Source: Vreelandella zhanjiangensis DSM 21076 (GTDB lineage: Bacteria > Pseudomonadota > Gammaproteobacteria > Pseudomonadales > Halomonadaceae). From it: DNA of 64,000 bases. The position numbers were made by a program, and so were the translations under genes. Below, in pieces: positions 1-64,000 of this stretch. Under the pieces are notes generated by a model. The model was not told where the DNA came from and ran no database searches. It saw nothing but the letters and a program-made list of their open reading frames with translations. The stretch is taken from the NCBI RefSeq assembly GCF_000377665.1, contig NZ_KB898648.1, positions 310,001-374,000 on the forward strand, given 5' to 3'. Position 1 is the stretch's first letter. The number at the start of each line of letters is the position of its first letter.

Positions 1-579
1 CACCTCGCCCATTAAGCGAATCACATCATCCAGACGGTCAAGGCGTACGCGAACGGTGTCGCTTAGGCGTAAATCAGCCGTTGCGCTGGGATTTGCCCGT
101 GCCGTTGAGCGTGCGGGCGCTTCCGGCGGTGATGCTACAATCGCCAAGGGTGGCTCAGCCTCTCCAACTTCCTCTGCGGGCAGCGCTTGGCTGGCCGCCT
201 GTTCAAGCGCCTGACACAGTGCTGCATCTGCTTCAGGCAGAGACTCGGGTGCCGCCCCTTGGGCTAACCGGTTGACCATATCTGAAAGGCCATCAGTCGC
301 TTGGGCAAGCAGGCTTACGATATGGGCATTGGCGGTTTTGGTGCCATCACGCAGCGCGCTGAGCAACTCTTCCGTACTGTGAGCAAGTGCTGTGATCGGC
401 AAAAGCTTAAGCATCCGTGAAGAGCCTTTAAGCGTATGCGCGGAGCGAAACAGCTCGTTAATCAACTCCTGATCGGCCTGGCCCTGTTCTAACGCATTAA
501 TTCCCTTGCGTAGACGGGGTAGATGATCTGCGGCTTCTTCTATAAACCGTTGTATAAACCGCCGGATATCCAGTGCCAT
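1..579 (-). CDS. cheA: Chemotaxis histidine kinase CheA, N-terminal part (cut by window edge)
   Basis: An open frame runs from an ATG at 579 to the window edge (193 codons). The N-terminus is an Hpt domain with the phospho-acceptor motif FRSAHTLKGSS (His about residue 48). A low-complexity Ala/Pro linker follows, and the visible end (VRVRLDRLDDVIRLMGEV) matches the start of the CheA dimerisation domain. The ATP-binding and CheW-like domains would lie outside the window. The start overlaps the cheR stop (TAATG), so translation is probably coupled. The kinase should phosphorylate CheB of the same cluster and an unseen response regulator. A hybrid CheA-REC form cannot be excluded because the C-terminus is missing. 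Confidence 0.9.
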   Translation of the reverse strand, partial: MALDIRRFIQRFIEEAADHLPRLRKGINALEQGQADQELINELFRSAHTLKGSSRMLKLLPITALAHSTEELLSALRDGTKTANAHIVSLLAQATDGLSDMVNRLAQGAAPESLPEADAALCQALEQAASQALPAEEVGEAEPPLAIVASPPEAPARSTARANPSATADLRLSDTVRVRLDRLDDVIRLMGEV

Positions 580-1943
580 TAGCCCACTCCCTGTGTGGCA
601 AGCATTGCGTTTAGGTAGCGCTTCGCTAAAAAGAGCGCGTCGCCAGGGGGAAGAGGGGACGCAATGGTCTGTAAGCTCCCGTTGGCGGTAGGCGTTTCAT
701 TAAGCAACCGAACCACCGTGCTATAGCCATGCTGGCGTTGAATAGGATCATCGGCCAGTTCGCCCTGGCGAAACAGCTCGGCTTTATAAAAGTGCGCCGG
801 CCAGCAATCGGGAGCCACATAAATAGCCCGCTTGAAAAAGGCGTAAGCTTTTTCAAAGGCGTTTTGCCAGCGTGCCACGAGGCCCGCAAGAAGCAGGGTG
901 TCCACCGACCAGGGCTGCTGGGCCAGCAACGCTTCAAGTAGGTCAGCGGCTTCCTGGAAAGCATTCTGATTAAGCAGCTGATGGGCACGCTGAAGCTGAC
1001 TAATAAAAGGCACTTCCGGAGATGGGGGCGGCGCTTCTTCAAGAACGACAGGGCAGCGCAGTGCGTCAGTAACCGCCGGTGCTGGAACAGGCGCGCGTCC
1101 TTCCTGCCTAACGCAAGGCGCCACAATAGGCGCTTGGATGGGCGCTTTAAAGGGCTGAAAATAGAAAATGCCCTGTGTCTCAGTAAGCTCGAATACGCCC
1201 AAATCATTACCCAACGTTTCCGTGACCCCGCACAGTAAAATCCCTTCTGGGGCAAGCCGCTGATGTAGATGCTGCTGGATACGCCGCCGCGTTGGCTCAT
1301 CGAAATAGATGGAAACGTTACGAAAAAGAATAACATCAAAGGGACCATGTACACCCATGCTTGCAGGTTGTAACAGGTTCAAAGGATGAAACGTTACCCA
1401 GCGGCGTAATGATTCGCTAATCAGGTAATGATTTTGATGGCGGCTAAAATAGCGCTGCTTGAGCGCTGGATGCAGTGCTCGAAACGCCAATCCGCTATAG
1501 ATACCCTGGCGCGCTTTGGCCAGCACTTGCTGGTCCACATCGCCTCCTGACAAGGTAAATAGTTGAGTGGCACGCTCGCCGTACCGCTCAAATAGTGCCA
1601 TTGCCAGGCTGTAAGGCTCTTCGCCTGACGAGCACCCTGCACTCAGAATAGAAAGCGGCGCGCCTTTCTCAGCCAGTCGTTGAGGTAAGTAGGTGTCAAC
1701 CAGCCAATTGAGGGCTTTGGGCTCGCGAAAAAAATACGTTTCGTTAATGGTCAGGTGGCTGATGAACGTATCGAATAGGGCGCCATCCTGCTCAAGTCTG
1801 GCGATCATCAAAGCCGCATCGCTCAGTCCCGTCATGTCGGAGAGTATTTCAACGGCTTTGCTTAGCCGGGCTTCTGCGACACCTTCCAGCTGTAACCCGC
1901 AACGCTTTAACACCAGCGCTTTAAACAGGGCGAGCGTGTTCAT
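579..1943 (-). CDS. cheR: CheR-type MCP methyltransferase with C-terminal TPR region
   Basis: Predicted SAM-dependent methyltransferase that methylates glutamates of the chemoreceptor. The N-terminal CheR helical domain (about 1-75) ends in INETYFFRE (66-74). The SAM-binding motif SAGCSSGEEP is at 101-110 and the FRNVSIYFD motif at 207-215. A proline-rich linker leads to a TPR-like helical region at about 330-440, so at 454 aa the protein is much longer than E. coli CheR (about 286 aa). TPR-tailed CheR proteins such as WspC are typical of alternative chemosensory systems. It overlaps cheB by 4 nt (ATGA) and cheA by 1 nt. Confidence 0.92.
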   Translation of the reverse strand: MNTLALFKALVLKRCGLQLEGVAEARLSKAVEILSDMTGLSDAALMIARLEQDGALFDTFISHLTINETYFFREPKALNWLVDTYLPQRLAEKGAPLSILSAGCSSGEEPYSLAMALFERYGERATQLFTLSGGDVDQQVLAKARQGIYSGLAFRALHPALKQRYFSRHQNHYLISESLRRWVTFHPLNLLQPASMGVHGPFDVILFRNVSIYFDEPTRRRIQQHLHQRLAPEGILLCGVTETLGNDLGVFELTETQGIFYFQPFKAPIQAPIVAPCVRQEGRAPVPAPAVTDALRCPVVLEEAPPPSPEVPFISQLQRAHQLLNQNAFQEAADLLEALLAQQPWSVDTLLLAGLVARWQNAFEKAYAFFKRAIYVAPDCWPAHFYKAELFRQGELADDPIQRQHGYSTVVRLLNETPTANGSLQTIASPLPPGDALFLAKRYLNAMLATQGVG

Positions 1944-3001
1944 AACGGCGTTTGCCCTAAAGGTGCGTTGCAGCGTACCTCACGAAGCAAGCGGTCAGGC
2001 AGGTCTTCAAGGGCCAATATATGTTGAATAACGCCTGCGTTAACCGCCTCCTGATTCATGCCATAAATTACTGAACTGGCTTCATCCTGAGCAAGCGTTT
2101 GACCGCCCGCCAGTTGGATTGAGCGCATGCCGCTTACCCCATCGCGCCCCATGCCCGTTAGAATCAGGCCGATCGCATCTGATCCATATACGTTGGCTAC
2201 GCTATTCAGCAGTATGTCGCCACAAGGGTGGTAAAGCGCATTGGCCGGGCTTTCCTGAAGCTGAAAGCGATGCTGTGAGGTAACGCAAAGATCGCTTTCT
2301 GATGGTGATAAGTACACCCTCCCAGGTAGCAGGCGCTCTCCGTGCCGACCAACGCTGACCGGCATGGCGCATAGCGTTGCCAGCCACTGGGCCATGCCCT
2401 CAATAAACCCGTGGCTAATATGTTGGGCAATCACGATCGGGGCGGGAAACGTAGCTGGCAAGCGGTTAAGCAGACGCGCCAAAGCTTGCGGGCCACCTGT
2501 TGAGCAGGCAATTGCAATAATCCGCTGAAAGCCCCTGGTGGCTGTTTGATTGACGGTCGTTGCAACAGGCCGTGCCGCTGGTGATGGCGTGGTATAGCGA
2601 CGGCGCAGCCGGGTGATCACCGCCACGCCGGATAACAGTCGCACGCGTGCCAGCAGCCATTCAGCATCGTCGCCTTCAAGCATAGGCTTGGGCATGACTT
2701 CAAGCGCGCCCACTTCCAGAGCCTGATAGGCCGTCTGAGCATCCGCGCGATCACTGACCACCAAGATTGGCACCCCTTTAGTGTGCATGATCTCTTCAAT
2801 AGCGCTCATGCCATCCATATCAGGCATGTTGAGATCCATGGTAATCAGCTGTGGTGATAAGCGCCGGGCAAGCTCGACGGCTTCAAAGCCGTTGCTGGCT
2901 TCTCCGACAATTTCAATATCGCCATCGCGAGTGAGAATCGCGCGCAACACATCGCGAGCCACGCGGCTATCGTCTGCAATCACAACCCGAATGGCTCTCA
3001 T
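1940..3001 (-). CDS. cheB: Chemotaxis response regulator protein-glutamate methylesterase CheB
   Basis: The N-terminal receiver domain carries the acidic pair DD (10-11), phospho-acceptor Asp56 in TMDLNMPD, and a Lys in MPKPM near 105. A linker leads to the methylesterase domain with the likely catalytic triad Ser167 (CSTGGP), His194 (QHIS) and Asp287 (TGMGRDG). The length of 353 aa is normal. The protein removes methyl groups from, or deamidates, the receptor when phosphorylated by CheA. It sits between the MCP gene (10-nt gap) and cheR (4-nt overlap). Confidence 0.95.
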   Translation of the reverse strand: MRAIRVVIADDSRVARDVLRAILTRDGDIEIVGEASNGFEAVELARRLSPQLITMDLNMPDMDGMSAIEEIMHTKGVPILVVSDRADAQTAYQALEVGALEVMPKPMLEGDDAEWLLARVRLLSGVAVITRLRRRYTTPSPAARPVATTVNQTATRGFQRIIAIACSTGGPQALARLLNRLPATFPAPIVIAQHISHGFIEGMAQWLATLCAMPVSVGRHGERLLPGRVYLSPSESDLCVTSQHRFQLQESPANALYHPCGDILLNSVANVYGSDAIGLILTGMGRDGVSGMRSIQLAGGQTLAQDEASSVIYGMNQEAVNAGVIQHILALEDLPDRLLREVRCNAPLGQTPL

Positions 3002-3011
3002 TGTGGCACCC

Positions 3012-5045
3012 TCATGAGCGGCGTGAATGGTCTGCCTCTTGCCGTACCAGCGTAAACTCCTGTACCAGCGAATTGAGTTCCGCTGACATCTGAATCATCT
3101 CTTGGCTGATCTCAGTAATGCTGCGAACCGATTGAGCATTGCGGGAGCTGGCCATATCAATATCGCGCAGCGCAATCACCACCTGATTGCTGGCGGTTTT
3201 CTGCTGCTGCGTCGAAAGCGATATCTGCTGAGCGGCGCTGCTGGTCTGGCTGGCCGCTTTAAGCAAAGCGTCCAGATCCTGTGCGGTGCTCATGCTAACG
3301 TCAACGCCCTCCTCGATGGAGGAGGCGCCTTTCTCAGAGGCAACCACCAAACGGTTGATAGCGCTCTGGATGTCGTCGGTATGGCTCTCGATCTCCTGGG
3401 TAGAGTCCGTCACGCTATCCGCCAAGCGGCGAATTTCACTCGCCACTACCGAGAACCGGCGGCCTGATTCACCGGCACTTGATGCTTCAAGCGCTGCGTT
3501 AAACGCAATCAGCTTGGTTTGGGCCGCCAGTGTATTGATAAGCTCCATTACTTTGTTGATCTGCTTGGACTTGGCGCCTAGCGCGACGATTTCCGCCAGG
3601 CTCTGTTCGCTGTCGCTGCGGATATTCTGCATTTTAACCTGCAGCAGCTGCATGGCTGTACTGCCTTTACGGCTACGCTCAAGGGTGTGATTAGCAACGT
3701 CCACCACCGACTGCGAATGATCGGCAATCTGGGTTGACGATGTGGAAAGCTCTTCCATGGTCGAGGTGATCTCGGCAACCGATGAGGCCATTTCTTCAAC
3801 GGCGGCGGCCATGGTCTGGTTGGCTTCATGGGTAATATCGCCGCCATGAACGCCTGATAAACCAGCGGTTTGGGCCAGCTGGTCGGCCACCCGCGTCAGC
3901 GCCTGAGCATTATTGGAAACCGCCAGAATCGCCCGCGATAAACGCTCTAACAGCGCATTGGTCTGATTAGCCAAGTCACCAAGCTCCGCACGGTCATCCG
4001 TTTCAACGCGCCGGGAAAGATCCAGGCTATGGGTAATTTGCTTTAGCTGGCGCTGAAAGTGAGTAAGCGGCCGAATGAGCCTGCCGGTGAGCGGGTAAAG
4101 AATCACCAGACCGATTAACAGGATTAATAAACCAATACCTGTCGATGCCAAAAAGCGCTCACGGGAGGCGGTCAAGTATTCCGCCTTGGAGACTTCCACC
4201 ATCAAGTAGCGCTGTAGCTGCGGCAGCCACACCGTACTCATCAAATAGACATGGTTGTCGCGTTCAATCTCGAACACCGTTGAGGTATTGCCCTGTTGTG
4301 CCAGCTGCTCAGGGGTTTGGCTACGCAGCGCATCAATATCGGTTTCATCGCTACGCACTAGCAGTTCGCCTTCAGCGTTAAGTAGTGCGGCACGACCCGT
4401 TTTTCCCAGCCGGAAGTTTTCAATCAGTTGAGCAAGGCGTGATAAATCAAGGCCTGCGCCTGCGACCAGCATGGGACGACCATTGGCGGCGCTTTCAGTA
4501 CTGCGGAAGTTTAAAAAGACAAAGGCTTCCTCGGTCGAAAACGTGTCATTGTCTAGATTCAGCTCAAAAAGCTCACTGTCGTCAGTAAACTGATAGTACC
4601 AGTCATCGGCGCCGCCAGTAGCCGCAAGGGGGCGCTGCAGAAGCTCGCCATCACGGTACTGAAAATAGTAGCCGCGGCCCTGGTATTGCGCGGCAATAAA
4701 CAGAAGTTCGGTGTCCAGCTGATCCATCATGCGCGAAAGATAGATTTCCACTTCGGCCTGACGCTCTTCTGGAAAACCGTCACGCGTCCACTGTTCGATA
4801 AAGTAGCTATTGGCAAGGTTCTCGGAAAGCGCGAGCGCGGGGCTTAAATTGAGGCTGAGATGGGCTGCAAGGCTATCTACCTGGGCTGGCAGCTCTTCGT
4901 TGATAAGTGTATCCAGACGAGCCTGGCCATAAGAGCGAGCCTGCAGGTAAAGAGCAAGCAGCATTGCCAATGCCAAGACTGTTCCAAAAGAGATAAAAAG
5001 TCTTAGCCGCAGAGGCAAAGATTTCCAACGCGCCGTCATTATCAA
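3012..5045 (-). CDS. Methyl-accepting chemotaxis protein with Cache-like periplasmic sensor
   Basis: A 677-aa receptor and first gene of the chemosensory operon. The first membrane helix is at about 11-31. A large periplasmic region of about 270 residues ends with a Cache-like stretch (FRLGKTGRAALLN). The second helix is at about 302-322, followed by a HAMP domain and a long signalling coiled coil. The hairpin tip (IAFNAALEA) is recognisable but departs from the usual LALNAAIEA, which is common in non-flagellar systems. The ligand cannot be told from sequence. The N-terminus MIMTARWKS offers a second Met two codons in. Confidence 0.9.
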   Translation of the reverse strand: MIMTARWKSLPLRLRLFISFGTVLALAMLLALYLQARSYGQARLDTLINEELPAQVDSLAAHLSLNLSPALALSENLANSYFIEQWTRDGFPEERQAEVEIYLSRMMDQLDTELLFIAAQYQGRGYYFQYRDGELLQRPLAATGGADDWYYQFTDDSELFELNLDNDTFSTEEAFVFLNFRSTESAANGRPMLVAGAGLDLSRLAQLIENFRLGKTGRAALLNAEGELLVRSDETDIDALRSQTPEQLAQQGNTSTVFEIERDNHVYLMSTVWLPQLQRYLMVEVSKAEYLTASRERFLASTGIGLLILLIGLVILYPLTGRLIRPLTHFQRQLKQITHSLDLSRRVETDDRAELGDLANQTNALLERLSRAILAVSNNAQALTRVADQLAQTAGLSGVHGGDITHEANQTMAAAVEEMASSVAEITSTMEELSTSSTQIADHSQSVVDVANHTLERSRKGSTAMQLLQVKMQNIRSDSEQSLAEIVALGAKSKQINKVMELINTLAAQTKLIAFNAALEASSAGESGRRFSVVASEIRRLADSVTDSTQEIESHTDDIQSAINRLVVASEKGASSIEEGVDVSMSTAQDLDALLKAASQTSSAAQQISLSTQQQKTASNQVVIALRDIDMASSRNAQSVRSITEISQEMIQMSAELNSLVQEFTLVRQEADHSRRS

Positions 5046-5433
5046 AATTGCTCCCAGTTGGCCGGTGCCCGTCAGGGCTCAGTAGGCCTCATAGTACCGC
5101 GTATGAGCGATATAAGGGGTGGAGGGTGGGATGTCTAGTAACGATTTCAGCGATTTTCATGAACGCTGTCTAGTGTTTGTATTAACGCTTTTTACCCGAT
5201 AGATAACATTTTTTATACAAGCTTTTTGTACAAGTGTGAAAAAGCATGGTCTTAATATTAATTAAGTATAAGTTGTTTAAATGGATGAGAAAATTAATTA
5301 AATTAAGTTATTGAAATTAATTGAAAATATTTTTTTAACTGCTTGAGATCAACTGTTAATTTTTTTGACAAAAATAGTACAAAAACGTATTCTTCGCGCC
5401 AATGGAAATGATAATTCTTGCTAAGGAAGCAGC
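5046..5433. other. AT-rich divergent intergenic region
   Basis: 388 bp between the divergent MCP and 5434 genes. About 5200-5400 is far more AT-rich than the rest of the window, with runs of ATTAATTAA-type sequence. No ORF or RNA gene is visible. It must hold the MCP promoter on the minus strand, which was not assigned, and it holds the promoter described at 5365-5393. AT-rich DNA of this kind often binds H-NS-like silencers; that is inference. Confidence 0.6.
5365..5393 (+). promoter_or_regulatory. sigma70-type promoter for the 5434 gene
   Basis: TTGACA at 5365-5370, a 17-bp spacer, then TATTCT at 5388-5393. This is an optimal -35 box and spacing with a 4/6 -10 box. Transcription would start near 5400, leaving a leader of about 34 nt before the ATG at 5434, which has AAGGA at 5423-5427. 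The segment 5403-5421 also resembles a Fur box at roughly 12 of 19 positions by eye, which is weak. Confidence 0.65.
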
Positions 5434-6366
5434 ATGTTGTCACTCACTTCTAGCACGTTGTTAAGCGTGCTGCGCGATATTGCCTCGCGTCACTGCCCGG
5501 CGCATACGGATATGTTGCCTTCAGCAGGCACGCCTGAGCGCAGCGGACTGATTAACGCCGTTCAGTACTTTTTCGATTTATCCGATGGTGAACTACTTAC
5601 CGATGCGTCCATCACCCTGGAGGAATGGGCCGACGCGTTAAGTGAAACAGCCTATATTAATCGCCTCAACCTGTTTGATATCGTTTCAGGCGGCGCCTTT
5701 AGCCATACGTTACAGCATCAGTACACCCACGAAGCGGAATCGCTGATTCAGGAAGTGAGAGCACTCCAGGCATTATTGGATGCCCAACCTCACGCGAACC
5801 GCACGCTGGTAAGTTGGCTGCCGCTGCAAACCGTTTTCGGCTTTATGTTAGGCGCGTTGCTGCCTCAGGAAGCCGGTTTTAAAACACGCTCGCTATTTGA
5901 TCATGCCGATGCGCTGTGGGACCTGAATGCGGGCGATATCGTGGTGACGAGCAGCGACCGCTGGCGTCAACTGGCACAGCGCTTGCCATCGTTACCCGCC
6001 AACATTACCGCCGTAACGACCGCCCCCTTGGATAAGAAAACGCACCAGACGCTGGTTTCTCAAGGCGTTGCGCAAATCGTTGAGCTCTACGGTCAGCCGG
6101 AAACGGGTATTCTCGCCGTGCGTACCTCACAGGCCGCACCTTTTGAGCTCTTGGCGCACTGGCACCCGACAGAAAGTAACGATGTCCTGCTGCAATTAAC
6201 CCCGCAGGGTATGCCCAAAGAGACGGTGCTGTCGGCCCCGCTTTGCTGGGTGGGGGCACGGCATTTTTCTATGGTGCATAAGCCGGAAGCGGCGCGCTCC
6301 GGGCCTATCCGGCAGCTATTTGAGCGCCCTGGACAATTTACTCCACAGGGCGCCGACGCGGCGTAG
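5434..6366 (+). CDS. Adenylate-forming (ANL) enzyme-like protein, short form
   Basis: 310 aa. WLPLQTVFGFMLGALLP (about 128-144) resembles the LPxxHIYGF segment of the aryl-CoA/ACP ligases found in xanthomonadin and aryl-polyene clusters. YGQPETG (about 219-225) matches the ANL motif YGxTETG. The usual TSGTTG phosphate loop is not obvious and the protein stops before the C-terminal ANL domain with its catalytic lysine. Catalysis is therefore doubtful. It may be a degenerate ligase or need a partner. The frame is intact, and nothing ANL-like appears in other frames after the stop. It is a monocistronic gene with its own promoter. Confidence 0.6.
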   Translation: MLSLTSSTLLSVLRDIASRHCPAHTDMLPSAGTPERSGLINAVQYFFDLSDGELLTDASITLEEWADALSETAYINRLNLFDIVSGGAFSHTLQHQYTHEAESLIQEVRALQALLDAQPHANRTLVSWLPLQTVFGFMLGALLPQEAGFKTRSLFDHADALWDLNAGDIVVTSSDRWRQLAQRLPSLPANITAVTTAPLDKKTHQTLVSQGVAQIVELYGQPETGILAVRTSQAAPFELLAHWHPTESNDVLLQLTPQGMPKETVLSAPLCWVGARHFSMVHKPEAARSGPIRQLFERPGQFTPQGADAA

Positions 6367-6393
6367 GTTTTCCCTTAGCGTATCAATAGCGCG

Positions 6394-7560
6394 TTACACG
6401 ATGGCGTGGGGCACAAAGCAGGATGAATCCTTGGTAATCCGCCCTACGTCTTCCCGCACGCCGATACCGCAGGCCCTGTCACCTACCACCCAACTGCCGA
6501 TTAAGGCGTGATGATTACCAAAGCGTGGCATAGGGTGGTACGCCTGACGAATCCAGGGGCTGTCAGTATACGGGCCGTCTACCGCTTCGCGCTGGCCCTC
6601 CGGTGTTAACAGCTCGATATTGCTGCCTTCGCGCGAAAAGAATGGCTTACGCACCCAGCCTGGAGAAAGCGGCTCAGGGTTGCGCTCTTCAAAGTAGGCG
6701 GGCAAGAGATTGGGGTGGCCTTTAAAGTGTTCCCAAAGCAGCGGCAGAATGCCTTTATTGGAGAGAATGGCTTTCCACGGTGGCTCGAACCAGTGAGTGT
6801 TCAACTGGGGGATTTGTTCGCCAAATTCATCGTCGGCGAGCTCCTCCCAGGGGTAGAGTTTAAACAGCGCCTGAATCGGCTGATTATCCAGATCGATGAA
6901 ATAATCACCTCCGGACTGATAGCCGATATCTTCCATAAAAATAAACGGCGCTTTTAATCCCGCTTGAACAGCGACATCCTGCAAATAGTGGACGGTTGCC
7001 CGTTCCTCGATATTATCCTTGATGCATGAGAAGTGAAGCGTTCGGTCCTCAAGGCGGTCGCCAATATGGGCCATGGCGTTGATCAGGCGCTCCTGAATGG
7101 AGTTATATTGATCCGCGTGGCGAGGAATAATGCCCTGTTGAATCGCTTGCTCAAGCCACACCCACTGAAAGAACCCCGCTTCGTAAAGCGAGGTGGGCGT
7201 ATCGTAGTTAAGCTCGAGCAGCTTGGCGTGGCCTTGGCCTGAATAGGCAAAATCCATCCGCCCATAAAGGTGCGGCTGACCGGATACCCATGAGTTGTGG
7301 ATGGTATCCCACATGAACTCCGGCAGGGCCAAGCGTTGCATGAGCGCATTGGAGTGACAAACCCTGTCGACAAGCTCCATGCACATTTCGTGAAGCTCTT
7401 CGGTAGGTGCTTCGATATCCCGCTCTACCTGTTCAAGCGTAAACTGATAGTAAGCGCTTTCCGTCCAGTAAGGCTCGCCTTCAATGGTATGAAAATGAAA
7501 CCCCAGCTCATGAGCCAGGGTTTTCCAGTTGGGGCGTTCGGCCACGTCGATTCTAAGCAT
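6394..7560 (-). CDS. yjfC: Glutathionylspermidine synthase-like ATP-grasp protein YjfC/YgiC
   Basis: 388 aa, matching the C-terminal synthetase half of glutathionylspermidine synthase (the YgiC/YjfC family, which lacks the amidase half). Recognisable parts are the N-terminal ATP-grasp core (YWTESAYYQFT, RMDFAYSG, LLELNYDTPTSLYEAG) and the late segment RKPFFSREGSNIEL, with the basic and acidic residues expected around ATP/Mg. The family ligates an amine or peptide to a carboxylate; the true substrate of stand-alone members is unknown to me. It is the last gene of the yjf operon, 18 nt after yjfM, and converges with the 5434 gene. Confidence 0.88.
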   Translation of the reverse strand: MLRIDVAERPNWKTLAHELGFHFHTIEGEPYWTESAYYQFTLEQVERDIEAPTEELHEMCMELVDRVCHSNALMQRLALPEFMWDTIHNSWVSGQPHLYGRMDFAYSGQGHAKLLELNYDTPTSLYEAGFFQWVWLEQAIQQGIIPRHADQYNSIQERLINAMAHIGDRLEDRTLHFSCIKDNIEERATVHYLQDVAVQAGLKAPFIFMEDIGYQSGGDYFIDLDNQPIQALFKLYPWEELADDEFGEQIPQLNTHWFEPPWKAILSNKGILPLLWEHFKGHPNLLPAYFEERNPEPLSPGWVRKPFFSREGSNIELLTPEGQREAVDGPYTDSPWIRQAYHPMPRFGNHHALIGSWVVGDRACGIGVREDVGRITKDSSCFVPHAIV

Positions 7561-7578
7561 GTAAATATCCGGTGCGGG

Positions 7579-8193
7579 TCACGAGCCCCAACCTCCGCGG
7601 GCAGAGGAGCGTGAGCCGAAGCCGCTGCGCTGGCTGGTTGCCTGACGATTCTGCATCGCCGAGGTGCGCATGGTCTGCTGGCGCTGACTGACGCGCTGGC
7701 TGGCCTGATTGGTAGCGGTATTCCAGTTGCCCTGATTCTGGCGGTTGCGATATACCGGCTCCTGATAGACGCCACGGCTAGCGGCACCACTGCTTGAGCG
7801 CGACATCATGTTGCCGACCATATAGCCCATCATCGCGGGCATGAACCAGCTACCGCCGCTGCTGCCGGTCGCCGCTTGGGCCTGCTCTTCGTTGGGCGCG
7901 ACGCAGGCACCTTCGCCATGCTCTGCTTCACAGGCTTCAAGGGTGTTGAAGCGCGGAACTTCTTTTATCGACGCTTCGTAGGCTTCTTCGCAGGCGCTCT
8001 GGGTATACACATCGGCGGCTACGCACTCATCCACGCTCTGGTAGCTGCGCGGGCTATCGAAGCTGACATCGGTGGTCTGTTCTGGCTGGCCACAGGCGGT
8101 AAGACCGAAGGCACTAGCCCCCATCATCGCCAATGACAGGCGGGCACTGCGCTTGCGACGAGGAAGGTGTGGTGTCTGATCGTGATTTGCCAT
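7579..8193 (-). CDS. yjfM: DUF1190 family lipoprotein (YjfM/YgiB-like)
   Basis: 204 aa from ATG 8193, chosen because AAGGAG precedes it at the right distance; an upstream in-frame extension of 64 codons lacks such support. An n-region rich in Arg/Lys is followed by a hydrophobic stretch and a lipobox LTAC, so it is probably an envelope lipoprotein. The middle contains paired Cys segments (VDECVAAD, SACEEAYE, EACEAEHGEGAC) typical of DUF1190. A Met/Gly-rich hydrophobic patch precedes a Gln/Arg/Ser-rich tail ending RGGWGS. Function is unknown. It lies between yjfL and yjfC, as in E. coli. Confidence 0.85.
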   Translation of the reverse strand: MANHDQTPHLPRRKRSARLSLAMMGASAFGLTACGQPEQTTDVSFDSPRSYQSVDECVAADVYTQSACEEAYEASIKEVPRFNTLEACEAEHGEGACVAPNEEQAQAATGSSGGSWFMPAMMGYMVGNMMSRSSSGAASRGVYQEPVYRNRQNQGNWNTATNQASQRVSQRQQTMRTSAMQNRQATSQRSGFGSRSSARGGWGS

Positions 8194-8204
8194 CTGTAAA
8201 CTCC

Positions 8205-8615
8205 TTACCACGTCATCGAGGCTGCGTTGATCAGGCCTACCGCAATCGATACGCTGCCGACCAGAACGCCGTATGCCATATGGCCTTCGGTAATGTGCAG
8301 TGAAAGACTTTCCCCCTGGTTTTTCAGCACCATTTTCAGCCCAAAGAAGGTGGCTAATTGAACGCCGAACGCGATGATGCCCCACAGGATGAAATCGATG
8401 AAACTAACGGAGTTCGCCATGGCGCTGTAAAGCGGCAGGGTGAAGCCCAGAATCGAACCCGCATAAGCGGTAGCGGCCGCGGCGTTACCTTCACGAATCA
8501 GTGTCCATTCGTGGTGAGGCGTAATCCGGCTATAGCAGTACATGAACGCAACGAGAAGCACCAGCGCGCCGATCAGATAGCCCAAGAAGTGGGGGAGGCC
8601 TTGTAAATACAGCAT
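8205..8615 (-). CDS. yjfL: DUF350 family inner-membrane protein YjfL
   Basis: 136 aa with four predicted membrane helices: about 8-30, 46-66, 70-93 and 110-132. This matches the small DUF350 (YjfL/UPF0719) family. Conserved-looking features include YSRITPHHEW after helix 1 and the Gly/Ala-rich helix 2. The family has no established biochemical role. It is consistently found beside PspA-like and ATP-grasp genes. It is 51 nt after yjfK and 11 nt before yjfM. Confidence 0.88.
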   Translation of the reverse strand: MLYLQGLPHFLGYLIGALVLLVAFMYCYSRITPHHEWTLIREGNAAAATAYAGSILGFTLPLYSAMANSVSFIDFILWGIIAFGVQLATFFGLKMVLKNQGESLSLHITEGHMAYGVLVGSVSIAVGLINAASMTW

Positions 8616-8666
8616 GTGTAGGATCTTCCTTGGTTGAGAATAAATAGTGTAGATGGCTGGCGCCGT

Positions 8667-9386
8667 TTAAATAGCATCAATGTCCACGGAGGTAACATCA
8701 ACCCCCAGATTCTGCACCAGCATGAAGCCGCCTTCGCCGTCATTTTCAGCATTCAGCAGTACGTACTCCATGCGCTCAGAGCCTTCAATCTGGCGCTCGT
8801 AAAGCATGGCGTGATGGGTAACGCTACGCGTCATGACGCTTTCCGTGGTCATTACCTGCTCTTCAAGCAGCACTGGCGGTGACCAAAGGCTCGCTTCATC
8901 GCCCCATACACGCTGATATTGGCATTCGCGCCCGCTTGTGTCAGTAGCTTCAACGGTGATGGACTGCGCACCTAGTTCGCCCGCTTTCTTGTCATCTGCA
9001 TTGATCAACGCATCAAACTCGACGTCCGAAAGATGGGTGACGCGATAAAAATCAAACAGCTTGTATTCAACCACCTGCTGATTTTCGACATTGGCCTGTA
9101 GCCACGTATCGTTATCCAGATAAAAGCGCACCAGGTGAGCGCCCTGGCCCAGGTCTACATGGCCAACGGCCGCCACATGGTGGTAGGGCTCGCTTGACCA
9201 GCCAAACAGGGTGTCCGGAAACGCGCTCAGCTCGGCAAGTGCAATCTTGACACGGCCATCCAGACGCAGCCCTTCGAAATCTTCAGGCGTCATGCCCTGC
9301 GGCAAGCCTGCGCTGAAGGTTGCTGTACTTTCCGCCTGTGCGGCGTCATCTGAAGTGCCAAACAGGCTTTTCAAGGTCTTGAACAT
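8667..9386 (-). CDS. yjfK: DUF2491 family protein YjfK
   Basis: 239 aa, soluble, with no signal peptide or membrane helix. It matches E. coli YjfK (DUF2491): a short N-terminal segment (MFKTLKSLFG), then a beta-rich body with HLVRFYLDNDTWLQ and a conserved-looking LFDFYRVTHLSDVEFDALI. Function is unknown. The ATG overlaps the channel gene stop by one base (TGATG), so the two are probably translationally coupled. Confidence 0.82.
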   Translation of the reverse strand: MFKTLKSLFGTSDDAAQAESTATFSAGLPQGMTPEDFEGLRLDGRVKIALAELSAFPDTLFGWSSEPYHHVAAVGHVDLGQGAHLVRFYLDNDTWLQANVENQQVVEYKLFDFYRVTHLSDVEFDALINADDKKAGELGAQSITVEATDTSGRECQYQRVWGDEASLWSPPVLLEEQVMTTESVMTRSVTHHAMLYERQIEGSERMEYVLLNAENDGEGGFMLVQNLGVDVTSVDIDAI

Positions 9387-10465
9387 CAGGTAGTTCCCCC
9401 CAGAGCAGACTGAAACAGAGCGACGAGGTCACCTTCGCTCAGGCGCTGATCACCCATGTAATAAAGAGTATCGCCCGCCCTGACCGCAAAGTCGGCAGGC
9501 GGATTCAATAGTTGGTGTTCATCGCTTGCCGGGCGCCAGACGCCTAGCAACGTCACGTTATTGTCCGCTTTCGCCCTTGCCATCAAATCGCCGTAGCGCA
9601 CGCTCTGCTCACGGGGGAGCGTGGTGGGCAGGCAGGCCTGGAACTGGGTAGCTCCCTGGTCGATGGCCAGCAGCTCATTGACCACCCGACTGATCCCCGC
9701 GTCGGTGGCCGAGCGCACCAGCATTTCGATAGAGAGCCCTTGGGTGCACTCGATACCCGGCAGCGTACGGCGCAACATGCTGGCAGTCGAAGGATTGTCG
9801 CAGTGCGCCACCATGTGGCAACCCGGCGATTTCTGGTCGTACACCGAAAGCGCGATGGTTGCCACACGCTCATCCACCTTGTCGTAGATAATGATGCGGC
9901 TGGCGCCCTTGATACCCGCCCGGTTCAGCAGTTCGGCATCGGAAAAGCTTTCGCCCTTGACGAACTTGATACTGCCGGGCAATGGGTTATCGATATCGGC
10001 GGCTACGCACAGCACAATATCGTCCGGCAGGTTAGGATCCGCCTGAAGGATACGAATGATATTGGCCGTTGGTTCGCCATGCCAACCGATCACGAGCGTA
10101 TGCCCGGTAAGGTCTGCGTAGTTCGCATTACCCTGCACCAGCGTTCTCCATGTTGAGCTGATATTGGCCGTCGCTTTGCCGATAAACGCAGCAAACAGGA
10201 TGATGCCGCCAGGAATCACCCAAAGCGTGGCTGCCCACTGGCCAATTGGCGTTTGAGGACTGAAATCACCATAGCCTACGGTGGTGGTGGTGGTGACATA
10301 AAAGTACATCCACAGCCGAAAGGAACTGGCCACCACTTCACCGGCAACGGACATGGCAGCCCAGGAGAGCGCCGAATGCCCGATAACCATCAAAAACAGA
10401 AAGGTCCAGCTGACGCTGATGGTGGAGGCTTGAAGCGCCTTTAGAAGACGTACAAAAATAGGCAC
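9386..10465 (-). CDS. Two-helix potassium-type channel with RCK (TrkA-N) domain
   Basis: 359 aa. Helix 1 is at about 17-38. The pore loop TTTTTVGYGDFSP (about 57-69) holds the K+ selectivity filter TVGYGD, and helix 2 is at about 75-95. A cytoplasmic RCK-like NAD-binding domain begins at HTLVIGWHG, and the C-terminus looks like TrkA-C (FAVRAGDTLYYMGD). This is the Kch/MthK architecture. The start is GTG 10465, supported by AAGGAG six bases upstream. It sits inside the yjf operon between yjfJ and yjfK, where E. coli has no channel. Ion selectivity and ligand are unproven. Confidence 0.88.
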   Translation of the reverse strand: MPIFVRLLKALQASTISVSWTFLFLMVIGHSALSWAAMSVAGEVVASSFRLWMYFYVTTTTTVGYGDFSPQTPIGQWAATLWVIPGGIILFAAFIGKATANISSTWRTLVQGNANYADLTGHTLVIGWHGEPTANIIRILQADPNLPDDIVLCVAADIDNPLPGSIKFVKGESFSDAELLNRAGIKGASRIIIYDKVDERVATIALSVYDQKSPGCHMVAHCDNPSTASMLRRTLPGIECTQGLSIEMLVRSATDAGISRVVNELLAIDQGATQFQACLPTTLPREQSVRYGDLMARAKADNNVTLLGVWRPASDEHQLLNPPADFAVRAGDTLYYMGDQRLSEGDLVALFQSALGGTT

Positions 10466-10485
10466 TGCTCGCTCCTTGAGAACAG

Positions 10486-10503
10486 GCCCGCCCTTGGGCG
10501 GGC
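10486..10503. repeat. Intercistronic hairpin between yjfJ and the channel gene
   Basis: GCCCGCCC-TT-GGGCGGGC, a perfect 8-bp GC stem, lies in the 48-nt gap downstream of the yjfJ stop. There is no U-run in the minus-strand direction, so it is more likely an mRNA stability or attenuation element than a full terminator. Confidence 0.6.
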
Positions 10504-10513
10504 GCTATCTTGG

Positions 10514-11209
10514 TTACGCTTGTGGCGTATTCTTCTTGGCTTTCAGGCGGGCCAACACGTCTTCGGCCTTGCGGTCACTTGAGCCAATACCGGCGGCCTT
10601 CAAACGTGCGTCGAGCGATGAACCACTCTCTTCAGCGGCCATCTGGTCGGCGGCCTGCATCTGGGCAGAGTTAAGCTGCTGGCGCTCGCGAATGCGCTCC
10701 AGAGACTCCATGGCACTACCCATGGCGCTGTTCTGGCCCGAGTGGCGTGCCGCCACGGCAGACTGAGCCTTCTGGGCAGATTCAGTCGCCTTCACCACGC
10801 TTACCTGCTGTTTGAGCTGGCGCAGCTGGTTTTCGGTGTTACGAATGGCACCACGCAGGTTCTCGATGCTGGCATCGTACTCGCTGACAATATTACGCTC
10901 GGCGTCGAGTTCTTCCTGCATGGCCACCATGCGCTCGGCGACTTCCACGGCGAGTGCTTCTTCGCCTTTATCCAGGGCGGCTTCAGCGCTCTGCTCAAGC
11001 TCGCTGATCTTGCCTTCCAAGGTGTCGGCTTTATTGCTGTTCAACTGACGCTGGCCCATCAGGCGTGCCAGTTCGGTCTTGGACTGCTTGAGATGATTTT
11101 CGGAATCACGGATTTCCTGATCCAGAATACGCAGAGCCTGTGAATCAACGACCGCCTGGCCGGTTTCATTGGCTTTACCGCGTAAGGCCGTCATGATTTT
11201 ACTTAACAT
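10514..11209 (-). CDS. yjfJ: PspA/IM30 family protein YjfJ
   Basis: 231 aa, almost entirely charged helical coiled coil rich in Gln, Glu, Lys and Ala, with the PspA layout: a short N-terminal amphipathic stretch (MLSKIMTALRGKANE) and then long heptad helices to about 160. The family is related to ESCRT-III and binds and remodels membranes under stress. The tail carries SSLDARLKAAGIG and DVLARLKAKK. Gene order yjfI-yjfJ supports YjfJ rather than canonical PspA; no pspF or pspBC is nearby. Confidence 0.88.
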   Translation of the reverse strand: MLSKIMTALRGKANETGQAVVDSQALRILDQEIRDSENHLKQSKTELARLMGQRQLNSNKADTLEGKISELEQSAEAALDKGEEALAVEVAERMVAMQEELDAERNIVSEYDASIENLRGAIRNTENQLRQLKQQVSVVKATESAQKAQSAVAARHSGQNSAMGSAMESLERIRERQQLNSAQMQAADQMAAEESGSSLDARLKAAGIGSSDRKAEDVLARLKAKKNTPQA

Positions 11210-11232
11210 AAGGGTTGCTCCTGAAAAGCGTA

Positions 11233-11688
11233 TTAAGAAAAGTGTTCCTGAATCAGACCGGCGACTTCCATGGCGGCACTGGCCGTAGCGTGCAGTTCAG
11301 CGCAAATGGACGCCAGTTTTGAGTCGCCAAATAGCTGGCCATAGGCCACGTAGAAATCACGCCCATCAATAGAGACGATGCCGACAGATGCCAGCGGTAG
11401 GGCAAGACCTTGGCGCAGCAGTACTTCGTTGAGTTCGGACTGGTTGCTTACGCTGTCCACCGCGGCGATAGCGGTCATGGCAATCCATTCGTTGTCACTA
11501 CGCGACAGGGTCAGGGTTAGATTGCCGTAATCGTGAAGCTCCCAGATCAGGGTCTGGTTGGCCTCATCCAGGCTGAGGTTGGCATCCGGCCACTCAAGCT
11601 CGCTGGTATCGGGTTGTGCGGTAGCTTCGGTAACAAAACGATAAAGATCGGCGGCAGACAGCGCGCCGGTGTCATTTGAAGTTGTCAA
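11233..11688 (-). CDS. yjfI: DUF2170 family protein YjfI
   Basis: 151 aa from TTG 11688, chosen because AAGGAG lies nine bases upstream. An in-frame ATG at 11760 would add 24 unlike residues and place this ribosome site inside the gene. A small acidic soluble protein resembling YjfI (DUF2170), with WELHDYGNLTLTLS and a hydrophobic LPLASVGIVSIDGRDFYVAYGQLF segment. It is the first gene of the yjf operon and 23 nt from yjfJ. Function is unknown. Confidence 0.78.
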   Translation of the reverse strand: MTTSNDTGALSAADLYRFVTEATAQPDTSELEWPDANLSLDEANQTLIWELHDYGNLTLTLSRSDNEWIAMTAIAAVDSVSNQSELNEVLLRQGLALPLASVGIVSIDGRDFYVAYGQLFGDSKLASICAELHATASAAMEVAGLIQEHFS

Positions 11689-12022
11689 AACAGCAAGCTC
11701 CTTATGCAAAGTGAAGTTTAGTTTAGCATCAACGCTAAATAACCTTCTAGCGCAGTACAATTCATTGCTATTTCGGCCAATGGTAATCCTTGGGGCAAGG
11801 CATCAGTCATTGCCTGGGCAAGTAACGGTTTTCATCACGCTGCCTGTACGCTACCACGCCGCGGCCTAGAGGTGGCGTAATAACGCATGCTCGCTCAAGG
11901 TGAGCCATACTGACCGCAGCGTCTTTCAAAAGGGGTTAGGCAGTGCGCAGCACACCCGATCATAAGACCTGAGAGGCGAGCATGAGTTCGATTTCACCGC
12001 CAAGATCTGCGGAGTAACGCAT
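11689..12022. other. Intergenic region between yjfI and the FTCD_C gene
   Basis: 334 bp between divergent genes. It carries the yjf operon promoter region, including an inverted repeat at 11722-11739, and the leader of the 12023 gene with GGAG upstream of its ATG. No RNA gene or small ORF with support was seen. Confidence 0.5.
11722..11739. promoter_or_regulatory. Inverted repeat upstream of yjfI (candidate operator)
   Basis: TTTAGC-ATCAAC-GCTAAA, two 6-bp arms with a 6-bp spacer, centred about 40 bp upstream of the yjfI start. The position fits an operator or a promoter-proximal hairpin. The protein partner is unknown. Confidence 0.4.
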
Positions 12023-12640
12023 ATGCAGGATGCTGGACAAGGCCACACCCCCGTTTGGGAACAAACGCTTGACCATTTTGGCGATTCGCTTGCCCGAAAA
12101 CCTATGCCAGGTTGTGGAGCCGCAGCCAGCGTGACTGCCGCCTTGGGCGTGGCGCTGATTCTCAAGGGGCTGCACCTGAGTCAGCAGCATGAGACAAGCG
12201 AGGCCAGGCGCGCCCTGCTTGGCGAAGGCGAGCACTTAAAAGAGCAGCTTGGCCCCTTGGCCGATAAGGACATTGCGGCATTTGAAGGGTTGATGGCGGC
12301 ATTTCAGATGCCCCACGATGACGAACACGAAAAAACGGACCGATGCCGCGCGATTCAGCAAGCCGCCGCCACGGCGGTCGACGTGCCGCTACAAACGGCA
12401 CGGCTGTGCCAGAAGGCTCTGAACCTTGGCGTACGGGCGGGTGGGTACAGCGAGCAGCAATTCGCCAGCGACACCCAAGCCGGGGGGGAGCTGCTGGCTG
12501 CGGCATTGCGCAGCGTGCTGCTCAACGTTGAAGCCAATATTGACTCATTGGGCAGCGAAGCAGAAAAACGCCGCGCTCAAAAGGCTCACGATGAGCTCAA
12601 AGAGCAGGCGGCGTTGTTAGTGGCTCGAATCGCTAGGTGA
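12023..12640 (+). CDS. Cyclodeaminase/cyclohydrolase (FTCD_C) family protein
   Basis: 205 aa, helical. PGCGAAASVTAALGVAL (29-45) matches the PGGGSAAA-type motif of formiminotransferase-cyclodeaminase C-terminal domains and methenyltetrahydrofolate cyclohydrolases (FchA). KDIAAFEGLMAAFQMP fits the family's second conserved segment. The likely substrate is a formimino- or methenyl-tetrahydrofolate, but no folate or histidine genes adjoin it. GGAG precedes the ATG. It converges with matB, with 7 bp between the stops. Confidence 0.75.
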   Translation: MQDAGQGHTPVWEQTLDHFGDSLARKPMPGCGAAASVTAALGVALILKGLHLSQQHETSEARRALLGEGEHLKEQLGPLADKDIAAFEGLMAAFQMPHDDEHEKTDRCRAIQQAAATAVDVPLQTARLCQKALNLGVRAGGYSEQQFASDTQAGGELLAAALRSVLLNVEANIDSLGSEAEKRRAQKAHDELKEQAALLVARIAR

Positions 12641-12647
12641 AGCGGGG

Positions 12648-14171
12648 TTAAGCTGAGCGGTATGTGTCAGCAAAGCGCTTACGCAATTCGTTTTTCTGCA
12701 CCTTGCCCATGGTATTGCGCGGCAGCTCCTCGACAAAAAAGACCCGTTTGGGCTGTTTATATTTGGCCAGGCGCCCTGCCAGGTGATCAAAAATCGTGGC
12801 CTCATCAAGCGTCGCGTCCGCCTGGCAAACCACAACCGCCGTTACCCCTTCGCCAAAATCAGGATGCGGCAAGCCAATTACCGCCGACTCAATCACCTGC
12901 TCCAGCTCATCGATAAGCTGCTCCACCTCCTTGGGATAAACATTGTAGCCCCCGGAAATCACCAGATCCTTATCGCGGCCCACGATATGCACATAGCCCT
13001 GTGCGTCACGCATGGCCAAATCGCCGGTGATGAAAAAGCCGTCATCGAGCAGCTCTTCCCGGGTTTTCTCGGGCATTCGCCAATAGCCGATAAACACGTT
13101 AGGCCCGCGGACCTGAAGAATGCCGATGTCGCCTTCATCGACTTCCGCGCCTGACTCCCGATCGATAATTCGAATATCTACACCGGGCAGCGGCATTCCC
13201 ACGGTGCCCGCACGGCGCTCCCCCTGATAGGGGTTGGAGATATTCATATTGGTTTCGGTCATGCCGTAACGCTCTAAAATCGCATGGCCGGTCTTGGCTG
13301 CAAACGCTTCGTGGGTTTCAGAGGTCAGCGGTGCTGAGCCCGAGATAAACAGACGCATGTTTTCCGCCACTTGCGGTGTCAAACGCGCGTCCTGAACCAG
13401 CCGGGTATAGAACGTAGGCACACCCATCATCACGCTACCGTGGGGCAGTTCCTCAAAGATGATATCGGCATCAAACTTGGGCAGAAACAGCATGCTGGCG
13501 CCAGCCATCAAGACGACATTACATGCCACAAACAGCCCGTGCGTATGAAAGATGGGCAGCGCATGAATCAGCCGATCCTCGGCACTGAAGTGCCAGGTTG
13601 TTACTAACGTTTCAGCATTGGACGCCAGGTTGCGGTGAGTCAGCATGGCGCCTTTAGAGCGCCCGGTGGTGCCGGAGGTATATAAAATCGCCGCCAGATC
13701 GTTTTCGCCCAACGTAACGATCTCCTCACAGGGCGCTGCGCGACGGGATGTCTCCATCAGGCTGCCATCCGCCGCACTACCCAGCGTAGCCACCGCCGGG
13801 CAGCCGGTTTCAGCGGCAAGCGCTCGCGCTTTCTCTTCAAGCGTGGGGCGGCAAACAAACAGCGCAGGTTCGGCGTCGTTTAAAAAGTAGCGGATTTCAT
13901 CGCCGGTATAGCCGGTGTTCAAGGGCAGATAAACGCCGCCAATACGCAGGCAGGCCAAGTAAAGCAGTATTGCCTCAGGGCTTTTATCTACCTGGACGGC
14001 AACGCGGTCGCCTTGTTTTACGCCCAGTTTAATCAAGGCACCGGCAAGCTGGGCGCTTATGTTCAGCGCATCGGTGTAACTATAGTGGCGGCCTTCGCGA
14101 GTGGTAATAAAGTCAGCATCGGCGCGCTCGCGCATCTTGGCGGCAAAGGTTTCAAACAGGTTGTGGTTCAT
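12648..14171 (-). CDS. matB: Malonyl-CoA synthetase MatB
   Basis: 507-aa ANL-superfamily ligase. The phosphate loop YTSGTTGRSKG is at 164-174, YGMTET is near 296, TGDLA follows, and the C-terminal lysine motif PRNTMGKVQKNEL is near 485. Substrate assignment to malonate rests on context: it is co-transcribed with malonyl-CoA decarboxylase (4-nt overlap) and a TRAP transporter. Reaction: malonate + ATP + CoA to malonyl-CoA + AMP + PPi. It is the last gene of the operon. Confidence 0.9.
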   Translation of the reverse strand: MNHNLFETFAAKMRERADADFITTREGRHYSYTDALNISAQLAGALIKLGVKQGDRVAVQVDKSPEAILLYLACLRIGGVYLPLNTGYTGDEIRYFLNDAEPALFVCRPTLEEKARALAAETGCPAVATLGSAADGSLMETSRRAAPCEEIVTLGENDLAAILYTSGTTGRSKGAMLTHRNLASNAETLVTTWHFSAEDRLIHALPIFHTHGLFVACNVVLMAGASMLFLPKFDADIIFEELPHGSVMMGVPTFYTRLVQDARLTPQVAENMRLFISGSAPLTSETHEAFAAKTGHAILERYGMTETNMNISNPYQGERRAGTVGMPLPGVDIRIIDRESGAEVDEGDIGILQVRGPNVFIGYWRMPEKTREELLDDGFFITGDLAMRDAQGYVHIVGRDKDLVISGGYNVYPKEVEQLIDELEQVIESAVIGLPHPDFGEGVTAVVVCQADATLDEATIFDHLAGRLAKYKQPKRVFFVEELPRNTMGKVQKNELRKRFADTYRSA

Positions 14172-15520
14172 TTGGCGGTCTCTCCCTTGGCCAGCTTGCG
14201 GGCGCGACGCGCAAGGTCACGCACTTCATTTGAGCAGGCAACGGTGCCCTTGGCGGTATAGTTTTCGTGATTGCGTTCAATGTCATCAAGCACATACAGA
14301 TAGTTGACCATCAGCCCCGCCGCTTGCTTGACGCCTTTGGACGAAATATCGCCCAGCCAGTTAATGCGATGCAGTTCAGCGCCGTTGCCCAGGTGAAAGC
14401 GGGCGACAGGATTGAGAGGCAAGCCCTTGGCGTTTTTGGCTTCGATCAGATAGCGGGCGGCCAGAGGACGAATAATTGCTTTCAGGCTTTCTTCGCGTAC
14501 TGAGTCGTGGTGCCAGTCGGGCGTTTCAAGCTCACCCAGCGTGCTGCGCAGGGTTTCCGGCCACTGCTCCTCCTCGCGCTGCTCGGTGAGCCATTGGGCA
14601 AACCCGGGGACCGGCGACAGCGTTACGAAGTATTTAAGCTGAGGAAGCTCTTGCGAAAGCTCCTGTACCACCTGCTTGATCAGAAAGTTACCAAACGAAA
14701 TGCCGCGCAGGCCGGTTTGGCAGTTGCTGATCCCAAAGAAGGCAGCCGTATCGTCGTCTTCAGGGTCATCGCCATTTTCTTCACCCACCAGAATCGGCTG
14801 AATGCGACTCGGCAGCCCTTTATGCAGGGCCACCTCGACGAAGATCAGCGGTTCGTCGCCAATCGCCGGGTGAAAGAATGCAAAGCAGCGCCGGTCGCGA
14901 GCATCCAGCCGTCGGCGTAGGTCATTCCAGTCCTGAATCTCATGCACCGCTTCATAACGAATGATCTTCTCAAGCACAGAGGCTGGCGTGTTCCAGTCGA
15001 TTCGTTTAAGCATTAAAAAGCCGCGGTTAAACCAGGAGCCGAAAAGGTGCGCAAAGTCGTCGTCGATAGGTCCCAGTTCGGGCTGCTCGCGCAGCAACCC
15101 CAGCAGGTCTTCGCGCATCTTGACCAGCTCATAGGTGCCGTCGCGGGCCAGGTTCAAGCGTCGAAAGAGCTCCTGACGGCGCGGTTCGCAGGCTTCAAAC
15201 AGGGTTTGTAACGTGTAGTTGTCGCGGGCTTCTGAGTAGGCCGCATAGGCTTCATCAATTTGCGCAGCGTCGGCTGCAAAGTCGCTGGCCAGGCGCGCAA
15301 AAAAGCTGGCTTTTTCAGTGGCTGATAAGCGTTGGTAGATAGCTAGCGCCCGGCTTGCCAGGGCAATGCTGGAAGCTTCGCCGTCGCTTGCCAGAAGCGC
15401 TTGGCAGGCACTCACCAGATGACCATGGTCAGGAGTAAGCGCTCCTGGGTTGCGACGCCGTAACAGTGCATCACGTTGAGTGATATTGTTAAAAATCTCC
15501 TGCAGAAACATCATGTTCAT
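14168..15520 (-). CDS. matA: Malonyl-CoA decarboxylase MatA
   Basis: 450 aa from ATG 15520, supported by AAGGAG seven bases upstream; an upstream in-frame Met would run into the preceding gene. It resembles the malonyl-CoA decarboxylase (MCD) family: a helical N-terminal domain followed by an acetyltransferase-like fold (FFHPAIGDEPLIFVEVAL, GISFGNFLIKQVVQELS, TLSPVPGFAQWL, and HLGNGAELHRINWLGD near the end). It converts malonyl-CoA to acetyl-CoA and CO2, completing malonate use. Confidence 0.92.
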   Translation of the reverse strand: MNMMFLQEIFNNITQRDALLRRRNPGALTPDHGHLVSACQALLASDGEASSIALASRALAIYQRLSATEKASFFARLASDFAADAAQIDEAYAAYSEARDNYTLQTLFEACEPRRQELFRRLNLARDGTYELVKMREDLLGLLREQPELGPIDDDFAHLFGSWFNRGFLMLKRIDWNTPASVLEKIIRYEAVHEIQDWNDLRRRLDARDRRCFAFFHPAIGDEPLIFVEVALHKGLPSRIQPILVGEENGDDPEDDDTAAFFGISNCQTGLRGISFGNFLIKQVVQELSQELPQLKYFVTLSPVPGFAQWLTEQREEEQWPETLRSTLGELETPDWHHDSVREESLKAIIRPLAARYLIEAKNAKGLPLNPVARFHLGNGAELHRINWLGDISSKGVKQAAGLMVNYLYVLDDIERNHENYTAKGTVACSNEVRDLARRARKLAKGETAK

Positions 15521-15531
15521 GGTCCAGCTCC

Positions 15532-16866
15532 TTAACCCATTATCAAGTTGGGTAGCCACAACGCGATGCCCGGGAAGAGGCATAGCAGCAAGATGCCCAG
15601 AACCATGCACAGCGCGTAGGGCAGGCTGCCCATCAGGATGTCGCGCAGCGAGATATCCGGTGCGATGCCTTTGATAATGAACAGGTTCAGCCCCACAGGC
15701 GGAGTGATCAGACCGATTTCCAGGTTGATGGTCAGGATTACGGCGAACCAGTAAGGGTCAAAATCGGCGGCAATGATGATCGGCAGCAGAATCGGCGCGG
15801 TCATGACGATGACTGCCACCGGTGGCAAGAAGAAACCGGCTACCAGTAAAAACAGGTTAATCACCCCCATTAACACCCAGCGGTTGACCTCCATGTCGGC
15901 AATGGCGGCGGCCACGGTTTGGGTAATAAACATCGAGGAGAGCGCGTAGGCAAACACTTCGGCGGTGGCGATGACCAGCATGATCATCACGCTTTCGCGC
16001 AGCGAATCGCGCATGATCAGTTTGATCGGACCCAGCTGCCACATGCGATAGATTAAAATGGCCAGCGCCAGGCATAAGAAGGCGCCTACGCCCGCCGCTT
16101 CCGAGGGTGTCGCCACCCCGCCGTAAAGCGCAAATAAAATGCCCGCCACCACGCCTAGAAAAGGCAGAACGCGCACTAACGCCTTCAGGTTGCTATCGAC
16201 GTTGTGTTTAACCGTCTGCTTCAGGCGCTCGGCAGACTCCGCCAACGGGTTGTTATAACCACCGGCCATTTTGCAGGCGATCATCGTCCAGATCATGAAC
16301 AGCCCCGCGAGCATAAAGCCCGGCACCACGCCTGCGATAAACAGCCGACCGATGGAGGTTTCGGTAGAAATGCCGTAGATAATCATGGTGACCGATGGCG
16401 GAATCAGAATGCCCAGCGTGCCGCCCGCGGCAATACATCCTGCCGCCACGCCATCCGGGTAGCCGCGCACGCGCATCTCAGGAATGCCCATTTTACCGAT
16501 CGCTGCACAGGTGGCCGGGGACGAGCCTGAAAGGGCGGCAAAGATGGAGCAAGCGCCGATATTGGAGACCGCCAGGCCGCCCGGTAAGCGCCCCATCCAT
16601 AAGTCGAGCGAGCGATAAAGGTCGCGCCCTGTGGGCGATGAGGCGACAGCCGCACCCATCAAAATGAACATCGGAATGGCGACAAAGCCAAACTCCGCAA
16701 TGCGGTCAAAAAACGTTTCGCCAAAGTAGGTGAGCTCGGCAAGCCCGCGATCATAAAGTAGCGCCAGTAGCGACACACCGCCCAGCGCAAAAGCGATAGG
16801 GGTACCAATGGCCATGAGCGCAATCAGCGCGATGGCTACAATAATGCCTAAGGTAATCGGATCCAT
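15532..16866 (-). CDS. TRAP transporter large permease (DctM type), probably malonate
   Basis: 444 aa, about twelve hydrophobic segments, DctM family. Typical motifs are PMFILMGAAVASS, GSSPATCAAIGKMGIPEM and GTLGILIPPSVTMIIYG. Co-transcribed with the small permease (3-nt gap) and matA (11-nt gap). The arrangement parallels the MatPQMAB malonate system described in Sinorhizobium meliloti; substrate is inferred from that. Confidence 0.92.
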   Translation of the reverse strand: MDPITLGIIVAIALIALMAIGTPIAFALGGVSLLALLYDRGLAELTYFGETFFDRIAEFGFVAIPMFILMGAAVASSPTGRDLYRSLDLWMGRLPGGLAVSNIGACSIFAALSGSSPATCAAIGKMGIPEMRVRGYPDGVAAGCIAAGGTLGILIPPSVTMIIYGISTETSIGRLFIAGVVPGFMLAGLFMIWTMIACKMAGGYNNPLAESAERLKQTVKHNVDSNLKALVRVLPFLGVVAGILFALYGGVATPSEAAGVGAFLCLALAILIYRMWQLGPIKLIMRDSLRESVMIMLVIATAEVFAYALSSMFITQTVAAAIADMEVNRWVLMGVINLFLLVAGFFLPPVAVIVMTAPILLPIIIAADFDPYWFAVILTINLEIGLITPPVGLNLFIIKGIAPDISLRDILMGSLPYALCMVLGILLLCLFPGIALWLPNLIMG

Positions 16867-16868
16867 GC

Positions 16869-17390
16869 TCAGTGCTCCCCGCGCAGAATTTCAGCCACGT
16901 ATTGCAGTACCAATAGCGAAGCGCCTAACGCCATGGGCATAAGCGCCGGCCAGAGCGGCGGGTTCCAGACCGAGCCGGTGGTCCAGTTGCCATGCATGGC
17001 TTCCAGTACATACACCCAGGAGGCGTAGGCAAGCGCTGCACAAAAGGCCAGGCCAAAAAGCGAGGCCACCAGGCGCATGGCTTTCTGGGCGATACCGCCC
17101 AGCGCATCAGGGACGATGGTGATGGCGACGTGGCCGCCGGTCATGAGCACGTAGGGGCTGCCCATCAGCATGGCGCCGGTCACTGAAAAAACGGTGAACT
17201 CGGTTTGCCAACTGGTGCTCATGCCCAGCACGTAGCGAATAAAGACCATCTGGCAAATCACCAGTACGCCCGCCACAAACAGGGCGCATGCTAGATAGGC
17301 AAACAGGCGTGACAGCCTGTCCATCAGACGGATATAGCTGCCGATAACCCCACCGCGAGCGGCAGGGGGATGCGTGGTTGAAGTTGCCAT
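16869..17390 (-). CDS. TRAP transporter small permease (DctQ type), probably malonate
   Basis: 173 aa with four predicted membrane helices and the DctQ-like pattern (VICQMVFIRYVLGMSTSWQTEF near the second helix, MTGGHVAITIVPD between helices). It scaffolds the large permease and receives substrate from the binding protein. An 88-nt gap separates it from the binding-protein gene upstream. Confidence 0.9.
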   Translation of the reverse strand: MATSTTHPPAARGGVIGSYIRLMDRLSRLFAYLACALFVAGVLVICQMVFIRYVLGMSTSWQTEFTVFSVTGAMLMGSPYVLMTGGHVAITIVPDALGGIAQKAMRLVASLFGLAFCAALAYASWVYVLEAMHGNWTTGSVWNPPLWPALMPMALGASLLVLQYVAEILRGEH

Positions 17391-17478
17391 AGTTCCCTCA
17401 TCAAGCTAAGCAGGCGACAATCGAACCGGACCACTCGCCTAGTGCAGACAAGTAGTCACAGGTTGCTGGGGTAAGTGC

Positions 17479-18474
17479 TTACTCGACGGCTAACGCCGCA
17501 TCGATGATGGCCTGGCCATTGGGAACGTTATTGGCAAAGTTCTTGTAGGAGGTTTCACGGGCGATCTCGAGCCAGGCGTTGTAGTCCTCCTCGCTCATGC
17601 TGACCACTTCCACGCCGTTCTCTTCGTAAACATCGACCATCTCCTGGTCAATGGCCGCCGCTTCTTCGGCAAAGAACTGCTCGGCCGCTTTACCCGCTTC
17701 CATCAGAGCTGTCTGCTGCTCTTCATTGAGGCCTTGCCATACCTGCTCTGAAATCAGGATCGGCTCGTACATGAACCACAGCGCGAAGTCGCCTGGCTGG
17801 GTCATGCACTCAACCTGTTCGTAAAGTCGAAACGAGATAAACGACATGGAAGAGGTGTTGGCGGCGTCGAGTACGCCGGTCTGCATGGCGGTGTAAATTT
17901 CAGAGGAGGGCATGGAGGCGATGGAGGCACCGGCGGCTTCCAGCATCTCTTCAAACGCCGGGCCCGCGGCGCGAATGTTTTGTCCGGATACGGTGTCGGG
18001 GGAGGTAATGCACTGCTCGCTGGACGCGAAACCGCCCGATAGCCAGGCATGGGATAGAACGCGGGCGCCCCCATCCAGAATCACAGCTTCAATCAGCTCC
18101 ATGTATTCCGAGTCGTTCAGGCGCTGGGCGTGCTCCTGGTTACGCACTAAGCCGGGCATCAGAGTGGCGGAAAATTCAGGGTGTCGACCGCTCGCGTAGT
18201 CCAGCGGTAGCGAGGTAATGTCCAGGCGCCCACGGGTAAGCGCGCCCCACTGCTCGCGGGCTTTGAACAACGACTGGCCAGGGTAGACTTCGATGGTAAG
18301 CCCAACATCCGCCTCAGCTACATGGCGGGCCATCATTTGGACCATTTCATCACGGACATCACCTTGCCCGCCGGGGAATTGGTGAGAGGCGCGCAGCACG
18401 GTATCGGCGCTGGCATGAGAAACGGCAATGGCCAAGCCCAGAGCGGTTAGGGTGGTACATAGGTAGCGTTGCAT
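17479..18474 (-). CDS. TRAP transporter substrate-binding protein (DctP type), probably malonate
   Basis: 331 aa from ATG 18474 with GGAG upstream. The next in-frame Met at 18552 would overrun the operator region. Signal peptide MQRYLCTTLTALGLAIAVSHASA. The periplasmic body has the DctP features FPGGQGDVRDEMVQMMA, EVYPGQSLFKAREQWGAL and the substrate-lid region YTAMQTGVLDAANTSSMSF. First gene of the malonate operon, divergent from the GntR regulator. Confidence 0.9.
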   Translation of the reverse strand: MQRYLCTTLTALGLAIAVSHASADTVLRASHQFPGGQGDVRDEMVQMMARHVAEADVGLTIEVYPGQSLFKAREQWGALTRGRLDITSLPLDYASGRHPEFSATLMPGLVRNQEHAQRLNDSEYMELIEAVILDGGARVLSHAWLSGGFASSEQCITSPDTVSGQNIRAAGPAFEEMLEAAGASIASMPSSEIYTAMQTGVLDAANTSSMSFISFRLYEQVECMTQPGDFALWFMYEPILISEQVWQGLNEEQQTALMEAGKAAEQFFAEEAAAIDQEMVDVYEENGVEVVSMSEEDYNAWLEIARETSYKNFANNVPNGQAIIDAALAVE

Positions 18475-18525
18475 ATGGCATCTCCAACTGTTTGTTGTTG
18501 TGTGTTTGGAAGAGCTTTTTATGTG

Positions 18526-18542
18526 TATCAGAAAATCTGATA
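18526..18542. promoter_or_regulatory. 17-bp palindrome, candidate GntR/FCD operator
   Basis: TATCAGA-AAA-TCTGATA, perfect 7-bp arms around AAA, in the 155-bp divergent gap between the malonate TRAP operon and the GntR gene. Size and place fit the site of an FCD-class GntR dimer; binding is inferred. Confidence 0.7.
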
Positions 18543-18629
18543 TATATTTCAATAGTCCCTGGCTGTGCTAATGTCAAATAAGTGCAGCATACAATAAGTA
18601 TAATGGCGTGCCTTTTTTGGAGGTGAAGT

Positions 18630-19313
18630 ATGGCCGATACCAAACGTTCCAACGCGCAGAAGCTTCGCGATTCTCTTGAAGACGACATCATCAATGGCCG
18701 TCGTCTACCGGGCGAACGGCTGGACCCCGAAGAGTTGGGGCAGACGTTTAACGTATCACGCACGCCGGTGCGCGAGGCCTTTCAGCAGTTGGTCGCCAGC
18801 GGCCTGGTCACCGTTTCGCCGAAGAAAGGCACGTTTGTAGCCAAGGTGGGTATCGACCAGCTAATCGAAATGTTTGAAGTGATGGCCGAGCTTGAAGGCA
18901 TGTGCGGGCGACTGGCAGCCCGGCGCATCAGCGAGCCGGAGCTTGCTGAATTACGCGCCGCCCATGGACGCTGCGAGGCCGCCGCCCTGGCGGGTGATAC
19001 CGACGAGTACTACTACGAAAACGAAGCCTTTCACGACTGCATCTATGCGGCGAGCCACAATACTTTTCTGGCCAGCGAAGCTCGTCAGTTAAAACAGCGC
19101 TTAAAGCCCTATCGTCGTCTGCAATTGCAGGTTCGCCAGCGCATGCATAATTCGCTAAGCGAACACCAGGTCATCGTAGATGCCATTACCCAAGGCGATG
19201 CTGCATTGGCTGAGCAAGCGCTATGCGACCACGTGCTGATTCAGGGCGAACGATTCAGCGACTTCGTGTCCAGCGTGCGTCGCATGGAAGCGCCCATCAG
19301 CCAAACGGGCTAG
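18630..19313 (+). CDS. GntR family regulator (FCD class), probably controls the malonate operon
   Basis: 227 aa. The N-terminal winged helix (about 8-75) carries LGQTFNVSRTPVREAFQQL and VTVSPKKGTFVA. The C-terminal helical FCD domain carries the metal/ligand histidines in NEAFHDCIYAASHN and NSLSEHQVIVDAI. Divergent from the malonate operon, as MatR is in rhizobial mat loci. GGAGGTGA precedes the ATG. The likely inducer is malonate or malonyl-CoA. Confidence 0.88.
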   Translation: MADTKRSNAQKLRDSLEDDIINGRRLPGERLDPEELGQTFNVSRTPVREAFQQLVASGLVTVSPKKGTFVAKVGIDQLIEMFEVMAELEGMCGRLAARRISEPELAELRAAHGRCEAAALAGDTDEYYYENEAFHDCIYAASHNTFLASEARQLKQRLKPYRRLQLQVRQRMHNSLSEHQVIVDAITQGDAALAEQALCDHVLIQGERFSDFVSSVRRMEAPISQTG

Positions 19314-19398
19314 CCAATGTCCGTATCGGTGGGGTAATGGTCCTTGCCGACACGTCACGCTCGGCGGAAACTCTCCCTATTAACGAGCGGGAGAGAAC

Positions 19399-20427
19399 AT
19401 GACGCGCCATATTGCCTTATTAGCTTACCCCGACTGCCAATTGCTGGATGTCAGTGGCCCCTGGCAGGTGTTTGCCAGCGCCAATGCGCTAAGCCCAAAA
19501 CCCTTATACCGCTTGACTCTGGTCGCGGATGCACCTGGGCCGGTAATGACCAACGGCGGCTTGGCGGTGCATGCCAGCCACGCCTATGTCGAACTGTCGC
19601 AATTGCAGCCTTTGGATACGTTACTGATCGCAGGCGGCAGCGGCGTGATGGAGAAACGCCAAGACCTGCACGTGTTGGCGCTTTTACGTGAGGTGGCGCC
19701 TCACGTGCGCCGGTTAGGCTCGATCTGCTCAGGGGCTTTCTTGCTGGCTGCCGCCGGGCTTTTAGATGGCAAGCGGGTTACCACCCATTGGCGCCATGCC
19801 GAGCAGCTTGCCGAGGAGTACGCGGCACTTAGCGTTGAGCCTGATGCGCTGTATATACAGAGCGGTGATCGCTACACCAGCGCCGGGATAACGGCCGGTA
19901 TCGATCTGGCGCTTTCGCTGGTGGAAGCCGACCATGGCGCTGACCTTGCCGGGCGGGTCGCGCGAGAGCTGGCGATGTTTCTGCATCGCCCGGGCGGGCA
20001 GTCGCAGTTCAGCGAACTTCTACGCTGCCAGCAAAGTGCCGGTCCGTTGCGTCGTTTGTTGGATCATCTGCATGCTGACCCTGGTGGGGCGCATTCGCTG
20101 GAAAGTATGGCGGCCTTGATGGCGGTGTCGCCACGTCATCTTACCCGCCTATTCAAGCGCCACTTAACCACGACGCCAGTTACTTACTTGACCCAGCTGC
20201 GCCTTGAGCAGGCACGTTTGGCGCTGCTGGATGAGCATCAATCGGTATCGCTTGAGCGATTAGCCGAGCGCTGGCGCTTGGGTGGCGTCGAGCAGCTGCG
20301 CCGCCAGTTTCAACGTTACTATGGCGTTTCTCCTTCTGTGTATCGCCAGCGCTTCGGCGCGGCGGCTAAGCCTACCCTTACGTCTACTCTTGTGCCTACA
20401 CTTTTGGAGCCATCGCCATGCCATTAA
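19399..20427 (+). CDS. GlxA family transcriptional regulator (DJ-1/PfpI-like domain plus AraC HTH)
   Basis: 342 aa. The N-terminal amidotransferase-like domain (about 4-170) has SICSGAFLLAAAGLLDGKRVTTHW. The C-terminal AraC domain has two helix-turn-helix units (MAVSPRHLTRLFKRHLTTTPVTYL and LGGVEQLRRQFQRYYGVSPSVYRQRF). The last residues contain a 4-residue repeat (PTL-T-STL-V-PTL) encoded by a 12-nt tandem repeat. It overlaps the MFS start by 10 nt, so it may control that transporter. Confidence 0.88.
   Translation: MTRHIALLAYPDCQLLDVSGPWQVFASANALSPKPLYRLTLVADAPGPVMTNGGLAVHASHAYVELSQLQPLDTLLIAGGSGVMEKRQDLHVLALLREVAPHVRRLGSICSGAFLLAAAGLLDGKRVTTHWRHAEQLAEEYAALSVEPDALYIQSGDRYTSAGITAGIDLALSLVEADHGADLAGRVARELAMFLHRPGGQSQFSELLRCQQSAGPLRRLLDHLHADPGGAHSLESMAALMAVSPRHLTRLFKRHLTTTPVTYLTQLRLEQARLALLDEHQSVSLERLAERWRLGGVEQLRRQFQRYYGVSPSVYRQRFGAAAKPTLTSTLVPTLLEPSPCH
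20370..20405 (+). repeat. 12-nt degenerate tandem repeat at the end of the GlxA-type gene
   Basis: Three units GCCTACCCTTAC, GTCTACTCTTGT and GCCTACACTTTT run head to tail at the 3' end of the regulator gene. The period of 12 keeps the frame and adds a Pro/Ser-Thr-Leu repeat to the protein tail. Confidence 0.6.
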
Positions 20428-21584
20428 CCGTTACGCTGTTATCGCTGTGCCAAGCGCTGTTGGTCAGCGGCAATATCCTGCTGATTGCCGTATCGCCTCT
20501 CATTGGCGCCTCGCTGGCACCAACCGCCAACTGGGCCACTGCGCCGGTGGCCAGCCAGTGGCTGGGGCTAATGTGTGCCACCATTCCCGCCTCGCTGATC
20601 ATGGGGCGGCTGGGGCGTAAGCGCGGGTTTGTGCTGGGCAATCTTATCGGCTTGATGGGTACGGCCGTGGCCATTTCAGCGCTACGTCAGCAAAGCTTTA
20701 GCCTCTTCCTGCTGGCGACTTGGCTGATTGGTATCGGTATCGGCTTTGGGCAGCTCTACCGCTTTGCGGCCCTTGAGGCAGCCCCCACCGCACTGCGCGA
20801 TAAAGCGCTTGGTTTAGTGATGGGCGGCGGAGTGTTGGCAGCGTTTGCAGGCCCCTGGCTTGCCCGCTTTAGCCGTGAGCTGAGCGAGACGCCGTTTTTA
20901 GGTAGCTTCGTTGGGCTGGGCGTGCTGTATGTGTTGGCACTGGGCATATTACTTTGTACGCGGTTGCCGGTCGCCTTTGTGCAGGCAGTAGAGGGCGAGA
21001 AAAAGCCCTTGTCCGCTATCCTGCGCCAGCCTGGTTTCCTGCTGGCCGTCAGCGCGGCGGCCATCGGCTACGGCGTGATGAACCTGGCCATGACCGCAAC
21101 ACCGCTGGCGATGGCAGGGGCTGGTCACAGTTTTGACCATGTCGCCACGACCATTCAATGGCATGTGGTCGCCATGTTCCTGCCCTCGTTTTTTACCGGC
21201 CATTTGACGGCGCGCTTTGGTGCTCCACGCATGATTAGCGCTGGCTGCTTGTTGCTGGTGGCAAGCGCAATCGCTGCCCAGTTCGATGCCGGATTTGCAG
21301 GCTTTAACGTTGCGTTGATTCTGTTGGGGCTTGGCTGGAATTTTACCTTCCTGCCCGCCACCGGGTTATTAACGCAGAGCTATCAACCGGCGGACAAGGC
21401 GCGCACTCAGGCGGCTAACGAGTTTCTAGTGTTTGGCACGGTCGCCTTGACGGCGCTGCTGGCGGGGCCGTTGGTTAATACATTGGGCTGGGCGATGCTC
21501 AATGCGCTCTTGATTCCTGTTTCGTTACTGCCAGTGGTGTTATTGATATGGCAACGACGGCCAAACGCGCCCTTGTTATCTTAA
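20418..21584 (+). CDS. MFS transporter
   Basis: 388 aa with about twelve hydrophobic segments. The loop 2-3 motif is recognisable in MGRLGRKRGFVLGNLIG and a substrate-pathway helix in GLGWNFTFLPATGLL. Close to the group of small drug- or metabolite-efflux MFS proteins; substrate unknown. It begins inside the end of the GlxA-type regulator (10-nt overlap). Confidence 0.85.
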   Translation: MPLTVTLLSLCQALLVSGNILLIAVSPLIGASLAPTANWATAPVASQWLGLMCATIPASLIMGRLGRKRGFVLGNLIGLMGTAVAISALRQQSFSLFLLATWLIGIGIGFGQLYRFAALEAAPTALRDKALGLVMGGGVLAAFAGPWLARFSRELSETPFLGSFVGLGVLYVLALGILLCTRLPVAFVQAVEGEKKPLSAILRQPGFLLAVSAAAIGYGVMNLAMTATPLAMAGAGHSFDHVATTIQWHVVAMFLPSFFTGHLTARFGAPRMISAGCLLLVASAIAAQFDAGFAGFNVALILLGLGWNFTFLPATGLLTQSYQPADKARTQAANEFLVFGTVALTALLAGPLVNTLGWAMLNALLIPVSLLPVVLLIWQRRPNAPLLS

Positions 21585-21585
21585 G

Positions 21586-21601
21586 ATGTTATAACGCAGT
21601 T
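21586..21601. promoter_or_regulatory. ATGTTATAACG-type site upstream of the 21638 gene
   Basis: ATGTTATAACGCAGTT, nearly identical (15 of 16) to 31847-31862 in front of the DksA-like gene. Core GTTATAAC is palindromic. It lies just after the MFS stop and 37 bp before the next ATG. Possibly a Zur-family box; see the site at 31844. Confidence 0.45.
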
Positions 21602-21637
21602 AATAAGGTCCATTTGTTTGTTAAGTCAGGTATTTAC

Positions 21638-22003
21638 ATGATTGCTAAACGGGAACGCGGAAAACTGGAACGGCAGATCATTGCTTCTTTGACCGAGGCC
21701 TGCGAGCAGGCCAAGGCTGAGGTGCCCGGGTTCGTCTGGCTAACCCACTGCGTGGACTACCAGCACTTTCCCGAAAGCCTGGTGGTTATCTGGGTATTTG
21801 ATACCGATGCCCATTTAGCCTCAGCGCTAAAGGGCGATGCCAAACAGCGCCTGCATGATTTCACGGCCAGCGCCCTGGCCGAGGCAGGCATGGCGCTGGA
21901 TAGCATCGCACAGCATATCGACTTCGATAGTGAACAGGCGTGCCAGCGCGCCCACGGCGGTGACTGGCAGCGCCGTCTGCGCGCGCGAAGCGTGAGGCAC
22001 TGA
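21638..22003 (+). CDS. Conserved hypothetical protein
   Basis: 121 aa from ATG 21638; a longer frame to 21548 would start inside the MFS gene and cross the GTTATAAC site. Not assigned to a function. The body looks alpha/beta (VPGFVWLTHCVDYQHFPESLVVIWVFDT), followed by a helical segment. It overlaps the DUF1289 gene by one base (TGATG), so the two are probably made together. Confidence 0.7.
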   Translation: MIAKRERGKLERQIIASLTEACEQAKAEVPGFVWLTHCVDYQHFPESLVVIWVFDTDAHLASALKGDAKQRLHDFTASALAEAGMALDSIAQHIDFDSEQACQRAHGGDWQRRLRARSVRH

Positions 22004-22176
22004 TGGCCAAGAAAATCGACAGCCCCTGCATCGCCGCCTGTCAGTTGAAGGGCGGCATGTGTATCGGCTGTGGGCGAAGTATTGAAGAAATTCGCCACTG
22101 GAAATCCATGAAGCGGCCCGAAAAAATCGCCACCATCAAACGGGCCGAACAGCGTTACAAGAAGCTCAACAAGTAG
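22003..22176 (+). CDS. DUF1289 family small cysteine protein
   Basis: 57 aa: SPCIAACQLKGGMCIGCGRS near the N-terminus gives the four-cysteine pattern of DUF1289, then a basic helix (HWKSMKRPEKIATIKRAEQR). The cysteines suggest a metal site. Function unknown. Start ATG 22003 overlaps the previous stop. Confidence 0.82.
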   Translation: MAKKIDSPCIAACQLKGGMCIGCGRSIEEIRHWKSMKRPEKIATIKRAEQRYKKLNK

Positions 22177-22212
22177 CGGGCTTTAGGGATACATCATTCG
22201 GGCGGCGCTTAA

Positions 22213-22662
22213 TTAAAAATCACCCGGGGCGCATTGCAGGCAGGTAAGGCCCAGGGCGCGCCACTGGGCGACTACCGCATCGCGGTCATCCAGCACCAGC
22301 CAGGGCTCAAAACCGTCTTCACGCATGGTGCTAAGGAGGGCTTCCTTGACCGCTTCGTCATCCACGTGGTCATGGCCATCCGGGCGCAGGTACATGGCGT
22401 CAAACGGTATGGCGTTGCGGGTCAGCCATTCGTGGGTATGCTCGCGGTGAGTATCCGGGCGGCCGCTGCAAATGATGATTTGTTGGCCTTGGGCCTTCAA
22501 TAATTTCACCAGCCGGGCGACCGGTTCGATCACCGGCGCTTCGGCCATAAACGCAAAGAAGGGGTCCCACTGTTTGGCGGGGCCTAACACCCATTCGTGT
22601 ACTTTTGTGGGGTGAAATTCAGCTAACGTACCGTCAACATCGACAATCACGGCGTGGGTCAT
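22213..22662 (-). CDS. HAD-superfamily phosphatase resembling the Pnkp 3'-phosphatase domain
   Basis: 149 aa. VDVDGTLA (7-14) is the HAD nucleophile motif DxDGT, IICSGRPDTHREHTHEWL is motif II with the Pnkp-type pattern, LRPDGHDHVDDEAVK is the middle block, VLDDRDAVVAQWRALGL is motif IV, and the end CAPGDF matches the GDF ending of T4 polynucleotide kinase phosphatase. It would hydrolyse a phosphate monoester. No kinase domain. Last gene of a coupled operon; 4-nt overlap with the MBL gene. Confidence 0.82.
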   Translation of the reverse strand: MTHAVIVDVDGTLAEFHPTKVHEWVLGPAKQWDPFFAFMAEAPVIEPVARLVKLLKAQGQQIIICSGRPDTHREHTHEWLTRNAIPFDAMYLRPDGHDHVDDEAVKEALLSTMREDGFEPWLVLDDRDAVVAQWRALGLTCLQCAPGDF

Positions 22663-23732
22663 GCAAGGCTCCTGCTATTTAAGGTGTGAGTATTCAAAGA
22701 AAGCATCTTTTGTGTGGCGAGGCGCGCACCGAGTAACGTGCGCCAAGCGCCAAGAGCGGGTTCGGGTAAATGGGTAAACAGCGGCACCACTCGTTCGGCG
22801 TTTAGCTGATCAGCAAGCTCAACCAGATGCGAGGCGCGCAGATGCACATTCCAGCGCTGCCAGAGAATGTCGCCAGCGGCCAGTTCAACGCAGCGCGAAG
22901 GCGTCAGATAACCGGTGTGCAGCAGGTGAAAGCCTGGCCACATGGCAGCGGTGTCGTCACGATCACTGATCAGGTTGAGGCTTGGCTGGGAAGCATCGGG
23001 GCGCACCAGAATCGCTTCTATTCTTTTATCCACATGGGAACGGCGTAGCGTCGCGGGGAGCGCCAGCAGGGTTTGCAGATTGGCGCGAATAATCGGGTCA
23101 ATAGCAAGCGAAAGCCCGCGAGCATCCGCCTCTTCGGCTAGCCAGAGCGCCATCTCAAGCGCTCGGCCTGATTCAGGCACCGGGAAAACCAGCGGGCGGT
23201 TCAAGTGTTCGCGGATAGCACCCACACATGCCTGCTGGGGTTGATCGTAGGTGCCGTAGGACGCATCAAGCAGCGCAATGCGTGCCGGGGGCGGCGTATC
23301 AAACGGGAATAGCCGGGACTCAAAACAGGCGTCGCCGCTGTAGAAAATGCCGCCCTCAACATCCAGGTGAATCCAAACCCCGCCCAACGAATGGCCCGCC
23401 TGACCGGTGGTTACCGTAATACCGGCAATCTGGCAGGTGCCGCGTTCGGGTAGCGGCTGCCAGGCGCGCCCGTTGGGGAGCGCTTGAGCTACCAGAGGCG
23501 TGCAGTAAAGCGGCAGCGTAGCGGGCAGCTCGCTGACCCCGCCAATATGATCAATATGGTCATGGCTGATAATCACCGCATCGACATCCAGCCTGCGCGC
23601 CCAGGTAATTGGCTCGCCCGGGTGCAGCGCGCCGCCGGCATCTAGCAGAAGCCGTTTGCCGTTGGCCTCCACCACTATGGCCGCGGGGCCTTTATCGCCC
23701 AGGCCGCTTAACATGTTGATGCTGGCGCTCAT
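22659..23732 (-). CDS. MBL-fold metallo-hydrolase, beta-CASP-like
   Basis: 357 aa. Metal motif HDHIDHIGG (about 57-65), then GHSLGG, and GDACFES as the Asp ligand. The C-terminal HLRASHLVELADQLNAERV and PLFTH resembles the late beta-CASP His motif of RNase J-type enzymes. Predicted phosphodiester hydrolase; substrate unknown. It overlaps both neighbours by 4 nt (ATGA), tying it to an ABC importer and a Pnkp-like phosphatase. Confidence 0.8.
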   Translation of the reverse strand: MSASINMLSGLGDKGPAAIVVEANGKRLLLDAGGALHPGEPITWARRLDVDAVIISHDHIDHIGGVSELPATLPLYCTPLVAQALPNGRAWQPLPERGTCQIAGITVTTGQAGHSLGGVWIHLDVEGGIFYSGDACFESRLFPFDTPPPARIALLDASYGTYDQPQQACVGAIREHLNRPLVFPVPESGRALEMALWLAEEADARGLSLAIDPIIRANLQTLLALPATLRRSHVDKRIEAILVRPDASQPSLNLISDRDDTAAMWPGFHLLHTGYLTPSRCVELAAGDILWQRWNVHLRASHLVELADQLNAERVVPLFTHLPEPALGAWRTLLGARLATQKMLSLNTHTLNSRSLA

Positions 23733-24775
23733 TGGTCAGGCTCCAGACACCAGCCTTCCAAGAGCGTCAGCGCCACCTGCTGGCCCAATTTCAGGGCGTG
23801 GGGATGATAGGCGAGCAGCGTTTCGCCGCCCTGCATGCGCAGGTGAATCTCATAGCGCTCGCCACGAAAGGTTTGGCGCTCAACGCGAGCGGTTAAGTCC
23901 TGCTCGCTTGGCGCCTCGGGATGCACCTGAATATGCTCCGGGCGCACCAGCACCGCCTGATGACGCTGGGCAGCGGGAGACGCCAGCCCCTGCATCAGCT
24001 CATTGCCGCCAAGGCGCCTGCCCGGTGCGCCGGTGCTTATCATCAACTGACTGCCCTGGCCGATAAAGCTTGCTACCCAAGACGTGCGCGGCTCGCGGTA
24101 GAGCGTTTCGGGTGTGGCCCACTGCACCAGCTTGCCCGCCTGCATCACCGCGATACGGTCGGCCAGCGCCATGGCTTCGCTTTGATCATGGGTGACGTAG
24201 ACCATGGTGGCTTCGGTGCGGCGGTGGAAATCTGCAAAGCTGTGTTCCATGGAGGCGCGCAGGTGCCTATCCAGGTTCGCCAAGGGCTCATCCAGAAGCA
24301 CCACTGATGGGTCGGTGACCAGGCAGCGGGCGAGTGCCACGCGCTGGCGCTGGCCGCCGCTTAAATCCTGCGGCGTGCGCTGGGCGTAGGGCTCAAGCGC
24401 CACTAGAGAAAGCGCTTGCTCAACGCGGCGTTGATAATCCGCCCCGCGCACACCGCGTAGCTTGAGCGGGTAGCCGACGTTATCGGCGACGCTCATATGC
24501 GGCCACAGCGCGTAAGATTGAAACACCATGGCCATATTGCGCTGCTCGGGGAGCACGTGGTGCTGCTCGCTTGCCAGAAGCTGATCGCCCAGATGGATTT
24601 CGCCGCCGCTTACCTGCTCGAACCCGGCCAGCATACGCAGCATGGTGGTTTTGCCGCAGCCGCTGGGGCCGAGCAGGGCGACAAACTCACCCGGCTCAAC
24701 CGTTAATGAAAGCCCATCCACGGCTTTGTGTTCGCCAAACTGCTTGGTGACTTGCTTAAGGGTTAGCCCTGCCAT
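23729..24775 (-). CDS. ABC transporter ATP-binding protein (FbpC/PotA-like)
   Basis: 348 aa. Walker A GPSGCGKTT near 36, Q-loop VFQSYALWPHM, signature LSGGQRQRVALAR, Walker B VVLLDEPLANLD, H-loop VTHDQSEAMALADRI, and a C-terminal TOBE-like domain. Energises the permease encoded just upstream (13-nt overlap). Confidence 0.92.
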   Translation of the reverse strand: MAGLTLKQVTKQFGEHKAVDGLSLTVEPGEFVALLGPSGCGKTTMLRMLAGFEQVSGGEIHLGDQLLASEQHHVLPEQRNMAMVFQSYALWPHMSVADNVGYPLKLRGVRGADYQRRVEQALSLVALEPYAQRTPQDLSGGQRQRVALARCLVTDPSVVLLDEPLANLDRHLRASMEHSFADFHRRTEATMVYVTHDQSEAMALADRIAVMQAGKLVQWATPETLYREPRTSWVASFIGQGSQLMISTGAPGRRLGGNELMQGLASPAAQRHQAVLVRPEHIQVHPEAPSEQDLTARVERQTFRGERYEIHLRMQGGETLLAYHPHALKLGQQVALTLLEGWCLEPDQ

Positions 24776-26463
24776 GGCACGACTCCTTTGGGTAAACGCG
24801 GGGCCAGAAGGCTAAGCGAGAGCATGAGTGAAGCGACCATCAGCACGACCAGCACGGACACCGCTGACGCCAGAACGCTTTCGCCACCTTCATCGAGGTT
24901 AAAAATCAGCACGCCCAGGGTTTCGTTACCGGCGCTCCATAGCAGTGCCGAGACGGTCAGCTCGTTGACGGCCAGCAGAAATACCAGCAAGCCCCCGGCA
25001 AACAGCGCAGGTGCAATCAGCGGCATCACGATAGTGGAAAGGCGACGCCAAGGGCCGGCACCGGCGAGCTGGGCGGCTTCTTCAAGGGAAGGATCAAGCT
25101 GTGCAAGGCTTGCGCTGACCGGCTTTAAGCACACCACCAGAAAACGCGCCAGATAAGCCACGAAGATCAGCCCCAGCGTGCCGTAAAGCGCCACGTTGAT
25201 AATGGGCAGTGGCCGCACGAACAGCAGTATGCAGGCAATCGCCAGTACCACGCCGGGCAGGGCGTAAGGCAGCTCGATAATGCTCAACGTCAGGTTTTGC
25301 AGGCGCGCTGGAAGCCGCTGGAGGCGGTAGGCCAGCGGCAGGCTGCACAGCATGAGCACCACGGCTGCGCCACCGGCAAGCCAAAAGCTATTGCGCATGG
25401 CGCGCCACGTGGCGCCCTGGCGGCCAATCACTTCATGGTAGGCGTTCAGCGTGGCGGTATCGGCATTGAGCGGTACGCCCATGGCCGGCACCAGCGAGCT
25501 GACCACCAGCGCCACCAGCGGCGCGACAAGAATGACCAGCAACACACTTACCAGCAGCACCGTGACCAGCGCACGAAAGCGGCCGAGCGAGAAATCATGG
25601 GCGCGTCCGCTATGGCCCACCAGCCCGAAACGGCTGCGGCCCATCCAGTGTTGCTGAAGCGCCACACCCGCCAGCGCCAGCACACCAATCAATAGTGAAA
25701 GGGCGGCCATCTCAGCCAGTACACCGGTGCCAAAACTGGCCATGCGCTGATAGATCAGCGTAGGCAGCACGTAATAGCCTGCCGGAATGCCCAGCATGGC
25801 CGGGATGCCGAAGTTACCCAGGCTTGAGATAAACGCCATGGCGCTACCGGCTACCAGACCGCTTCTCGTCACGGGAAGTACGATATGCCGCCACACCTGA
25901 TTCTGCCGGGCACCGCTGATGCGAGCAGCTTCGACAAGCTCGCGTGGTAAGGAAAGTAGTGACGTGCGCAGCGCTAAAAACACCAGCGGGGCACTTTGAA
26001 TACCTAGCAGTAGCGTGATGCCTTCCGCCGAGTAGAGCGGCTGTGGGCTGCCCAACGGCGGTGCCATGCCGATGCTTTTGAGTAACGGGCTTGCCGGGCC
26101 AAATAGCTGCAGCCAACTGAGCGCCGTGACTTGGGGCGGAATCATCATCGGCAACATAAAGCAGAACACCAGCCACGCCTTGCCGCGAATGTCGGTCAGG
26201 GTAATCACGAATGCAAACAGGCTGCCCAGCGCAAGGGCAATCAGCATGCCCAGCCCCGAGGTATACAGGCTGTGCGACAGCGCTCGCCAGGTGCTCGCAG
26301 ACTGAAGCACGCGCCATAGCGGCGCGTTGCCCCCTTGGGTCAAATCGCTTAACGCTTCGACCAAAAGGCGTAGGCTAGGCGCCAGGCTCAGCAGGACCAC
26401 GGTAAGCGTCAAAAGGGTAAGCAGCCAGCGGTGCTGGCTGCCTTGGGTAAGACTCGGTGACAT
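24763..26463 (-). CDS. ABC transporter permease, two fused permease domains (FbpB-like)
   Basis: 566 aa with about twelve membrane helices. There are two EAA-type loops, LVEAARISGARQNQVWRHIVLP in the first half and LEEAAQLAGAGPWRRLSTIVMP in the second, so both permease halves are on one chain. This is the layout of FbpB/AfuB-type importers for ferric iron, sugar phosphates or phosphonates. Confidence 0.92.
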   Translation of the reverse strand: MSPSLTQGSQHRWLLTLLTLTVVLLSLAPSLRLLVEALSDLTQGGNAPLWRVLQSASTWRALSHSLYTSGLGMLIALALGSLFAFVITLTDIRGKAWLVFCFMLPMMIPPQVTALSWLQLFGPASPLLKSIGMAPPLGSPQPLYSAEGITLLLGIQSAPLVFLALRTSLLSLPRELVEAARISGARQNQVWRHIVLPVTRSGLVAGSAMAFISSLGNFGIPAMLGIPAGYYVLPTLIYQRMASFGTGVLAEMAALSLLIGVLALAGVALQQHWMGRSRFGLVGHSGRAHDFSLGRFRALVTVLLVSVLLVILVAPLVALVVSSLVPAMGVPLNADTATLNAYHEVIGRQGATWRAMRNSFWLAGGAAVVLMLCSLPLAYRLQRLPARLQNLTLSIIELPYALPGVVLAIACILLFVRPLPIINVALYGTLGLIFVAYLARFLVVCLKPVSASLAQLDPSLEEAAQLAGAGPWRRLSTIVMPLIAPALFAGGLLVFLLAVNELTVSALLWSAGNETLGVLIFNLDEGGESVLASAVSVLVVLMVASLMLSLSLLAPRLPKGVVPWQG

Positions 26464-26465
26464 GA

Positions 26466-27458
26466 TCAGCCGCCGAACAGGTCGCTGAAGCGCTGTTTCA
26501 GGGCTTCTTCCTGCTCAAGCGCCTGGACGATATCGACGGGCATCAGCTCGATGGTGTCGCGGGCGGGGAAGCCTTCCGGCGGCGTAACACCCGGGTGGGC
26601 AGGCAGATAACCCTGCTCGCTGACCAACTGCTGACCTTCTTCCGAGAGCACGAAGTCGACAAACTTCTGCGCCGCATCGACGTTCTTGGCGCCAGCCATA
26701 ATGGCGACAGGTTCGGTGACTGCACTCACACCCTCTTCAGGGAAGACAAACTCGACCGGTGAACCTTTGGCCGCTTCGCGGATGGGCAGGAAATCCACCA
26801 CGATGCCGTAAGGCTTGGTGCCGGCTGCCACTGCGTTGAACACACCGCCGTTACCGCCCTGGGCTTCGGTGCGGTTGTCATGCAGGGCATCGTAATAGCT
26901 CTCACCCAGGTCAGGGTTCTCACTAATCGCCGCCATATGGATCAGGGCAGCCCCCGAGTAAAGCGGGCTTGGCATGGTTACTAAGCCTTCATATTCAGGC
27001 TTAAGCAGGTCCTGCCAGCTTTGCGGCTGCTCCTCAGCGCCAGTGTTATACACGATACCGGTAGTGATCAGTTTGGTGCCGTAGTAGTAGCCTTCGGGGT
27101 CAAAAAGCTCAGCATCAAAGGCATCACGGTTAGGGCTCAAATAAGCCTGAAGCTGGCCTTCCTGCTTTAACGACTCCATGGTCATGCTGTCGGCGATCAG
27201 CAGCACATCGGGGTTACTGACCCCAGCGGCAAGCTCGGAGCGCAGGCGGGTCATCAACCGCGTGGTGCCGTCGCGTACCCACTCTACCTCGATATCCGGA
27301 TAGGCTGCCTGGAACGCATCAACCGTTTGCTGGGCGTCGCTGTTGGGCTGGCTGGTATAGAGCACGAGCTTGTCGTCGGCAACGGCATTTGCCGAGAGAG
27401 CCAGGCCTGCCATCGTGGTGGCAAGAGCAATGGCGGTGCTGAGTGAGCGCTTGAGCAT
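26466..27458 (-). CDS. Periplasmic substrate-binding protein (AfuA/FbpA-like) of an ABC importer
   Basis: 330 aa from ATG 27458 with GGAG nine bases upstream; an ATG at 27491 is less likely. Signal peptide MLKRSLSTAIALATTMAGLA to ALSANAVADD. Body LVLYTSQPNSDAQQTVDAF and DVLLIADSMTMESLK fits the family-1/AfuA class. No obvious Tyr pair for ferric iron was found, and the operon's phosphatase and DeoR regulator favour an organophosphate ligand; this is inference. Confidence 0.85.
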   Translation of the reverse strand: MLKRSLSTAIALATTMAGLALSANAVADDKLVLYTSQPNSDAQQTVDAFQAAYPDIEVEWVRDGTTRLMTRLRSELAAGVSNPDVLLIADSMTMESLKQEGQLQAYLSPNRDAFDAELFDPEGYYYGTKLITTGIVYNTGAEEQPQSWQDLLKPEYEGLVTMPSPLYSGAALIHMAAISENPDLGESYYDALHDNRTEAQGGNGGVFNAVAAGTKPYGIVVDFLPIREAAKGSPVEFVFPEEGVSAVTEPVAIMAGAKNVDAAQKFVDFVLSEEGQQLVSEQGYLPAHPGVTPPEGFPARDTIELMPVDIVQALEQEEALKQRFSDLFGG

Positions 27459-27527
27459 CAGGGAAATCTCCAATGAGTTGACCCTGCTCACACTACTGTC
27501 ATCACCTTACAACATCGTGACAGTACG

Positions 27528-27578
27528 CTTTCGTTTGAAGGGGGCGAGCTTTCGTAAGCATTGGAAAGCCTTTCGTTA
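27528..27578. promoter_or_regulatory. Three CTTTCGT boxes at 21-bp phasing, candidate DeoR operator
   Basis: CTTTCGTTT (27528-27536), CTTTCGTAA (27549-27557) and CTTTCGTTA (27570-27578) start exactly 21 bp apart, two helical turns. They lie between the binding-protein operon and the deoR-type gene. CTTTC/TTTCG repeats are the usual operator half-sites of DeoR-family repressors. Confidence 0.75.
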
Positions 27579-27605
27579 ATAAAAAAGAGGGGAGATGAGA
27601 GCAAA

Positions 27606-28361
27606 ATGAAGGGGCTAAACGAGCGTCGCCGGGCGCTGCTTGAGCGGGTACGCCAAGAGGGGCGCCATTCGCTAGAGGCGCTGGCTGATCAGTTTGGGGT
27701 GTCCGTACAAACACTACGCGGCGATATTCGCTTTCTTGCCGAAAAGGGCATGGTGCTGCGGCGCCACGGTGAGGTACTGCCGTTTCCCGACCGCGAAAAT
27801 ATCGGCTACGACCAGCGCCAGATCGTCAACGAAGCCGGAAAACGCCATATTGCCCGCCAGGCCGCCTCGTTGATTCAGCATCATCAGTCGCTGTTTTTAG
27901 GTACCGGCACCACCGTTGAACAGCTGGCCGATGCGCTGCACGACAAACAGGGCCTACATATCATGACCAATAATCTCCACGCGCTTATCAAGCTTTCCGC
28001 GCTGGAGTGTGAACTGGTGGTGGCAGGCGGCCGGGTGCGCCGCCGCGATCAGGACGTAATTGGCGGCGACGCGTGGCGTTTTTTTCAACGCTACCGGGTG
28101 GATGTGGGCATTGTCTCGGTAGGCGGCATGGATGCCCACGGCAATCTTTTCGATTACAACGACGATGAGGTCATGGCCCGCGAAGCGCTCTTGGCCAATG
28201 CGGCCTATCGCGTTCTGGTGCTGGATAAAACCAAGTTCGACCTGACCCTGCGCTGTGCGGCGGGAACGCTTGCCGACTACGATGCGGTAGTGACTGATGC
28301 CCCGTTACCCGACCGGTTACGTAGCCCGCTCGCCGCTAGAGGCGTCAGGTTTTTGGGATGA
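27606..28361 (+). CDS. DeoR family transcriptional regulator
   Basis: 251 aa from ATG 27606, preceded by GGGGAG; an in-frame ATG at 27561 would sit in the operator. N-terminal DeoR helix-turn-helix (HSLEALADQFGVSVQTLRGDIRFL, VLRRHGEVLP) and a C-terminal sugar-phosphate-binding domain (GTGTTVEQLADAL, NNLHALIKLS, VAGGRVRRRDQDVIG, SVGGMDAHGNLFDYN). Likely represses the divergent ABC/hydrolase operon and itself, with a phosphorylated metabolite as inducer. Confidence 0.9.
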   Translation: MKGLNERRRALLERVRQEGRHSLEALADQFGVSVQTLRGDIRFLAEKGMVLRRHGEVLPFPDRENIGYDQRQIVNEAGKRHIARQAASLIQHHQSLFLGTGTTVEQLADALHDKQGLHIMTNNLHALIKLSALECELVVAGGRVRRRDQDVIGGDAWRFFQRYRVDVGIVSVGGMDAHGNLFDYNDDEVMAREALLANAAYRVLVLDKTKFDLTLRCAAGTLADYDAVVTDAPLPDRLRSPLAARGVRFLG

Positions 28362-28367
28362 AAAGCG

Positions 28368-28652
28368 TTAAGCGTCCTGATCAGTATCTGGCAGCTGTTT
28401 AAAGTGGATATAGCGGTGCAAGCGAATTGCCGGGCGAATCAACAGCTGAAGGCTGCCCATCACGAAAAGACACACGCCTGCCGTTCTTACGCTACCTTCA
28501 AAAAAGAAGCAGATGCTGCCAGCGGTAAACCAGATGCCTAGCAGAAAATCGTTGAGCAGACTGAGCACTTCATAGCGCCGATGAACCACAAGCTCTTCAT
28601 GGCCAATGGTGAATGTCCAATCACGGGTTTTTGAGTTCTGCTGGCGCTGCAT
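28368..28652 (-). CDS. YrhK domain protein
   Basis: 94 aa. HEELVVHRRYEVLSLLNDFLLGIWFTAG and a second hydrophobic segment VCLFVMGSLQLLIRPAIRLHR give two membrane helices and the YrhK pattern. Function unknown. It converges with the DeoR gene, 6 bp apart. Confidence 0.75.
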   Translation of the reverse strand: MQRQQNSKTRDWTFTIGHEELVVHRRYEVLSLLNDFLLGIWFTAGSICFFFEGSVRTAGVCLFVMGSLQLLIRPAIRLHRYIHFKQLPDTDQDA

Positions 28653-29004
28653 GCTTGTCCTCCCTTATAGCATTTGGCGACTCTTTATAGGAATTGATCC
28701 ATTGGCATATTCTGGCATGCATCTTTTTGCTCAGCCTAAAAAGCCGATAGTTTTTCACTGAGTGGCTCAGAAATATTGTTCATCATGGGCGAAGAATAAT
28801 GTGGCAAACTGTCTAAAAGAATTATCTAAAAAGATCGCTTAAAAGAACCATTTAGTAGAACCATCTAATAACTATCCAGCAAAGCCATCATGAAGAATGA
28901 CCCAGAAGAACTGGCCAAAAGAGGCGGCTATTCATGATGTTTATGTTGCTTTGGGGTGTGAGTGTTGAAGAAAGATCGATTTTCCAAAGCATTGAGGGCT
29001 GTTA
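28653..29004. other. Intergenic region upstream of the diguanylate cyclase gene
   Basis: 352 bp between divergent genes. It contains a degenerate 13-nt tandem repeat (28812-28864) and two tiny overlapping ORFs (28890-28937, 15 aa; 28934-29005, 23 aa) running into the diguanylate cyclase ATG. No terminator or RNA gene was seen. Confidence 0.5.
28812..28864. repeat. 13-14-nt degenerate tandem repeat
   Basis: Head-to-tail units TCTAAAAGAATTA, TCTAAAAAGATCGC, TTAAAAGAACCAT and TTAGTAGAACCAT. The adjacent CTAATAACTATC may be a fifth, worn unit. No spacers, so not a CRISPR. Confidence 0.55.
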
Positions 29005-29005
29005 A
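28934..29005 (+). CDS. Possible 23-aa leader ORF of the diguanylate cyclase gene
   Basis: ATG 28934 has AGAGG about eight bases upstream. The ORF encodes MMFMLLWGVSVEERSIF and a few more residues, and its TAA overlaps the diguanylate cyclase ATG by one base (TAATG). It is itself overlapped (ATGA) by a 15-aa ORF at 28890-28937. It could couple translation. Chance is not excluded at this size. Confidence 0.35.
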   Translation: MMFMLLWGVSVEERSIFQSIEGC

Positions 29006-30231
29006 TGATCAACGATGCGTTACTAAAGGCCATCGAGATTGAGTTGAACGGCAGCTGCCGTCGGCTGCGCTTTATGCAGCAGTTAGAAACGCGTTTTGAA
29101 AGTGATACCCAGCGGCGCCGTAGCCGACATTTAGTCGTGGCAGGTTTGCTGGCAATCCCCATCTATTTTCTTTTTTTAATCAACGATTATGGCTTTCGTT
29201 CAGACGTTTTTACGACGGTGCTATGTCTGCGAGTTGGCTCCGTCGTGTTTTTCGGCCTACCGATTTACTGGCTGGTTTACCGAGGGGTTTTACCTCACTT
29301 GCGTGAAATGTTGATGGCTAGCGTCATTGTAATGACCATGCTGATTTCCTGCCTGATTCTGGTTTCCTCTAACGCACTTTATTCATATTTCGACGTTTTC
29401 TCTTTTGGGCTTGTGCTGGTGGCGGGCAATATTTTTCTTCCGCTCAGGTTTTTGTATGCCTGCGCTGCGTCGGCTATCAGCATTTTAATTATGGCTGCGT
29501 TTGTGGTGGGCTATGAGCCCATGCCGCTAGAAGCCAAAAAACTGGCGTTATTAACTATTTTAGCCACCACCCTATTTACCCTGGTGACCAACTATCGCCT
29601 GGAGCGTAGTGAGCGTATCTCCTATCTACTGGTGCTTAGAGAACAGATTCGTGCAGGCTACTATCTGAAAGATAACCAGGCGCTGTCTCGGCTTTCCATG
29701 ACCGACCCGTTAACCAATATCGCCAACCGGCGCCAGTTTGATGCGCTGTTGGCGACACGCTGGCAGGAGGCCGCCGAGCAAAGCACCTGCCTGGGCCTGA
29801 TGGTGGTCGATATCGATTACTTCAAAGCCTATAACGATTATTACGGTCATTTGCAGGGGGATAAGTGCCTGCGAAAGGTGGCTGGCGCAATGCAGGCCGA
29901 TAGCCGGGATACAGACTTGGTGGCGCGTTTTGGCGGTGAGGAGTTTGTCGTACTGATGGCGGAGGCAACGGCGACTAGTGCCCAACAGGCCGCAGAGCGT
30001 ATCCGCCAAAGCGTCGAGGCGTTGCAAATTCCCAATGCCGGCCATTCATCACACAGCGTCATCACCGTAAGCGTTGGGGTAGCCACGCTATGCCCAAGCG
30101 ATCGCCTTACGTCAGCGGATTTATTGGCCTACGCGGATTCAGCGCTGTATATCGCCAAGCAGCAGGGGCGAAATCGAAGCTGGGTGGCGGATACTGGCGT
30201 TTTGCTTTCCAGTGCCAACGCGATCAATTAA
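29005..30231 (+). CDS. Membrane-bound diguanylate cyclase (GGDEF)
   Basis: 408 aa. About five or six hydrophobic helices in residues 40-205 form a membrane sensor. The GGDEF domain follows, with DPLTNIANRRQFD, VDIDYFKAYND, and active-site RFGGEEF (about 308-314). RDTD just upstream fits the inhibitory RxxD I-site, so product inhibition by c-di-GMP is likely. No EAL domain. GAGGG precedes the ATG. Neighbours suggest no particular pathway. Confidence 0.93.
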   Translation: MINDALLKAIEIELNGSCRRLRFMQQLETRFESDTQRRRSRHLVVAGLLAIPIYFLFLINDYGFRSDVFTTVLCLRVGSVVFFGLPIYWLVYRGVLPHLREMLMASVIVMTMLISCLILVSSNALYSYFDVFSFGLVLVAGNIFLPLRFLYACAASAISILIMAAFVVGYEPMPLEAKKLALLTILATTLFTLVTNYRLERSERISYLLVLREQIRAGYYLKDNQALSRLSMTDPLTNIANRRQFDALLATRWQEAAEQSTCLGLMVVDIDYFKAYNDYYGHLQGDKCLRKVAGAMQADSRDTDLVARFGGEEFVVLMAEATATSAQQAAERIRQSVEALQIPNAGHSSHSVITVSVGVATLCPSDRLTSADLLAYADSALYIAKQQGRNRSWVADTGVLLSSANAIN

Positions 30232-30302
30232 GCAGATCATACGTCCCCCTAAAGGGAACGCTAACCACTGGCTGAGCTAACCAGGATAAGCACGCCGCTA
30301 AT

Positions 30303-30331
30303 TTGACAACGGCTCGTCAGTGAGGACAAAT
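30303..30331 (+). promoter_or_regulatory. Possible sigma70 promoter for mtnK
   Basis: TTGACA at 30303-30308, a 17-bp spacer, then ACAAAT at 30326-30331. The -35 box is perfect and the -10 weak. It lies about 30 bp upstream of the chosen mtnK start. Confidence 0.4.
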
Positions 30332-30359
30332 ACGCAAAATATTGCCTGAGGAGCACGCC

Positions 30360-31637
30360 GTGGATAACGATCAACACGATGAGAGCCCGCGCTATGAAGC
30401 GCTGGCGGTCGATACTCTGGCAGCGCGCCTGGGAGATGTGCACGAAGTAGCCAGCCGTGTTGGCGGCGACCCCGCGAGTTGGGAAATTCGTGAAGTAGGT
30501 GACGGCAATTTGAACCTGGTGTTTATCGTGACAGGCACCGCAGGTAGCGTGGTGGTAAAGCAGGCTTTGCCCTACGTACGCATGGTGGGCGAAAGCTGGC
30601 CGCTGCCGCTTTATCGCGCGCATTTCGAGTATTACGCCCTGGTGCGCCAGGCCAAGCGTGCCCCAAACATTGCGCCGGAGGTGTTTTATTTCGATAAGCC
30701 TCAGGCCCTGTTTGTGATGGAATATCTTTACCCGCACACAATTTTGCGCCGCAAGCTGATTAAAGGTGAACGCGTGGCTCGCTTGGGGGAAACCATCGGC
30801 CAGTTCTGCGCGCGCACGGCGTTTCGCGGCTCGGAGCTTTCCCTGCCAAGCCCCGAGAAGAAACAGGATGTAGGGCTTTTCTCCGGCAATGTGGCGATTC
30901 CCGCGATTACCGAATCGCTGGTGTTCACCGACCCTTATTACGGCGCCGAGATGAATCACCACACGCCGGAGCTTTCGCCGGTGGTGGACGAGTTGCGCCG
31001 CAATGCGCGTTTAAAAGCCAAGGTTCAGCGGCTATTGATGAAGTTCACCGCCAACACCGAAACCATGCTCCACGGTGATTTACACTCGGGCTCGATCATG
31101 GCCACCGATACCGACGTGCGCGTGATCGACCCTGAGTTCTCCCAGTACGGACCGATGGCGTTTGACCTGGGGATGGCTGTAGCCAACTTCCTGATGGCGT
31201 ACTTTAGTCAGCCTGCCCACCGCCAGGGTGACGAACTGGCTGCTTACCAGGCGTGGATTCTTGAGGTAATCGAGGCGTGTTTCACAAGCTTTGACGCCGA
31301 GTTCCGCCACTTATGGCAAACCGAGCGCACCGGCATTTTATTCCCCAGGGCGCTGTTTGAAGACCAGGGTAACAGTGCAGACGACGCCTGCGATGCGTTG
31401 CTGGAGGAAATTCGCCTGGACGCGCTGGCCTACTGCGGCATCGAGATGCACCGCCGGGTGCTGTCACTGGCCCATAACGCGGATTTCGAAGAGATCGAAG
31501 ACACCGCCCTGCGCGCCCGGCTTGAAGCCCGAAATGTGTTGATGGGCCAAGCCCTGATTATGGAGCCTGACGCGGTGCGTGAAATACCTGCGCTTATAGA
31601 GCTGGCCCAAGCGTATAACCGCCAGGATGTTCTATAA
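30360..31637 (+). CDS. mtnK: S-methyl-5-thioribose kinase MtnK
   Basis: 425 aa from GTG 30360, preceded by GAGGAG six bases away; a TTG at 30342 lacks a ribosome site. Phosphotransferase fold with GDGNLNLVFIV (nucleotide loop), VVKQALPYVR (Lys), catalytic HGDLHSGSIM and metal-binding IDPEFSQYGPMAFD. It phosphorylates 5-methylthioribose to the 1-phosphate, the substrate of MtnA in this window. A strong terminator follows. Confidence 0.93.
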   Translation: MDNDQHDESPRYEALAVDTLAARLGDVHEVASRVGGDPASWEIREVGDGNLNLVFIVTGTAGSVVVKQALPYVRMVGESWPLPLYRAHFEYYALVRQAKRAPNIAPEVFYFDKPQALFVMEYLYPHTILRRKLIKGERVARLGETIGQFCARTAFRGSELSLPSPEKKQDVGLFSGNVAIPAITESLVFTDPYYGAEMNHHTPELSPVVDELRRNARLKAKVQRLLMKFTANTETMLHGDLHSGSIMATDTDVRVIDPEFSQYGPMAFDLGMAVANFLMAYFSQPAHRQGDELAAYQAWILEVIEACFTSFDAEFRHLWQTERTGILFPRALFEDQGNSADDACDALLEEIRLDALAYCGIEMHRRVLSLAHNADFEEIEDTALRARLEARNVLMGQALIMEPDAVREIPALIELAQAYNRQDVL

Positions 31638-31672
31638 ACAGCCTTCTATAAAAGACGTGCTATAAAAAGTCG
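31630..31672. repeat. 14-15-nt degenerate tandem repeat overlapping the mtnK stop
   Basis: Units TTCTATAAACAGCC, TTCTATAAAAGACG and TGCTATAAAAAGTCG. The first unit contains the mtnK stop codon. Each unit holds CTATAAA. Confidence 0.6.
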
Positions 31673-31694
31673 CAAGCGCTCGGTGAACTGCACT

Positions 31695-31733
31695 CCAAGC
31701 GTTGGACACTCCTCCAACGCTTGGGATGTTTTT
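31695..31733 (+). terminator. Rho-independent terminator of mtnK
   Basis: A perfect 12-bp stem (CCAAGCGTTGGA with TCCAACGCTTGG), loop CACTCC, then GATG and a T-run at 31729-31733. Confidence 0.85.
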
Positions 31734-31843
31734 ATAAGAAAGGCAGACAATAGCGATTTTCGGCTCGTTTAAAACGACTAGTGACACCTTGTGCGTTTAG
31801 CGAGTGAGCCAGGTCGCTATTAATGTTAAATTTCTCGTTTCTT

Positions 31844-31861
31844 GTTATGTTATAACGTAGT
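31844..31861. promoter_or_regulatory. Zur-like palindrome upstream of the DksA-like gene
   Basis: GTTATGTTATAACGTAGT has two imperfect inverted halves around TTATAA and resembles the GTTAT-rich boxes of gammaproteobacterial Zur. It lies 20 bp upstream of the ATG at 31882. The content of the transcript (zinc-sparing DksA, COG0523 GTPase, folE2 start) supports a zinc regulator. Confidence 0.6.
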
Positions 31862-31881
31862 TTTTATAGCAGGGTACACGT

Positions 31882-32346
31882 ATGAATCAGCCAACAACCA
31901 CGGTATCAACGCAGCGTGAGCCGACCGATAAAGCGCGAGAAGCCAAAGTGCTGGACATGCCAGCCTGTGACTATATGAACGATGAGCAACTGGCTTTTTT
32001 TCGCCAGCGGTTGCTGGATGAGCGCTTAGAAATTCAAGCGCATTTAAAGGAAATGAAAGAGGCAATCGCTTCACACGAACGTGACAGCGATGAAGCCGAT
32101 CAGGCCTCGTTTGAAGAGGAGCTGCGCCTGTCGCTACGCCAAGCCGATCGGGAAAGCCGCTTGGTGAATAATATCGATGCGGCTTTGAGACGGATCGATA
32201 ACGGCGACTATGGCTATTGTGAAGAGACTGGCGAGCCTATTGGTATTGCCCGCTTGCTGTTCCGACCCACCGCGCGGCTATGTATTGAGGCGAAAGAGCG
32301 TCAGGAAAGCCAGGAAAACCATTACCGTAAAGCACGGTGGGAGTAA
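31882..32346 (+). CDS. DksA-family protein lacking two zinc ligands (DksA2-like)
   Basis: 154 aa. Coiled coil with an acidic tip (D70 and D73 in SDEADQAS) as needed in the RNA polymerase secondary channel. The globular part keeps only Cys113 and Cys134; the other two ligand positions are Thr116 (CEET) and Ala137 (CIEA). This is the pattern of zinc-independent DksA2 of Pseudomonas, which is induced by zinc starvation. Followed 6 nt later by a COG0523 GTPase gene. Confidence 0.88.
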   Translation: MNQPTTTVSTQREPTDKAREAKVLDMPACDYMNDEQLAFFRQRLLDERLEIQAHLKEMKEAIASHERDSDEADQASFEEELRLSLRQADRESRLVNNIDAALRRIDNGDYGYCEETGEPIGIARLLFRPTARLCIEAKERQESQENHYRKARWE

Positions 32347-32352
32347 CCCGTT

Positions 32353-33438
32353 ATGACTACACCCTCGTTCATTCCCATTAACGTGCTTACCGGTTTTTTG
32401 GGAAGTGGCAAAACCACGCTGCTCAATCGTTGGGTACACCAATCGTCAATGCGTAATACCTTGGTGGTCATCAATGAATTTGGTGATATTGGGCTGGACC
32501 ACCTACTCATCACCCATAGCGATGAGCAAGCCGTTATCGAAATGAGTAGCGGCTGCCTATGCTGTACGCTGCGCGGCGATCTTAGTCGTACGCTTCAGCA
32601 AGCGTTGGAAGATATTCAGGCACAAGACAAACCTCTGCCTTCGCGTGTGGTGATCGAAACCACGGGCCTGGCAGCGCCCACTTCCATACTGCAGCTGCTG
32701 ATGACCGATCACTGGCTAGCGCATCGTTTTAAGCTTGATAGCGTGGTGTGCTGTGTTGATGCAGTCAATGGCGCAGCAACGCTTACGGCCCATAACGAGT
32801 CGCAGCAGCAAGTGGCCATCGCCGATAAGCTGTTACTCACCAAGACCGATCTGGCCGAGCAAAACGTGGTATCTACACTGGCCAACCAGCTCGCGAGAAT
32901 TAACCCCACGGCCGAACAGTGGCAGGTGATTAACGGCGAGCTTTCCGCCAGCCTTTTGGTAGGCGCAGGGCTTTATCGAAGTGAACATGCTGGCTACCAG
33001 GTTGACCAGTGGCTAAAGGCGGGCAGCTATACGATCCAGCCCGCCGATCAACACGCTGGCGCTGCTTTTTCGCTGAGTAAGCATTCATTGTTGAACGCAG
33101 CCCAGCCCGACAGCACATCGCACGGCGACAGTATCAATGCCTTTTGCTTTCGCGTTGAGGAGCCAATTCACCCCGACACGTTAGAGAGCTGGCTGGATAT
33201 TTTGATGTCGCTGATGGGCGATAAAATGTTGCGCATCAAAGCAGTGGTGCATCTTACCGACAGGGAGTCACCGCTGGCGTTACACGGCGTACAACATATC
33301 TTTCACCCGCCTGCAGAGCTGCCCGCAGGTAGCGTCAACGACCGGATTTCCCGATTTGTTTTCATCACGCAGAACGTGTCGCCGGAGAGCGTGGCTGAGA
33401 TGTACCATTTTTTTCAAACCTCTAAAGAGAGTGCCTAA
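32353..33438 (+). CDS. COG0523 (G3E) GTPase, putative zinc metallochaperone
   Basis: 361 aa. Walker A GFLGSGKTT (14-22), metal motif SGCLCC (Cys68, Cys70, Cys71), VIETTGLAAP as switch/Walker B region, and LLTKTDLAEQ as the base-recognition motif. C-terminal CobW-like domain. Its stop overlaps the ATG of a folE2 fragment (TAATG). COG0523 members beside DksA2 and FolE2 are Zur-controlled in Pseudomonas; a zinc-delivery role is inferred. Confidence 0.88.
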   Translation: MTTPSFIPINVLTGFLGSGKTTLLNRWVHQSSMRNTLVVINEFGDIGLDHLLITHSDEQAVIEMSSGCLCCTLRGDLSRTLQQALEDIQAQDKPLPSRVVIETTGLAAPTSILQLLMTDHWLAHRFKLDSVVCCVDAVNGAATLTAHNESQQQVAIADKLLLTKTDLAEQNVVSTLANQLARINPTAEQWQVINGELSASLLVGAGLYRSEHAGYQVDQWLKAGSYTIQPADQHAGAAFSLSKHSLLNAAQPDSTSHGDSINAFCFRVEEPIHPDTLESWLDILMSLMGDKMLRIKAVVHLTDRESPLALHGVQHIFHPPAELPAGSVNDRISRFVFITQNVSPESVAEMYHFFQTSKESA

Positions 33439-33575
33439 TGACCGCTGTGACGTTACCCGATATTGCACGCCAAAGGCCGACGCTATCAGGCGCTTTATCA
33501 TGGGTAGGGATGGAGGGCAGTGGTGATGCGATGATCGGAATCAATGAGTCGATAGGGGCGTGCGGGCAGTTTTAA
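33438..33575 (+). pseudogene. Truncated folE2 (GTP cyclohydrolase FolE2) remnant
   Basis: A 45-codon ORF starting inside the GTPase stop. TLPDIA at 5-10 and LSWVGMEG at 20-27 match, from memory, the FolE2 N-terminus (LPDxA...LxWVGMxG). After residue 27 the similarity ends, and the frame runs into the 3' end of the opposite-strand GlxA-type gene and stops at 33573-33575. The remaining roughly 250 residues of FolE2 are absent here, so this is a deletion or rearrangement scar. Confidence 0.6.
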
Positions 33576-34581
33576 AGCGCGCCCGATAGGCGGTAGGCGT
33601 CAGCGCGTAACGTCGAGAAAATACCTTGCGCATCTGTTCGTCGGAGCTAAATCCAGCGCGCCAGGCAATGCTTTTCATGGGTAGCTCCGTGTCGAGCAGC
33701 AGCGACTTGGCGCGTTCACAGCGGGCGTTTTCAAGCCAGGCCGATGGTGTCATGCCAAGCTCGTCAAGAAACGTGCGGCTGAAATGGCGGGGGCTCATAC
33801 CCGCCTTGGCGGCCATATCCGCCAGTTTTAAAGGCTTATCAAGATGAGTGATAAGCCAGCTCTGTAACTCGCGCATACTGGGCGAACCCGTCATCTGGCT
33901 GGTGAGTGCGGCGCTAAATTGCGACTGGCCACCCGGGCGCTTGAGATAAACCACCAGATCGCGCGCTACTCCCAGCGCCAGATCGCGTCCAAAATCCTGC
34001 TCGACAAATGCCAGTGTCAGATCAATTGCCGCCGTCACCCCGGCGGAAGTCCAGAAACGACCGTCCTGCACAAAAATCGCATCGGCATCTACCTGTAACG
34101 TGGGAAAACGCTGCTGTAGAAGGGCCGCGTAGTGCCAGTGCGTTGCCGCGCAACGCTGGTCAAGAAGGCCTGCTTCAGCGAGAAAAAATGACCCGGTACA
34201 TAGCGCGGCGAAGCGCTGAACATCATCTGCCCGACGGCGACACCAATCGATAAGTGCGGGTTGGCTGGTGAGCGCTTTTTCGATATCGGCAGCGCCTGCC
34301 ACCATTACGGTTGAAAGCGGGCCATTTTCAGGCAGCCCGCTCTGTGCTTGAAGTGGCGCCATCGTCTCCGACGCAATCACTCCAGGCTGTGGAGCGGCCA
34401 GCGTCACCTTGTAACGTCGCGGATCGCCTCGCTCGGCCAAGCGTTTGTTGGCGTAGGTGAATACGCTGAGCGGTCCGATGGCCTCCATGATTTTAAACCC
34501 CGGATAAATGATTAGATGTACACGATCGCTGTTTTCGGCTGCTGTGATCCCTGGGATGTTATTGGCTTCGTCATTTTTCAT
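33541..34581 (-). CDS. GlxA family transcriptional regulator (DJ-1/PfpI plus AraC)
   Basis: 346 aa. N-terminal DJ-1-like domain (VHLIIYPGFKIMEAIGPLSVF, ALCTGSFFLAEAGLLD, CAATHWHYA) and C-terminal AraC unit (MSPRHFSRTFLDELGMTPSAWL, AGFSSDEQMRKVFSRRYALTPTAYRARF). Paralogous in layout to the 19399 gene. Divergent from the class III alcohol dehydrogenase, which it may control. Its 3' end overlaps the folE2 remnant. Confidence 0.87.
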   Translation of the reverse strand: MKNDEANNIPGITAAENSDRVHLIIYPGFKIMEAIGPLSVFTYANKRLAERGDPRRYKVTLAAPQPGVIASETMAPLQAQSGLPENGPLSTVMVAGAADIEKALTSQPALIDWCRRRADDVQRFAALCTGSFFLAEAGLLDQRCAATHWHYAALLQQRFPTLQVDADAIFVQDGRFWTSAGVTAAIDLTLAFVEQDFGRDLALGVARDLVVYLKRPGGQSQFSAALTSQMTGSPSMRELQSWLITHLDKPLKLADMAAKAGMSPRHFSRTFLDELGMTPSAWLENARCERAKSLLLDTELPMKSIAWRAGFSSDEQMRKVFSRRYALTPTAYRARFKTARTPLSTH

Positions 34582-34661
34582 AGATATTACTCTTTCGAGG
34601 CCTGATTGCCGTGAACTCTGTCTTGATTTGACCGGAGTACTCGCTGGGGTAATTTAACAAA

Positions 34662-34673
34662 ACGTTATAACGT
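34662..34673. promoter_or_regulatory. 12-bp palindrome ACGTTATAACGT upstream of the alcohol dehydrogenase
   Basis: A perfect palindrome, 30 bp before the chosen ATG, sharing GTTATAACGTA with the Zur-like box at 31844. It could serve Zur or the divergent GlxA-type regulator. Confidence 0.5.
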
Positions 34674-34703
34674 ATCATTTTAGCTCAAATGAAAGGAGAG
34701 AAA

Positions 34704-35867
34704 ATGAAAACGCGCGCCGCAATTGCATGGGAGCCGAACCGCCCATTGGAAATTGAAGAAATCGACCTGGAAGGTCCCAAAGACGGTGAAGTGCTGGTCC
34801 GCATTGTTACCACCAGCCTCTGCCATACGGATATGTTCACGCTTTCGGGTCGCGACCCTGAAGGGCTATTCCCTGCCGTGCTCGGTCACGAAGGCGTAGG
34901 GGTCGTCGAGGAAGTAGGCCGTGGTGTCACCTCGGTCAAGCCTGGGGATCATGTGATTCCTCTCTACACGCCCGAAGACCCCAACTGCCCCTATATCAAG
35001 TCGGGTAAAACCAATCTTTGCCAGACGATTCGCGAGACGCAAGGGCGCGGTGTGATGCCCGACGGCACCTCGCGGTTCTCTTACAAAGGGAAGATGATCC
35101 ATCACTATATGGGGACCAGCACTTTCAGCGAATACACGGTACTGCCTGAAATTGCGGTCGCAAAAATTGCTAAAGAGGCACCACTTGCCAAGGCAAGTGT
35201 CATGGGCTGTGCGGTGCCGACCGGGATGGGGGCGGTGCGTAATACTGCCAAGGTCACACCTGGCGCGACCGTCGTGGTTTTTGGTTTGGGCGCGGTGGGC
35301 ATGGCGGTAATTCAAGGCGCCAAAATGGTTGGCGCTGGGCGTATTATCGGTATCGATACCAACCCCAACAAGTTCCCGCTGGCACGGGACATGGGCGTAA
35401 CGGAGTGCGTTAATCCCACCGACTTCAGGCAGCCCATCCAGGAAGTAATCATCGAAATGACCAACGGTGGCGCAGATTACTCTTTTGAATGCATTGGCAA
35501 TGTTAACGTGATGCGCGCAGCCTTGGAGTGCTGTCACAAAGGATGGGGCGAGTGTACGGTGATCGGCGTGGCGGGTGCGGGAGAAGAAATTTCTACGCGG
35601 CCTTTCCAGCTTGTGACTGGGCGTGTATGGCGCGGTTCGGCATTTGGCGGTGTGCTAGGGCGCAGCCAGCTGCCGGGGATGGTAGATGAATGGTTACGCG
35701 GCGACTTCGACGTCGACCCCTACATTACCCACAATATGACGCACGATCAGATCAACACCGCCTTCGACTTGCTGCACGCGGGCAAATCGATCCGTTCGGT
35801 CATCCATTTCCAGCCCAAGGAGACAATGCAACTGGAAGGATTGGCAGGTAAGATCGTTTCAAGCTGA
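34704..35867 (+). CDS. Class III-like alcohol dehydrogenase (S-(hydroxymethyl)glutathione dehydrogenase family) with altered structural zinc site
   Basis: 387 aa from ATG 34704, with AAAGGAG upstream; ATG 34689 lacks one. Catalytic zinc ligands are kept: Cys40 (SLCHTD), His62 (GHEG) and Cys169 (MGCAVPTG). The NAD fold shows [15 protein letters not shown]. The structural-zinc loop, normally C-x2-C-x2-C-x7-C, reads D92, Cys95, I98, Cys106, so two of four ligands are gone. Probable role is NAD-dependent formaldehyde detoxification via glutathione; the variant loop makes substrate assignment less sure. A hairpin follows the stop. Confidence 0.85.
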
Positions 35868-35886
35868 ATATGTACGCTTAGAAGGT

Positions 35887-35907
35887 GCGGGTTCTGATTG
35901 AACCCGC
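35887..35907. terminator. Hairpin after the alcohol dehydrogenase, possible bidirectional terminator
   Basis: GCGGGTTC-TGATT-GAACCCGC, 8-bp stem, 20 bp after the stop and between convergent genes. Only a weak T tract (CTCGTTT) follows on the plus strand. Confidence 0.55.
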
Positions 35908-35984
35908 CTCGTTTAACGATTAAAACCCGCTACCGGTTCCATCGTTGGACAGCTTTTGAATGGCTGGTTTACCACTGGCCAGGA

Positions 35985-37037
35985 TTAACGCTCAGGCAGG
36001 GGCAGCCAGTCGGCAAGTGCCACTTCGGCATGGGAGAACTGCGGCATGTTTTCGCTCAGCGTCTCCATGTTGGTGATGGCGTTATCGTTCAGGAAGTCTT
36101 GGGTAATTAGCGTGGGCGGCACGATAACCTGCTGGCCCGGCGCTTCACCGGCCATTAGTAGCGCTAGCGTACGTACCGAGACTTCACCGACCACCGTTGG
36201 GTTGGTGGCAACGGTTGCCGCCCAGGGCGAGCCGGGTTCACGCATGGCGGCAATGTCGGAGGTGGAGATATCGGCTGAATAAATAGCGATATCCTCACCC
36301 AGCCCCATTTCATCCACCGCTATTTTCACGCCTGCTGCAAACTCGTTGTAGGGCGCGAAGAAGATGTTAATCATCGGGTTGGCCTGAATTACCGCGCGGG
36401 CCTGATTGGCAACCGAGTTGGCGATCGGGTTGTCTAGAGTTCCGAATACGGCGGCTTCGGTCACACCGGGGTGGGCGTCTTTAAAGTCTTCCCAGGCGGC
36501 GTTACGCCGATCAAGCGGGGCGATACCCGGCACGTAGACATAGCCTGCGGTAAAGCGGTCGCCGTTATCTGCCAGCGCCTGCTCAAGGGCCAGCTCGCCC
36601 AGCAGGTAATCGGACTGTTCGACTTGCGGGATAGCGGGGTTATCCACTTCCACGTCGAACGCGACGACATCAATACCCGCCTCTACAGCGCGCTGTGCGG
36701 CGTCTTTCATGGACTCCGGCAGCCCGTGCTGAATGATGATGCCGTCCACGCCAAGTGCGATGGCCTGGTCCACCATATCTGCCTGAAGGGCCGCATCCTG
36801 GCGGCTATCCAGCACGCGCAGGTTCACGCCCAGCGCAGCGGCTTGCGCCTCTACACCCGACAGATAGGCCTGAAAGAAATCGCCCGTGGAGATATAGCGG
36901 ATAAGCGCGATGGTGACATCTTCCGGCGCATCGAAGGGTGCCGGGCGCTCCTCAGCCGTTGCCAGGCTCGTTCCCAGTAGCGCCATGGCGGCGGTAACAC
37001 TGACCGCAAAGTGTTTGAGCATACGGTGTTTAAGCAT
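35985..37037 (-). CDS. Periplasmic sugar-binding protein (RbsB-like) of an ABC importer
   Basis: 350 aa. Signal peptide ending near SLATAEE. Peripla_BP_4-type body: STGDFFQAYLSGVEAQAAALG, the ligand-site segment LGVDGIIIQHGLPESM, VVAFDVEVDNP and NIFFAPYNEFAAG. Last gene of a three-gene set with the ATPase first. Placement downstream of mtnBCD suggests methylthioribose as a candidate ligand, which is inference. Confidence 0.87.
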   Translation of the reverse strand: MLKHRMLKHFAVSVTAAMALLGTSLATAEERPAPFDAPEDVTIALIRYISTGDFFQAYLSGVEAQAAALGVNLRVLDSRQDAALQADMVDQAIALGVDGIIIQHGLPESMKDAAQRAVEAGIDVVAFDVEVDNPAIPQVEQSDYLLGELALEQALADNGDRFTAGYVYVPGIAPLDRRNAAWEDFKDAHPGVTEAAVFGTLDNPIANSVANQARAVIQANPMINIFFAPYNEFAAGVKIAVDEMGLGEDIAIYSADISTSDIAAMREPGSPWAATVATNPTVVGEVSVRTLALLMAGEAPGQQVIVPPTLITQDFLNDNAITNMETLSENMPQFSHAEVALADWLPLPER

Positions 37038-37079
37038 AGCGGTGTCCCCGTTGTTAACATTTTTAGTATTGAAGCGTTA

Positions 37080-38168
37080 TTAGTGACGGCCTGATTGGCC
37101 ACGTCGTGAGGAGAGGTAAAAGGTGAACATGAGTGCCACCACCAATACCGCGCCTTTAACAAAATCCTGGGTGTAGTAGGGCGCATTCATCATCGTCATG
37201 CCTTGCAGCAAAATCCCCACAAAAAGCGCGCCCATGGCGGTGCCAAATGCGTTGGGGCGCGCAGCACCCAGTACGGCAAAGCCAATTAGCGCGGCGGCCA
37301 CGCTATCCAGCAGCAGGTTATTGCCGCTGGCAATATCGCCCCGGCCTAAACGGGCTGCCAGCAAAATACCGCCAATCGAGGCGGTAACGCCAGAAATCAT
37401 ATACGCCGCGATCTTGTAGCGCTCCACAGGCGCCCCCACCAGAGCGGTCGCACGCTCATTGGAGCCAATCGCATACATCAGCCTGCCGTGACGGGTAAAG
37501 CCTAAAAACAGCCAGATAGCGACCGCAATCAGTACAAACACCACCACCGGCACCGGAATCAAGCGCTCCAGAATAAGGTCAAAGCGGTGCCTTCCCAGCC
37601 ACAGAAACGCTGCCGAGAACGTGCCTTCCGCAGTGGAACCATCGGCCAGCGACATGCCGGTGGCGATAGAGTTTCCCTGGGTAGGAATGCGCTGAAGGCC
37701 AATCAGCAAAAACATCATGCCCAGTGTGGCCAGCAGGTCAGGAATGCGGAACTTGACGATCAGCAGGCCGTTAATAAGCCCGATAAACGCACCCATCAAC
37801 AGGCATACTGCCACGGCCACGTAGGCGGGCTGTTCAAGCACCACCATGCAGTACGCCGCCAGCATCAACGAGGTGGTGGCCACGGCACCAATGGATAGAT
37901 CAAACCCGCCTACCACCAACGTGGTGGTCACGCCCAGCGCCAGAATGCCGGTAATCGCGACAGATTGAAGCACAAATACCGCCGAACGCGGGTTCGCAAA
38001 GCCCGAGGCCGCCAGGCTGAAGTAAACCACCAGCGCCACCAGCAACAGCAAGAAACCGTAGCGAATGGCCAGCTCCAGGCAGCGGGCTTTCGCAGCGCTG
38101 GTGTCAGGCTTTCCCGGAGGCCTGGGCGACGAGGGCGTTGAGGTCGATATCTCGGTTGGATTGCTCAC
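37080..38168 (-). CDS. ABC sugar permease (RbsC-like)
   Basis: 362 aa if started at GTG 38168, which has AAGGAG nine bases upstream; starts at 38186 or 38216 are possible. About ten membrane helices, BPD_transp_2 family, with VTTTLVVGGFDLSIGAV and GAARPNAFGTAMGALFVG. The start lies inside the end of the ATPase gene (65-nt overlap), so the two are coupled. Confidence 0.87.
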   Translation of the reverse strand: MSNPTEISTSTPSSPRPPGKPDTSAAKARCLELAIRYGFLLLLVALVVYFSLAASGFANPRSAVFVLQSVAITGILALGVTTTLVVGGFDLSIGAVATTSLMLAAYCMVVLEQPAYVAVAVCLLMGAFIGLINGLLIVKFRIPDLLATLGMMFLLIGLQRIPTQGNSIATGMSLADGSTAEGTFSAAFLWLGRHRFDLILERLIPVPVVVFVLIAVAIWLFLGFTRHGRLMYAIGSNERATALVGAPVERYKIAAYMISGVTASIGGILLAARLGRGDIASGNNLLLDSVAAALIGFAVLGAARPNAFGTAMGALFVGILLQGMTMMNAPYYTQDFVKGAVLVVALMFTFYLSSRRGQSGRH

Positions 38169-39597
38169 CAGCAATGGCTCCTTCATGTAACACAATAATT
38201 CGGTCAGCGATTTCAATCGCCTCGTCTAGTTCAGAGACAAACACCAGCGTTGCGCGCCCTTTGGCGGTTGCCCGGATATGACGGCCTATATCCTGCCGTG
38301 CCCCGATGTCCACGCCTTGAAAGGGTTCATCCAGCAGTAACACGCGGCTGGGCGACTGAAGCCAGCGCCCGATCATGACCTTTTGCTGGTTGCCCCCGGA
38401 AAGCGTGCCAATCGAATCCGCGTGGGATTGGCAGACGATCCCCAGCTGGGCAATCATCTGCTCGGTACTGGCGCGCTGCTGACGGGCGCTCAAAAAAGCC
38501 CCGCGGGTAAAGGCTTTTAAAAACGGCAGCGTCATATTATCGGCGATATTAAAATCCCCGATCACGCCGTTGGTCGCCCTGTCTTTTACCGACATGAACA
38601 CACCCCGGGCAAGCGCTTCACGTACATTTCCGGGCGCATAGGGCTGACCATCGACCTGCATGGTGCCGCTGCTTAAAGGACGCAACCCAAACAGGGTCTC
38701 GACAAGCGCCGACATTCCGCTGCCCAGCAGGCCGGTAAACGCGACAACTTCGCCATCACCCACGCTCAAACTGACCGGCGCCGCTCCTTTAGCCAGTTCG
38801 ACATTGTGCAGCGTCAGGATAGGCGCGCCCGGTGTTGCCGGTTCGATATCCGCATTATTGATCGCCTGGCCCAACATGGCATGCACAGCGGCAGTGAGAT
38901 CCAGCGGCGCTTGATCGAATACCCCGGAGATCTGGCCATCCCGCAAGCAGATGATGCGATCCGCCAAGCGTCTGATATCCGACATGCGGTGGGAAATATA
39001 CACAATCGCCACGCCCTGGGCGCGCAAGCGATCGATCACCGTAAACAAGCGCTCGGCTTCAGTGGCGGAGAGCGATGAGGTCGGTTCATCCAGAATCAGA
39101 AGCCTGGGAGCGTGGGCCATGGCGCGGGCGATGCTGATCATCTGCCGGTCGGCCACCGAAAGGTCGGCAACGCGGGCATTCAGGTCGATATCCAGGCCCA
39201 TGGCATCAGCAACTTCGCTTGCCTGCTGACGGAGCTTTTTAGCGCTGACCCATAAGCCGTGCGCACCGGAGGTTAGTCTATCCAGCATCAGGTTGTTGGC
39301 TACATCCAGGTCGGGGATAACGCCGTCATCAATGGATTGATGTACGGTCACCACGCCTTGGTGGATCGCCTCGCGTGCATCGCGCGGACTATAAGGTTTG
39401 CCAGCAAGCTGCATCTGGCCGTGGTCGGCCGCGTGATAGCCGCTGAGCACCTTGACCAGGGTTGACTTGCCAGCCCCGTTGGCGCCCATCAATACGACGA
39501 CTTCGCCAGCATTGATACGCATATCAATGCCACGCAAGACCTGATTGTTCCCAAAGGATTTATGAATCCCTTGGATATCAAGCACGCTCGCTTGCAA
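38104..39597 (-). CDS. ABC sugar ATPase with two nucleotide-binding domains (RbsA-like)
   Basis: 497 aa, start codon TTG 39597 with AAGGAG seven bases upstream. First domain: GANGAGKSTL, LSVADRQMISIARA, LLILDEPTSSLS. Second domain: GLLGSGMSALVE (a degenerate Walker A), LSGGNQQKVMIGRWL, VLLLDEPFQGVD. The pattern of one sound and one altered Walker A is normal for RbsA/MglA. First gene of the transporter set, about 170 bp downstream of mtnD and beyond its terminator. Confidence 0.9.
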   Translation of the reverse strand: MQASVLDIQGIHKSFGNNQVLRGIDMRINAGEVVVLMGANGAGKSTLVKVLSGYHAADHGQMQLAGKPYSPRDAREAIHQGVVTVHQSIDDGVIPDLDVANNLMLDRLTSGAHGLWVSAKKLRQQASEVADAMGLDIDLNARVADLSVADRQMISIARAMAHAPRLLILDEPTSSLSATEAERLFTVIDRLRAQGVAIVYISHRMSDIRRLADRIICLRDGQISGVFDQAPLDLTAAVHAMLGQAINNADIEPATPGAPILTLHNVELAKGAAPVSLSVGDGEVVAFTGLLGSGMSALVETLFGLRPLSSGTMQVDGQPYAPGNVREALARGVFMSVKDRATNGVIGDFNIADNMTLPFLKAFTRGAFLSARQQRASTEQMIAQLGIVCQSHADSIGTLSGGNQQKVMIGRWLQSPSRVLLLDEPFQGVDIGARQDIGRHIRATAKGRATLVFVSELDEAIEIADRIIVLHEGAIAGEQSNRDIDLNALVAQASGKA

Positions 39598-39719
39598 GAC
39601 GTTTCTCCTTGGTAGGCATACGCTGTGAAGGGCGCAAGATCATCGGTAAAGGGGGGTGGAAAGTCAATCGCCGTGGCAGGCCATATGCGCGCATAAAAAT
39701 CGCAAGGGGCAGCGCAAAA

Positions 39720-39750
39720 AAAGGACGCGGGAATTGAACCCGCGTCCTTT
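39720..39750 (-). terminator. Rho-independent terminator of mtnD
   Basis: A 12-bp perfect stem (AAAGGACGCGGG with CCCGCGTCCTTT) and a 7-nt loop, followed on the minus strand by a run of seven or more U. It separates the mtnBCD transcript from the RbsABC-like genes. Confidence 0.85.
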
Positions 39751-39766
39751 TAGTCACTGCCGATAT

Positions 39767-40315
39767 TTAAAGCTGATCAATCCGATCAAATTTGCCGGCG
39801 ATATCGCTCTCTGTCCAGTGGGGCACCCAGCCTTCCACGTTGTCGAAGAAACGCAGCGCGGTAAATTCAGGCGCGGGGCCCATATCGAACCAGTGGGGCG
39901 TATTGGCGGGCACGCTGATCAGGTCGTTGCGGGTGCACAGCACCTGATACACCTTGTCGTCGATATGCAGGCAGAAAAGCCCCTGGCCTTTCACGAAAAA
40001 GCGCACCTCGTCTTCGTGATGACGGTGCTCGTTGAGGAATTTCTGGCGCATGGCGTCCTTTTCAGGATGCGTGGGCACCATGTGCAGCACATCAACCGTC
40101 TGGTAGCCGCCCTGGGTTTTCAAGCGCTCGATATCATCCTGATAGAGCGCCAGAATATCGTCCTGGGTGGCGTCGTCGGCGATCTCGCCCGGCGTTGCCC
40201 AGCGCTCGAACAGCACCCCCACACGGTTGAGCTCAGTCTTGATCTGCTCACCGTCGGTAATATCGACCAGCGCGTTGTTCGGATCTTGATCGGCAAATAC
40301 TTTGAGTTGTGACAT
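39767..40315 (-). CDS. mtnD: Acireductone dioxygenase MtnD
   Basis: 182-aa cupin of the ARD family. Metal-binding segment NEHRHHEDEVRFFVKGQGLF and the later His in NTPHWFDMGP. With Fe it makes 2-keto-4-methylthiobutyrate and formate from acireductone. Third gene of mtnBCD, 40 nt after mtnC. Confidence 0.95.
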   Translation of the reverse strand: MSQLKVFADQDPNNALVDITDGEQIKTELNRVGVLFERWATPGEIADDATQDDILALYQDDIERLKTQGGYQTVDVLHMVPTHPEKDAMRQKFLNEHRHHEDEVRFFVKGQGLFCLHIDDKVYQVLCTRNDLISVPANTPHWFDMGPAPEFTALRFFDNVEGWVPHWTESDIAGKFDRIDQL

Positions 40316-40355
40316 TAAGGCGCTCTCCGCTAGCTAATACTTGAACTGTTAAAGG

Positions 40356-41066
40356 CTAATTCGTCAGATTGATCTCATCGAAGCTTGTTACGCAAGCGTG
40401 CTGTGTTCCTGCTTGGGTGCCTTCGCGCACCAGTTGTAGCGTCTGCATGCCCGCCTGCTTGGCGGCATCCAGCTCTTCCACGACATCGGATAGAAACAGG
40501 ATTTCGTCGGCGGGAAGCTGCAGCTTGCTGACAATATGCTGATAGGCACTGGCTTCGCGCTTATGGCCGATATGGGTATCGAAGTAACCGCTGAACAGCG
40601 GGGTCAAATCGCCCTCTGTGCTGTAGCCAAACAGCAGCTTTTGCGCCTGCACGGAGCCTGACGAGTAGACGTAAAGCTGCTTACCGGCCTCAGCCCACTG
40701 GCGAAGGCGTGGGGCGACATCGCTATACAGATGCCCTTTAAAGGCACCGCGCTGGTAGCCATCGGCCCACATCATGCCCTGAAGCGCTTTCAGCGGCGTG
40801 ACTTTCTGGTCAGTCTCGATCCAGTGAAGCAGGGTTTCGACGACTTTATCCAGCGAGGCGTCCGGTTCCTTTAGCTCACCGCGCACCGCGTCTATCTGCT
40901 CAGCAACGTCCGGCTGGGCGGAGTGGGTGTTCACATACTCGGGCAACTGATCATGAGCGTAGGGGAACAGCACCTTATGCACAAAGCTGATATCGGTGGT
41001 GGTACCTTCGATATCGGTGACCACGGCGCGGATGTTTAGGTTATCAAGACCTGGGTTATTGATCAT
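40356..41066 (-). CDS. mtnC: Acireductone synthase (enolase-phosphatase) MtnC
   Basis: 236 aa from ATG 41066, which overlaps the mtnB stop (ATGA); a GTG at 41075 is an alternative. HAD-family enolase-phosphatase with TDIEGTTTDISFV (nucleophile Asp), YVYSSGSVQAQKLLFGYS, HIGHKREASAY and LFLSDVVEELDAA. Converts 2,3-diketo-5-methylthiopentyl-1-P to acireductone. Confidence 0.95.
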   Translation of the reverse strand: MINNPGLDNLNIRAVVTDIEGTTTDISFVHKVLFPYAHDQLPEYVNTHSAQPDVAEQIDAVRGELKEPDASLDKVVETLLHWIETDQKVTPLKALQGMMWADGYQRGAFKGHLYSDVAPRLRQWAEAGKQLYVYSSGSVQAQKLLFGYSTEGDLTPLFSGYFDTHIGHKREASAYQHIVSKLQLPADEILFLSDVVEELDAAKQAGMQTLQLVREGTQAGTQHACVTSFDEINLTN

Positions 41067-41650
41067 TTGGACCACCGGCTCTCTTCAAGGACACAGGCAA
41101 GTAAAAACTCAATGGCTTCCAGGTGGCGACGGCAGGCGGCAATGGTCTCGCCGACGGCGTAGATACCGTGGCCTGCCACCAGAAAGCCCCAGGGCATCGG
41201 CCAGCCAGCACGTACGTGATCGGCCAGCTCGCTCATGTCCTGTGAGTTGGGCACGACCGGCAGGCAGATGGTGGCGTCATGCGTGCTATTACCCTGTAAC
41301 GCCTTTTGCATTTCAAAGCCGTTTAGCGCAATACCATCCGGGAAACGGCGCGAAAGTACGGTGCTGGCCACGGTGTGAGTATGCAACACGCAGCCAATCG
41401 TTGGGTCCAAGCGATAGAGCGCCGCGTGAAGATCGCTTTCCGCACTGGGTTTTCCGCTGCCTTCAAGCACGTGGCCTTCAAGGTCGCAAAGCAGTAAATC
41501 GCCGGCCTGAATACGGGTTTTATCGCGGCCGGAAGCGGTCACCAGGTAACCTTGCGGTGCGCGGGCAGAAAAGTTGCCGCCCGTGGCGGGCGTCCAGCCT
41601 TGCTGGGCCGCCCAGGCAATAGCCGCTAGCAGTTCGTCTTGTGAGGTCAT
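41063..41650 (-). CDS. mtnB: Methylthioribulose-1-phosphate dehydratase MtnB
   Basis: 195-aa class II aldolase fold. GNFSARAP, the zinc histidines in LHTHT and the third His in VAGHGIYAVG, SGKPSAESDLHAALYR. First gene of mtnBCD and divergent from mtnA. Confidence 0.94.
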   Translation of the reverse strand: MTSQDELLAAIAWAAQQGWTPATGGNFSARAPQGYLVTASGRDKTRIQAGDLLLCDLEGHVLEGSGKPSAESDLHAALYRLDPTIGCVLHTHTVASTVLSRRFPDGIALNGFEMQKALQGNSTHDATICLPVVPNSQDMSELADHVRAGWPMPWGFLVAGHGIYAVGETIAACRRHLEAIEFLLACVLEESRWSK

Positions 41651-41731
41651 CGTAGGATCAGCATCGCGTCGCTTTCAAAGGCCTTCATTCTATATGATAT
41701 GCTCCGCGGCTGATAAGCCACGCGACGTATT

Positions 41732-41813
41732 CGTGCGTTCCATAAGTGCATTGCATCCGTGCTTTCCATACGTGCTTTCCAATTAAGTACTTTCTCATCC
41801 GTTCTTTATCTCA
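41732..41813. repeat. 13-15-nt degenerate tandem repeat upstream of mtnA
   Basis: Six head-to-tail units: CGTGCGTTCCATA, AGTGCATTGCATC, CGTGCTTTCCATA, CGTGCTTTCCAATTA, AGTACTTTCTCATC and CGTTCTTTATCTCA. They end seven bases before the mtnA ribosome site (AAGGAG). Confidence 0.7.
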
Positions 41814-41831
41814 GTACTCAAGGAGTCCCTG

Positions 41832-42848
41832 ATGCCTCATCTTCAGTCACGCAGTTTACGGGTGTATGCCGACTCGCTTGAGTACCTGGATCAGACTCGC
41901 CTGCCGCAGGCGGAAACGTGGGTGCGCTGTGCAAGCCCGGAAGATTGGCAGGTGGCGGTGAAAAGCCTGGCGATTCGCGGTGCGCCGCTGATTGGCCTGA
42001 GTGCTGCCTTTGTGCTGGCGCAGTATGCGGCCGCGCATCCCGGTCAAGAACGTGATTGGCAGACGGTGAGTGATCGCTTACGGGCTACGCGCCCCACGGC
42101 GGTTAATTTGATGTACTGCCTGGACGCTATGGAGGCCTGCTTTGCCCAAGGGCCGGCAGCGCTTTCTGAGCGCGCCGCCGCGCTGTTTGAAGAGGACCGC
42201 GAGTTGTGTTTGCACATGGCCGAACGCGGCGCGGACTTGCTGAAAGACGGAGAGCGAGTGCTTACTCACTGCAATACCGGCGCCCTGGCCACGGCCGGTG
42301 TCGGCACGGCGATTGGCGCGCTGGCGGTTGCTAAAAAGCGCGGCGTAACGTTGCATGTCTACGTTAACGAAACCCGCCCGCTGCTTCAGGGTGGCCGGCT
42401 GACTGCCTGGGAAATGGCCGATCTGGATATTCCATATCAGTTGATTGCCGACAGCATGGCCGCAAGCCTGATGGCCGCAGGCAAAGTGGATAAAGTGATG
42501 GTGGGCGCCGACCGCATCTGCGCCAACGGCGACTTTGCCAATAAAGTGGGCACTTACATGCTGGCAGTGGTCGCCAACTACCATCAGGTGCCGTTTTATG
42601 TCGTGGCGCCTTACACCACGGTAGACAAAGCTTGCGCCACCGGCGATGACATTCCAATCGAGCAGCGCGACGCCGCTGAAATACGCGGAGCCACCGGTGC
42701 TTTCGGGGATGTCGTTTGGGCGCCGGAAAATGCACCGGTTTGGAATCCCTCGTTTGACGTTACGCCCGCCTCGCTAGTCACCGGCTGGGTGCTGGATACC
42801 GGTGTGTTCGATAAAGCCGCCATCGCACGAGGTGAACACTGCCGGTAA
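41832..42848 (+). CDS. mtnA: S-methyl-5-thioribose-1-phosphate isomerase MtnA
   Basis: 338 aa. Family motifs IRGAPLIGLSAAF, catalytic Cys in THCNTGALATAG, NETRPLLQGGRLTAWE and catalytic Asp in VGADRICANGDFANKVGT. AAGGAG precedes the ATG. It links MtnK to MtnBCD. The methylthioadenosine nucleosidase and final transaminase are not in the window. Confidence 0.95.
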   Translation: MPHLQSRSLRVYADSLEYLDQTRLPQAETWVRCASPEDWQVAVKSLAIRGAPLIGLSAAFVLAQYAAAHPGQERDWQTVSDRLRATRPTAVNLMYCLDAMEACFAQGPAALSERAAALFEEDRELCLHMAERGADLLKDGERVLTHCNTGALATAGVGTAIGALAVAKKRGVTLHVYVNETRPLLQGGRLTAWEMADLDIPYQLIADSMAASLMAAGKVDKVMVGADRICANGDFANKVGTYMLAVVANYHQVPFYVVAPYTTVDKACATGDDIPIEQRDAAEIRGATGAFGDVVWAPENAPVWNPSFDVTPASLVTGWVLDTGVFDKAAIARGEHCR

Positions 42849-42981
42849 TGGCTTGCCAGAAACGCTAGGCCTGCGCGGTTATCGACGCCCGTATGCAGGC
42901 CATACGTAGTAATCAAATCGCCCCTCCAGTGAGTTTAAACAGCATTTGTCGCGTTCGCCCCTTTATAAGTAAGGAGCTGCT

Positions 42982-43914
42982 ATGCTTTGGCGAGGTTTGC
43001 TTTGGCGCCTCGCGCCAATTTTCCCACCATCGTCAAAGGGTGTTCTTATGCTTCGCCAACCGCTTCTGGCCCGTGCGGCCGTTCTGTTTGCGCTTGTCTC
43101 ACCGCTTGCCGTCGCCGATACACTCGTATTTACCGCCATTCCCGATGAGGACGAAACGCGCCTTCAGCAGCGTTTTCAGTCGGTGGCTGACTACCTCGCC
43201 GATGAGCTCGATGTGGAAGTACGTTTCATTCCCGTGACGTCCTACGCCGCCTCCGTGACCGCGTTTCGCAACAATCAGGTGCAGCTGGCCTGGTTCGGCG
43301 GCTTCACCGGCGTTCAGGCGCGCGAACTGGTGCCCGGCTCTCAGGCCATCGCCCAGGGTATCGAGGACCCGGAGTACAAGAGCTACTTTATCGCCAACCA
43401 GGCCACCGGTATCGAGCCGGTCGAGTCTGACACCGCGCCCGAGGCGCTCGAAGGGCTCACCTTTACCTTCGGCTCGCAAAGCTCCACCTCCGGGCGGCTG
43501 ATGCCGGAATACTTTCTGACGCGCGACCTGGGCGCTTCGCCGAATGAGCTTTTCGAGCGCGTGGGTTACAGCGGTAACCATAGCCGTACGGTGTCGCTGG
43601 TGCAGTCCGGCGCCTACCAAGCGGGGGTATTGAGCTACACCGCCTGGGAGAACGAGGTCGACCAGGGCAACGTCGACCCCGAGCGGGTGCAGGTCGTGTG
43701 GGAATCGCCCACCTACCCGGACTACCACTGGACCGTGCGTGGTGATGTGGACGAGCGCTTTGGCGAGGGCTTCACCGAGCGGCTTACGCAGGCGCTGATC
43801 GATATGGACGACCCGGAGCTTCTGGCGAGCTTCCCGCGCTCGGGCTTTATTCCGGCTTCCAATGAAGATTTCCAGCCCATTCACGACGTCGCCGTATCGT
43901 TGGACCTGCTGTAA
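42982..43914 (+). CDS. Phosphonate-type ABC substrate-binding protein (PhnD-like)
   Basis: 310 aa from ATG 42982, which has AAGGAG five bases upstream. ATG 43048 would give a more usual signal peptide (MLRQPLLARAAVLFALVSPL) and is a real alternative. PhnD-like body: FTAIPDEDETRLQQRFQSV, VQLAWFGGFTGVQA, FTFGSQSSTSGRLMP and GVLSYTAWENEV. The ligand is an oxyanion or phosphonate by family; not specified here. Confidence 0.85.
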   Translation: MLWRGLLWRLAPIFPPSSKGVLMLRQPLLARAAVLFALVSPLAVADTLVFTAIPDEDETRLQQRFQSVADYLADELDVEVRFIPVTSYAASVTAFRNNQVQLAWFGGFTGVQARELVPGSQAIAQGIEDPEYKSYFIANQATGIEPVESDTAPEALEGLTFTFGSQSSTSGRLMPEYFLTRDLGASPNELFERVGYSGNHSRTVSLVQSGAYQAGVLSYTAWENEVDQGNVDPERVQVVWESPTYPDYHWTVRGDVDERFGEGFTERLTQALIDMDDPELLASFPRSGFIPASNEDFQPIHDVAVSLDLL

Positions 43915-43916
43915 GG

Positions 43917-44570
43917 GTGAGCGATTTCGTTCTCAAGGACGCCGAGGCGCACTATGGCGCCACGCGGGTGCTCGGGCCGCTGTCGATGCGTATTGCTGCT
44001 GGTGAGCGTGTAGCACTCATCGGCAAGAGCGGGGCGGGCAAGTCGACGCTGCTCTCGCTGATGTTCGACCGCTGGCGGGCGCAAAACGTGGCGCTGATGC
44101 CACAGGCGCTGGGGCTGGTCGATACGCTCTCGGTGTTTCACAACGTCTACATGGGGCGGCTCGACCGCCACCGGTGGTGGCGCAACCTAGCCACCTTGGC
44201 AAGACCGTGGCGGCGCGATATCGATGAAATCAAGGCGCTGCTTGATGAGGTGGGCATCGGCGAGAAGTGCTGGACGCCCTGCGGCGAGCTTTCCGGCGGC
44301 CAGCGCCAGCGTGTGGCCGCGGCTAGGGTGCTCTACCAGCAGGGCGATCTGCTGCTGGCCGATGAGCCGGTCTCGGCCCTTGACGGCCCCCAGGCAGGGC
44401 ACGTAATGGCCAAGCTGACCGAGGGCTACCCACGCTCGGTGTTGGCGATGCACGACCTGGAACTGGCACTTGCGTTCTGTACGCGTATCGTCGGCCTCAA
44501 GGACGGCGCGATCGTGCTTGATGCACCGAGTGAGACGCTCTCCAGCGCCGCCCTTCAGGATCTTTACTGA
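43917..44570 (+). CDS. ABC ATPase (PhnC-like, short)
   Basis: 217 aa from GTG 43917, two bases after the previous stop. Walker A IGKSGAGKSTL, Q-loop LMPQALGLVDTL, signature LSGGQRQRVAAAR, Walker B LLLADEPVSALD, and MHDLELALAF as H-loop. Shorter than PhnC (about 260 aa). Its last base is shared with the permease start. Confidence 0.87.
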   Translation: MSDFVLKDAEAHYGATRVLGPLSMRIAAGERVALIGKSGAGKSTLLSLMFDRWRAQNVALMPQALGLVDTLSVFHNVYMGRLDRHRWWRNLATLARPWRRDIDEIKALLDEVGIGEKCWTPCGELSGGQRQRVAAARVLYQQGDLLLADEPVSALDGPQAGHVMAKLTEGYPRSVLAMHDLELALAFCTRIVGLKDGAIVLDAPSETLSSAALQDLY

Positions 44571-46045
44571 TGATGCTGCGTGCCACCACCCGCGTCACGC
44601 TGGGCTTTATTCTGCTGGCCCTGGTATGCCTGGCGCTGGGTGATTTCGAGATCAGCGCCCACGACCCGTGGCGCTCTGTCGGCCAACTGCTGCTGGGCCT
44701 GGTCCAGCCGGATTTCAGCAGTGTCGATTCACTGGGTCAGGCGCTCTTGCGCACCGTTGCCTTCGCGTTTGTCGGCGTGGGCCTGGGCGCGGGGGCGGGA
44801 ATGCTTCTGGCGCTGTGTTTTCACCGCTGGTGGGTACGCACTTTCAGCGCCTTCATTCGCGCCATCCACGAACTCTTCTGGGCGCTGATCTTTTTGCAGA
44901 GCTTTGGCCTGCACCCGGTGACCGGGGTGCTGGCCATCGCCATTCCCTACGCGGGTATTTTCGCCAAGGTGTACGCCGAAATACTCGATGAGACCGACCC
45001 GCTCCCCCTTGATGTGCTCCCCCGGCGTGCCGGGCGGCTCTCGAAGCTCGTTTACGCGCGTATCAGCCAGGCCTGGCCGCATCTGGTGAGCTACACGGCC
45101 TACCGCCTGGAGTGCGGGCTGCGCTCGAGCGCGGTGCTGGGCTTTGTGGGCATGCCGACCATCGGCTATCACTTGATGGCGGCCTTCGCCCAAGGCCACT
45201 ATTCGACGGTGGGGGCGCTGCTTTTATTGTTCTACCTGTTGATCGGCACGCTGCGCTGGTGGGTACGCCCACGACTCTTACCGATTTATCTGCTGGTCGC
45301 GCCGTTTCTGCTGGGCACCGGGCTTCCCATCATGTGGTCGAACGTAACGCGGTTTTTTTCTGAAGATATCGTGCCCGCGCCGCTCAAGAGGGGCGAGGGG
45401 CTGCCCGCCCTCTGGGAGTGGTTCGCCCAGCTGTTCGTGAATCAGGCGCTGCCCGGCATCTTGAATACGCTGCTGCTGACGCAGATTGCTCTGGTGGCCA
45501 CCGGGGTACTGGCGCTTGCGCTCTTTCCGGTGATTTCGCGCCATTTCACCAACCGCGCAAGCGGGGCGGCGGGGCACGTAGGGCTAGTCATAATGCGCTC
45601 GACGCCGGAGTACATGCTGGCATTCATTCTGCTGCAGCTCTGGGGGCCGTCGATGTTGCCGGCGGTGGTGGCGCTGGCGCTGCATAACGGTGGCATCATC
45701 GCGCACCTGGTGGGTCGACGCAGCAACGAAATAAAACTGCGCCAGGACGCGCCGCACGGCATCGACCGCTACGCCTTTGAAATGCTCCCAAGACTTTACG
45801 GCCCCTTCCTGGCGCTTGCGTTCTACCGCTGGGAAATCATCATGCGGGAGACGGCGATTCTGGGCATTCTGGGCATCGCGACGCTTGGTTTTTACGTCGA
45901 TAGCGCCATTCAGGAGATTCGTTTCGACCGAGCGATGGTGCTGATATTGATCACTGCGCTGATCAATATCGGCGTCGATGTGCTCGCCCGGCGGCTGCGT
46001 GGTTACCTGCGCCTGCGTCACGGTATCAATCCCCAGCAATGCTGA
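44570..46045 (+). CDS. ABC permease, two fused PhnE-like domains
   Basis: 491 aa with about twelve membrane helices. Each half has a PhnE-like core: RAIHELFWALIFLQSFG and the EILDETDP region in the first, RSTPEYMLAFILLQLWGPSM and MRETAILGILGIATLGFYVDSAI in the second. Normal PhnE is about 260 aa, so both half-permeases lie on one chain. Converges with recQ. Confidence 0.85.
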   Translation: MMLRATTRVTLGFILLALVCLALGDFEISAHDPWRSVGQLLLGLVQPDFSSVDSLGQALLRTVAFAFVGVGLGAGAGMLLALCFHRWWVRTFSAFIRAIHELFWALIFLQSFGLHPVTGVLAIAIPYAGIFAKVYAEILDETDPLPLDVLPRRAGRLSKLVYARISQAWPHLVSYTAYRLECGLRSSAVLGFVGMPTIGYHLMAAFAQGHYSTVGALLLLFYLLIGTLRWWVRPRLLPIYLLVAPFLLGTGLPIMWSNVTRFFSEDIVPAPLKRGEGLPALWEWFAQLFVNQALPGILNTLLLTQIALVATGVLALALFPVISRHFTNRASGAAGHVGLVIMRSTPEYMLAFILLQLWGPSMLPAVVALALHNGGIIAHLVGRRSNEIKLRQDAPHGIDRYAFEMLPRLYGPFLALAFYRWEIIMRETAILGILGIATLGFYVDSAIQEIRFDRAMVLILITALINIGVDVLARRLRGYLRLRHGINPQQC

Positions 46046-46077
46046 GCCGGGCCTGCTTTCAAACCGTCACAGAAAGG

Positions 46078-48213
46078 CTATGAACTTCTGGGTCTAGTGG
46101 TCAGCCAGGCCCGCACGCAGGCCAGCACGTTGTAATCGAAACGTCCGTCCAGCGACTCGAATACTGCTTTCATGCCGTGGCCTGCCTGCTGCTCGAACGC
46201 TGCGCGGATTTGACCAAGCGTGTTTTCATCGAGCTGAATGACCTGATCGAGCGCCAGCGCGCCGCTTTCGATCACATCGGCCAAGTGGCGGTAAACGGTA
46301 TTGGGGGCAAGCCCCCGCGCCTGGGCAATCTCCTCCGGCGTCAGGCCCTGGCGTAAAAGTGTGGCGGACTCCTGAGCGCTGTCGCCCACAGGAGCGCTTG
46401 CGGGCGCATCCTTGTGGGCGGTGATGACCGCCAGAATCCCTTCGCCGTAATCCTCGAGCTTGCGTGCGCCGATGCCGGTGATGCCGCCAAGGGCCGCCAG
46501 GTTCTGCGGGCGGTGTTCGTTGAGTTCGGCAAGGGTGGCATCGTTGAAGATGACGTAGGCGGGTACGCCCTGGGCGTCGGCAAGCGTCTTGCGGTGCTCG
46601 CGCAGCGCCTCCCACAGGGCGCCGTGGCCCTGGGCGGGGGATCCGCCCTTGCTGCGGCGGGTGGCTTTGGCCTTGGTGGGTTTGCGCAGGGTAAGCGGCT
46701 GCTCGCCGCGCAGCACAGGCTTGGCGTTGGCGGTGAGATGAATGCCGCCATGGCCCTCCATGTCCACACTCAAATAACCGCTGGCGATCAGCTGGCGATA
46801 CAGCGCCTTCCACTCGTTGGCCAAGAGTTCGCCGCCAATGCCAAAGGTGCTGATCTTGTCGTGGCCGAAGCGGGTAATGCGCTCGTTGGTCTTTCCCAGC
46901 AGCACATCCACCAGATAGGTCACGCCGAAGCGCTGCTCGGTACGGTAAACGCACGAGAGCGCCTTTTGCGCTGCTACAGTGGCGTCCCAGGTTTCCGGCG
47001 GGGTCAGGCAGTTATCGCAGTTGCCGCAGGGCGCGTCCAGGTGATCGCCGAAGTAGTGCAGAAGCGCCTGACGGCGGCAGCTGATGATCTCGCAAAGCCC
47101 TAGCATGGCGTCGAGCTTCTGCTGCTCGACGCGCTTTTGCTGGCTTGATGCCTCGGAGCCTTGCTGCATCTGGCGCAGCGTAATCACGTCCTGAAGCCCG
47201 TAGGCCATCCACGCATCCGCGGGCAGGCCATCGCGCCCGGCGCGGCCGGTTTCCTGGTAGTAGGCCTCGATGCTTTTGGGCAGGTTCAAGTGCCCGACAA
47301 AGCGCACGTCCGGCTTGTCGATACCCATGCCGAAGGCGATGGTAGCGACCACCACCACGCCATCCTCACGCAGAAAGCGGGTCTGGTTCGCCTGGCGCTG
47401 CTCAGGCGGCAGGCCTGCGTGATAGGGAAGCGCGGTCAGCCCTTGGCGTTCAAGCCAGGCGGCGGTGTCCTCCACCTTTTTGCGGGAAAGGCAGTAGACG
47501 ATACCCGCCTCGCCGTCGTGGTTCTCACGAATGAAGCGCAGCAGCGCCTCGCGGGCGTTACCCTGGTTTTCGGCAATATGGTAGCGGATGTTGGGCCGGT
47601 CGAAGCCGCTGTTGTAGAGCGCTGCCTCTTGAAGCTGCAAATGCTCGATGATGTCGCCCCGGGTGGGCACATCGGCGGTGGCAGTCAGCGCAATACGCGG
47701 CACCTGAGGAAAGCGCTGATGAAGCTGGGAGAGCTGGCGGTATTCGGGGCGAAAGTCGTGGCCCCACTGGGAGACACAGTGGGCTTCATCGATGGCGAAC
47801 AGGGCAATATGGGCCTGCTCCAGCAGCATCTGCATGCGCGCCGTGGCTAGGCGCTCCGGGGCCACATACAAGAGATCCAGGTCGCCCGAGCGTAGGCGGT
47901 TCTCCACCTCGACCGCCTCATGGTAATCAAGGCTGGAGTTCAGGTAGGCCGCGCGTACCCCGTTCTGCTCAAGGGCGGCTACCTGATCCTGCATCAGTGC
48001 GATCAGAGGTGATACCACGATGGCCGTGCCTTCGCGCAACAGGGCCGGAATCTGGTAACACAGTGACTTGCCGCCGCCGGTAGGCATCAGCACCAGCGCG
48101 TCGCCACCGGCGATCACATGATCAATAATCGCCTGCTGTGGGCCGCGAAAGTGCTCAAAGCCAAAGACTTCCTGCAGTACCTTCAACGCCGCCGGGTTGG
48201 GTTCGCCGTGCAT
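46078..48213 (-). CDS. recQ: ATP-dependent DNA helicase RecQ
   Basis: 711 aa. Walker [17 protein letters not shown] box [31 protein letters not shown], and [12 protein letters not shown]. Zinc-binding CGNCDNCL in the RQC region and a C-terminal HRDC domain ([22 protein letters not shown]). An extra C-terminal helix-turn-helix ([24 protein letters not shown]) extends it past E. coli RecQ (about 610 aa). 3'-5' helicase in recombination and repair. Confidence 0.95.
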
Positions 48214-48273
48214 CCTCGCTCTCCTTGTTACCGAGCGGGGATTGTCGCACGAAAAAGCCTCTTACGCGTTTGT

Positions 48274-49158
48274 CTAGCGAATGCCTGCTCGTAAAAACGA
48301 CTGCACGAACTGGCGCTGAAAGAGCAGGAACGCCACCAGCAGCGGCGCGATACTGAGTAGCGTGGCCGCGCTGACCGTTGCCCAGTTAACCCCGGTTTCA
48401 GGGGCAGAAAATACGCCTAGGCCCACGGTTAACGGGCGGCTTTCCACTGAATTGGTGACCACCAGCGGCCACAGAAAGTTGTTCCAATGGTGGCTGATGG
48501 AAACCAGCCCATAGGCCAGGTAGGTAGGCTTGGCCAACGGCACGTACACCTTCCAGAGAATTTCCAGCCAGCTGCAGCCCTCAATGCGAGCGGCATCTTC
48601 AAGCTCGCGGGGGATGGTCTTGAACGTCTGGCGCAACAGGAAAATACCGAAGGCACTGGCCACATAAGGCAGCCCAATACCGGTGATAGTGTTAATTAAC
48701 CCCAGCTCGCTGGCGATACGGTAGTTCTCCACGATCAGCACTTCGGGAAATACAAACAGCTGAATCAGCACCAGCATGAACAGCAGGTTTTTACCCGGAA
48801 TGGGAAACCGTGCAAAGGCAAAGGCCGCCAGCGTACACACCACAAACTGAGCGAGTACCACGCCTGTCACCAACGCAAAGGTGTTGAGGTAATAGCGGCC
48901 AAAGGGCGCCTGTGACCAGGCGTTAACGAAGTTATCCAGCGTCAGCGGGGCGAACAGATCAAAGCGCACCATAAACTCGCTGGGATGGAAGGCCGCCCAA
49001 AAAGCGTACAGCAGCGGGAAAATCCAAATCACCGCCAATAGCCACGCCGCCAGAGTTTCAAGCGATGGAAGTGACAGTCGACGAGATCGAGGCGCACCCG
49101 CCGTTGGGTTCCGGGTGTTTGAGTCTTGAGTACTTGAGATAGCGGTGGGTGAACTCAT
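48274..49158 (-). CDS. ABC sugar permease (UgpE/MalG-like)
   Basis: 294 aa, six membrane helices after a long charged N-terminus. EAA loop ELEDAARIEGCSWLEILWKVYVP; C-terminal region VNWATVSAATLLSIAPLLVAFLLFQRQF. Fourth gene of a CUT1-type importer and 4-nt overlap with the other permease. Confidence 0.9.
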   Translation of the reverse strand: MSSPTAISSTQDSNTRNPTAGAPRSRRLSLPSLETLAAWLLAVIWIFPLLYAFWAAFHPSEFMVRFDLFAPLTLDNFVNAWSQAPFGRYYLNTFALVTGVVLAQFVVCTLAAFAFARFPIPGKNLLFMLVLIQLFVFPEVLIVENYRIASELGLINTITGIGLPYVASAFGIFLLRQTFKTIPRELEDAARIEGCSWLEILWKVYVPLAKPTYLAYGLVSISHHWNNFLWPLVVTNSVESRPLTVGLGVFSAPETGVNWATVSAATLLSIAPLLVAFLLFQRQFVQSFLRAGIR

Positions 49159-50039
49159 TGGTAGTGCGTCCTGCGATCCAGAATCGTGAACTTCAGCGTG
49201 GCGACCACCGCAAGTACCAGCAGAATCACCACCGTAATGGTAGCCGCTGTGGTGCGATCAAAAAACGAGAAGGCATTTTCGTAGACGTAATACAGCAACA
49301 GTTTGGTCGCGTTATTGGGGCCGCCCTTGGTCAGGATAAACAGATGATCAACCACGCGTACCGCATTGATTAACGCGTTGATCAACACAAACAGTGTGGT
49401 CGGCATCAGGAGCGGAAAGGTCACCCGCCAGAAGAAGCTCCAGCGGCTGGTGCCTTCAAGATCGGAGGCTTCTTTAAGCTCAGGGGGAATGCCTTGAAGC
49501 GCCGCGAGATAAAAAATCATAAAAAAGCCGGCTTCTTTCCAGACCGACATCACGATCACCGAGCCCAGCGCGACGCTTGGGTCGCCCAGCCAATTCACCC
49601 CAGAAAACCCCAGCGCCCCAAGCAGCTTGTTAAACAGGCCAATTTGCGGAGCGTAGAAAAACATCCAGATATTGGCTGCGGCAATCATGGGCAAAATAGT
49701 CGGTGTGAAGTAGGCCATGCGCACAAGGCCGCGCCCCGGCAGTTTGCCGTTGACGAACAGCGCCATGCCTAGCGCCAGGGCAATAGAAGCGGGAATAGTG
49801 CCTAGCGCGTAAATCAGGTTATTGCGCGCCACCTTCCAGAACTTGGCGTCATCGAACAAAAAACGGTAATTCTCAAGCCCGACGAATTCCGACGGTGCGC
49901 CGCGAAAGCCGGGCAGAAACAGGCTTTGAATCACGGTAGTAATGGTGGGTAAATACGCAAAAGCGGCTAACAGCACGGCGGCGGGCAATAACAGCAGCGC
50001 GCCATACATCTGCATTTTGTGGTGGGCGGTTAATGCCAT
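49155..50039 (-). CDS. ABC sugar permease (UgpA/MalF-like)
   Basis: 294 aa, six membrane helices. EAA loop ELKEASDLEGTSRWSFFWRVTFP and LFILTKGGPNNATKLLLYYVY, typical of UgpA. Pairs with the downstream permease. Confidence 0.9.
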   Translation of the reverse strand: MALTAHHKMQMYGALLLLPAAVLLAAFAYLPTITTVIQSLFLPGFRGAPSEFVGLENYRFLFDDAKFWKVARNNLIYALGTIPASIALALGMALFVNGKLPGRGLVRMAYFTPTILPMIAAANIWMFFYAPQIGLFNKLLGALGFSGVNWLGDPSVALGSVIVMSVWKEAGFFMIFYLAALQGIPPELKEASDLEGTSRWSFFWRVTFPLLMPTTLFVLINALINAVRVVDHLFILTKGGPNNATKLLLYYVYENAFSFFDRTTAATITVVILLVLAVVATLKFTILDRRTHYQ

Positions 50040-50099
50040 GGGTAACGGCCACTTGTAAGAAACGCCGGGGCGAACCCCGGCGAATAGGTAAGAAAAGAC

Positions 50100-51380
50100 T
50101 TAACGTGCGTAACGACGCAGTATGGCTTCCGCTTCCCGCTGGGCCTGGTTAAGCGCAGCTTCCGGTTCCAGCTGACCGGTTAATGCTGCCTGAACGGCGT
50201 TATCCAGCGTGCGACGAATGCGGCCGCCCTGGTAGGTGGAAAGCTCGGCAGTACCGTGTTCCAGCTGGTCGCGGGCAACGGCGGCCGGCGGGAAGCTCTC
50301 CACATATTCGCGCAGCGCATCGGTCTCGTAAGCAGCGGGGCTCACGCCCATGTAGCCCGTTTCAATCGACCAGTCGGCGGCGCGCTCGGGTGCGGTCATC
50401 CAGCGGATAAACGTCATCGCGGCACGCTGCTCTTCCTCTGAGGTGTCTTTAAATATGTAGAAGTTGCCCCCGCCGGTCGGGCTGCCGCGCTGGGTGTTCA
50501 TGGGCAGCATGGCGACGCCGAAATCAAAACCGGCCTCGTTGCGCACGGCAGTCAGGTTGCCGGTGGTGTGCCACATCATGGCGGTGGACTGCTCGATGAA
50601 GTTCTGACGCAGCGTGCCCCACTCAATGGTGCCATCCGGCATGGCGTCATGTTCGGTTGTCAGCGACACCCAGTACTCAAGGGCTTCAACTGCAGCGGGG
50701 TCATCAAAATAGACCTCGGTGCCGTCTTCACTCATCAAGCGGTGGCCGTTCTGAAACGCGAACGCCTGGAACATCCAGTAGGGGTAGCCGGTAGACGGCA
50801 CCATCACGCCCCACTGCTCACCGTTGGAGGCTTCACGAATCGTCGCCGCCATCTCGGCCATTTCCTGCCAGTTTTCCGGCGGGGTTTCAGGATCTAAACC
50901 GGCCGCCTCAAACGCCTCTTTATTCCAGAACAGCACAATGGTGGAGCGCTGGAAAGGAATACCGTAGGTGTTGCCATCCAGCTGGCCGTTTTCCATCAGA
51001 CCGGGGTAGAAGCTGTCGAGCCATTCGCGCTCTTCATCGGTTTCGACCAGATCATCGAACGCCACAATGGCGTCCTGCTCGATCAGTTCGTAAAGGTCGA
51101 TGGAAAACATCACCGATAACTGCGGCGTATCGCCTGACTCAATCGCCGACATCGTGCGCACGCGGGTGTCGTCGTAGTTGCCGGCGTAGATGGCTTCTAC
51201 CGAGATATCGGGGTGTTCGCTCTCAAACTCATCGACGAGATTATCGATCACGTCTGTCAGGGCACCGCCGACCGATATGGGGTAGTACATGGTCAGGTCA
51301 ACGGGATCAGCGCTTGCCTGGGTGGCGCTTAATAGTCCGGCCACCAGGGCTGTGGTCGCAAAAGGGGTACGCAAACGCAT
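50100..51380 (-). CDS. ABC sugar/glycerol-phosphate binding protein (UgpB-like)
   Basis: 426 aa from ATG 51380 with GGAG six bases upstream. Signal peptide MRLRTPFATTALVAGLLSAT to QASA. Family-1 binding protein; the start DLTMYYPISVGGALTDVI and GGGNFYIF, WMTAPERAADWSIETGYMG resemble UgpB. Likely ligand glycerol-3-phosphate, a diester or a related compound; not certain. Confidence 0.87.
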   Translation of the reverse strand: MRLRTPFATTALVAGLLSATQASADPVDLTMYYPISVGGALTDVIDNLVDEFESEHPDISVEAIYAGNYDDTRVRTMSAIESGDTPQLSVMFSIDLYELIEQDAIVAFDDLVETDEEREWLDSFYPGLMENGQLDGNTYGIPFQRSTIVLFWNKEAFEAAGLDPETPPENWQEMAEMAATIREASNGEQWGVMVPSTGYPYWMFQAFAFQNGHRLMSEDGTEVYFDDPAAVEALEYWVSLTTEHDAMPDGTIEWGTLRQNFIEQSTAMMWHTTGNLTAVRNEAGFDFGVAMLPMNTQRGSPTGGGNFYIFKDTSEEEQRAAMTFIRWMTAPERAADWSIETGYMGVSPAAYETDALREYVESFPPAAVARDQLEHGTAELSTYQGGRIRRTLDNAVQAALTGQLEPEAALNQAQREAEAILRRYAR

Positions 51381-51397
51381 AAAAGACTCCACGAACA

Positions 51398-52525
<1,128 letters not shown>

Positions 52526-52673
52526 ACACACCACCAGCTGTTGATTATTGTTGGTCAGCTTGCTTTGAAGGTGTTGCTATTGTGTGACGCTTATATGGCA
52601 AAGTTGTGTCAGGTAATAGTTATATAGCTCTTTTAGCTAAAGGCCTCAATGTAGCAGGGGAATAGGCCGTTCA

Positions 52674-53615
52674 TTATTGGAGGGCGTTTGGCATCGGATA
52701 GCGCCGGGTCGATTTACCCGCTTTCACCACCTGTCCGGGCACCTCATGGCCGATAAGTTCGGGGAGGGCGGCGGCGACGTCAAGCAGGGCGTCCAGATCA
52801 ACACCGGTGTCCACGCCCATGGCTTCAAACATATGCACTAAATCCTCGGTGCATACGTTGCCGGTGGCGCCGGGGGCAAAGGGGCAGCCGCCCAGGCCAC
52901 CGAGCGCTGAGTCAAATCGAGTAATGCCTGCCTGCCAGGCTGCTAGAGCATTGGCCAGACCCATGCCGCGGGTGTTGTGAAAATGCAGGGTAAACGGCGT
53001 TTCGGGCCAGCGTTCAAGCACCGCTTCACACAGGCGTTTGACCTGGGCCGGGTTGGCCATGCCGGTGGTGTCGCACAGCGTGACACCCTGGATGCCCAGC
53101 GCAATCAGCTTTTCAACCAGTTCCAGTACTCGCGCTTCGGGCACTTCGCCTTCAAAGGGGCAGCCAAACGTGGTGGAGAGCGAGGCGTTGATAAACACGC
53201 CGCTGCCTTGAGTCACCTCCAAGATAGCCGCAAATTGTTCAAGGGATTGCTCGGGCGTCATGCGCAGGTTGGCAAGGCCATGGCTATCGCTTGCCGACAT
53301 CACCAGATTGATCTCATCAACGTTGCAGGCAAGCGCGCGTTCGGCACCTTTTACGTTGGGTACCAGTACGGTGATATCCACGCCTTCCCGGCGCTGAATG
53401 CCGGTCACAACGTCGGCGGCATCGCGCAGGTTGGGAATCGCCTTGGGGGAGGTAAACGACGTCGCTTCGATGCGCTTGAGGCCCGTGGTGGAGAGGGCGT
53501 CAATCCAGCGGATCTTGTCCTGTGTGGGTACAAAACGCGCTTCGATTTGCAGGCCGTCACGCGGGGCGACTTCGTTGATCTCGATTTTCAAAGGGCAGGG
53601 TGATAACTGGCTCAT
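52674..53615 (-). CDS. Hydroxymethylglutaryl-CoA lyase family protein
   Basis: 313 aa from ATG 53615 with AAGGAG six bases upstream; a longer frame runs into the CoA-transferase gene. HMGL-like TIM barrel: NEVAPRDGLQ, IEATSFTSPKAIP, TTFGCPFEGEV, LCDTTGMANP, FHNTRGMGLAN and the lid GGLGGCPFAPGATGN. It cleaves a 3-hydroxy-acyl-CoA to acetyl-CoA or a related product plus a keto acid. Pairing with a CoA transferase suggests a dicarboxylate such as 3-hydroxy-3-methylglutarate or citramalate. Confidence 0.88.
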   Translation of the reverse strand: MSQLSPCPLKIEINEVAPRDGLQIEARFVPTQDKIRWIDALSTTGLKRIEATSFTSPKAIPNLRDAADVVTGIQRREGVDITVLVPNVKGAERALACNVDEINLVMSASDSHGLANLRMTPEQSLEQFAAILEVTQGSGVFINASLSTTFGCPFEGEVPEARVLELVEKLIALGIQGVTLCDTTGMANPAQVKRLCEAVLERWPETPFTLHFHNTRGMGLANALAAWQAGITRFDSALGGLGGCPFAPGATGNVCTEDLVHMFEAMGVDTGVDLDALLDVAAALPELIGHEVPGQVVKAGKSTRRYPMPNALQ

Positions 53616-53625
53616 AACAAACTCC

Positions 53626-54831
53626 TTAGATGATGCCTGCTTGGCGCAGTTTGGTGCGGGTTTCCTGATCGATCCCCAGCTCGTCCAATACGTCGTCGGT
53701 ATGCTGACCGAGGCTCGGACCGCCATTGCCTAAACGCCCCGGCGTGGCGCTTAGCTTGGGCAGTACGCCGGGCACTTTGAGCGGCTGGCCGTTGGGGCGG
53801 GTAAAGGTTTGGATCATCTCTCGCGCCAGGTAGTGGGGGTCAACGGCGATATCTTCAGCAGTGTAGGGGTAGCCAGCGGGCACCCGGGCATCGTCCAGGG
53901 CCTGTAGAATGGCATCGCGTGGGCGCTCTAGCGTCCAGGCTTCAATGGCTGCGTCGATCATGGCGGCTTGCTGGCTGCGCCCATCGTTATGGGCAAGCGC
54001 TGGATCATTGGCTAAATCCTCGCGGCCGATCACGCCCATCAAGCGCTTGAAGATGCTGTCGCCATTGCCGGCGATAAGCACGTAGTCGCCGTTCAGGCAG
54101 CGATAGGCGTTCGACGGCGTAATGCCGGGAAGGGCACTGCCGCTGGGCTCGCGGATTTGGCCGCTGGCATCAAATTCCGGCAGCAGGCTTTCCATCATGG
54201 CAAATACCGACTCATAAAGCGCGACATCAATTTCCTGACCCAGGCCGCTGCGGTTTCGCTCCTGAAGGGCCAGCAAGGTGCCGATCACCGCGTAGAGCGC
54301 GGAAAGCGAGTCGCCGATGCTCACGCCTACTCGCACGGATGGCTCATCCGGCTGGCCGGTAAGATAGCGCAGCCCGCCCATTGCCTCGCCAATCACGCCA
54401 AAGCCGGGCTTATCGCGGTAGGGGCCGGTCTGCCCGTAACCTGAAATATGCACCATGATCAGCCGTGGGTTGAGGGTAGATAATGCTTCCCAGCCCAGCC
54501 CCCAGCTTTCCAGCGTGCCGGGGCGAAAATTCTCCACGACAACGTCTGCCTCGGCGGCAAGCTGGCGCACCAGGGCCTGGCCCTCTTCGCTGCGTAAATC
54601 CAGCGCCACCGAGCGCTTGTTACGGGTCTGCACGTGCCACCAGAGCGAGGTGCCGTCTTCGATCATTCGCCATTTGCGAAGCGGGTCGCCGGTGCCGGGG
54701 GGCTCGATTTTAATCACATCAGCGCCAAATTCACCCAGCAGCTTAGTGGCGAAGGGGCCGGCAATCAGCTGGCCTAGCTCAAGCACCTTTAGGCCCTGCA
54801 AGGGAAGCTTACGTGCTTCAGGAGCATTCAT
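53626..54831 (-). CDS. Class III CoA-transferase (CaiB/BaiF)
   Basis: 401 aa. LKVLELGQLIAGPFATKLLGEFGADVIKIEPP, WHVQTRNKRSVALDLRS, VVVENFRPGTLESWGLG and GYGQTGPYRDKPGFGVIGEAMGG are family hallmarks. It moves CoA from a donor such as succinyl-CoA to a carboxylate. 10 nt before the lyase gene and divergent from a LysR regulator. Confidence 0.92.
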   Translation of the reverse strand: MNAPEARKLPLQGLKVLELGQLIAGPFATKLLGEFGADVIKIEPPGTGDPLRKWRMIEDGTSLWWHVQTRNKRSVALDLRSEEGQALVRQLAAEADVVVENFRPGTLESWGLGWEALSTLNPRLIMVHISGYGQTGPYRDKPGFGVIGEAMGGLRYLTGQPDEPSVRVGVSIGDSLSALYAVIGTLLALQERNRSGLGQEIDVALYESVFAMMESLLPEFDASGQIREPSGSALPGITPSNAYRCLNGDYVLIAGNGDSIFKRLMGVIGREDLANDPALAHNDGRSQQAAMIDAAIEAWTLERPRDAILQALDDARVPAGYPYTAEDIAVDPHYLAREMIQTFTRPNGQPLKVPGVLPKLSATPGRLGNGGPSLGQHTDDVLDELGIDQETRTKLRQAGII

Positions 54832-54981
54832 TAAGGCTCTCCTCTACTTATCGTTATTCGCGGTGAGCGCCAGCATGGGGCAGCCGTTTAGGAGCGACAA
54901 TTAGGCAATGGGTAACAAAGGGTTCGTGGCTTGCGAAGGTATGCGCTAGCATGGGCAGACTGTTAGTTAAGAGATATCACC

Positions 54982-55884
54982 ATGCGCCGCTTCGACTTTG
55001 TCACCCTCAAACTGTTTATTTCTGTGGCGGATGAAGGGCGTCTGACGGCTGCGGCCGCGCGTGAGCATCTTGCGCTTGCCGCAGTAAGCAAACGGATTAG
55101 CGACCTTGAGGCTCTGGTCGGAACAACATTACTATATCGCCGCCCCAGAGGCGTTGAGCTAACCCCCGCAGGCCAGGCATTTTTGCACCACGCCCGGCGC
55201 ATTATGGATAACATCGAGCGCCTGGAAGCGGAACTGAGCGAATATGGTGAAGGGGTACGCGGCCATGTACGTATTCACTCCAACACCTCGGCCATTATTG
55301 CGTTTCTTCCTCAGGATCTCAGCACCTTCTCACGCCATTACCCCGATATCAAAATTGACCTTCAGGAACGGGTGAGTAGTGAAATTGTGGCCGCCGTGCG
55401 CGATGGCTTGACCGATATCGGTATCTTCGCGGGACACGTCGCGGCACCTGACCTTCAACAGCTTTCGTACCGGCATGACCGGCTGGTATTGGTGACCCCT
55501 GGCAGCCATCCGCTCGCGGCGCGTGAAAGCATTGCGTTTAATGAAGCGCTCGACTTCGATTTTATCGGCCTCCAGCAGGATACCTCGCTGCAGGCGCTGC
55601 TGCATGAGCAAGCCAATATTGCTGACAAGGCACTGCGGATGCGTATTCAGGTGCGTAGTTTTGATGCCATTTGTCGCATGATTCATCACGGGATGGGTGT
55701 GGGCATACTGCCTGAACAAACCATCTATCGTGAACTGGGCGATCTGGAGTTAAAAAGCATTCCGCTTAGTGACCCCTGGGCGCAGCGTGAGCTGGTGATC
55801 GGTATGCGCCGCTACGCCACGCTACCGGCCACTGCCCGTCATTTAGTGGATCACTTGGTTAAGGCTGAAGCGACGCCTTGTTAA
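54982..55884 (+). CDS. LysR family transcriptional regulator
   Basis: 300 aa. N-terminal winged helix (LTAAAAREHLALAAVSKRISDLEALVGTTLLYR) and a C-terminal substrate-binding domain. Divergent from the CoA-transferase/lyase pair and upstream of a TRAP system, so it probably controls one or both. Confidence 0.92.
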   Translation: MRRFDFVTLKLFISVADEGRLTAAAAREHLALAAVSKRISDLEALVGTTLLYRRPRGVELTPAGQAFLHHARRIMDNIERLEAELSEYGEGVRGHVRIHSNTSAIIAFLPQDLSTFSRHYPDIKIDLQERVSSEIVAAVRDGLTDIGIFAGHVAAPDLQQLSYRHDRLVLVTPGSHPLAARESIAFNEALDFDFIGLQQDTSLQALLHEQANIADKALRMRIQVRSFDAICRMIHHGMGVGILPEQTIYRELGDLELKSIPLSDPWAQRELVIGMRRYATLPATARHLVDHLVKAEATPC

Positions 55885-56184
55885 CACGGCGCACACCGTT
55901 AGGTTTCGCGTTTGGAGAAAGCTCGTCCACGCGCTTAACCTTTCATTACAGGCTGACCCCCTGAATAAATCTAGCTAACAACTGCCGTTGCTTCTTAATC
56001 TTTAGTCGTATGCTGATTCTTTGAAGCCCACAAACGCCCGCTATCATGGGCTCTCTAGCCATCGTATTCGACGAAGCCTGCCTTCTCGAACGTCGATTTG
56101 AGCGTATCGGCGGCTTGTTTCAAGATCCATACGAACAACATCGTAACATCCTGCCTATAACGACAAATTGAGAGAGTACATCTC
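55885..56184. other. Intergenic region between the LysR gene and the TRAP operon
   Basis: 300 bp. No supported ORF, no clear terminator and no convincing promoter box were found by eye. It must contain the start signals of the TRAP operon. Confidence 0.4.
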
Positions 56185-57171
56185 ATGCAAAAATCACTGC
56201 TTGCTACGCTCACCGCGTTAGGCATTTTAGCGGTTGCTCCCTTCGCGCTGGCCAACCCGATTGAAATTCAAGTTAACAACACCATGAGTGAAGGCGGCTC
56301 TGAAAGCGCGGCGGTTGAACGCTTTGCGGAGTACCTGGAAGAGCAGGCGCCGGGGCGCTTCAATGTACGGCCTTTCCTGGCGGGTTCCCTGGGCGGTGAA
56401 GATTCCGTACTGGAGCTGCTCAACCTGGGCCAGACCCAGCTTTCACTCACCGGGGGCAACTGGCGCCAGCAATATGCGCCGGAGTACGACGCTATTACCG
56501 TGCCCTTCCTGTTCACGACCTGGGATGAGGTGGATAGCTATATCGATAGCCCGTCGGGTCAAACCCTGATTGAGCAGGCGGAACAGCAGGGCGGCCTCAA
56601 GTTTCTGGGTGTTCAACACCGTGGCCCGCGCCATATGACCGCCAATAAAGAGATCCATACACCTGAGGATTTACAGGGCTTCCGTCTACGCCTGCCTTCA
56701 CTGCCGATCTGGCTAGCGGTTTGGGAAGAACTGGGCGCGCAGGTAGTGAACGTGCCCGCGCCGGAAATCTATCTCGCCATGCAGACCCGTCAGGTCGATG
56801 GTCATGAGAATTCGCTCTCTTCGCCTTACACGCGGCGCCTGTGGGAAGTGCAGGACTACCTCATTACTACCAGCCACGTACAGTTCCCCTGGAGCTGGGT
56901 TGCCAGCGCACGCTGGTGGGACGGCTTGGAGGAAGAGGATCAGACGCTGATTTCCGAGGCGATTGATGTCGCACGCGCCTATGGCACCGAGCAAGAGCGC
57001 GAACTGGATGATTTCTACCTGACTGCTCTTCAGGAGGAGGGTATGACGGTCGTTGAGCCCGATATTGAAGCCTTCCGCGAAGCGGCCATGCCCGCCATTG
57101 ATCGTGTGCTTTCAGAAATGGCCGACGGTGTACGCGACGACGCAATCAGCGCAAGCCAAGTAAGCGACTGA
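56185..57171 (+). CDS. TRAP transporter substrate-binding protein (DctP type)
   Basis: 328 aa. Signal peptide MQKSLLATLTALGILAVAPF to ALA. DctP features FLAGSLGGEDSVLELLNLGQ, TVPFLFTTWDEV and the arginine-bearing LQGFRLRLPSLPIW, with YLAMQTRQVDGHENSL. Substrate probably an organic acid linked to the neighbouring CoA-transferase/lyase. Confidence 0.92.
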   Translation: MQKSLLATLTALGILAVAPFALANPIEIQVNNTMSEGGSESAAVERFAEYLEEQAPGRFNVRPFLAGSLGGEDSVLELLNLGQTQLSLTGGNWRQQYAPEYDAITVPFLFTTWDEVDSYIDSPSGQTLIEQAEQQGGLKFLGVQHRGPRHMTANKEIHTPEDLQGFRLRLPSLPIWLAVWEELGAQVVNVPAPEIYLAMQTRQVDGHENSLSSPYTRRLWEVQDYLITTSHVQFPWSWVASARWWDGLEEEDQTLISEAIDVARAYGTEQERELDDFYLTALQEEGMTVVEPDIEAFREAAMPAIDRVLSEMADGVRDDAISASQVSD

Positions 57172-57180
57172 TCATCATCA

Positions 57181-57206
57181 GGTGGCGGCATTGTGATGCC
57201 GCCACC
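57181..57206 (+). repeat. Intercistronic hairpin between dctP- and dctQ-type genes
   Basis: GGTGGCGGCAT-TGTG-ATGCCGCCACC, perfect 11-bp stem, no T-run, 10 nt after the binding-protein stop. Probably protects the upstream mRNA or lowers read-through so that more binding protein than permease is made. Confidence 0.7.
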
Positions 57207-57228
57207 GTCTTAGGTAAGGAGTTATCTT

Positions 57229-57768
57229 GTGGATGGAGCACTGCCACCCGCAAACGGAGCCGATCGTTTGGCTTTTTATACCCTGCGCTATGTCACCCGC
57301 TTATGCGATGCCGTGGGTGTAGCGCTATTAGTCGGCATTTTAGGCTTGATCGTGACCGCCGTGGTTGGCCGCGATCTGCTCAACTGGGGCATGCCCTGGA
57401 GCGAGGAAGTCGTCTCGCTGCTGGCTATTTATGCCATTGGTTTCGGCTCGATCTCAGCCTGGGTACGCAGCGATCATCTGGTCGTGGATCTGTTTAGTCA
57501 TCGGCTGAGTGCGCTGGGCCATCAAGTGCAGTATCGGCTGACGGCCATTATCTCCGTCGGTTTTTTTGTGCTAGCCAGTTGGGGCGCCTGGATCATGTCC
57601 GATATGAGCGCCAACAATAAAACAGTATCGTTGAGTATCAGCTTCTCCTATCTCTATTACGGCTTGTTATTCAGTTTTGTTGCCATGGCGCTGATCGCCA
57701 CTTGGCAGACTTTACGTGGCCCCGTCACGTGGTTGAATAAACCCGCGCACGAGGAGATAACGCCATGA
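57229..57768 (+). CDS. TRAP transporter small permease (DctQ type)
   Basis: 179 aa from GTG 57229, supported by AAGGAG seven bases upstream. Four membrane helices; GRDLLNWGMPWSEEVVSLLAIY is the DctQ core. 4-nt overlap (ATGA) with the large permease. Confidence 0.9.
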   Translation: MDGALPPANGADRLAFYTLRYVTRLCDAVGVALLVGILGLIVTAVVGRDLLNWGMPWSEEVVSLLAIYAIGFGSISAWVRSDHLVVDLFSHRLSALGHQVQYRLTAIISVGFFVLASWGAWIMSDMSANNKTVSLSISFSYLYYGLLFSFVAMALIATWQTLRGPVTWLNKPAHEEITP

Positions 57769-59060
57769 TGGAACTTGCGATATTCGTCGGCGGGCTGCTG
57801 CTGCTAATGATGATCGGCCTGCCCGTGGTGGTGTCGATTGGGGTCACCTCGTTTATTGCCCTGGCGGTAACCGGGGCCGGTGGCTTGCCGGTTGAGCTGC
57901 TTTCACTGCGCATGGTGCAAACGCTTAACAACTTCACCTTGATGGCGATTCCGCTGTTTATCCTGGCGGCCAACATCATGAACCTGGGTTCGACCACCAC
58001 CCGGATATTTGATTTTGCGACGGCTCTGGTGGGCTGTACCAAAGGCGGGCTGGGTCACGCCAACGTGGTGGCAAGCTCTATCTTTGCCACCATGTCCGGC
58101 ACGGCGGTGGCCGATGCCGCCGGGCTTGGCAGTATCGAAATCAAGGCGATGAAAGAGCGCGGCTATGCGCTCGACTATACGACCGGGATTACCGCTGCTT
58201 CGAGTGTGGTCGGCCCGATCCTGCCGCCGAGCATTGCGCTGGTGGTGTATGGCTGGCTCGCCAATGTAAGTATTGGTGGGCTCTTCATGGCGGGGCTGGT
58301 GCCGGGTATCTTAATGGCGCTGCTGCTCATGGGCATGACCGTTTTACTCGGCGCTACGGGGAAAGTCGTGATGCCCGCTCCCGTGCCGTTTGATGCAGGC
58401 GAAGTCGTACGAACCGGCAAGCGGGCTATTTTACCCTTGATGATGCCGGCGATCATCGTTGGCGGTATTTGGGGTGGCTTCTTCACACCGACTGAAGCCG
58501 GCGCGATTGCCTCGCTGTATGCGGTGATACTGGGCGGGGTGATCTATCGCGACCTGAGCCTGAAGAGCCTGTACGACGCGTTTCGACGTACGCTGATGTT
58601 CAGCGCGGTCATTCTGCTGATCATTGCAGTATCAAGCTTTTATGGCTGGATTCTGGTGCGTATGGGTATCCCCCAGGCGTTGGCCGGTCAGGTGGCCAGT
58701 ATCGATATGCCCACTATTGCGTTGCTGATCTGCTTTGCGCTGTTCTTTTTGCTGATCGGCTGCTTTATGTCGGTGATTGAAAGTATTCTGATCTTTACCC
58801 CCATTGTGGTGCCTGCCGCGTTGAGTGCAGGGCTAGACCCGGTGCATTTCGGTATCGTAATGGTGATTACCCTGTCGGTTGGGGTCATTACGCCGCCGTT
58901 CGGTACGGTGTTGTTCATGATGGTGGGCATTACTCGGCTGCGTTACGGCCAGGTGGTCAAGGCGGTACTGCCGTTTTTGCTGCCTATTATAGCGACGATT
59001 CTGCTATTAATTGCTGTGCCAGGATTGGCCACCTGGTTGCCTGGGGTGATGGGCTACTGA
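57765..59060 (+). CDS. TRAP transporter large permease (DctM type)
   Basis: 431 aa, about twelve membrane helices. IPLFILAANIMNLG, MSGTAVADAAGLGSIEI, GPILPPSIALVVYG and GVITPPFGTVLFMM are DctM hallmarks. Followed by a 50-bp palindrome. Confidence 0.92.
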   Translation: MMELAIFVGGLLLLMMIGLPVVVSIGVTSFIALAVTGAGGLPVELLSLRMVQTLNNFTLMAIPLFILAANIMNLGSTTTRIFDFATALVGCTKGGLGHANVVASSIFATMSGTAVADAAGLGSIEIKAMKERGYALDYTTGITAASSVVGPILPPSIALVVYGWLANVSIGGLFMAGLVPGILMALLLMGMTVLLGATGKVVMPAPVPFDAGEVVRTGKRAILPLMMPAIIVGGIWGGFFTPTEAGAIASLYAVILGGVIYRDLSLKSLYDAFRRTLMFSAVILLIIAVSSFYGWILVRMGIPQALAGQVASIDMPTIALLICFALFFLLIGCFMSVIESILIFTPIVVPAALSAGLDPVHFGIVMVITLSVGVITPPFGTVLFMMVGITRLRYGQVVKAVLPFLLPIIATILLLIAVPGLATWLPGVMGY

Positions 59061-59077
59061 AAGATTGTGAATATCGA

Positions 59078-59127
59078 TAAACGTACACCGCCCCGCAGGG
59101 TTAACCCTGCGGGGCGGTGTACGTTTA
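59078..59127. terminator. 50-bp perfect palindrome, probable bidirectional terminator
   Basis: 25-nt arms meet at GGGTT/AACCC (centre 59102/59103) with no mismatch. It sits 17 bp after the TRAP permease stop and 12 bp from the stop of the convergent FAD oxidase. The inner 21 bp per arm is very GC-rich. The U-tract is short (GTTTA). Confidence 0.75.
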
Positions 59128-59139
59128 CGGTGGATGCTT

Positions 59140-60567
59140 TTAGGTAGAAGGGGTAGGCAGAATACGCCCCGGATTCATTAGCCCTTTCGGGTCGAACAGG
59201 TTTTTAACCCCGCTGATCAACTCCCGCTCGATAGGCGATAACCGTGCCAGGTAGGCCGCCTGCTTGGTGCGCCCAATGCCGTGTTCAGCGCTGATGCTGC
59301 CATGAAACTCATCGAGCACGTCAAAAAGCTGCTCTTCCAGGGCGTGCAGGTGGGCTTTTTTATCTGCGTCAGGAAGCGCAGTGGGCGGCAGGATATTGAA
59401 ATGCAGATTGCCATCGCCCACGTGCCCGTAAGCGATGATCTCGCATTTGGGGGATGCGCTCATTACTACGTCACTGGCGCGGGTGACAAAGTCGGGAATG
59501 GCTGAGATGGGTATTGAGATATCGGTACGCAAATGCTCGCCGCGCCGCCGCTGTCCTTCCAGCATGCTTTCACGGAACTGCCACAGCTGCGCGGATTGGC
59601 TAGCGCTGGATGCCAGCGCCCCGTCAAGCACCAGCTCACGCTCCATACCGGTTTCCAGCAGTTGCTCCAGCATGGCGCCTAGATCCACCGGGCCCGTGGC
59701 CGCGACTTCCATCAATACGTACCAGGGGTAAGCGCTTTCCAGCGGGTCGCGTAGCTCGGGCGTTGCCTCTATCGCAAGCTCAATGCAGCGGCGGGGGATG
59801 AGCTCAAAGGCGGTCAGCAAATCACAGCAGTCGCGTCGCGCTAAACTATATAGATCGATCACCGCTTGTACCGATGGCAGGCCGAGCAGGGCGGTGCGGT
59901 TCTGGGTAGGTCGAGGCGAGAGTTTGAGCACAGCACCCGTGACAATTCCCAACGTGCCTTCACTGCCCAGAAACAGCTGTTGAAGGTCGTAACCGCGGTT
60001 GTCCTTATGCAGAGCATTCAGGCTATCCAGCACGCGTCCATCCGGCAGCACGACCTCAAGGCCGAGCACCAGCTCGCGCATCATGCCGTAGCGCAGCACG
60101 TTGAGCCCGCCTGCGTTGGTGGCGATATTGCCTCCAATCTGACAGCTGCCCTGCGCACCGAGTGAAAGCGGAAATTCGCAGTCATGCTCAAAAGCGGCCA
60201 GCTTGACGTTTTCAAGGATACAGCCCGCATCCACCGTGATGGTGAAGTTGATCGGATCAATGGCGCGCACGCTATTCAACCGCTCCAGGCTGATGACCAG
60301 CTCCTGGCCATTTGCGGCGGGCAGGGCGCCGGCTACCAGGCCGCTATGACCGCCCTGGGGCGTCATCGCGACACCTTGTGCATAGCAGCGCCTGACGACC
60401 TCGGCGACCTCTGTTGTATCAGCCGGGCGTGCCACGGCCAGCGGCATGCCCAGCGTATCGCCCGCCCAGTCGCTTACATAGCGCGCCATGGCCTCCGGCT
60501 CGCGCAGCAGGCCACGCTCGCCAAGCAGGCTGGTGAGTTCATTTAGAAAGGTATTAATGTCTGTCAT
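59140..60567 (-). CDS. FAD-linked oxidase (GlcD/D-lactate dehydrogenase family)
   Basis: 475 aa from ATG 60567, which overlaps the upstream stop (ATGA); a TTG at 60585 is less likely. PCMH FAD-binding domain (VAMTPQGGHSGLVAG, GGNIATNAGGLNVLRYGM, LFLGSEGTLGIVTG) and a C-terminal FAD-oxidase domain (AYGHVGDGNLHFNI, SAEHGIGRTK). It oxidises a 2-hydroxy acid such as lactate. In this operon it could oxidise lactate or a deoxy sugar acid. Confidence 0.9.
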   Translation of the reverse strand: MTDINTFLNELTSLLGERGLLREPEAMARYVSDWAGDTLGMPLAVARPADTTEVAEVVRRCYAQGVAMTPQGGHSGLVAGALPAANGQELVISLERLNSVRAIDPINFTITVDAGCILENVKLAAFEHDCEFPLSLGAQGSCQIGGNIATNAGGLNVLRYGMMRELVLGLEVVLPDGRVLDSLNALHKDNRGYDLQQLFLGSEGTLGIVTGAVLKLSPRPTQNRTALLGLPSVQAVIDLYSLARRDCCDLLTAFELIPRRCIELAIEATPELRDPLESAYPWYVLMEVAATGPVDLGAMLEQLLETGMERELVLDGALASSASQSAQLWQFRESMLEGQRRRGEHLRTDISIPISAIPDFVTRASDVVMSASPKCEIIAYGHVGDGNLHFNILPPTALPDADKKAHLHALEEQLFDVLDEFHGSISAEHGIGRTKQAAYLARLSPIERELISGVKNLFDPKGLMNPGRILPTPST

Positions 60568-61868
60568 TGGTCCGCTTCCTGCCAAGCAGCACCCTCGGGG
60601 TAGCGATGCTGTGCCTGGGACTCGGCATGCATGGCAATGCTGTAGCCCGGTGCCTCGGGTACCTGATAGCGGCCATGGTTAATCACTACCGGGTCGATAA
60701 AGTGCTCGTGGAGATGATCCACATACTCAAGCACACGTCCTTCAAGCTCGCCGGATACGGCGATGTAGTCAAACAGCGAGATGTGCTGGGTGTATTCGCA
60801 CAACCCAACGCCGCCGCCATGTGGACAAACCGGTACGCCGAACTTGGCGGCCATCAGCACGACTAGAATCACTTCATTGAGGCCACCCAGGCGGGCAGCG
60901 TCCAGCTGGCAGTAGTCAATGGCGTCCGCCTGGAAGAACTGCTTGAACATCACTTTGTTGTGGCAGTGTTCGCCGGTGGCGACCCCGATAGGCGCGACGC
61001 GGTGGCGGATCTCTGCGTGACCCAGAATATCGTCGGGGCTGGTGGGTTCTTCGATCCACAGCGGATCAAACTCAGCCAGGCGACGCATCTTGGTGACTGT
61101 TTCATCGACTTCCCACACCTGGTTGGCGTCCATCATCAGCACGTTGTCCCAGCCGATCACTTCTCGCAGTAGCGCTGCACGGCGGGCATCCTCTTCAATA
61201 TCGCCACCAATTTTTTGTTTAAAGTGGGTCCACCCTTCTGCTAACGCTTCCCGGGCCAGGCTGCGCACTTTGTCATCGCTGTAGCCTAGCCAGCCAGCGG
61301 AAGTGGTGTAGCCAGGGTAGCCATCGCGGCGCATTTCGGCCTCACGCGCCGCTTTGCCGGGAGCCTGGCGGCGCAGCAGGCAGATCGCTTCTTCAGGCGT
61401 TAGCGCATCAGTAACAAAGCGGAAATCAAGGCAGCGCACCAACTGCTCCGGGGCCATATCCACAAGCAGTTTCCATACCGGCTTGCCTTCGCGTTTTGCC
61501 CACATATCCCACACGGCGTTAACGATGGCGGCGGTGGCCAAGTGAATCGCACCTTTATCAGGGCCAATCCAGCGCAGCTGACTGTCGCCGGTGAGCTCGC
61601 GCCAGAACGTACCCATATTGTCGGTAATGGAGGAAAGCTCGCGGCCCTCGATCAGCGGGGCCAGGGAATGCACGGCGGTGACCACAATCTCGTTACCCCG
61701 GCCAATGGTAAAGGTTAAACCATGGCCTTCTGGGCTTTCGTCATCGGTATGCAGGATGACATAGGTGGCTGAGTAATCCGGTGCGGCATTCATGGCATCC
61801 GAGCCATCGAGCGAGCGCGAGGTGGGGAAACGGATATCCTGGATCTCGACGTGTGTAATTGTTGTCAT
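60564..61868 (-). CDS. L-fuconate dehydratase (enolase superfamily)
   Basis: 434 aa. Mandelate-racemase-like fold: FPTSRSLDGSDAMNAAPDYS at the N-terminus, GWTHFKQKIGGD (catalytic Lys), MMDANQVWEV, WIEEPTSPDD and GEHCHNKVMFKQF (metal and acid/base ligands), VCPHGGGVGLCEY. These match FucD. It dehydrates an aldonate, probably L-fuconate, to the 2-keto-3-deoxy acid. Confidence 0.92.
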   Translation of the reverse strand: MTTITHVEIQDIRFPTSRSLDGSDAMNAAPDYSATYVILHTDDESPEGHGLTFTIGRGNEIVVTAVHSLAPLIEGRELSSITDNMGTFWRELTGDSQLRWIGPDKGAIHLATAAIVNAVWDMWAKREGKPVWKLLVDMAPEQLVRCLDFRFVTDALTPEEAICLLRRQAPGKAAREAEMRRDGYPGYTTSAGWLGYSDDKVRSLAREALAEGWTHFKQKIGGDIEEDARRAALLREVIGWDNVLMMDANQVWEVDETVTKMRRLAEFDPLWIEEPTSPDDILGHAEIRHRVAPIGVATGEHCHNKVMFKQFFQADAIDYCQLDAARLGGLNEVILVVLMAAKFGVPVCPHGGGVGLCEYTQHISLFDYIAVSGELEGRVLEYVDHLHEHFIDPVVINHGRYQVPEAPGYSIAMHAESQAQHRYPEGAAWQEADQ

Positions 61869-61902
61869 TGCGTTCTCCTGGGTGTGACTTAAGCAGTGAA
61901 GA

Positions 61903-63066
61903 TTAGCGGCGGGCCAAGTGGCGCATCAGTTCGCGAATGCCGTAGGTCCAGGGCGGTAGCTGATCGCTTCTGCCCACCGGGTTAATCAGGGAACCTAAGG
62001 CTGGAGTGGCAATGGTCACGCGGTCGCCGAGGTGATGGGTAAAGCCCTGGCCTTTGCCATCACGGTCTTTGATGGGGGAGAACATCGTGCCTAGAAACAG
62101 CATGAAACCGTCCGGGTACTGGTGGTGATCACCGATGGTTTGACTTATCAGATCCAGCGGGTCGCGGCTGATCTCGCGCATATCGCTCTCGCCTTGAAGC
62201 AGGAAGTTGTCATCCTCGCCTTCAATACGTAGTGAGACTTGGCAGTTGCGCACGCTGTCGATAGTAAAGTGATCATCGAACAGGCGAATAAACGGGCCGA
62301 TCGAGCAGGAGGCGTTGTTATCTTTCGCCTTGCCAAGCAGTAGGGCACTGCGCCCTTCAACGTCGCGCAAGTTGACATCATTACCCAGAGTAGCGCCGCG
62401 TACCTGGCCGCGGCTATCCACGGCCAGCACGATTTCGGGCTCAGGATTATTCCACTGCGAGGACGCATGCAACCCCACCGGCATGCCAAAGCCTACCGAG
62501 GAAAGCGGCTGGGCTTTGGTAAACACTTCCGCGTCAGGGCCGATACCCACTTCCATATACTGCGACCAGCCACCGCGCGCCTGAAGCGCTGTTTTTAGCG
62601 CCATGGCTTCTTCAGACCCGGGGACAATCTTGGAAAGGTCGGTGCCAATCAGCGCCTGCAGGTCATCGCGCAGAGCAACGGCTTTAGCCGGGTCGCCGCC
62701 CGCCTGCTCTTCGATTACCCGCTCAAGTAAGCTAACGGCGAAGGTGACGCCGCAGGCTTTAACAGCCTGAACATCGCAGGGGGCGAGCAGGTAGGGTGCT
62801 TGTAGTTGAGCCTGTTGGGAATTCTTCAGCAGCGTCTCGATGCTGCCCAGCGATGCACCCTCTGCGCGTCGCACTACCTCCAGCACATCGTCACGCTCCA
62901 GTAGGTCAGCCATGGTGGGGCCAAACTCTGTAATATCGATGACGTTGCCTTCGTGCACCGTAACCAATGCGGGGCCCGGGTGTGTGCCATCCAGCCATAC
63001 GCGGCCCACAAGCAGGGCGTTATCCAGGTCGGTGGGAAGGGTATCGGTCAGAGATAGTGGTTGCAT
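61903..63066 (-). CDS. Fumarylacetoacetate hydrolase family enzyme (2-keto-3-deoxy sugar acid processing)
   Basis: 387 aa. ACGVTFAVSLLERVIEEQAGG, NNPEPEIVLAVDSRG (metal-binding EPE) and GATLGNDVNLRDVEGRSAL, LLGKAKDNNASCSIGPF. The length and the first motif recall the 2-keto-3-deoxy-pentonate dehydratases (XylX type) rather than short FAH hydrolases. In this operon it may act on the product of fuconate dehydratase, as a hydrolase or dehydratase. Confidence 0.82.
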   Translation of the reverse strand: MQPLSLTDTLPTDLDNALLVGRVWLDGTHPGPALVTVHEGNVIDITEFGPTMADLLERDDVLEVVRRAEGASLGSIETLLKNSQQAQLQAPYLLAPCDVQAVKACGVTFAVSLLERVIEEQAGGDPAKAVALRDDLQALIGTDLSKIVPGSEEAMALKTALQARGGWSQYMEVGIGPDAEVFTKAQPLSSVGFGMPVGLHASSQWNNPEPEIVLAVDSRGQVRGATLGNDVNLRDVEGRSALLLGKAKDNNASCSIGPFIRLFDDHFTIDSVRNCQVSLRIEGEDDNFLLQGESDMREISRDPLDLISQTIGDHHQYPDGFMLFLGTMFSPIKDRDGKGQGFTHHLGDRVTIATPALGSLINPVGRSDQLPPWTYGIRELMRHLARR

Positions 63067-63116
63067 GAGCGCCTCCTGATGGCTAAGCGACCGGCCGTTG
63101 ATACCTTGTCGCCTAC

Positions 63117-63180
63117 GTTGTTATAGATGGTTGTTACAGACGGTTGTTATAGACGGTTGTTATAGATGTTGTTCTGTATG
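63117..63180. repeat. 13-nt tandem repeat upstream of the FAH-family gene
   Basis: Four units in register: GTTGTTATAGATG, GTTGTTACAGACG, GTTGTTATAGACG, GTTGTTATAGATG, then a worn fifth (TTGTTCTGTATG). Differences are two or three bases per unit. Confidence 0.85.
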
Positions 63181-63183
63181 ACA

Positions 63184-63315
63184 GGTATACCAGAGCATAA
63201 CTTACTCTAGCGCACCGCTACATTTCGGGTCGATAGGCAAATCTGTTTAGATGAAGGTAGTTGCGCAATTGAAGGCCACCAGCTAGGTTTTAAACTGCTG
63301 GTATGATACGTATAC
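63184..63315. promoter_or_regulatory. GGTATACC palindrome and related GTATAC site, candidate GntR operators
   Basis: GGTATACC at 63184-63191 is a perfect palindrome with the core of UxuR/ExuR-type operators. GTATGATACGTATAC at 63301-63315 repeats GTATGA and GTATAC and lies about 110 bp nearer the TRAP gene. An FCD-type GntR regulator would fit, but its gene is not in the window. Confidence 0.45.
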
Positions 63316-63393
63316 AGCAAGATGGTCGGTTACATCCGCTATTGCTACTCGCAAATAACCAACAATAAATCCAATGGTTGTGAGGAAAATAAG

Positions 63394-64000
63394 ATGCGCT
63401 ACAAAAGCCAATACCACCTAGCCATGTCTCGCCTGTTAACCGCTACGCTAATTACTGCAGGTATCAGTGTGGCCGGTGCTGTACAGGCCGCCGAGAACCT
63501 GCGCTTTGCCCACGTTTATGAAACGTCAGAACCCTTCCATAAATGGGCGCTGTGGGCGGCGGATGAAATTGAAGAGCGTACCGATGGCCGCTACACCATG
63601 CAGGTATACGCAGCTTCTTCTTTGGGTAAAGAAGAAGACATTAATGAAGGGCTTGGGCTAGGCACGGTGGATGTCATTTATACCGGCACGCAGTTTGCTG
63701 GCCGCGGTTATGGGCCAATCGGCATTGCGGGGGCTGCGTATATGTTCCGTGATTTTGATCACTGGCAGGCCTTTGCTGACAGTGACCTGTTCCAGGAAAT
63801 TGCCCAGGGCTACCAGGATGCCACCGGGAACGTGCCACTGGCGCTCAATTATTATGGCGAACGCCATGTAACATCGAATACGCCGATCAATACACCCGAG
63901 GATATGGCAGGCCTCAAGATACGTGTGCCCAACGCGCCGATGTACATGATGATGCCTAACGCAGTAGGCGCTAACCCCACCCCGATTGCTTTCGATGAAG
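63394..64000 (+). CDS. TRAP transporter substrate-binding protein (DctP type), cut by window edge
   Basis: ATG 63394 with GAGG eight bases upstream; 202 codons are visible and the frame is open at the edge. Signal peptide with TATLITAGISVAGAVQAAEN. DctP body: LRFAHVYETSEPFHKWALWA, YAASSLGKEEDINEGLGLG and the conserved NTPEDMAGLKIRVPNAPMY. Divergent from the sugar-acid operon, so its ligand may be the sugar acid. Permease genes would lie beyond the edge. Confidence 0.9.
   Translation, partial: MRYKSQYHLAMSRLLTATLITAGISVAGAVQAAENLRFAHVYETSEPFHKWALWAADEIEERTDGRYTMQVYAASSLGKEEDINEGLGLGTVDVIYTGTQFAGRGYGPIGIAGAAYMFRDFDHWQAFADSDLFQEIAQGYQDATGNVPLALNYYGERHVTSNTPINTPEDMAGLKIRVPNAPMYMMMPNAVGANPTPIAFDE

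Follow-up and report, generated by a model that had tools for sequence, protein, structure and literature searches.

A Vreelandella gene cluster of the polyamine-linked class of PspA operons with an optional MthK-like channel that lacks the primary Ca2+ site of MthK

Among operons pairing a CesT/Tir-like chaperone gene with a PspA-family gene, Ravi et al. (2024; PMC11237479) described a third group that already includes a K+ channel with ligand sensing, together with DUF350, DUF1190, DUF2491 and a glutathionylspermidine-synthetase-like ATP-grasp ligase. In the parts of that paper concerned with these operons, DUF2170 is assigned to the CesT/Tir-like chaperones and DUF4178 appears as the counterpart of DUF2491 in the second group; the section on the third group does not discuss a hairpin, an exchangeable gap or the frequency with which the channel is absent. 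Across the searchable passages of the open-licence literature, a channel within a yjf operon was found only in PMC11237479, and the hairpin and the rhomboid case described below were found nowhere. In Escherichia coli strains evolved under heat, the text bearing on these genes gives yjfIJKL as strongly up-regulated (PMC12492005). The bacABCDEF operon of Pseudomonas aeruginosa likewise begins with a DUF2170 gene followed by a PspA-family gene, but it has six genes, and the passages describing it mention no channel (PMC10948618).

The window, a 64,000-nucleotide stretch of the genome of Vreelandella zhanjiangensis DSM 21076, contains an adjacent DUF2170 and PspA dyad, the ligase, the channel and the DUF350, DUF1190 and DUF2491 genes, as identified with Pfam. 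Because this gene content is identical to that of the third group of Ravi et al. (PMC11237479), the set is not new; the cluster is a member of a published polyamine-linked class of PspA operons. Open reading frames and Pfam matches confirmed the seven minus-strand genes, their order and their outer limits (6394–11688) as an earlier note on this DNA had given them, with one Pfam family above the cut-off for each of the seven. The yjfI-like DUF2170 gene (11233–11688; PF09938, E 1.5e-21) has a TTG start, common to most aligned relatives, with AAGGAG upstream, and is followed by the yjfJ-like PspA_IM30 gene (10514–11209; PF04012, E 2.2e-42) and the channel gene (9386–10465). Then come the yjfK-like DUF2491 gene (8667–9386; PF10679, E 1.7e-30), the yjfL-like DUF350 membrane protein gene (8205–8615; PF03994, E 9.4e-39, the only DUF350 match in the genome), the yjfM-like DUF1190 gene (7579–8193; PF06693, E 3.7e-30), whose product has a lipobox-like LTAC near its N terminus, and the yjfC/ygiC-like ATP-grasp ligase gene (GSP_synth; 6394–7560; PF03738, E 1.6e-148, 495.3 bits). 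The seven genes are not open by chance, because dN/dS against the relative L104 is low for all of them (0.018–0.053).

The parallel that the earlier note had drawn with the E. coli yjf order holds for genes 1, 2 and 4–6, which match yjfI-J-K-L-M in family and order, with best local identities of 32% (I), 33% (J), 30% (K) and 39% (L); the E. coli stretch compared ends inside yjfM, and we take yjfC to be the next gene. E. coli also has a hairpin between yjfJ and yjfK, but there is no gene between these two and no channel gene in the yjf cluster. A sigma54 site has been proposed for bacABCDEF in the text describing that operon (PMC10948618), whereas none was found at the window locus; in a pattern scan upstream of DUF2170, the strict pattern occurred in 0/51 loci and the core pattern in 3/51, the window locus not among them. 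The NCBIfam BacA equivalog model gave 44.1 bits, well under its cut-off of 300, and that assignment was rejected. From the canonical Psp system the cluster has the PspA/IM30-family protein, which scored 22.7 bits with the NCBIfam phage-shock PspA model, far under the cut-off of 242.95.

The yjfJ-like gene is the sole PspA-family match in this genome. Eleven of 18 other genomes of the genus also have a single match, always inside the yjf cluster, and the remaining seven have none. The ligase, likewise the only match of its family in the genome, aligned over residues 1–387 along its full length with E. coli YgiC (7uk8, 432.7 bits) and YjfC (7uk6, 425.5 bits), both of which are reportedly peptide-spermidine ligases. 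The amide-forming ligase of the earlier note can thus be named more specifically, as a putative peptide-spermidine ligase by homology, and its statement that no function is established for the set is only partly true, given these homologues and a class already in print. Genes for AdoMet decarboxylase and for a protein of the spermidine synthase family are present elsewhere in the genome. The DUF2491 protein is predicted to be beta-rich (AF2 mean pLDDT 85.8). No PDB entry matched it at E<=0.001 in Foldseek, the best VIA-align Z was 3.8, and weak structural matches to ligand- and lipid-binding barrels were not worth a claim; a relationship to DUF4178 was also rejected, with a profile comparison probability of 0.1% from a DUF4178 alignment of only 5 rows.

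The channel gene has a GTG start and encodes a protein with an Ion_trans_2 domain (PF07885), the two-helix pore and filter TVGYGD recorded in the earlier note, and a cytosolic RCK region. In the window protein the RCK region scores too low for Pfam (TrkA_N 18.4 bits, cut-off 23.8), but the domain is borne out by TrkA_N matches at E<=0.1 in 42 of 51 aligned channels, the window channel included, and by likeness to the Ca2+-gated K+ channel MthK. MthK was matched in sequence (phmmer E 1.4e-13, and also by profile search) and by the AF2 model (mean pLDDT 90.9; Foldseek E 6.1e-18, TM-score 0.49, about 20% identity); the two proteins share a 2TM pore, TVGYGD, the RCK fold and GW instead of GxG. The positions of D184, E210 and E212, which we take to be the primary Ca2+ site of MthK, are occupied in the window channel by Y194, H221 and D223. 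The E210 position is acidic in none of the 51 aligned channels, again counting the window, and 26 of them have an aspartate where MthK has D184. Judged by its sequence, this is an MthK-like 2TM-RCK protein without the MthK primary Ca2+ site. The earlier note had its stop coincide with the yjfK start, which is loosely right: in TGATG, the final A of the channel stop codon doubles as the first base of the yjfK start.

Between the PspA gene and the channel lies a hairpin on the minus strand (10486–10503, GCCCGCC-CAAG-GGCGGGC) with seven G-C pairs, an RNA fold z of -2.69 and a fraction of 0.01 of 200 shuffles folding as well. Because it has no T run it is not a canonical terminator, and a terminator scan did not list it. 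Strong G-C hairpins followed the PspA gene in 11/33 tested gaps as against 2/76 other gaps (gaps of 25–350 nt), namely in 8/13 gaps before a channel and 3/20 before DUF2491, although rows are not independent and 5 of the 8 channel positives come from one close group. The hairpin was missing or weak in 5/13 channel operons of the survey and in two more among hand-picked gaps. Of nine such further gaps, few shuffles were as good in three (L202, L205, L206), this was not so in five, and one was too short; the L206 hairpin has only 4 G-C pairs and would fail the main survey threshold. Throughout, shuffles keep base composition only, and the P. amygdali hairpin (L204) was judged by eye. Hairpins with a T run follow the PspA gene in Psychrosphaera saromensis and in three Pseudomonas plasmids. 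The single transcript assumed in the earlier note is not supported; a strong hairpin that recurs in relatives parts the PspA gene from the channel. The gap between the PspA and DUF2491 genes is empty, holds the channel or, on Pseudomonas plasmids, holds a rhomboid protease gene. The rhomboid case comprises two related plasmids, with the gene broken in one; these and L214 and L215 are the four plasmid records examined among 43 matching the rhomboid, and at L214 and L215 no yjf gene lies within 4 kb of it.

Whether the channel belongs to this system can be judged from its relatives, the best 80 of at least 336 confirmed ones being surveyed as named loci. The earlier note had allowed that the channel might be confined to this strain; it is not, as relatives adjoin yjf genes in 27 of these 80 loci. 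In the flanks retrieved for the other 53 there is no yjf gene, which is weak evidence for the short contigs L117 and L122, and this is what would be expected if a free-standing RCK K+ channel had landed after the PspA gene and were merely co-expressed, with no common function. In 46 of the 53 channel-alone loci (all except L110–L113, L117, L122 and L165), the genomes were searched further: DUF2491 is absent from 42/46 and DUF1190 from 34/46, so whatever the channel does by itself cannot require the yjf operon. A search for a conserved partner of the channel-alone copies found only synteny among near relatives. The channel tree (rows of at least 300 aa, 5 duplicate loci removed) requires six switches between contexts, at least five of them forced by well-supported branches, although the method was quick and gave long-branch warnings. 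The operon of the close relative G025 (L098), whose PspA is 97% identical, lacks the channel; a candidate channel remnant in its PspA-DUF2491 gap was rejected, as only the hairpin region matched (score 28, where shuffles averaged 18.5 and reached 30). Within the genus, a strong channel match is missing from 22 of 37 genomes, and among the 25 genomes with DUF2491 the channel lies in the operon in seven, elsewhere in eight, and gives no strong match in ten, so that it is not a fixed part of the system. Against mere co-residence stand the 25 loci of the best 80 holding both genes, in alpha- and gammaproteobacteria, in all of which the channel and DUF2491 are direct neighbours in the same order on the same strand, no more than 43 nt apart (starts were chosen by script, and large negative gaps, as at L177, are an artefact of this). 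Nine of these 25 loci have the DUF2170-PspA pair on the other strand, and two lack it, of which one (L180) is a contig end. DUF2491 is also found in all 15 genomes of the genus that match the channel strongly, as against 10/22 of those that do not (p 3.7e-4, uncorrected for kinship); in a draw of 274 spread evenly over classes, the three other genomes with DUF2491 all have the channel alongside (two share one genus), and the one-base overlap points the same way. The first two genes can also be lost without the others: G036 (Halomonas sp. A40-4, L064/L106) has no DUF2170, little of the PspA gene and no PspA match in its genome, while the channel and the K-L-M-C genes are all open, with a channel dN/dS of 0.063 against L065. 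We consider it doubtful that the channel is a passenger.

The operon might instead be mainly an osmotic device of halophiles, in which K+ is released on salt downshift and PspA guards the stretched membrane, but this seems unlikely. Many channel-bearing hosts among the best 80 of at least 336 are marine or halophilic, judging uncounted by their names, and a BCCT-family transporter gene lies near channel-alone copies at two of eight loci of one Vreelandella group (L070 and L072, the latter by Pfam); the other six have no such neighbour. E. coli retains yjfI-J-K-L-M without the channel, and a Rhizobium plasmid bears the same set, channel included, so the earlier remark that the set suits a halophile in particular is not supported. 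This plasmid is one of two viewed among 67 plasmid records matching the channel, the other having no yjf set; three of five DUF2491 plasmid records were viewed.

As a whole, the cluster resembles a pair of units joined together, the membrane component between them being exchangeable, and with middling confidence we propose a two-unit PspA-polyamine operon that would answer membrane damage or turgor change and carry a K+ channel with a ligand other than Ca2+. The first unit would consist of a DUF2170 chaperone or regulator and an ESCRT-III-type membrane protein, the one PspA-like protein of the cell, and would end at the hairpin, which most likely separates it from what follows by processing or attenuation. 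The second would comprise DUF2491, DUF350, the DUF1190 lipoprotein and the ATP-grasp ligase, which most likely forms a bond between a peptide and spermidine. The gap between them would accept an extra membrane protein, in the window a K+ channel that is probably translationally coupled to DUF2491 and whose RCK ring may gate K+ flow in response to some cytosolic ligand, but not to Ca2+ bound at the primary site of MthK. The trigger is most likely inner-membrane damage or turgor change, upon which PspA would cover the membrane and the small-cation load would be adjusted jointly by K+ release and spermidine conjugation. A membrane-stress reading of this kind was also given in the earlier note; it fits the gene families and is already in print in the section on the third group (PMC11237479), while the function is something that we, too, infer. 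A bolder version, which we regard as quite improbable, makes the hairpin-guarded gap a docking place where channel and rhomboid are swapped as outputs of the DUF2491-DUF350-DUF1190-ligase module, with the RCK domain sensing not Ca2+ but something that the module makes, for instance a peptide-spermidine conjugate.

To the published class this locus adds a channel that is optional, often found without yjf genes and without the MthK primary Ca2+ site, a recurrent hairpin and a variable gap. PspA-type membrane protection is widespread, although the partners of PspA outside the classical psp operon have hardly been studied. Because the yjfJ-type gene is the lone PspA match in each PspA-bearing genome examined there, this salt-tolerant genus is well suited to finding out what the cluster does, and it offers natural comparison strains in which the channel is present, absent or elsewhere, and one without PspA that has kept the rest.

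The earlier note had read seven genes in the yjf order on the minus strand at 6394-11688 of the window, and each of them was confirmed by Pfam. In the direction of transcription, 23 nt separate the DUF2170 and PspA genes and 48 nt the PspA and channel genes, the channel and DUF2491 genes overlap by one base (TGATG), and the remaining gaps are 51 nt (DUF2491-DUF350) and, by coordinates, 11 nt (DUF350-DUF1190) and 18 nt (DUF1190-ligase). E. coli K-12 has the same yjfI-J-K-L-M order with no channel among these genes (the stretch compared ends before yjfC). Four families were counted in the window's own genome, and PspA, DUF350, DUF2491 and GSP_synth each gave a single match, inside the operon; AdoMet decarboxylase and spermidine-synthase-family genes are present outside it. 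The ligase aligns along its entire length with the solved E. coli YgiC and YjfC. Peptide-spermidine ligation is the activity reported for YgiC/YjfC by Pederick et al. in 2023, and YgiC reportedly lacks glutathionylspermidine synthase activity according to a table in another paper. The operon is an example of the third group of CesT/Tir-PspA operons, potassium channel included (Ravi et al. 2024, PMC11237479), and because this class is already known, the novelty of the gene set is low. One study describes strong up-regulation of yjfIJKL in heat-adapted E. coli and predicts that it results from the deletion of a single base 80 bp upstream (PMC12492005), and another describes an effect of a DUF2170-PspA operon on biofilm formation in P. 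aeruginosa (PMC10948618).

A strong channel match was found in 15 of the 37 genomes of the genus. In seven of these the channel lies between the PspA and DUF2491 genes (the PspA gene being a remnant in Halomonas sp. A40-4), and in the other eight it lies away from the operon, whose six remaining genes are all present at a separate site. The eight elsewhere-copies and one in-operon copy (L068) form one well-supported tree group. DUF2491, present in 25/37 genomes, occurred in all 15 genomes with the strong channel match versus 10 of the other 22, kinship not being corrected for. Among four genomes of the same order outside the genus that carry DUF2491, the channel was in the operon in two (G051 and G057) and absent from it in two (G043 and G054). 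At the loci L069-L076, from one Vreelandella group, channel relatives (~56% identical) share a chromosomal site outside the operon. Bax1-I and DsrE/DsrH/DsrC-family genes lie nearby, and two of the loci also have a BCCT-family transporter there. One further genome of the genus has a decayed channel copy; the decayed channel of genome G005 (L080 6904-7233) occupies the chromosomal site shared with the elsewhere-copies. In Halomonas sulfidaeris (L165) the channel is split across several frames, possibly by sequencing error.

When 274 genomes were drawn evenly from the class, four proved to have DUF2491, the window's own included, and all three others (two from one genus) have the channel beside DUF2491. 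Among the best 80 named channel relatives of 336, 27 adjoin yjf genes and 53 have none in their flanks. With I, J, K, L, M and C for the DUF2170, PspA, DUF2491, DUF350, DUF1190 and ligase genes and Ch for the channel, the 27 loci comprised IJ-Ch-KLMC (12) and IJ-Ch-KLM (2), both in one direction, Ch-KLMC (2, one at a contig end), Ch-LMC (2), and nine in which the IJ pair is encoded on the other strand (eight of them from alphaproteobacteria, the ninth a Candidatus Thiobius record). When 46 of the 53 channel-alone genomes were tested, DUF2491 was found in 4 and DUF1190 in 12. A tree of 92 channels, built by a quick method and with long-branch warnings, needed six context changes, at least five of them forced by well-supported branches. 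This distribution and these changes therefore indicate that the channel can live alone yet usually pairs with DUF2491 when it joins the operon system.

The operon also appears to divide into two units. In the alphaproteobacterial loci, channel-DUF2491-DUF350-DUF1190 points away from the DUF2170-PspA pair, a divergent arrangement visible in the annotated genes of Rhizobium plasmid pRspBT03f. A natural deletion in Halomonas sp. A40-4 (L064/L106) again separates the same units: DUF2170 is gone and the PspA gene survives only as its end, the channel, DUF2491, DUF350, DUF1190 and ligase genes are all open, and no PspA match was found anywhere in the genome. The PspA remnant lies at L064 5964-6209.

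Genes other than the channel can also occupy the gap behind the PspA gene. Plasmid pQBR103 has a same-direction rhomboid protease gene there (L202 4342-4896), followed by DUF2491, and a Pseudomonas amygdali plasmid (L204) has a broken relative of this gene at the same place; pPma4326F has no annotated gene in the gap. Endozoicomonas elysicola and 'Salinisphaera sp. G21_0' (L208 4799-5428 and L209 4024-4656) each have a LysE-type exporter in the gap, encoded on the opposite strand, which may be incidental.

A strong G-C hairpin followed the PspA gene in 11/33 gaps versus 2/76 other gaps (p 2.5e-5, without kinship correction), namely in 8/13 PspA-channel and 3/20 PspA-DUF2491 gaps, E. coli among the latter. 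The other gaps gave 0/25 (DUF2170-PspA), 0/35 (DUF2491-DUF350), 0/6 (DUF350-DUF1190), 0/2 (channel-DUF2491) and 2/8 (DUF1190-ligase). The hairpin test was negative at L067, L108, L109, L154 and L176 in the main gap scan and at L207, L210 and L212 in a later gap set. The hairpin is retained at the truncated Halomonas sp. A40-4 locus. In three Pseudomonas plasmids and Psychrosphaera saromensis a T run stands behind it, as in an intrinsic terminator; the Psychrosphaera element occupies L206 5268-5353, in a PspA-DUF2491 gap. Since the window hairpin (fold z -2.69) has no T run, read-through or processing is more likely there than full termination.

By sequence and predicted fold, the channel groups with the Ca2+-gated K+ channel MthK, with a whole-chain TM-score of only ~0.5 and ~20% identity. 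Across 51 aligned channels, the window's included, the Rossmann motif is GW(H/N), not GxG (G127 in 51/51, W128 in 48/51, H or N at 129 in 48/51). The residue aligned with MthK D184 is D in 26/51, that aligned with E210 is acidic in 0/51, and that aligned with E212 is D or E in 23/51. Judged from these residues, therefore, neither GxGxxG-type nucleotide binding nor Ca2+ at the first MthK site is likely. D198, E239 and D255 are invariant in this alignment and H217 is kept in 50/51. The channel dN/dS was 0.053-0.071 in four of five pairs, operon pairs and one channel-alone pair alike, synonymous sites being saturated in the fifth pair and close to saturation in some of the rest.

From the protein families and the cited papers, we infer a system in which PspA would cover the membrane, the channel would release K+ and the ligase would conjugate spermidine. 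The useful additions to this known class are an optional channel paired with DUF2491, a hairpin after the PspA gene, an exchangeable gap and the probable loss of the Ca2+ site.
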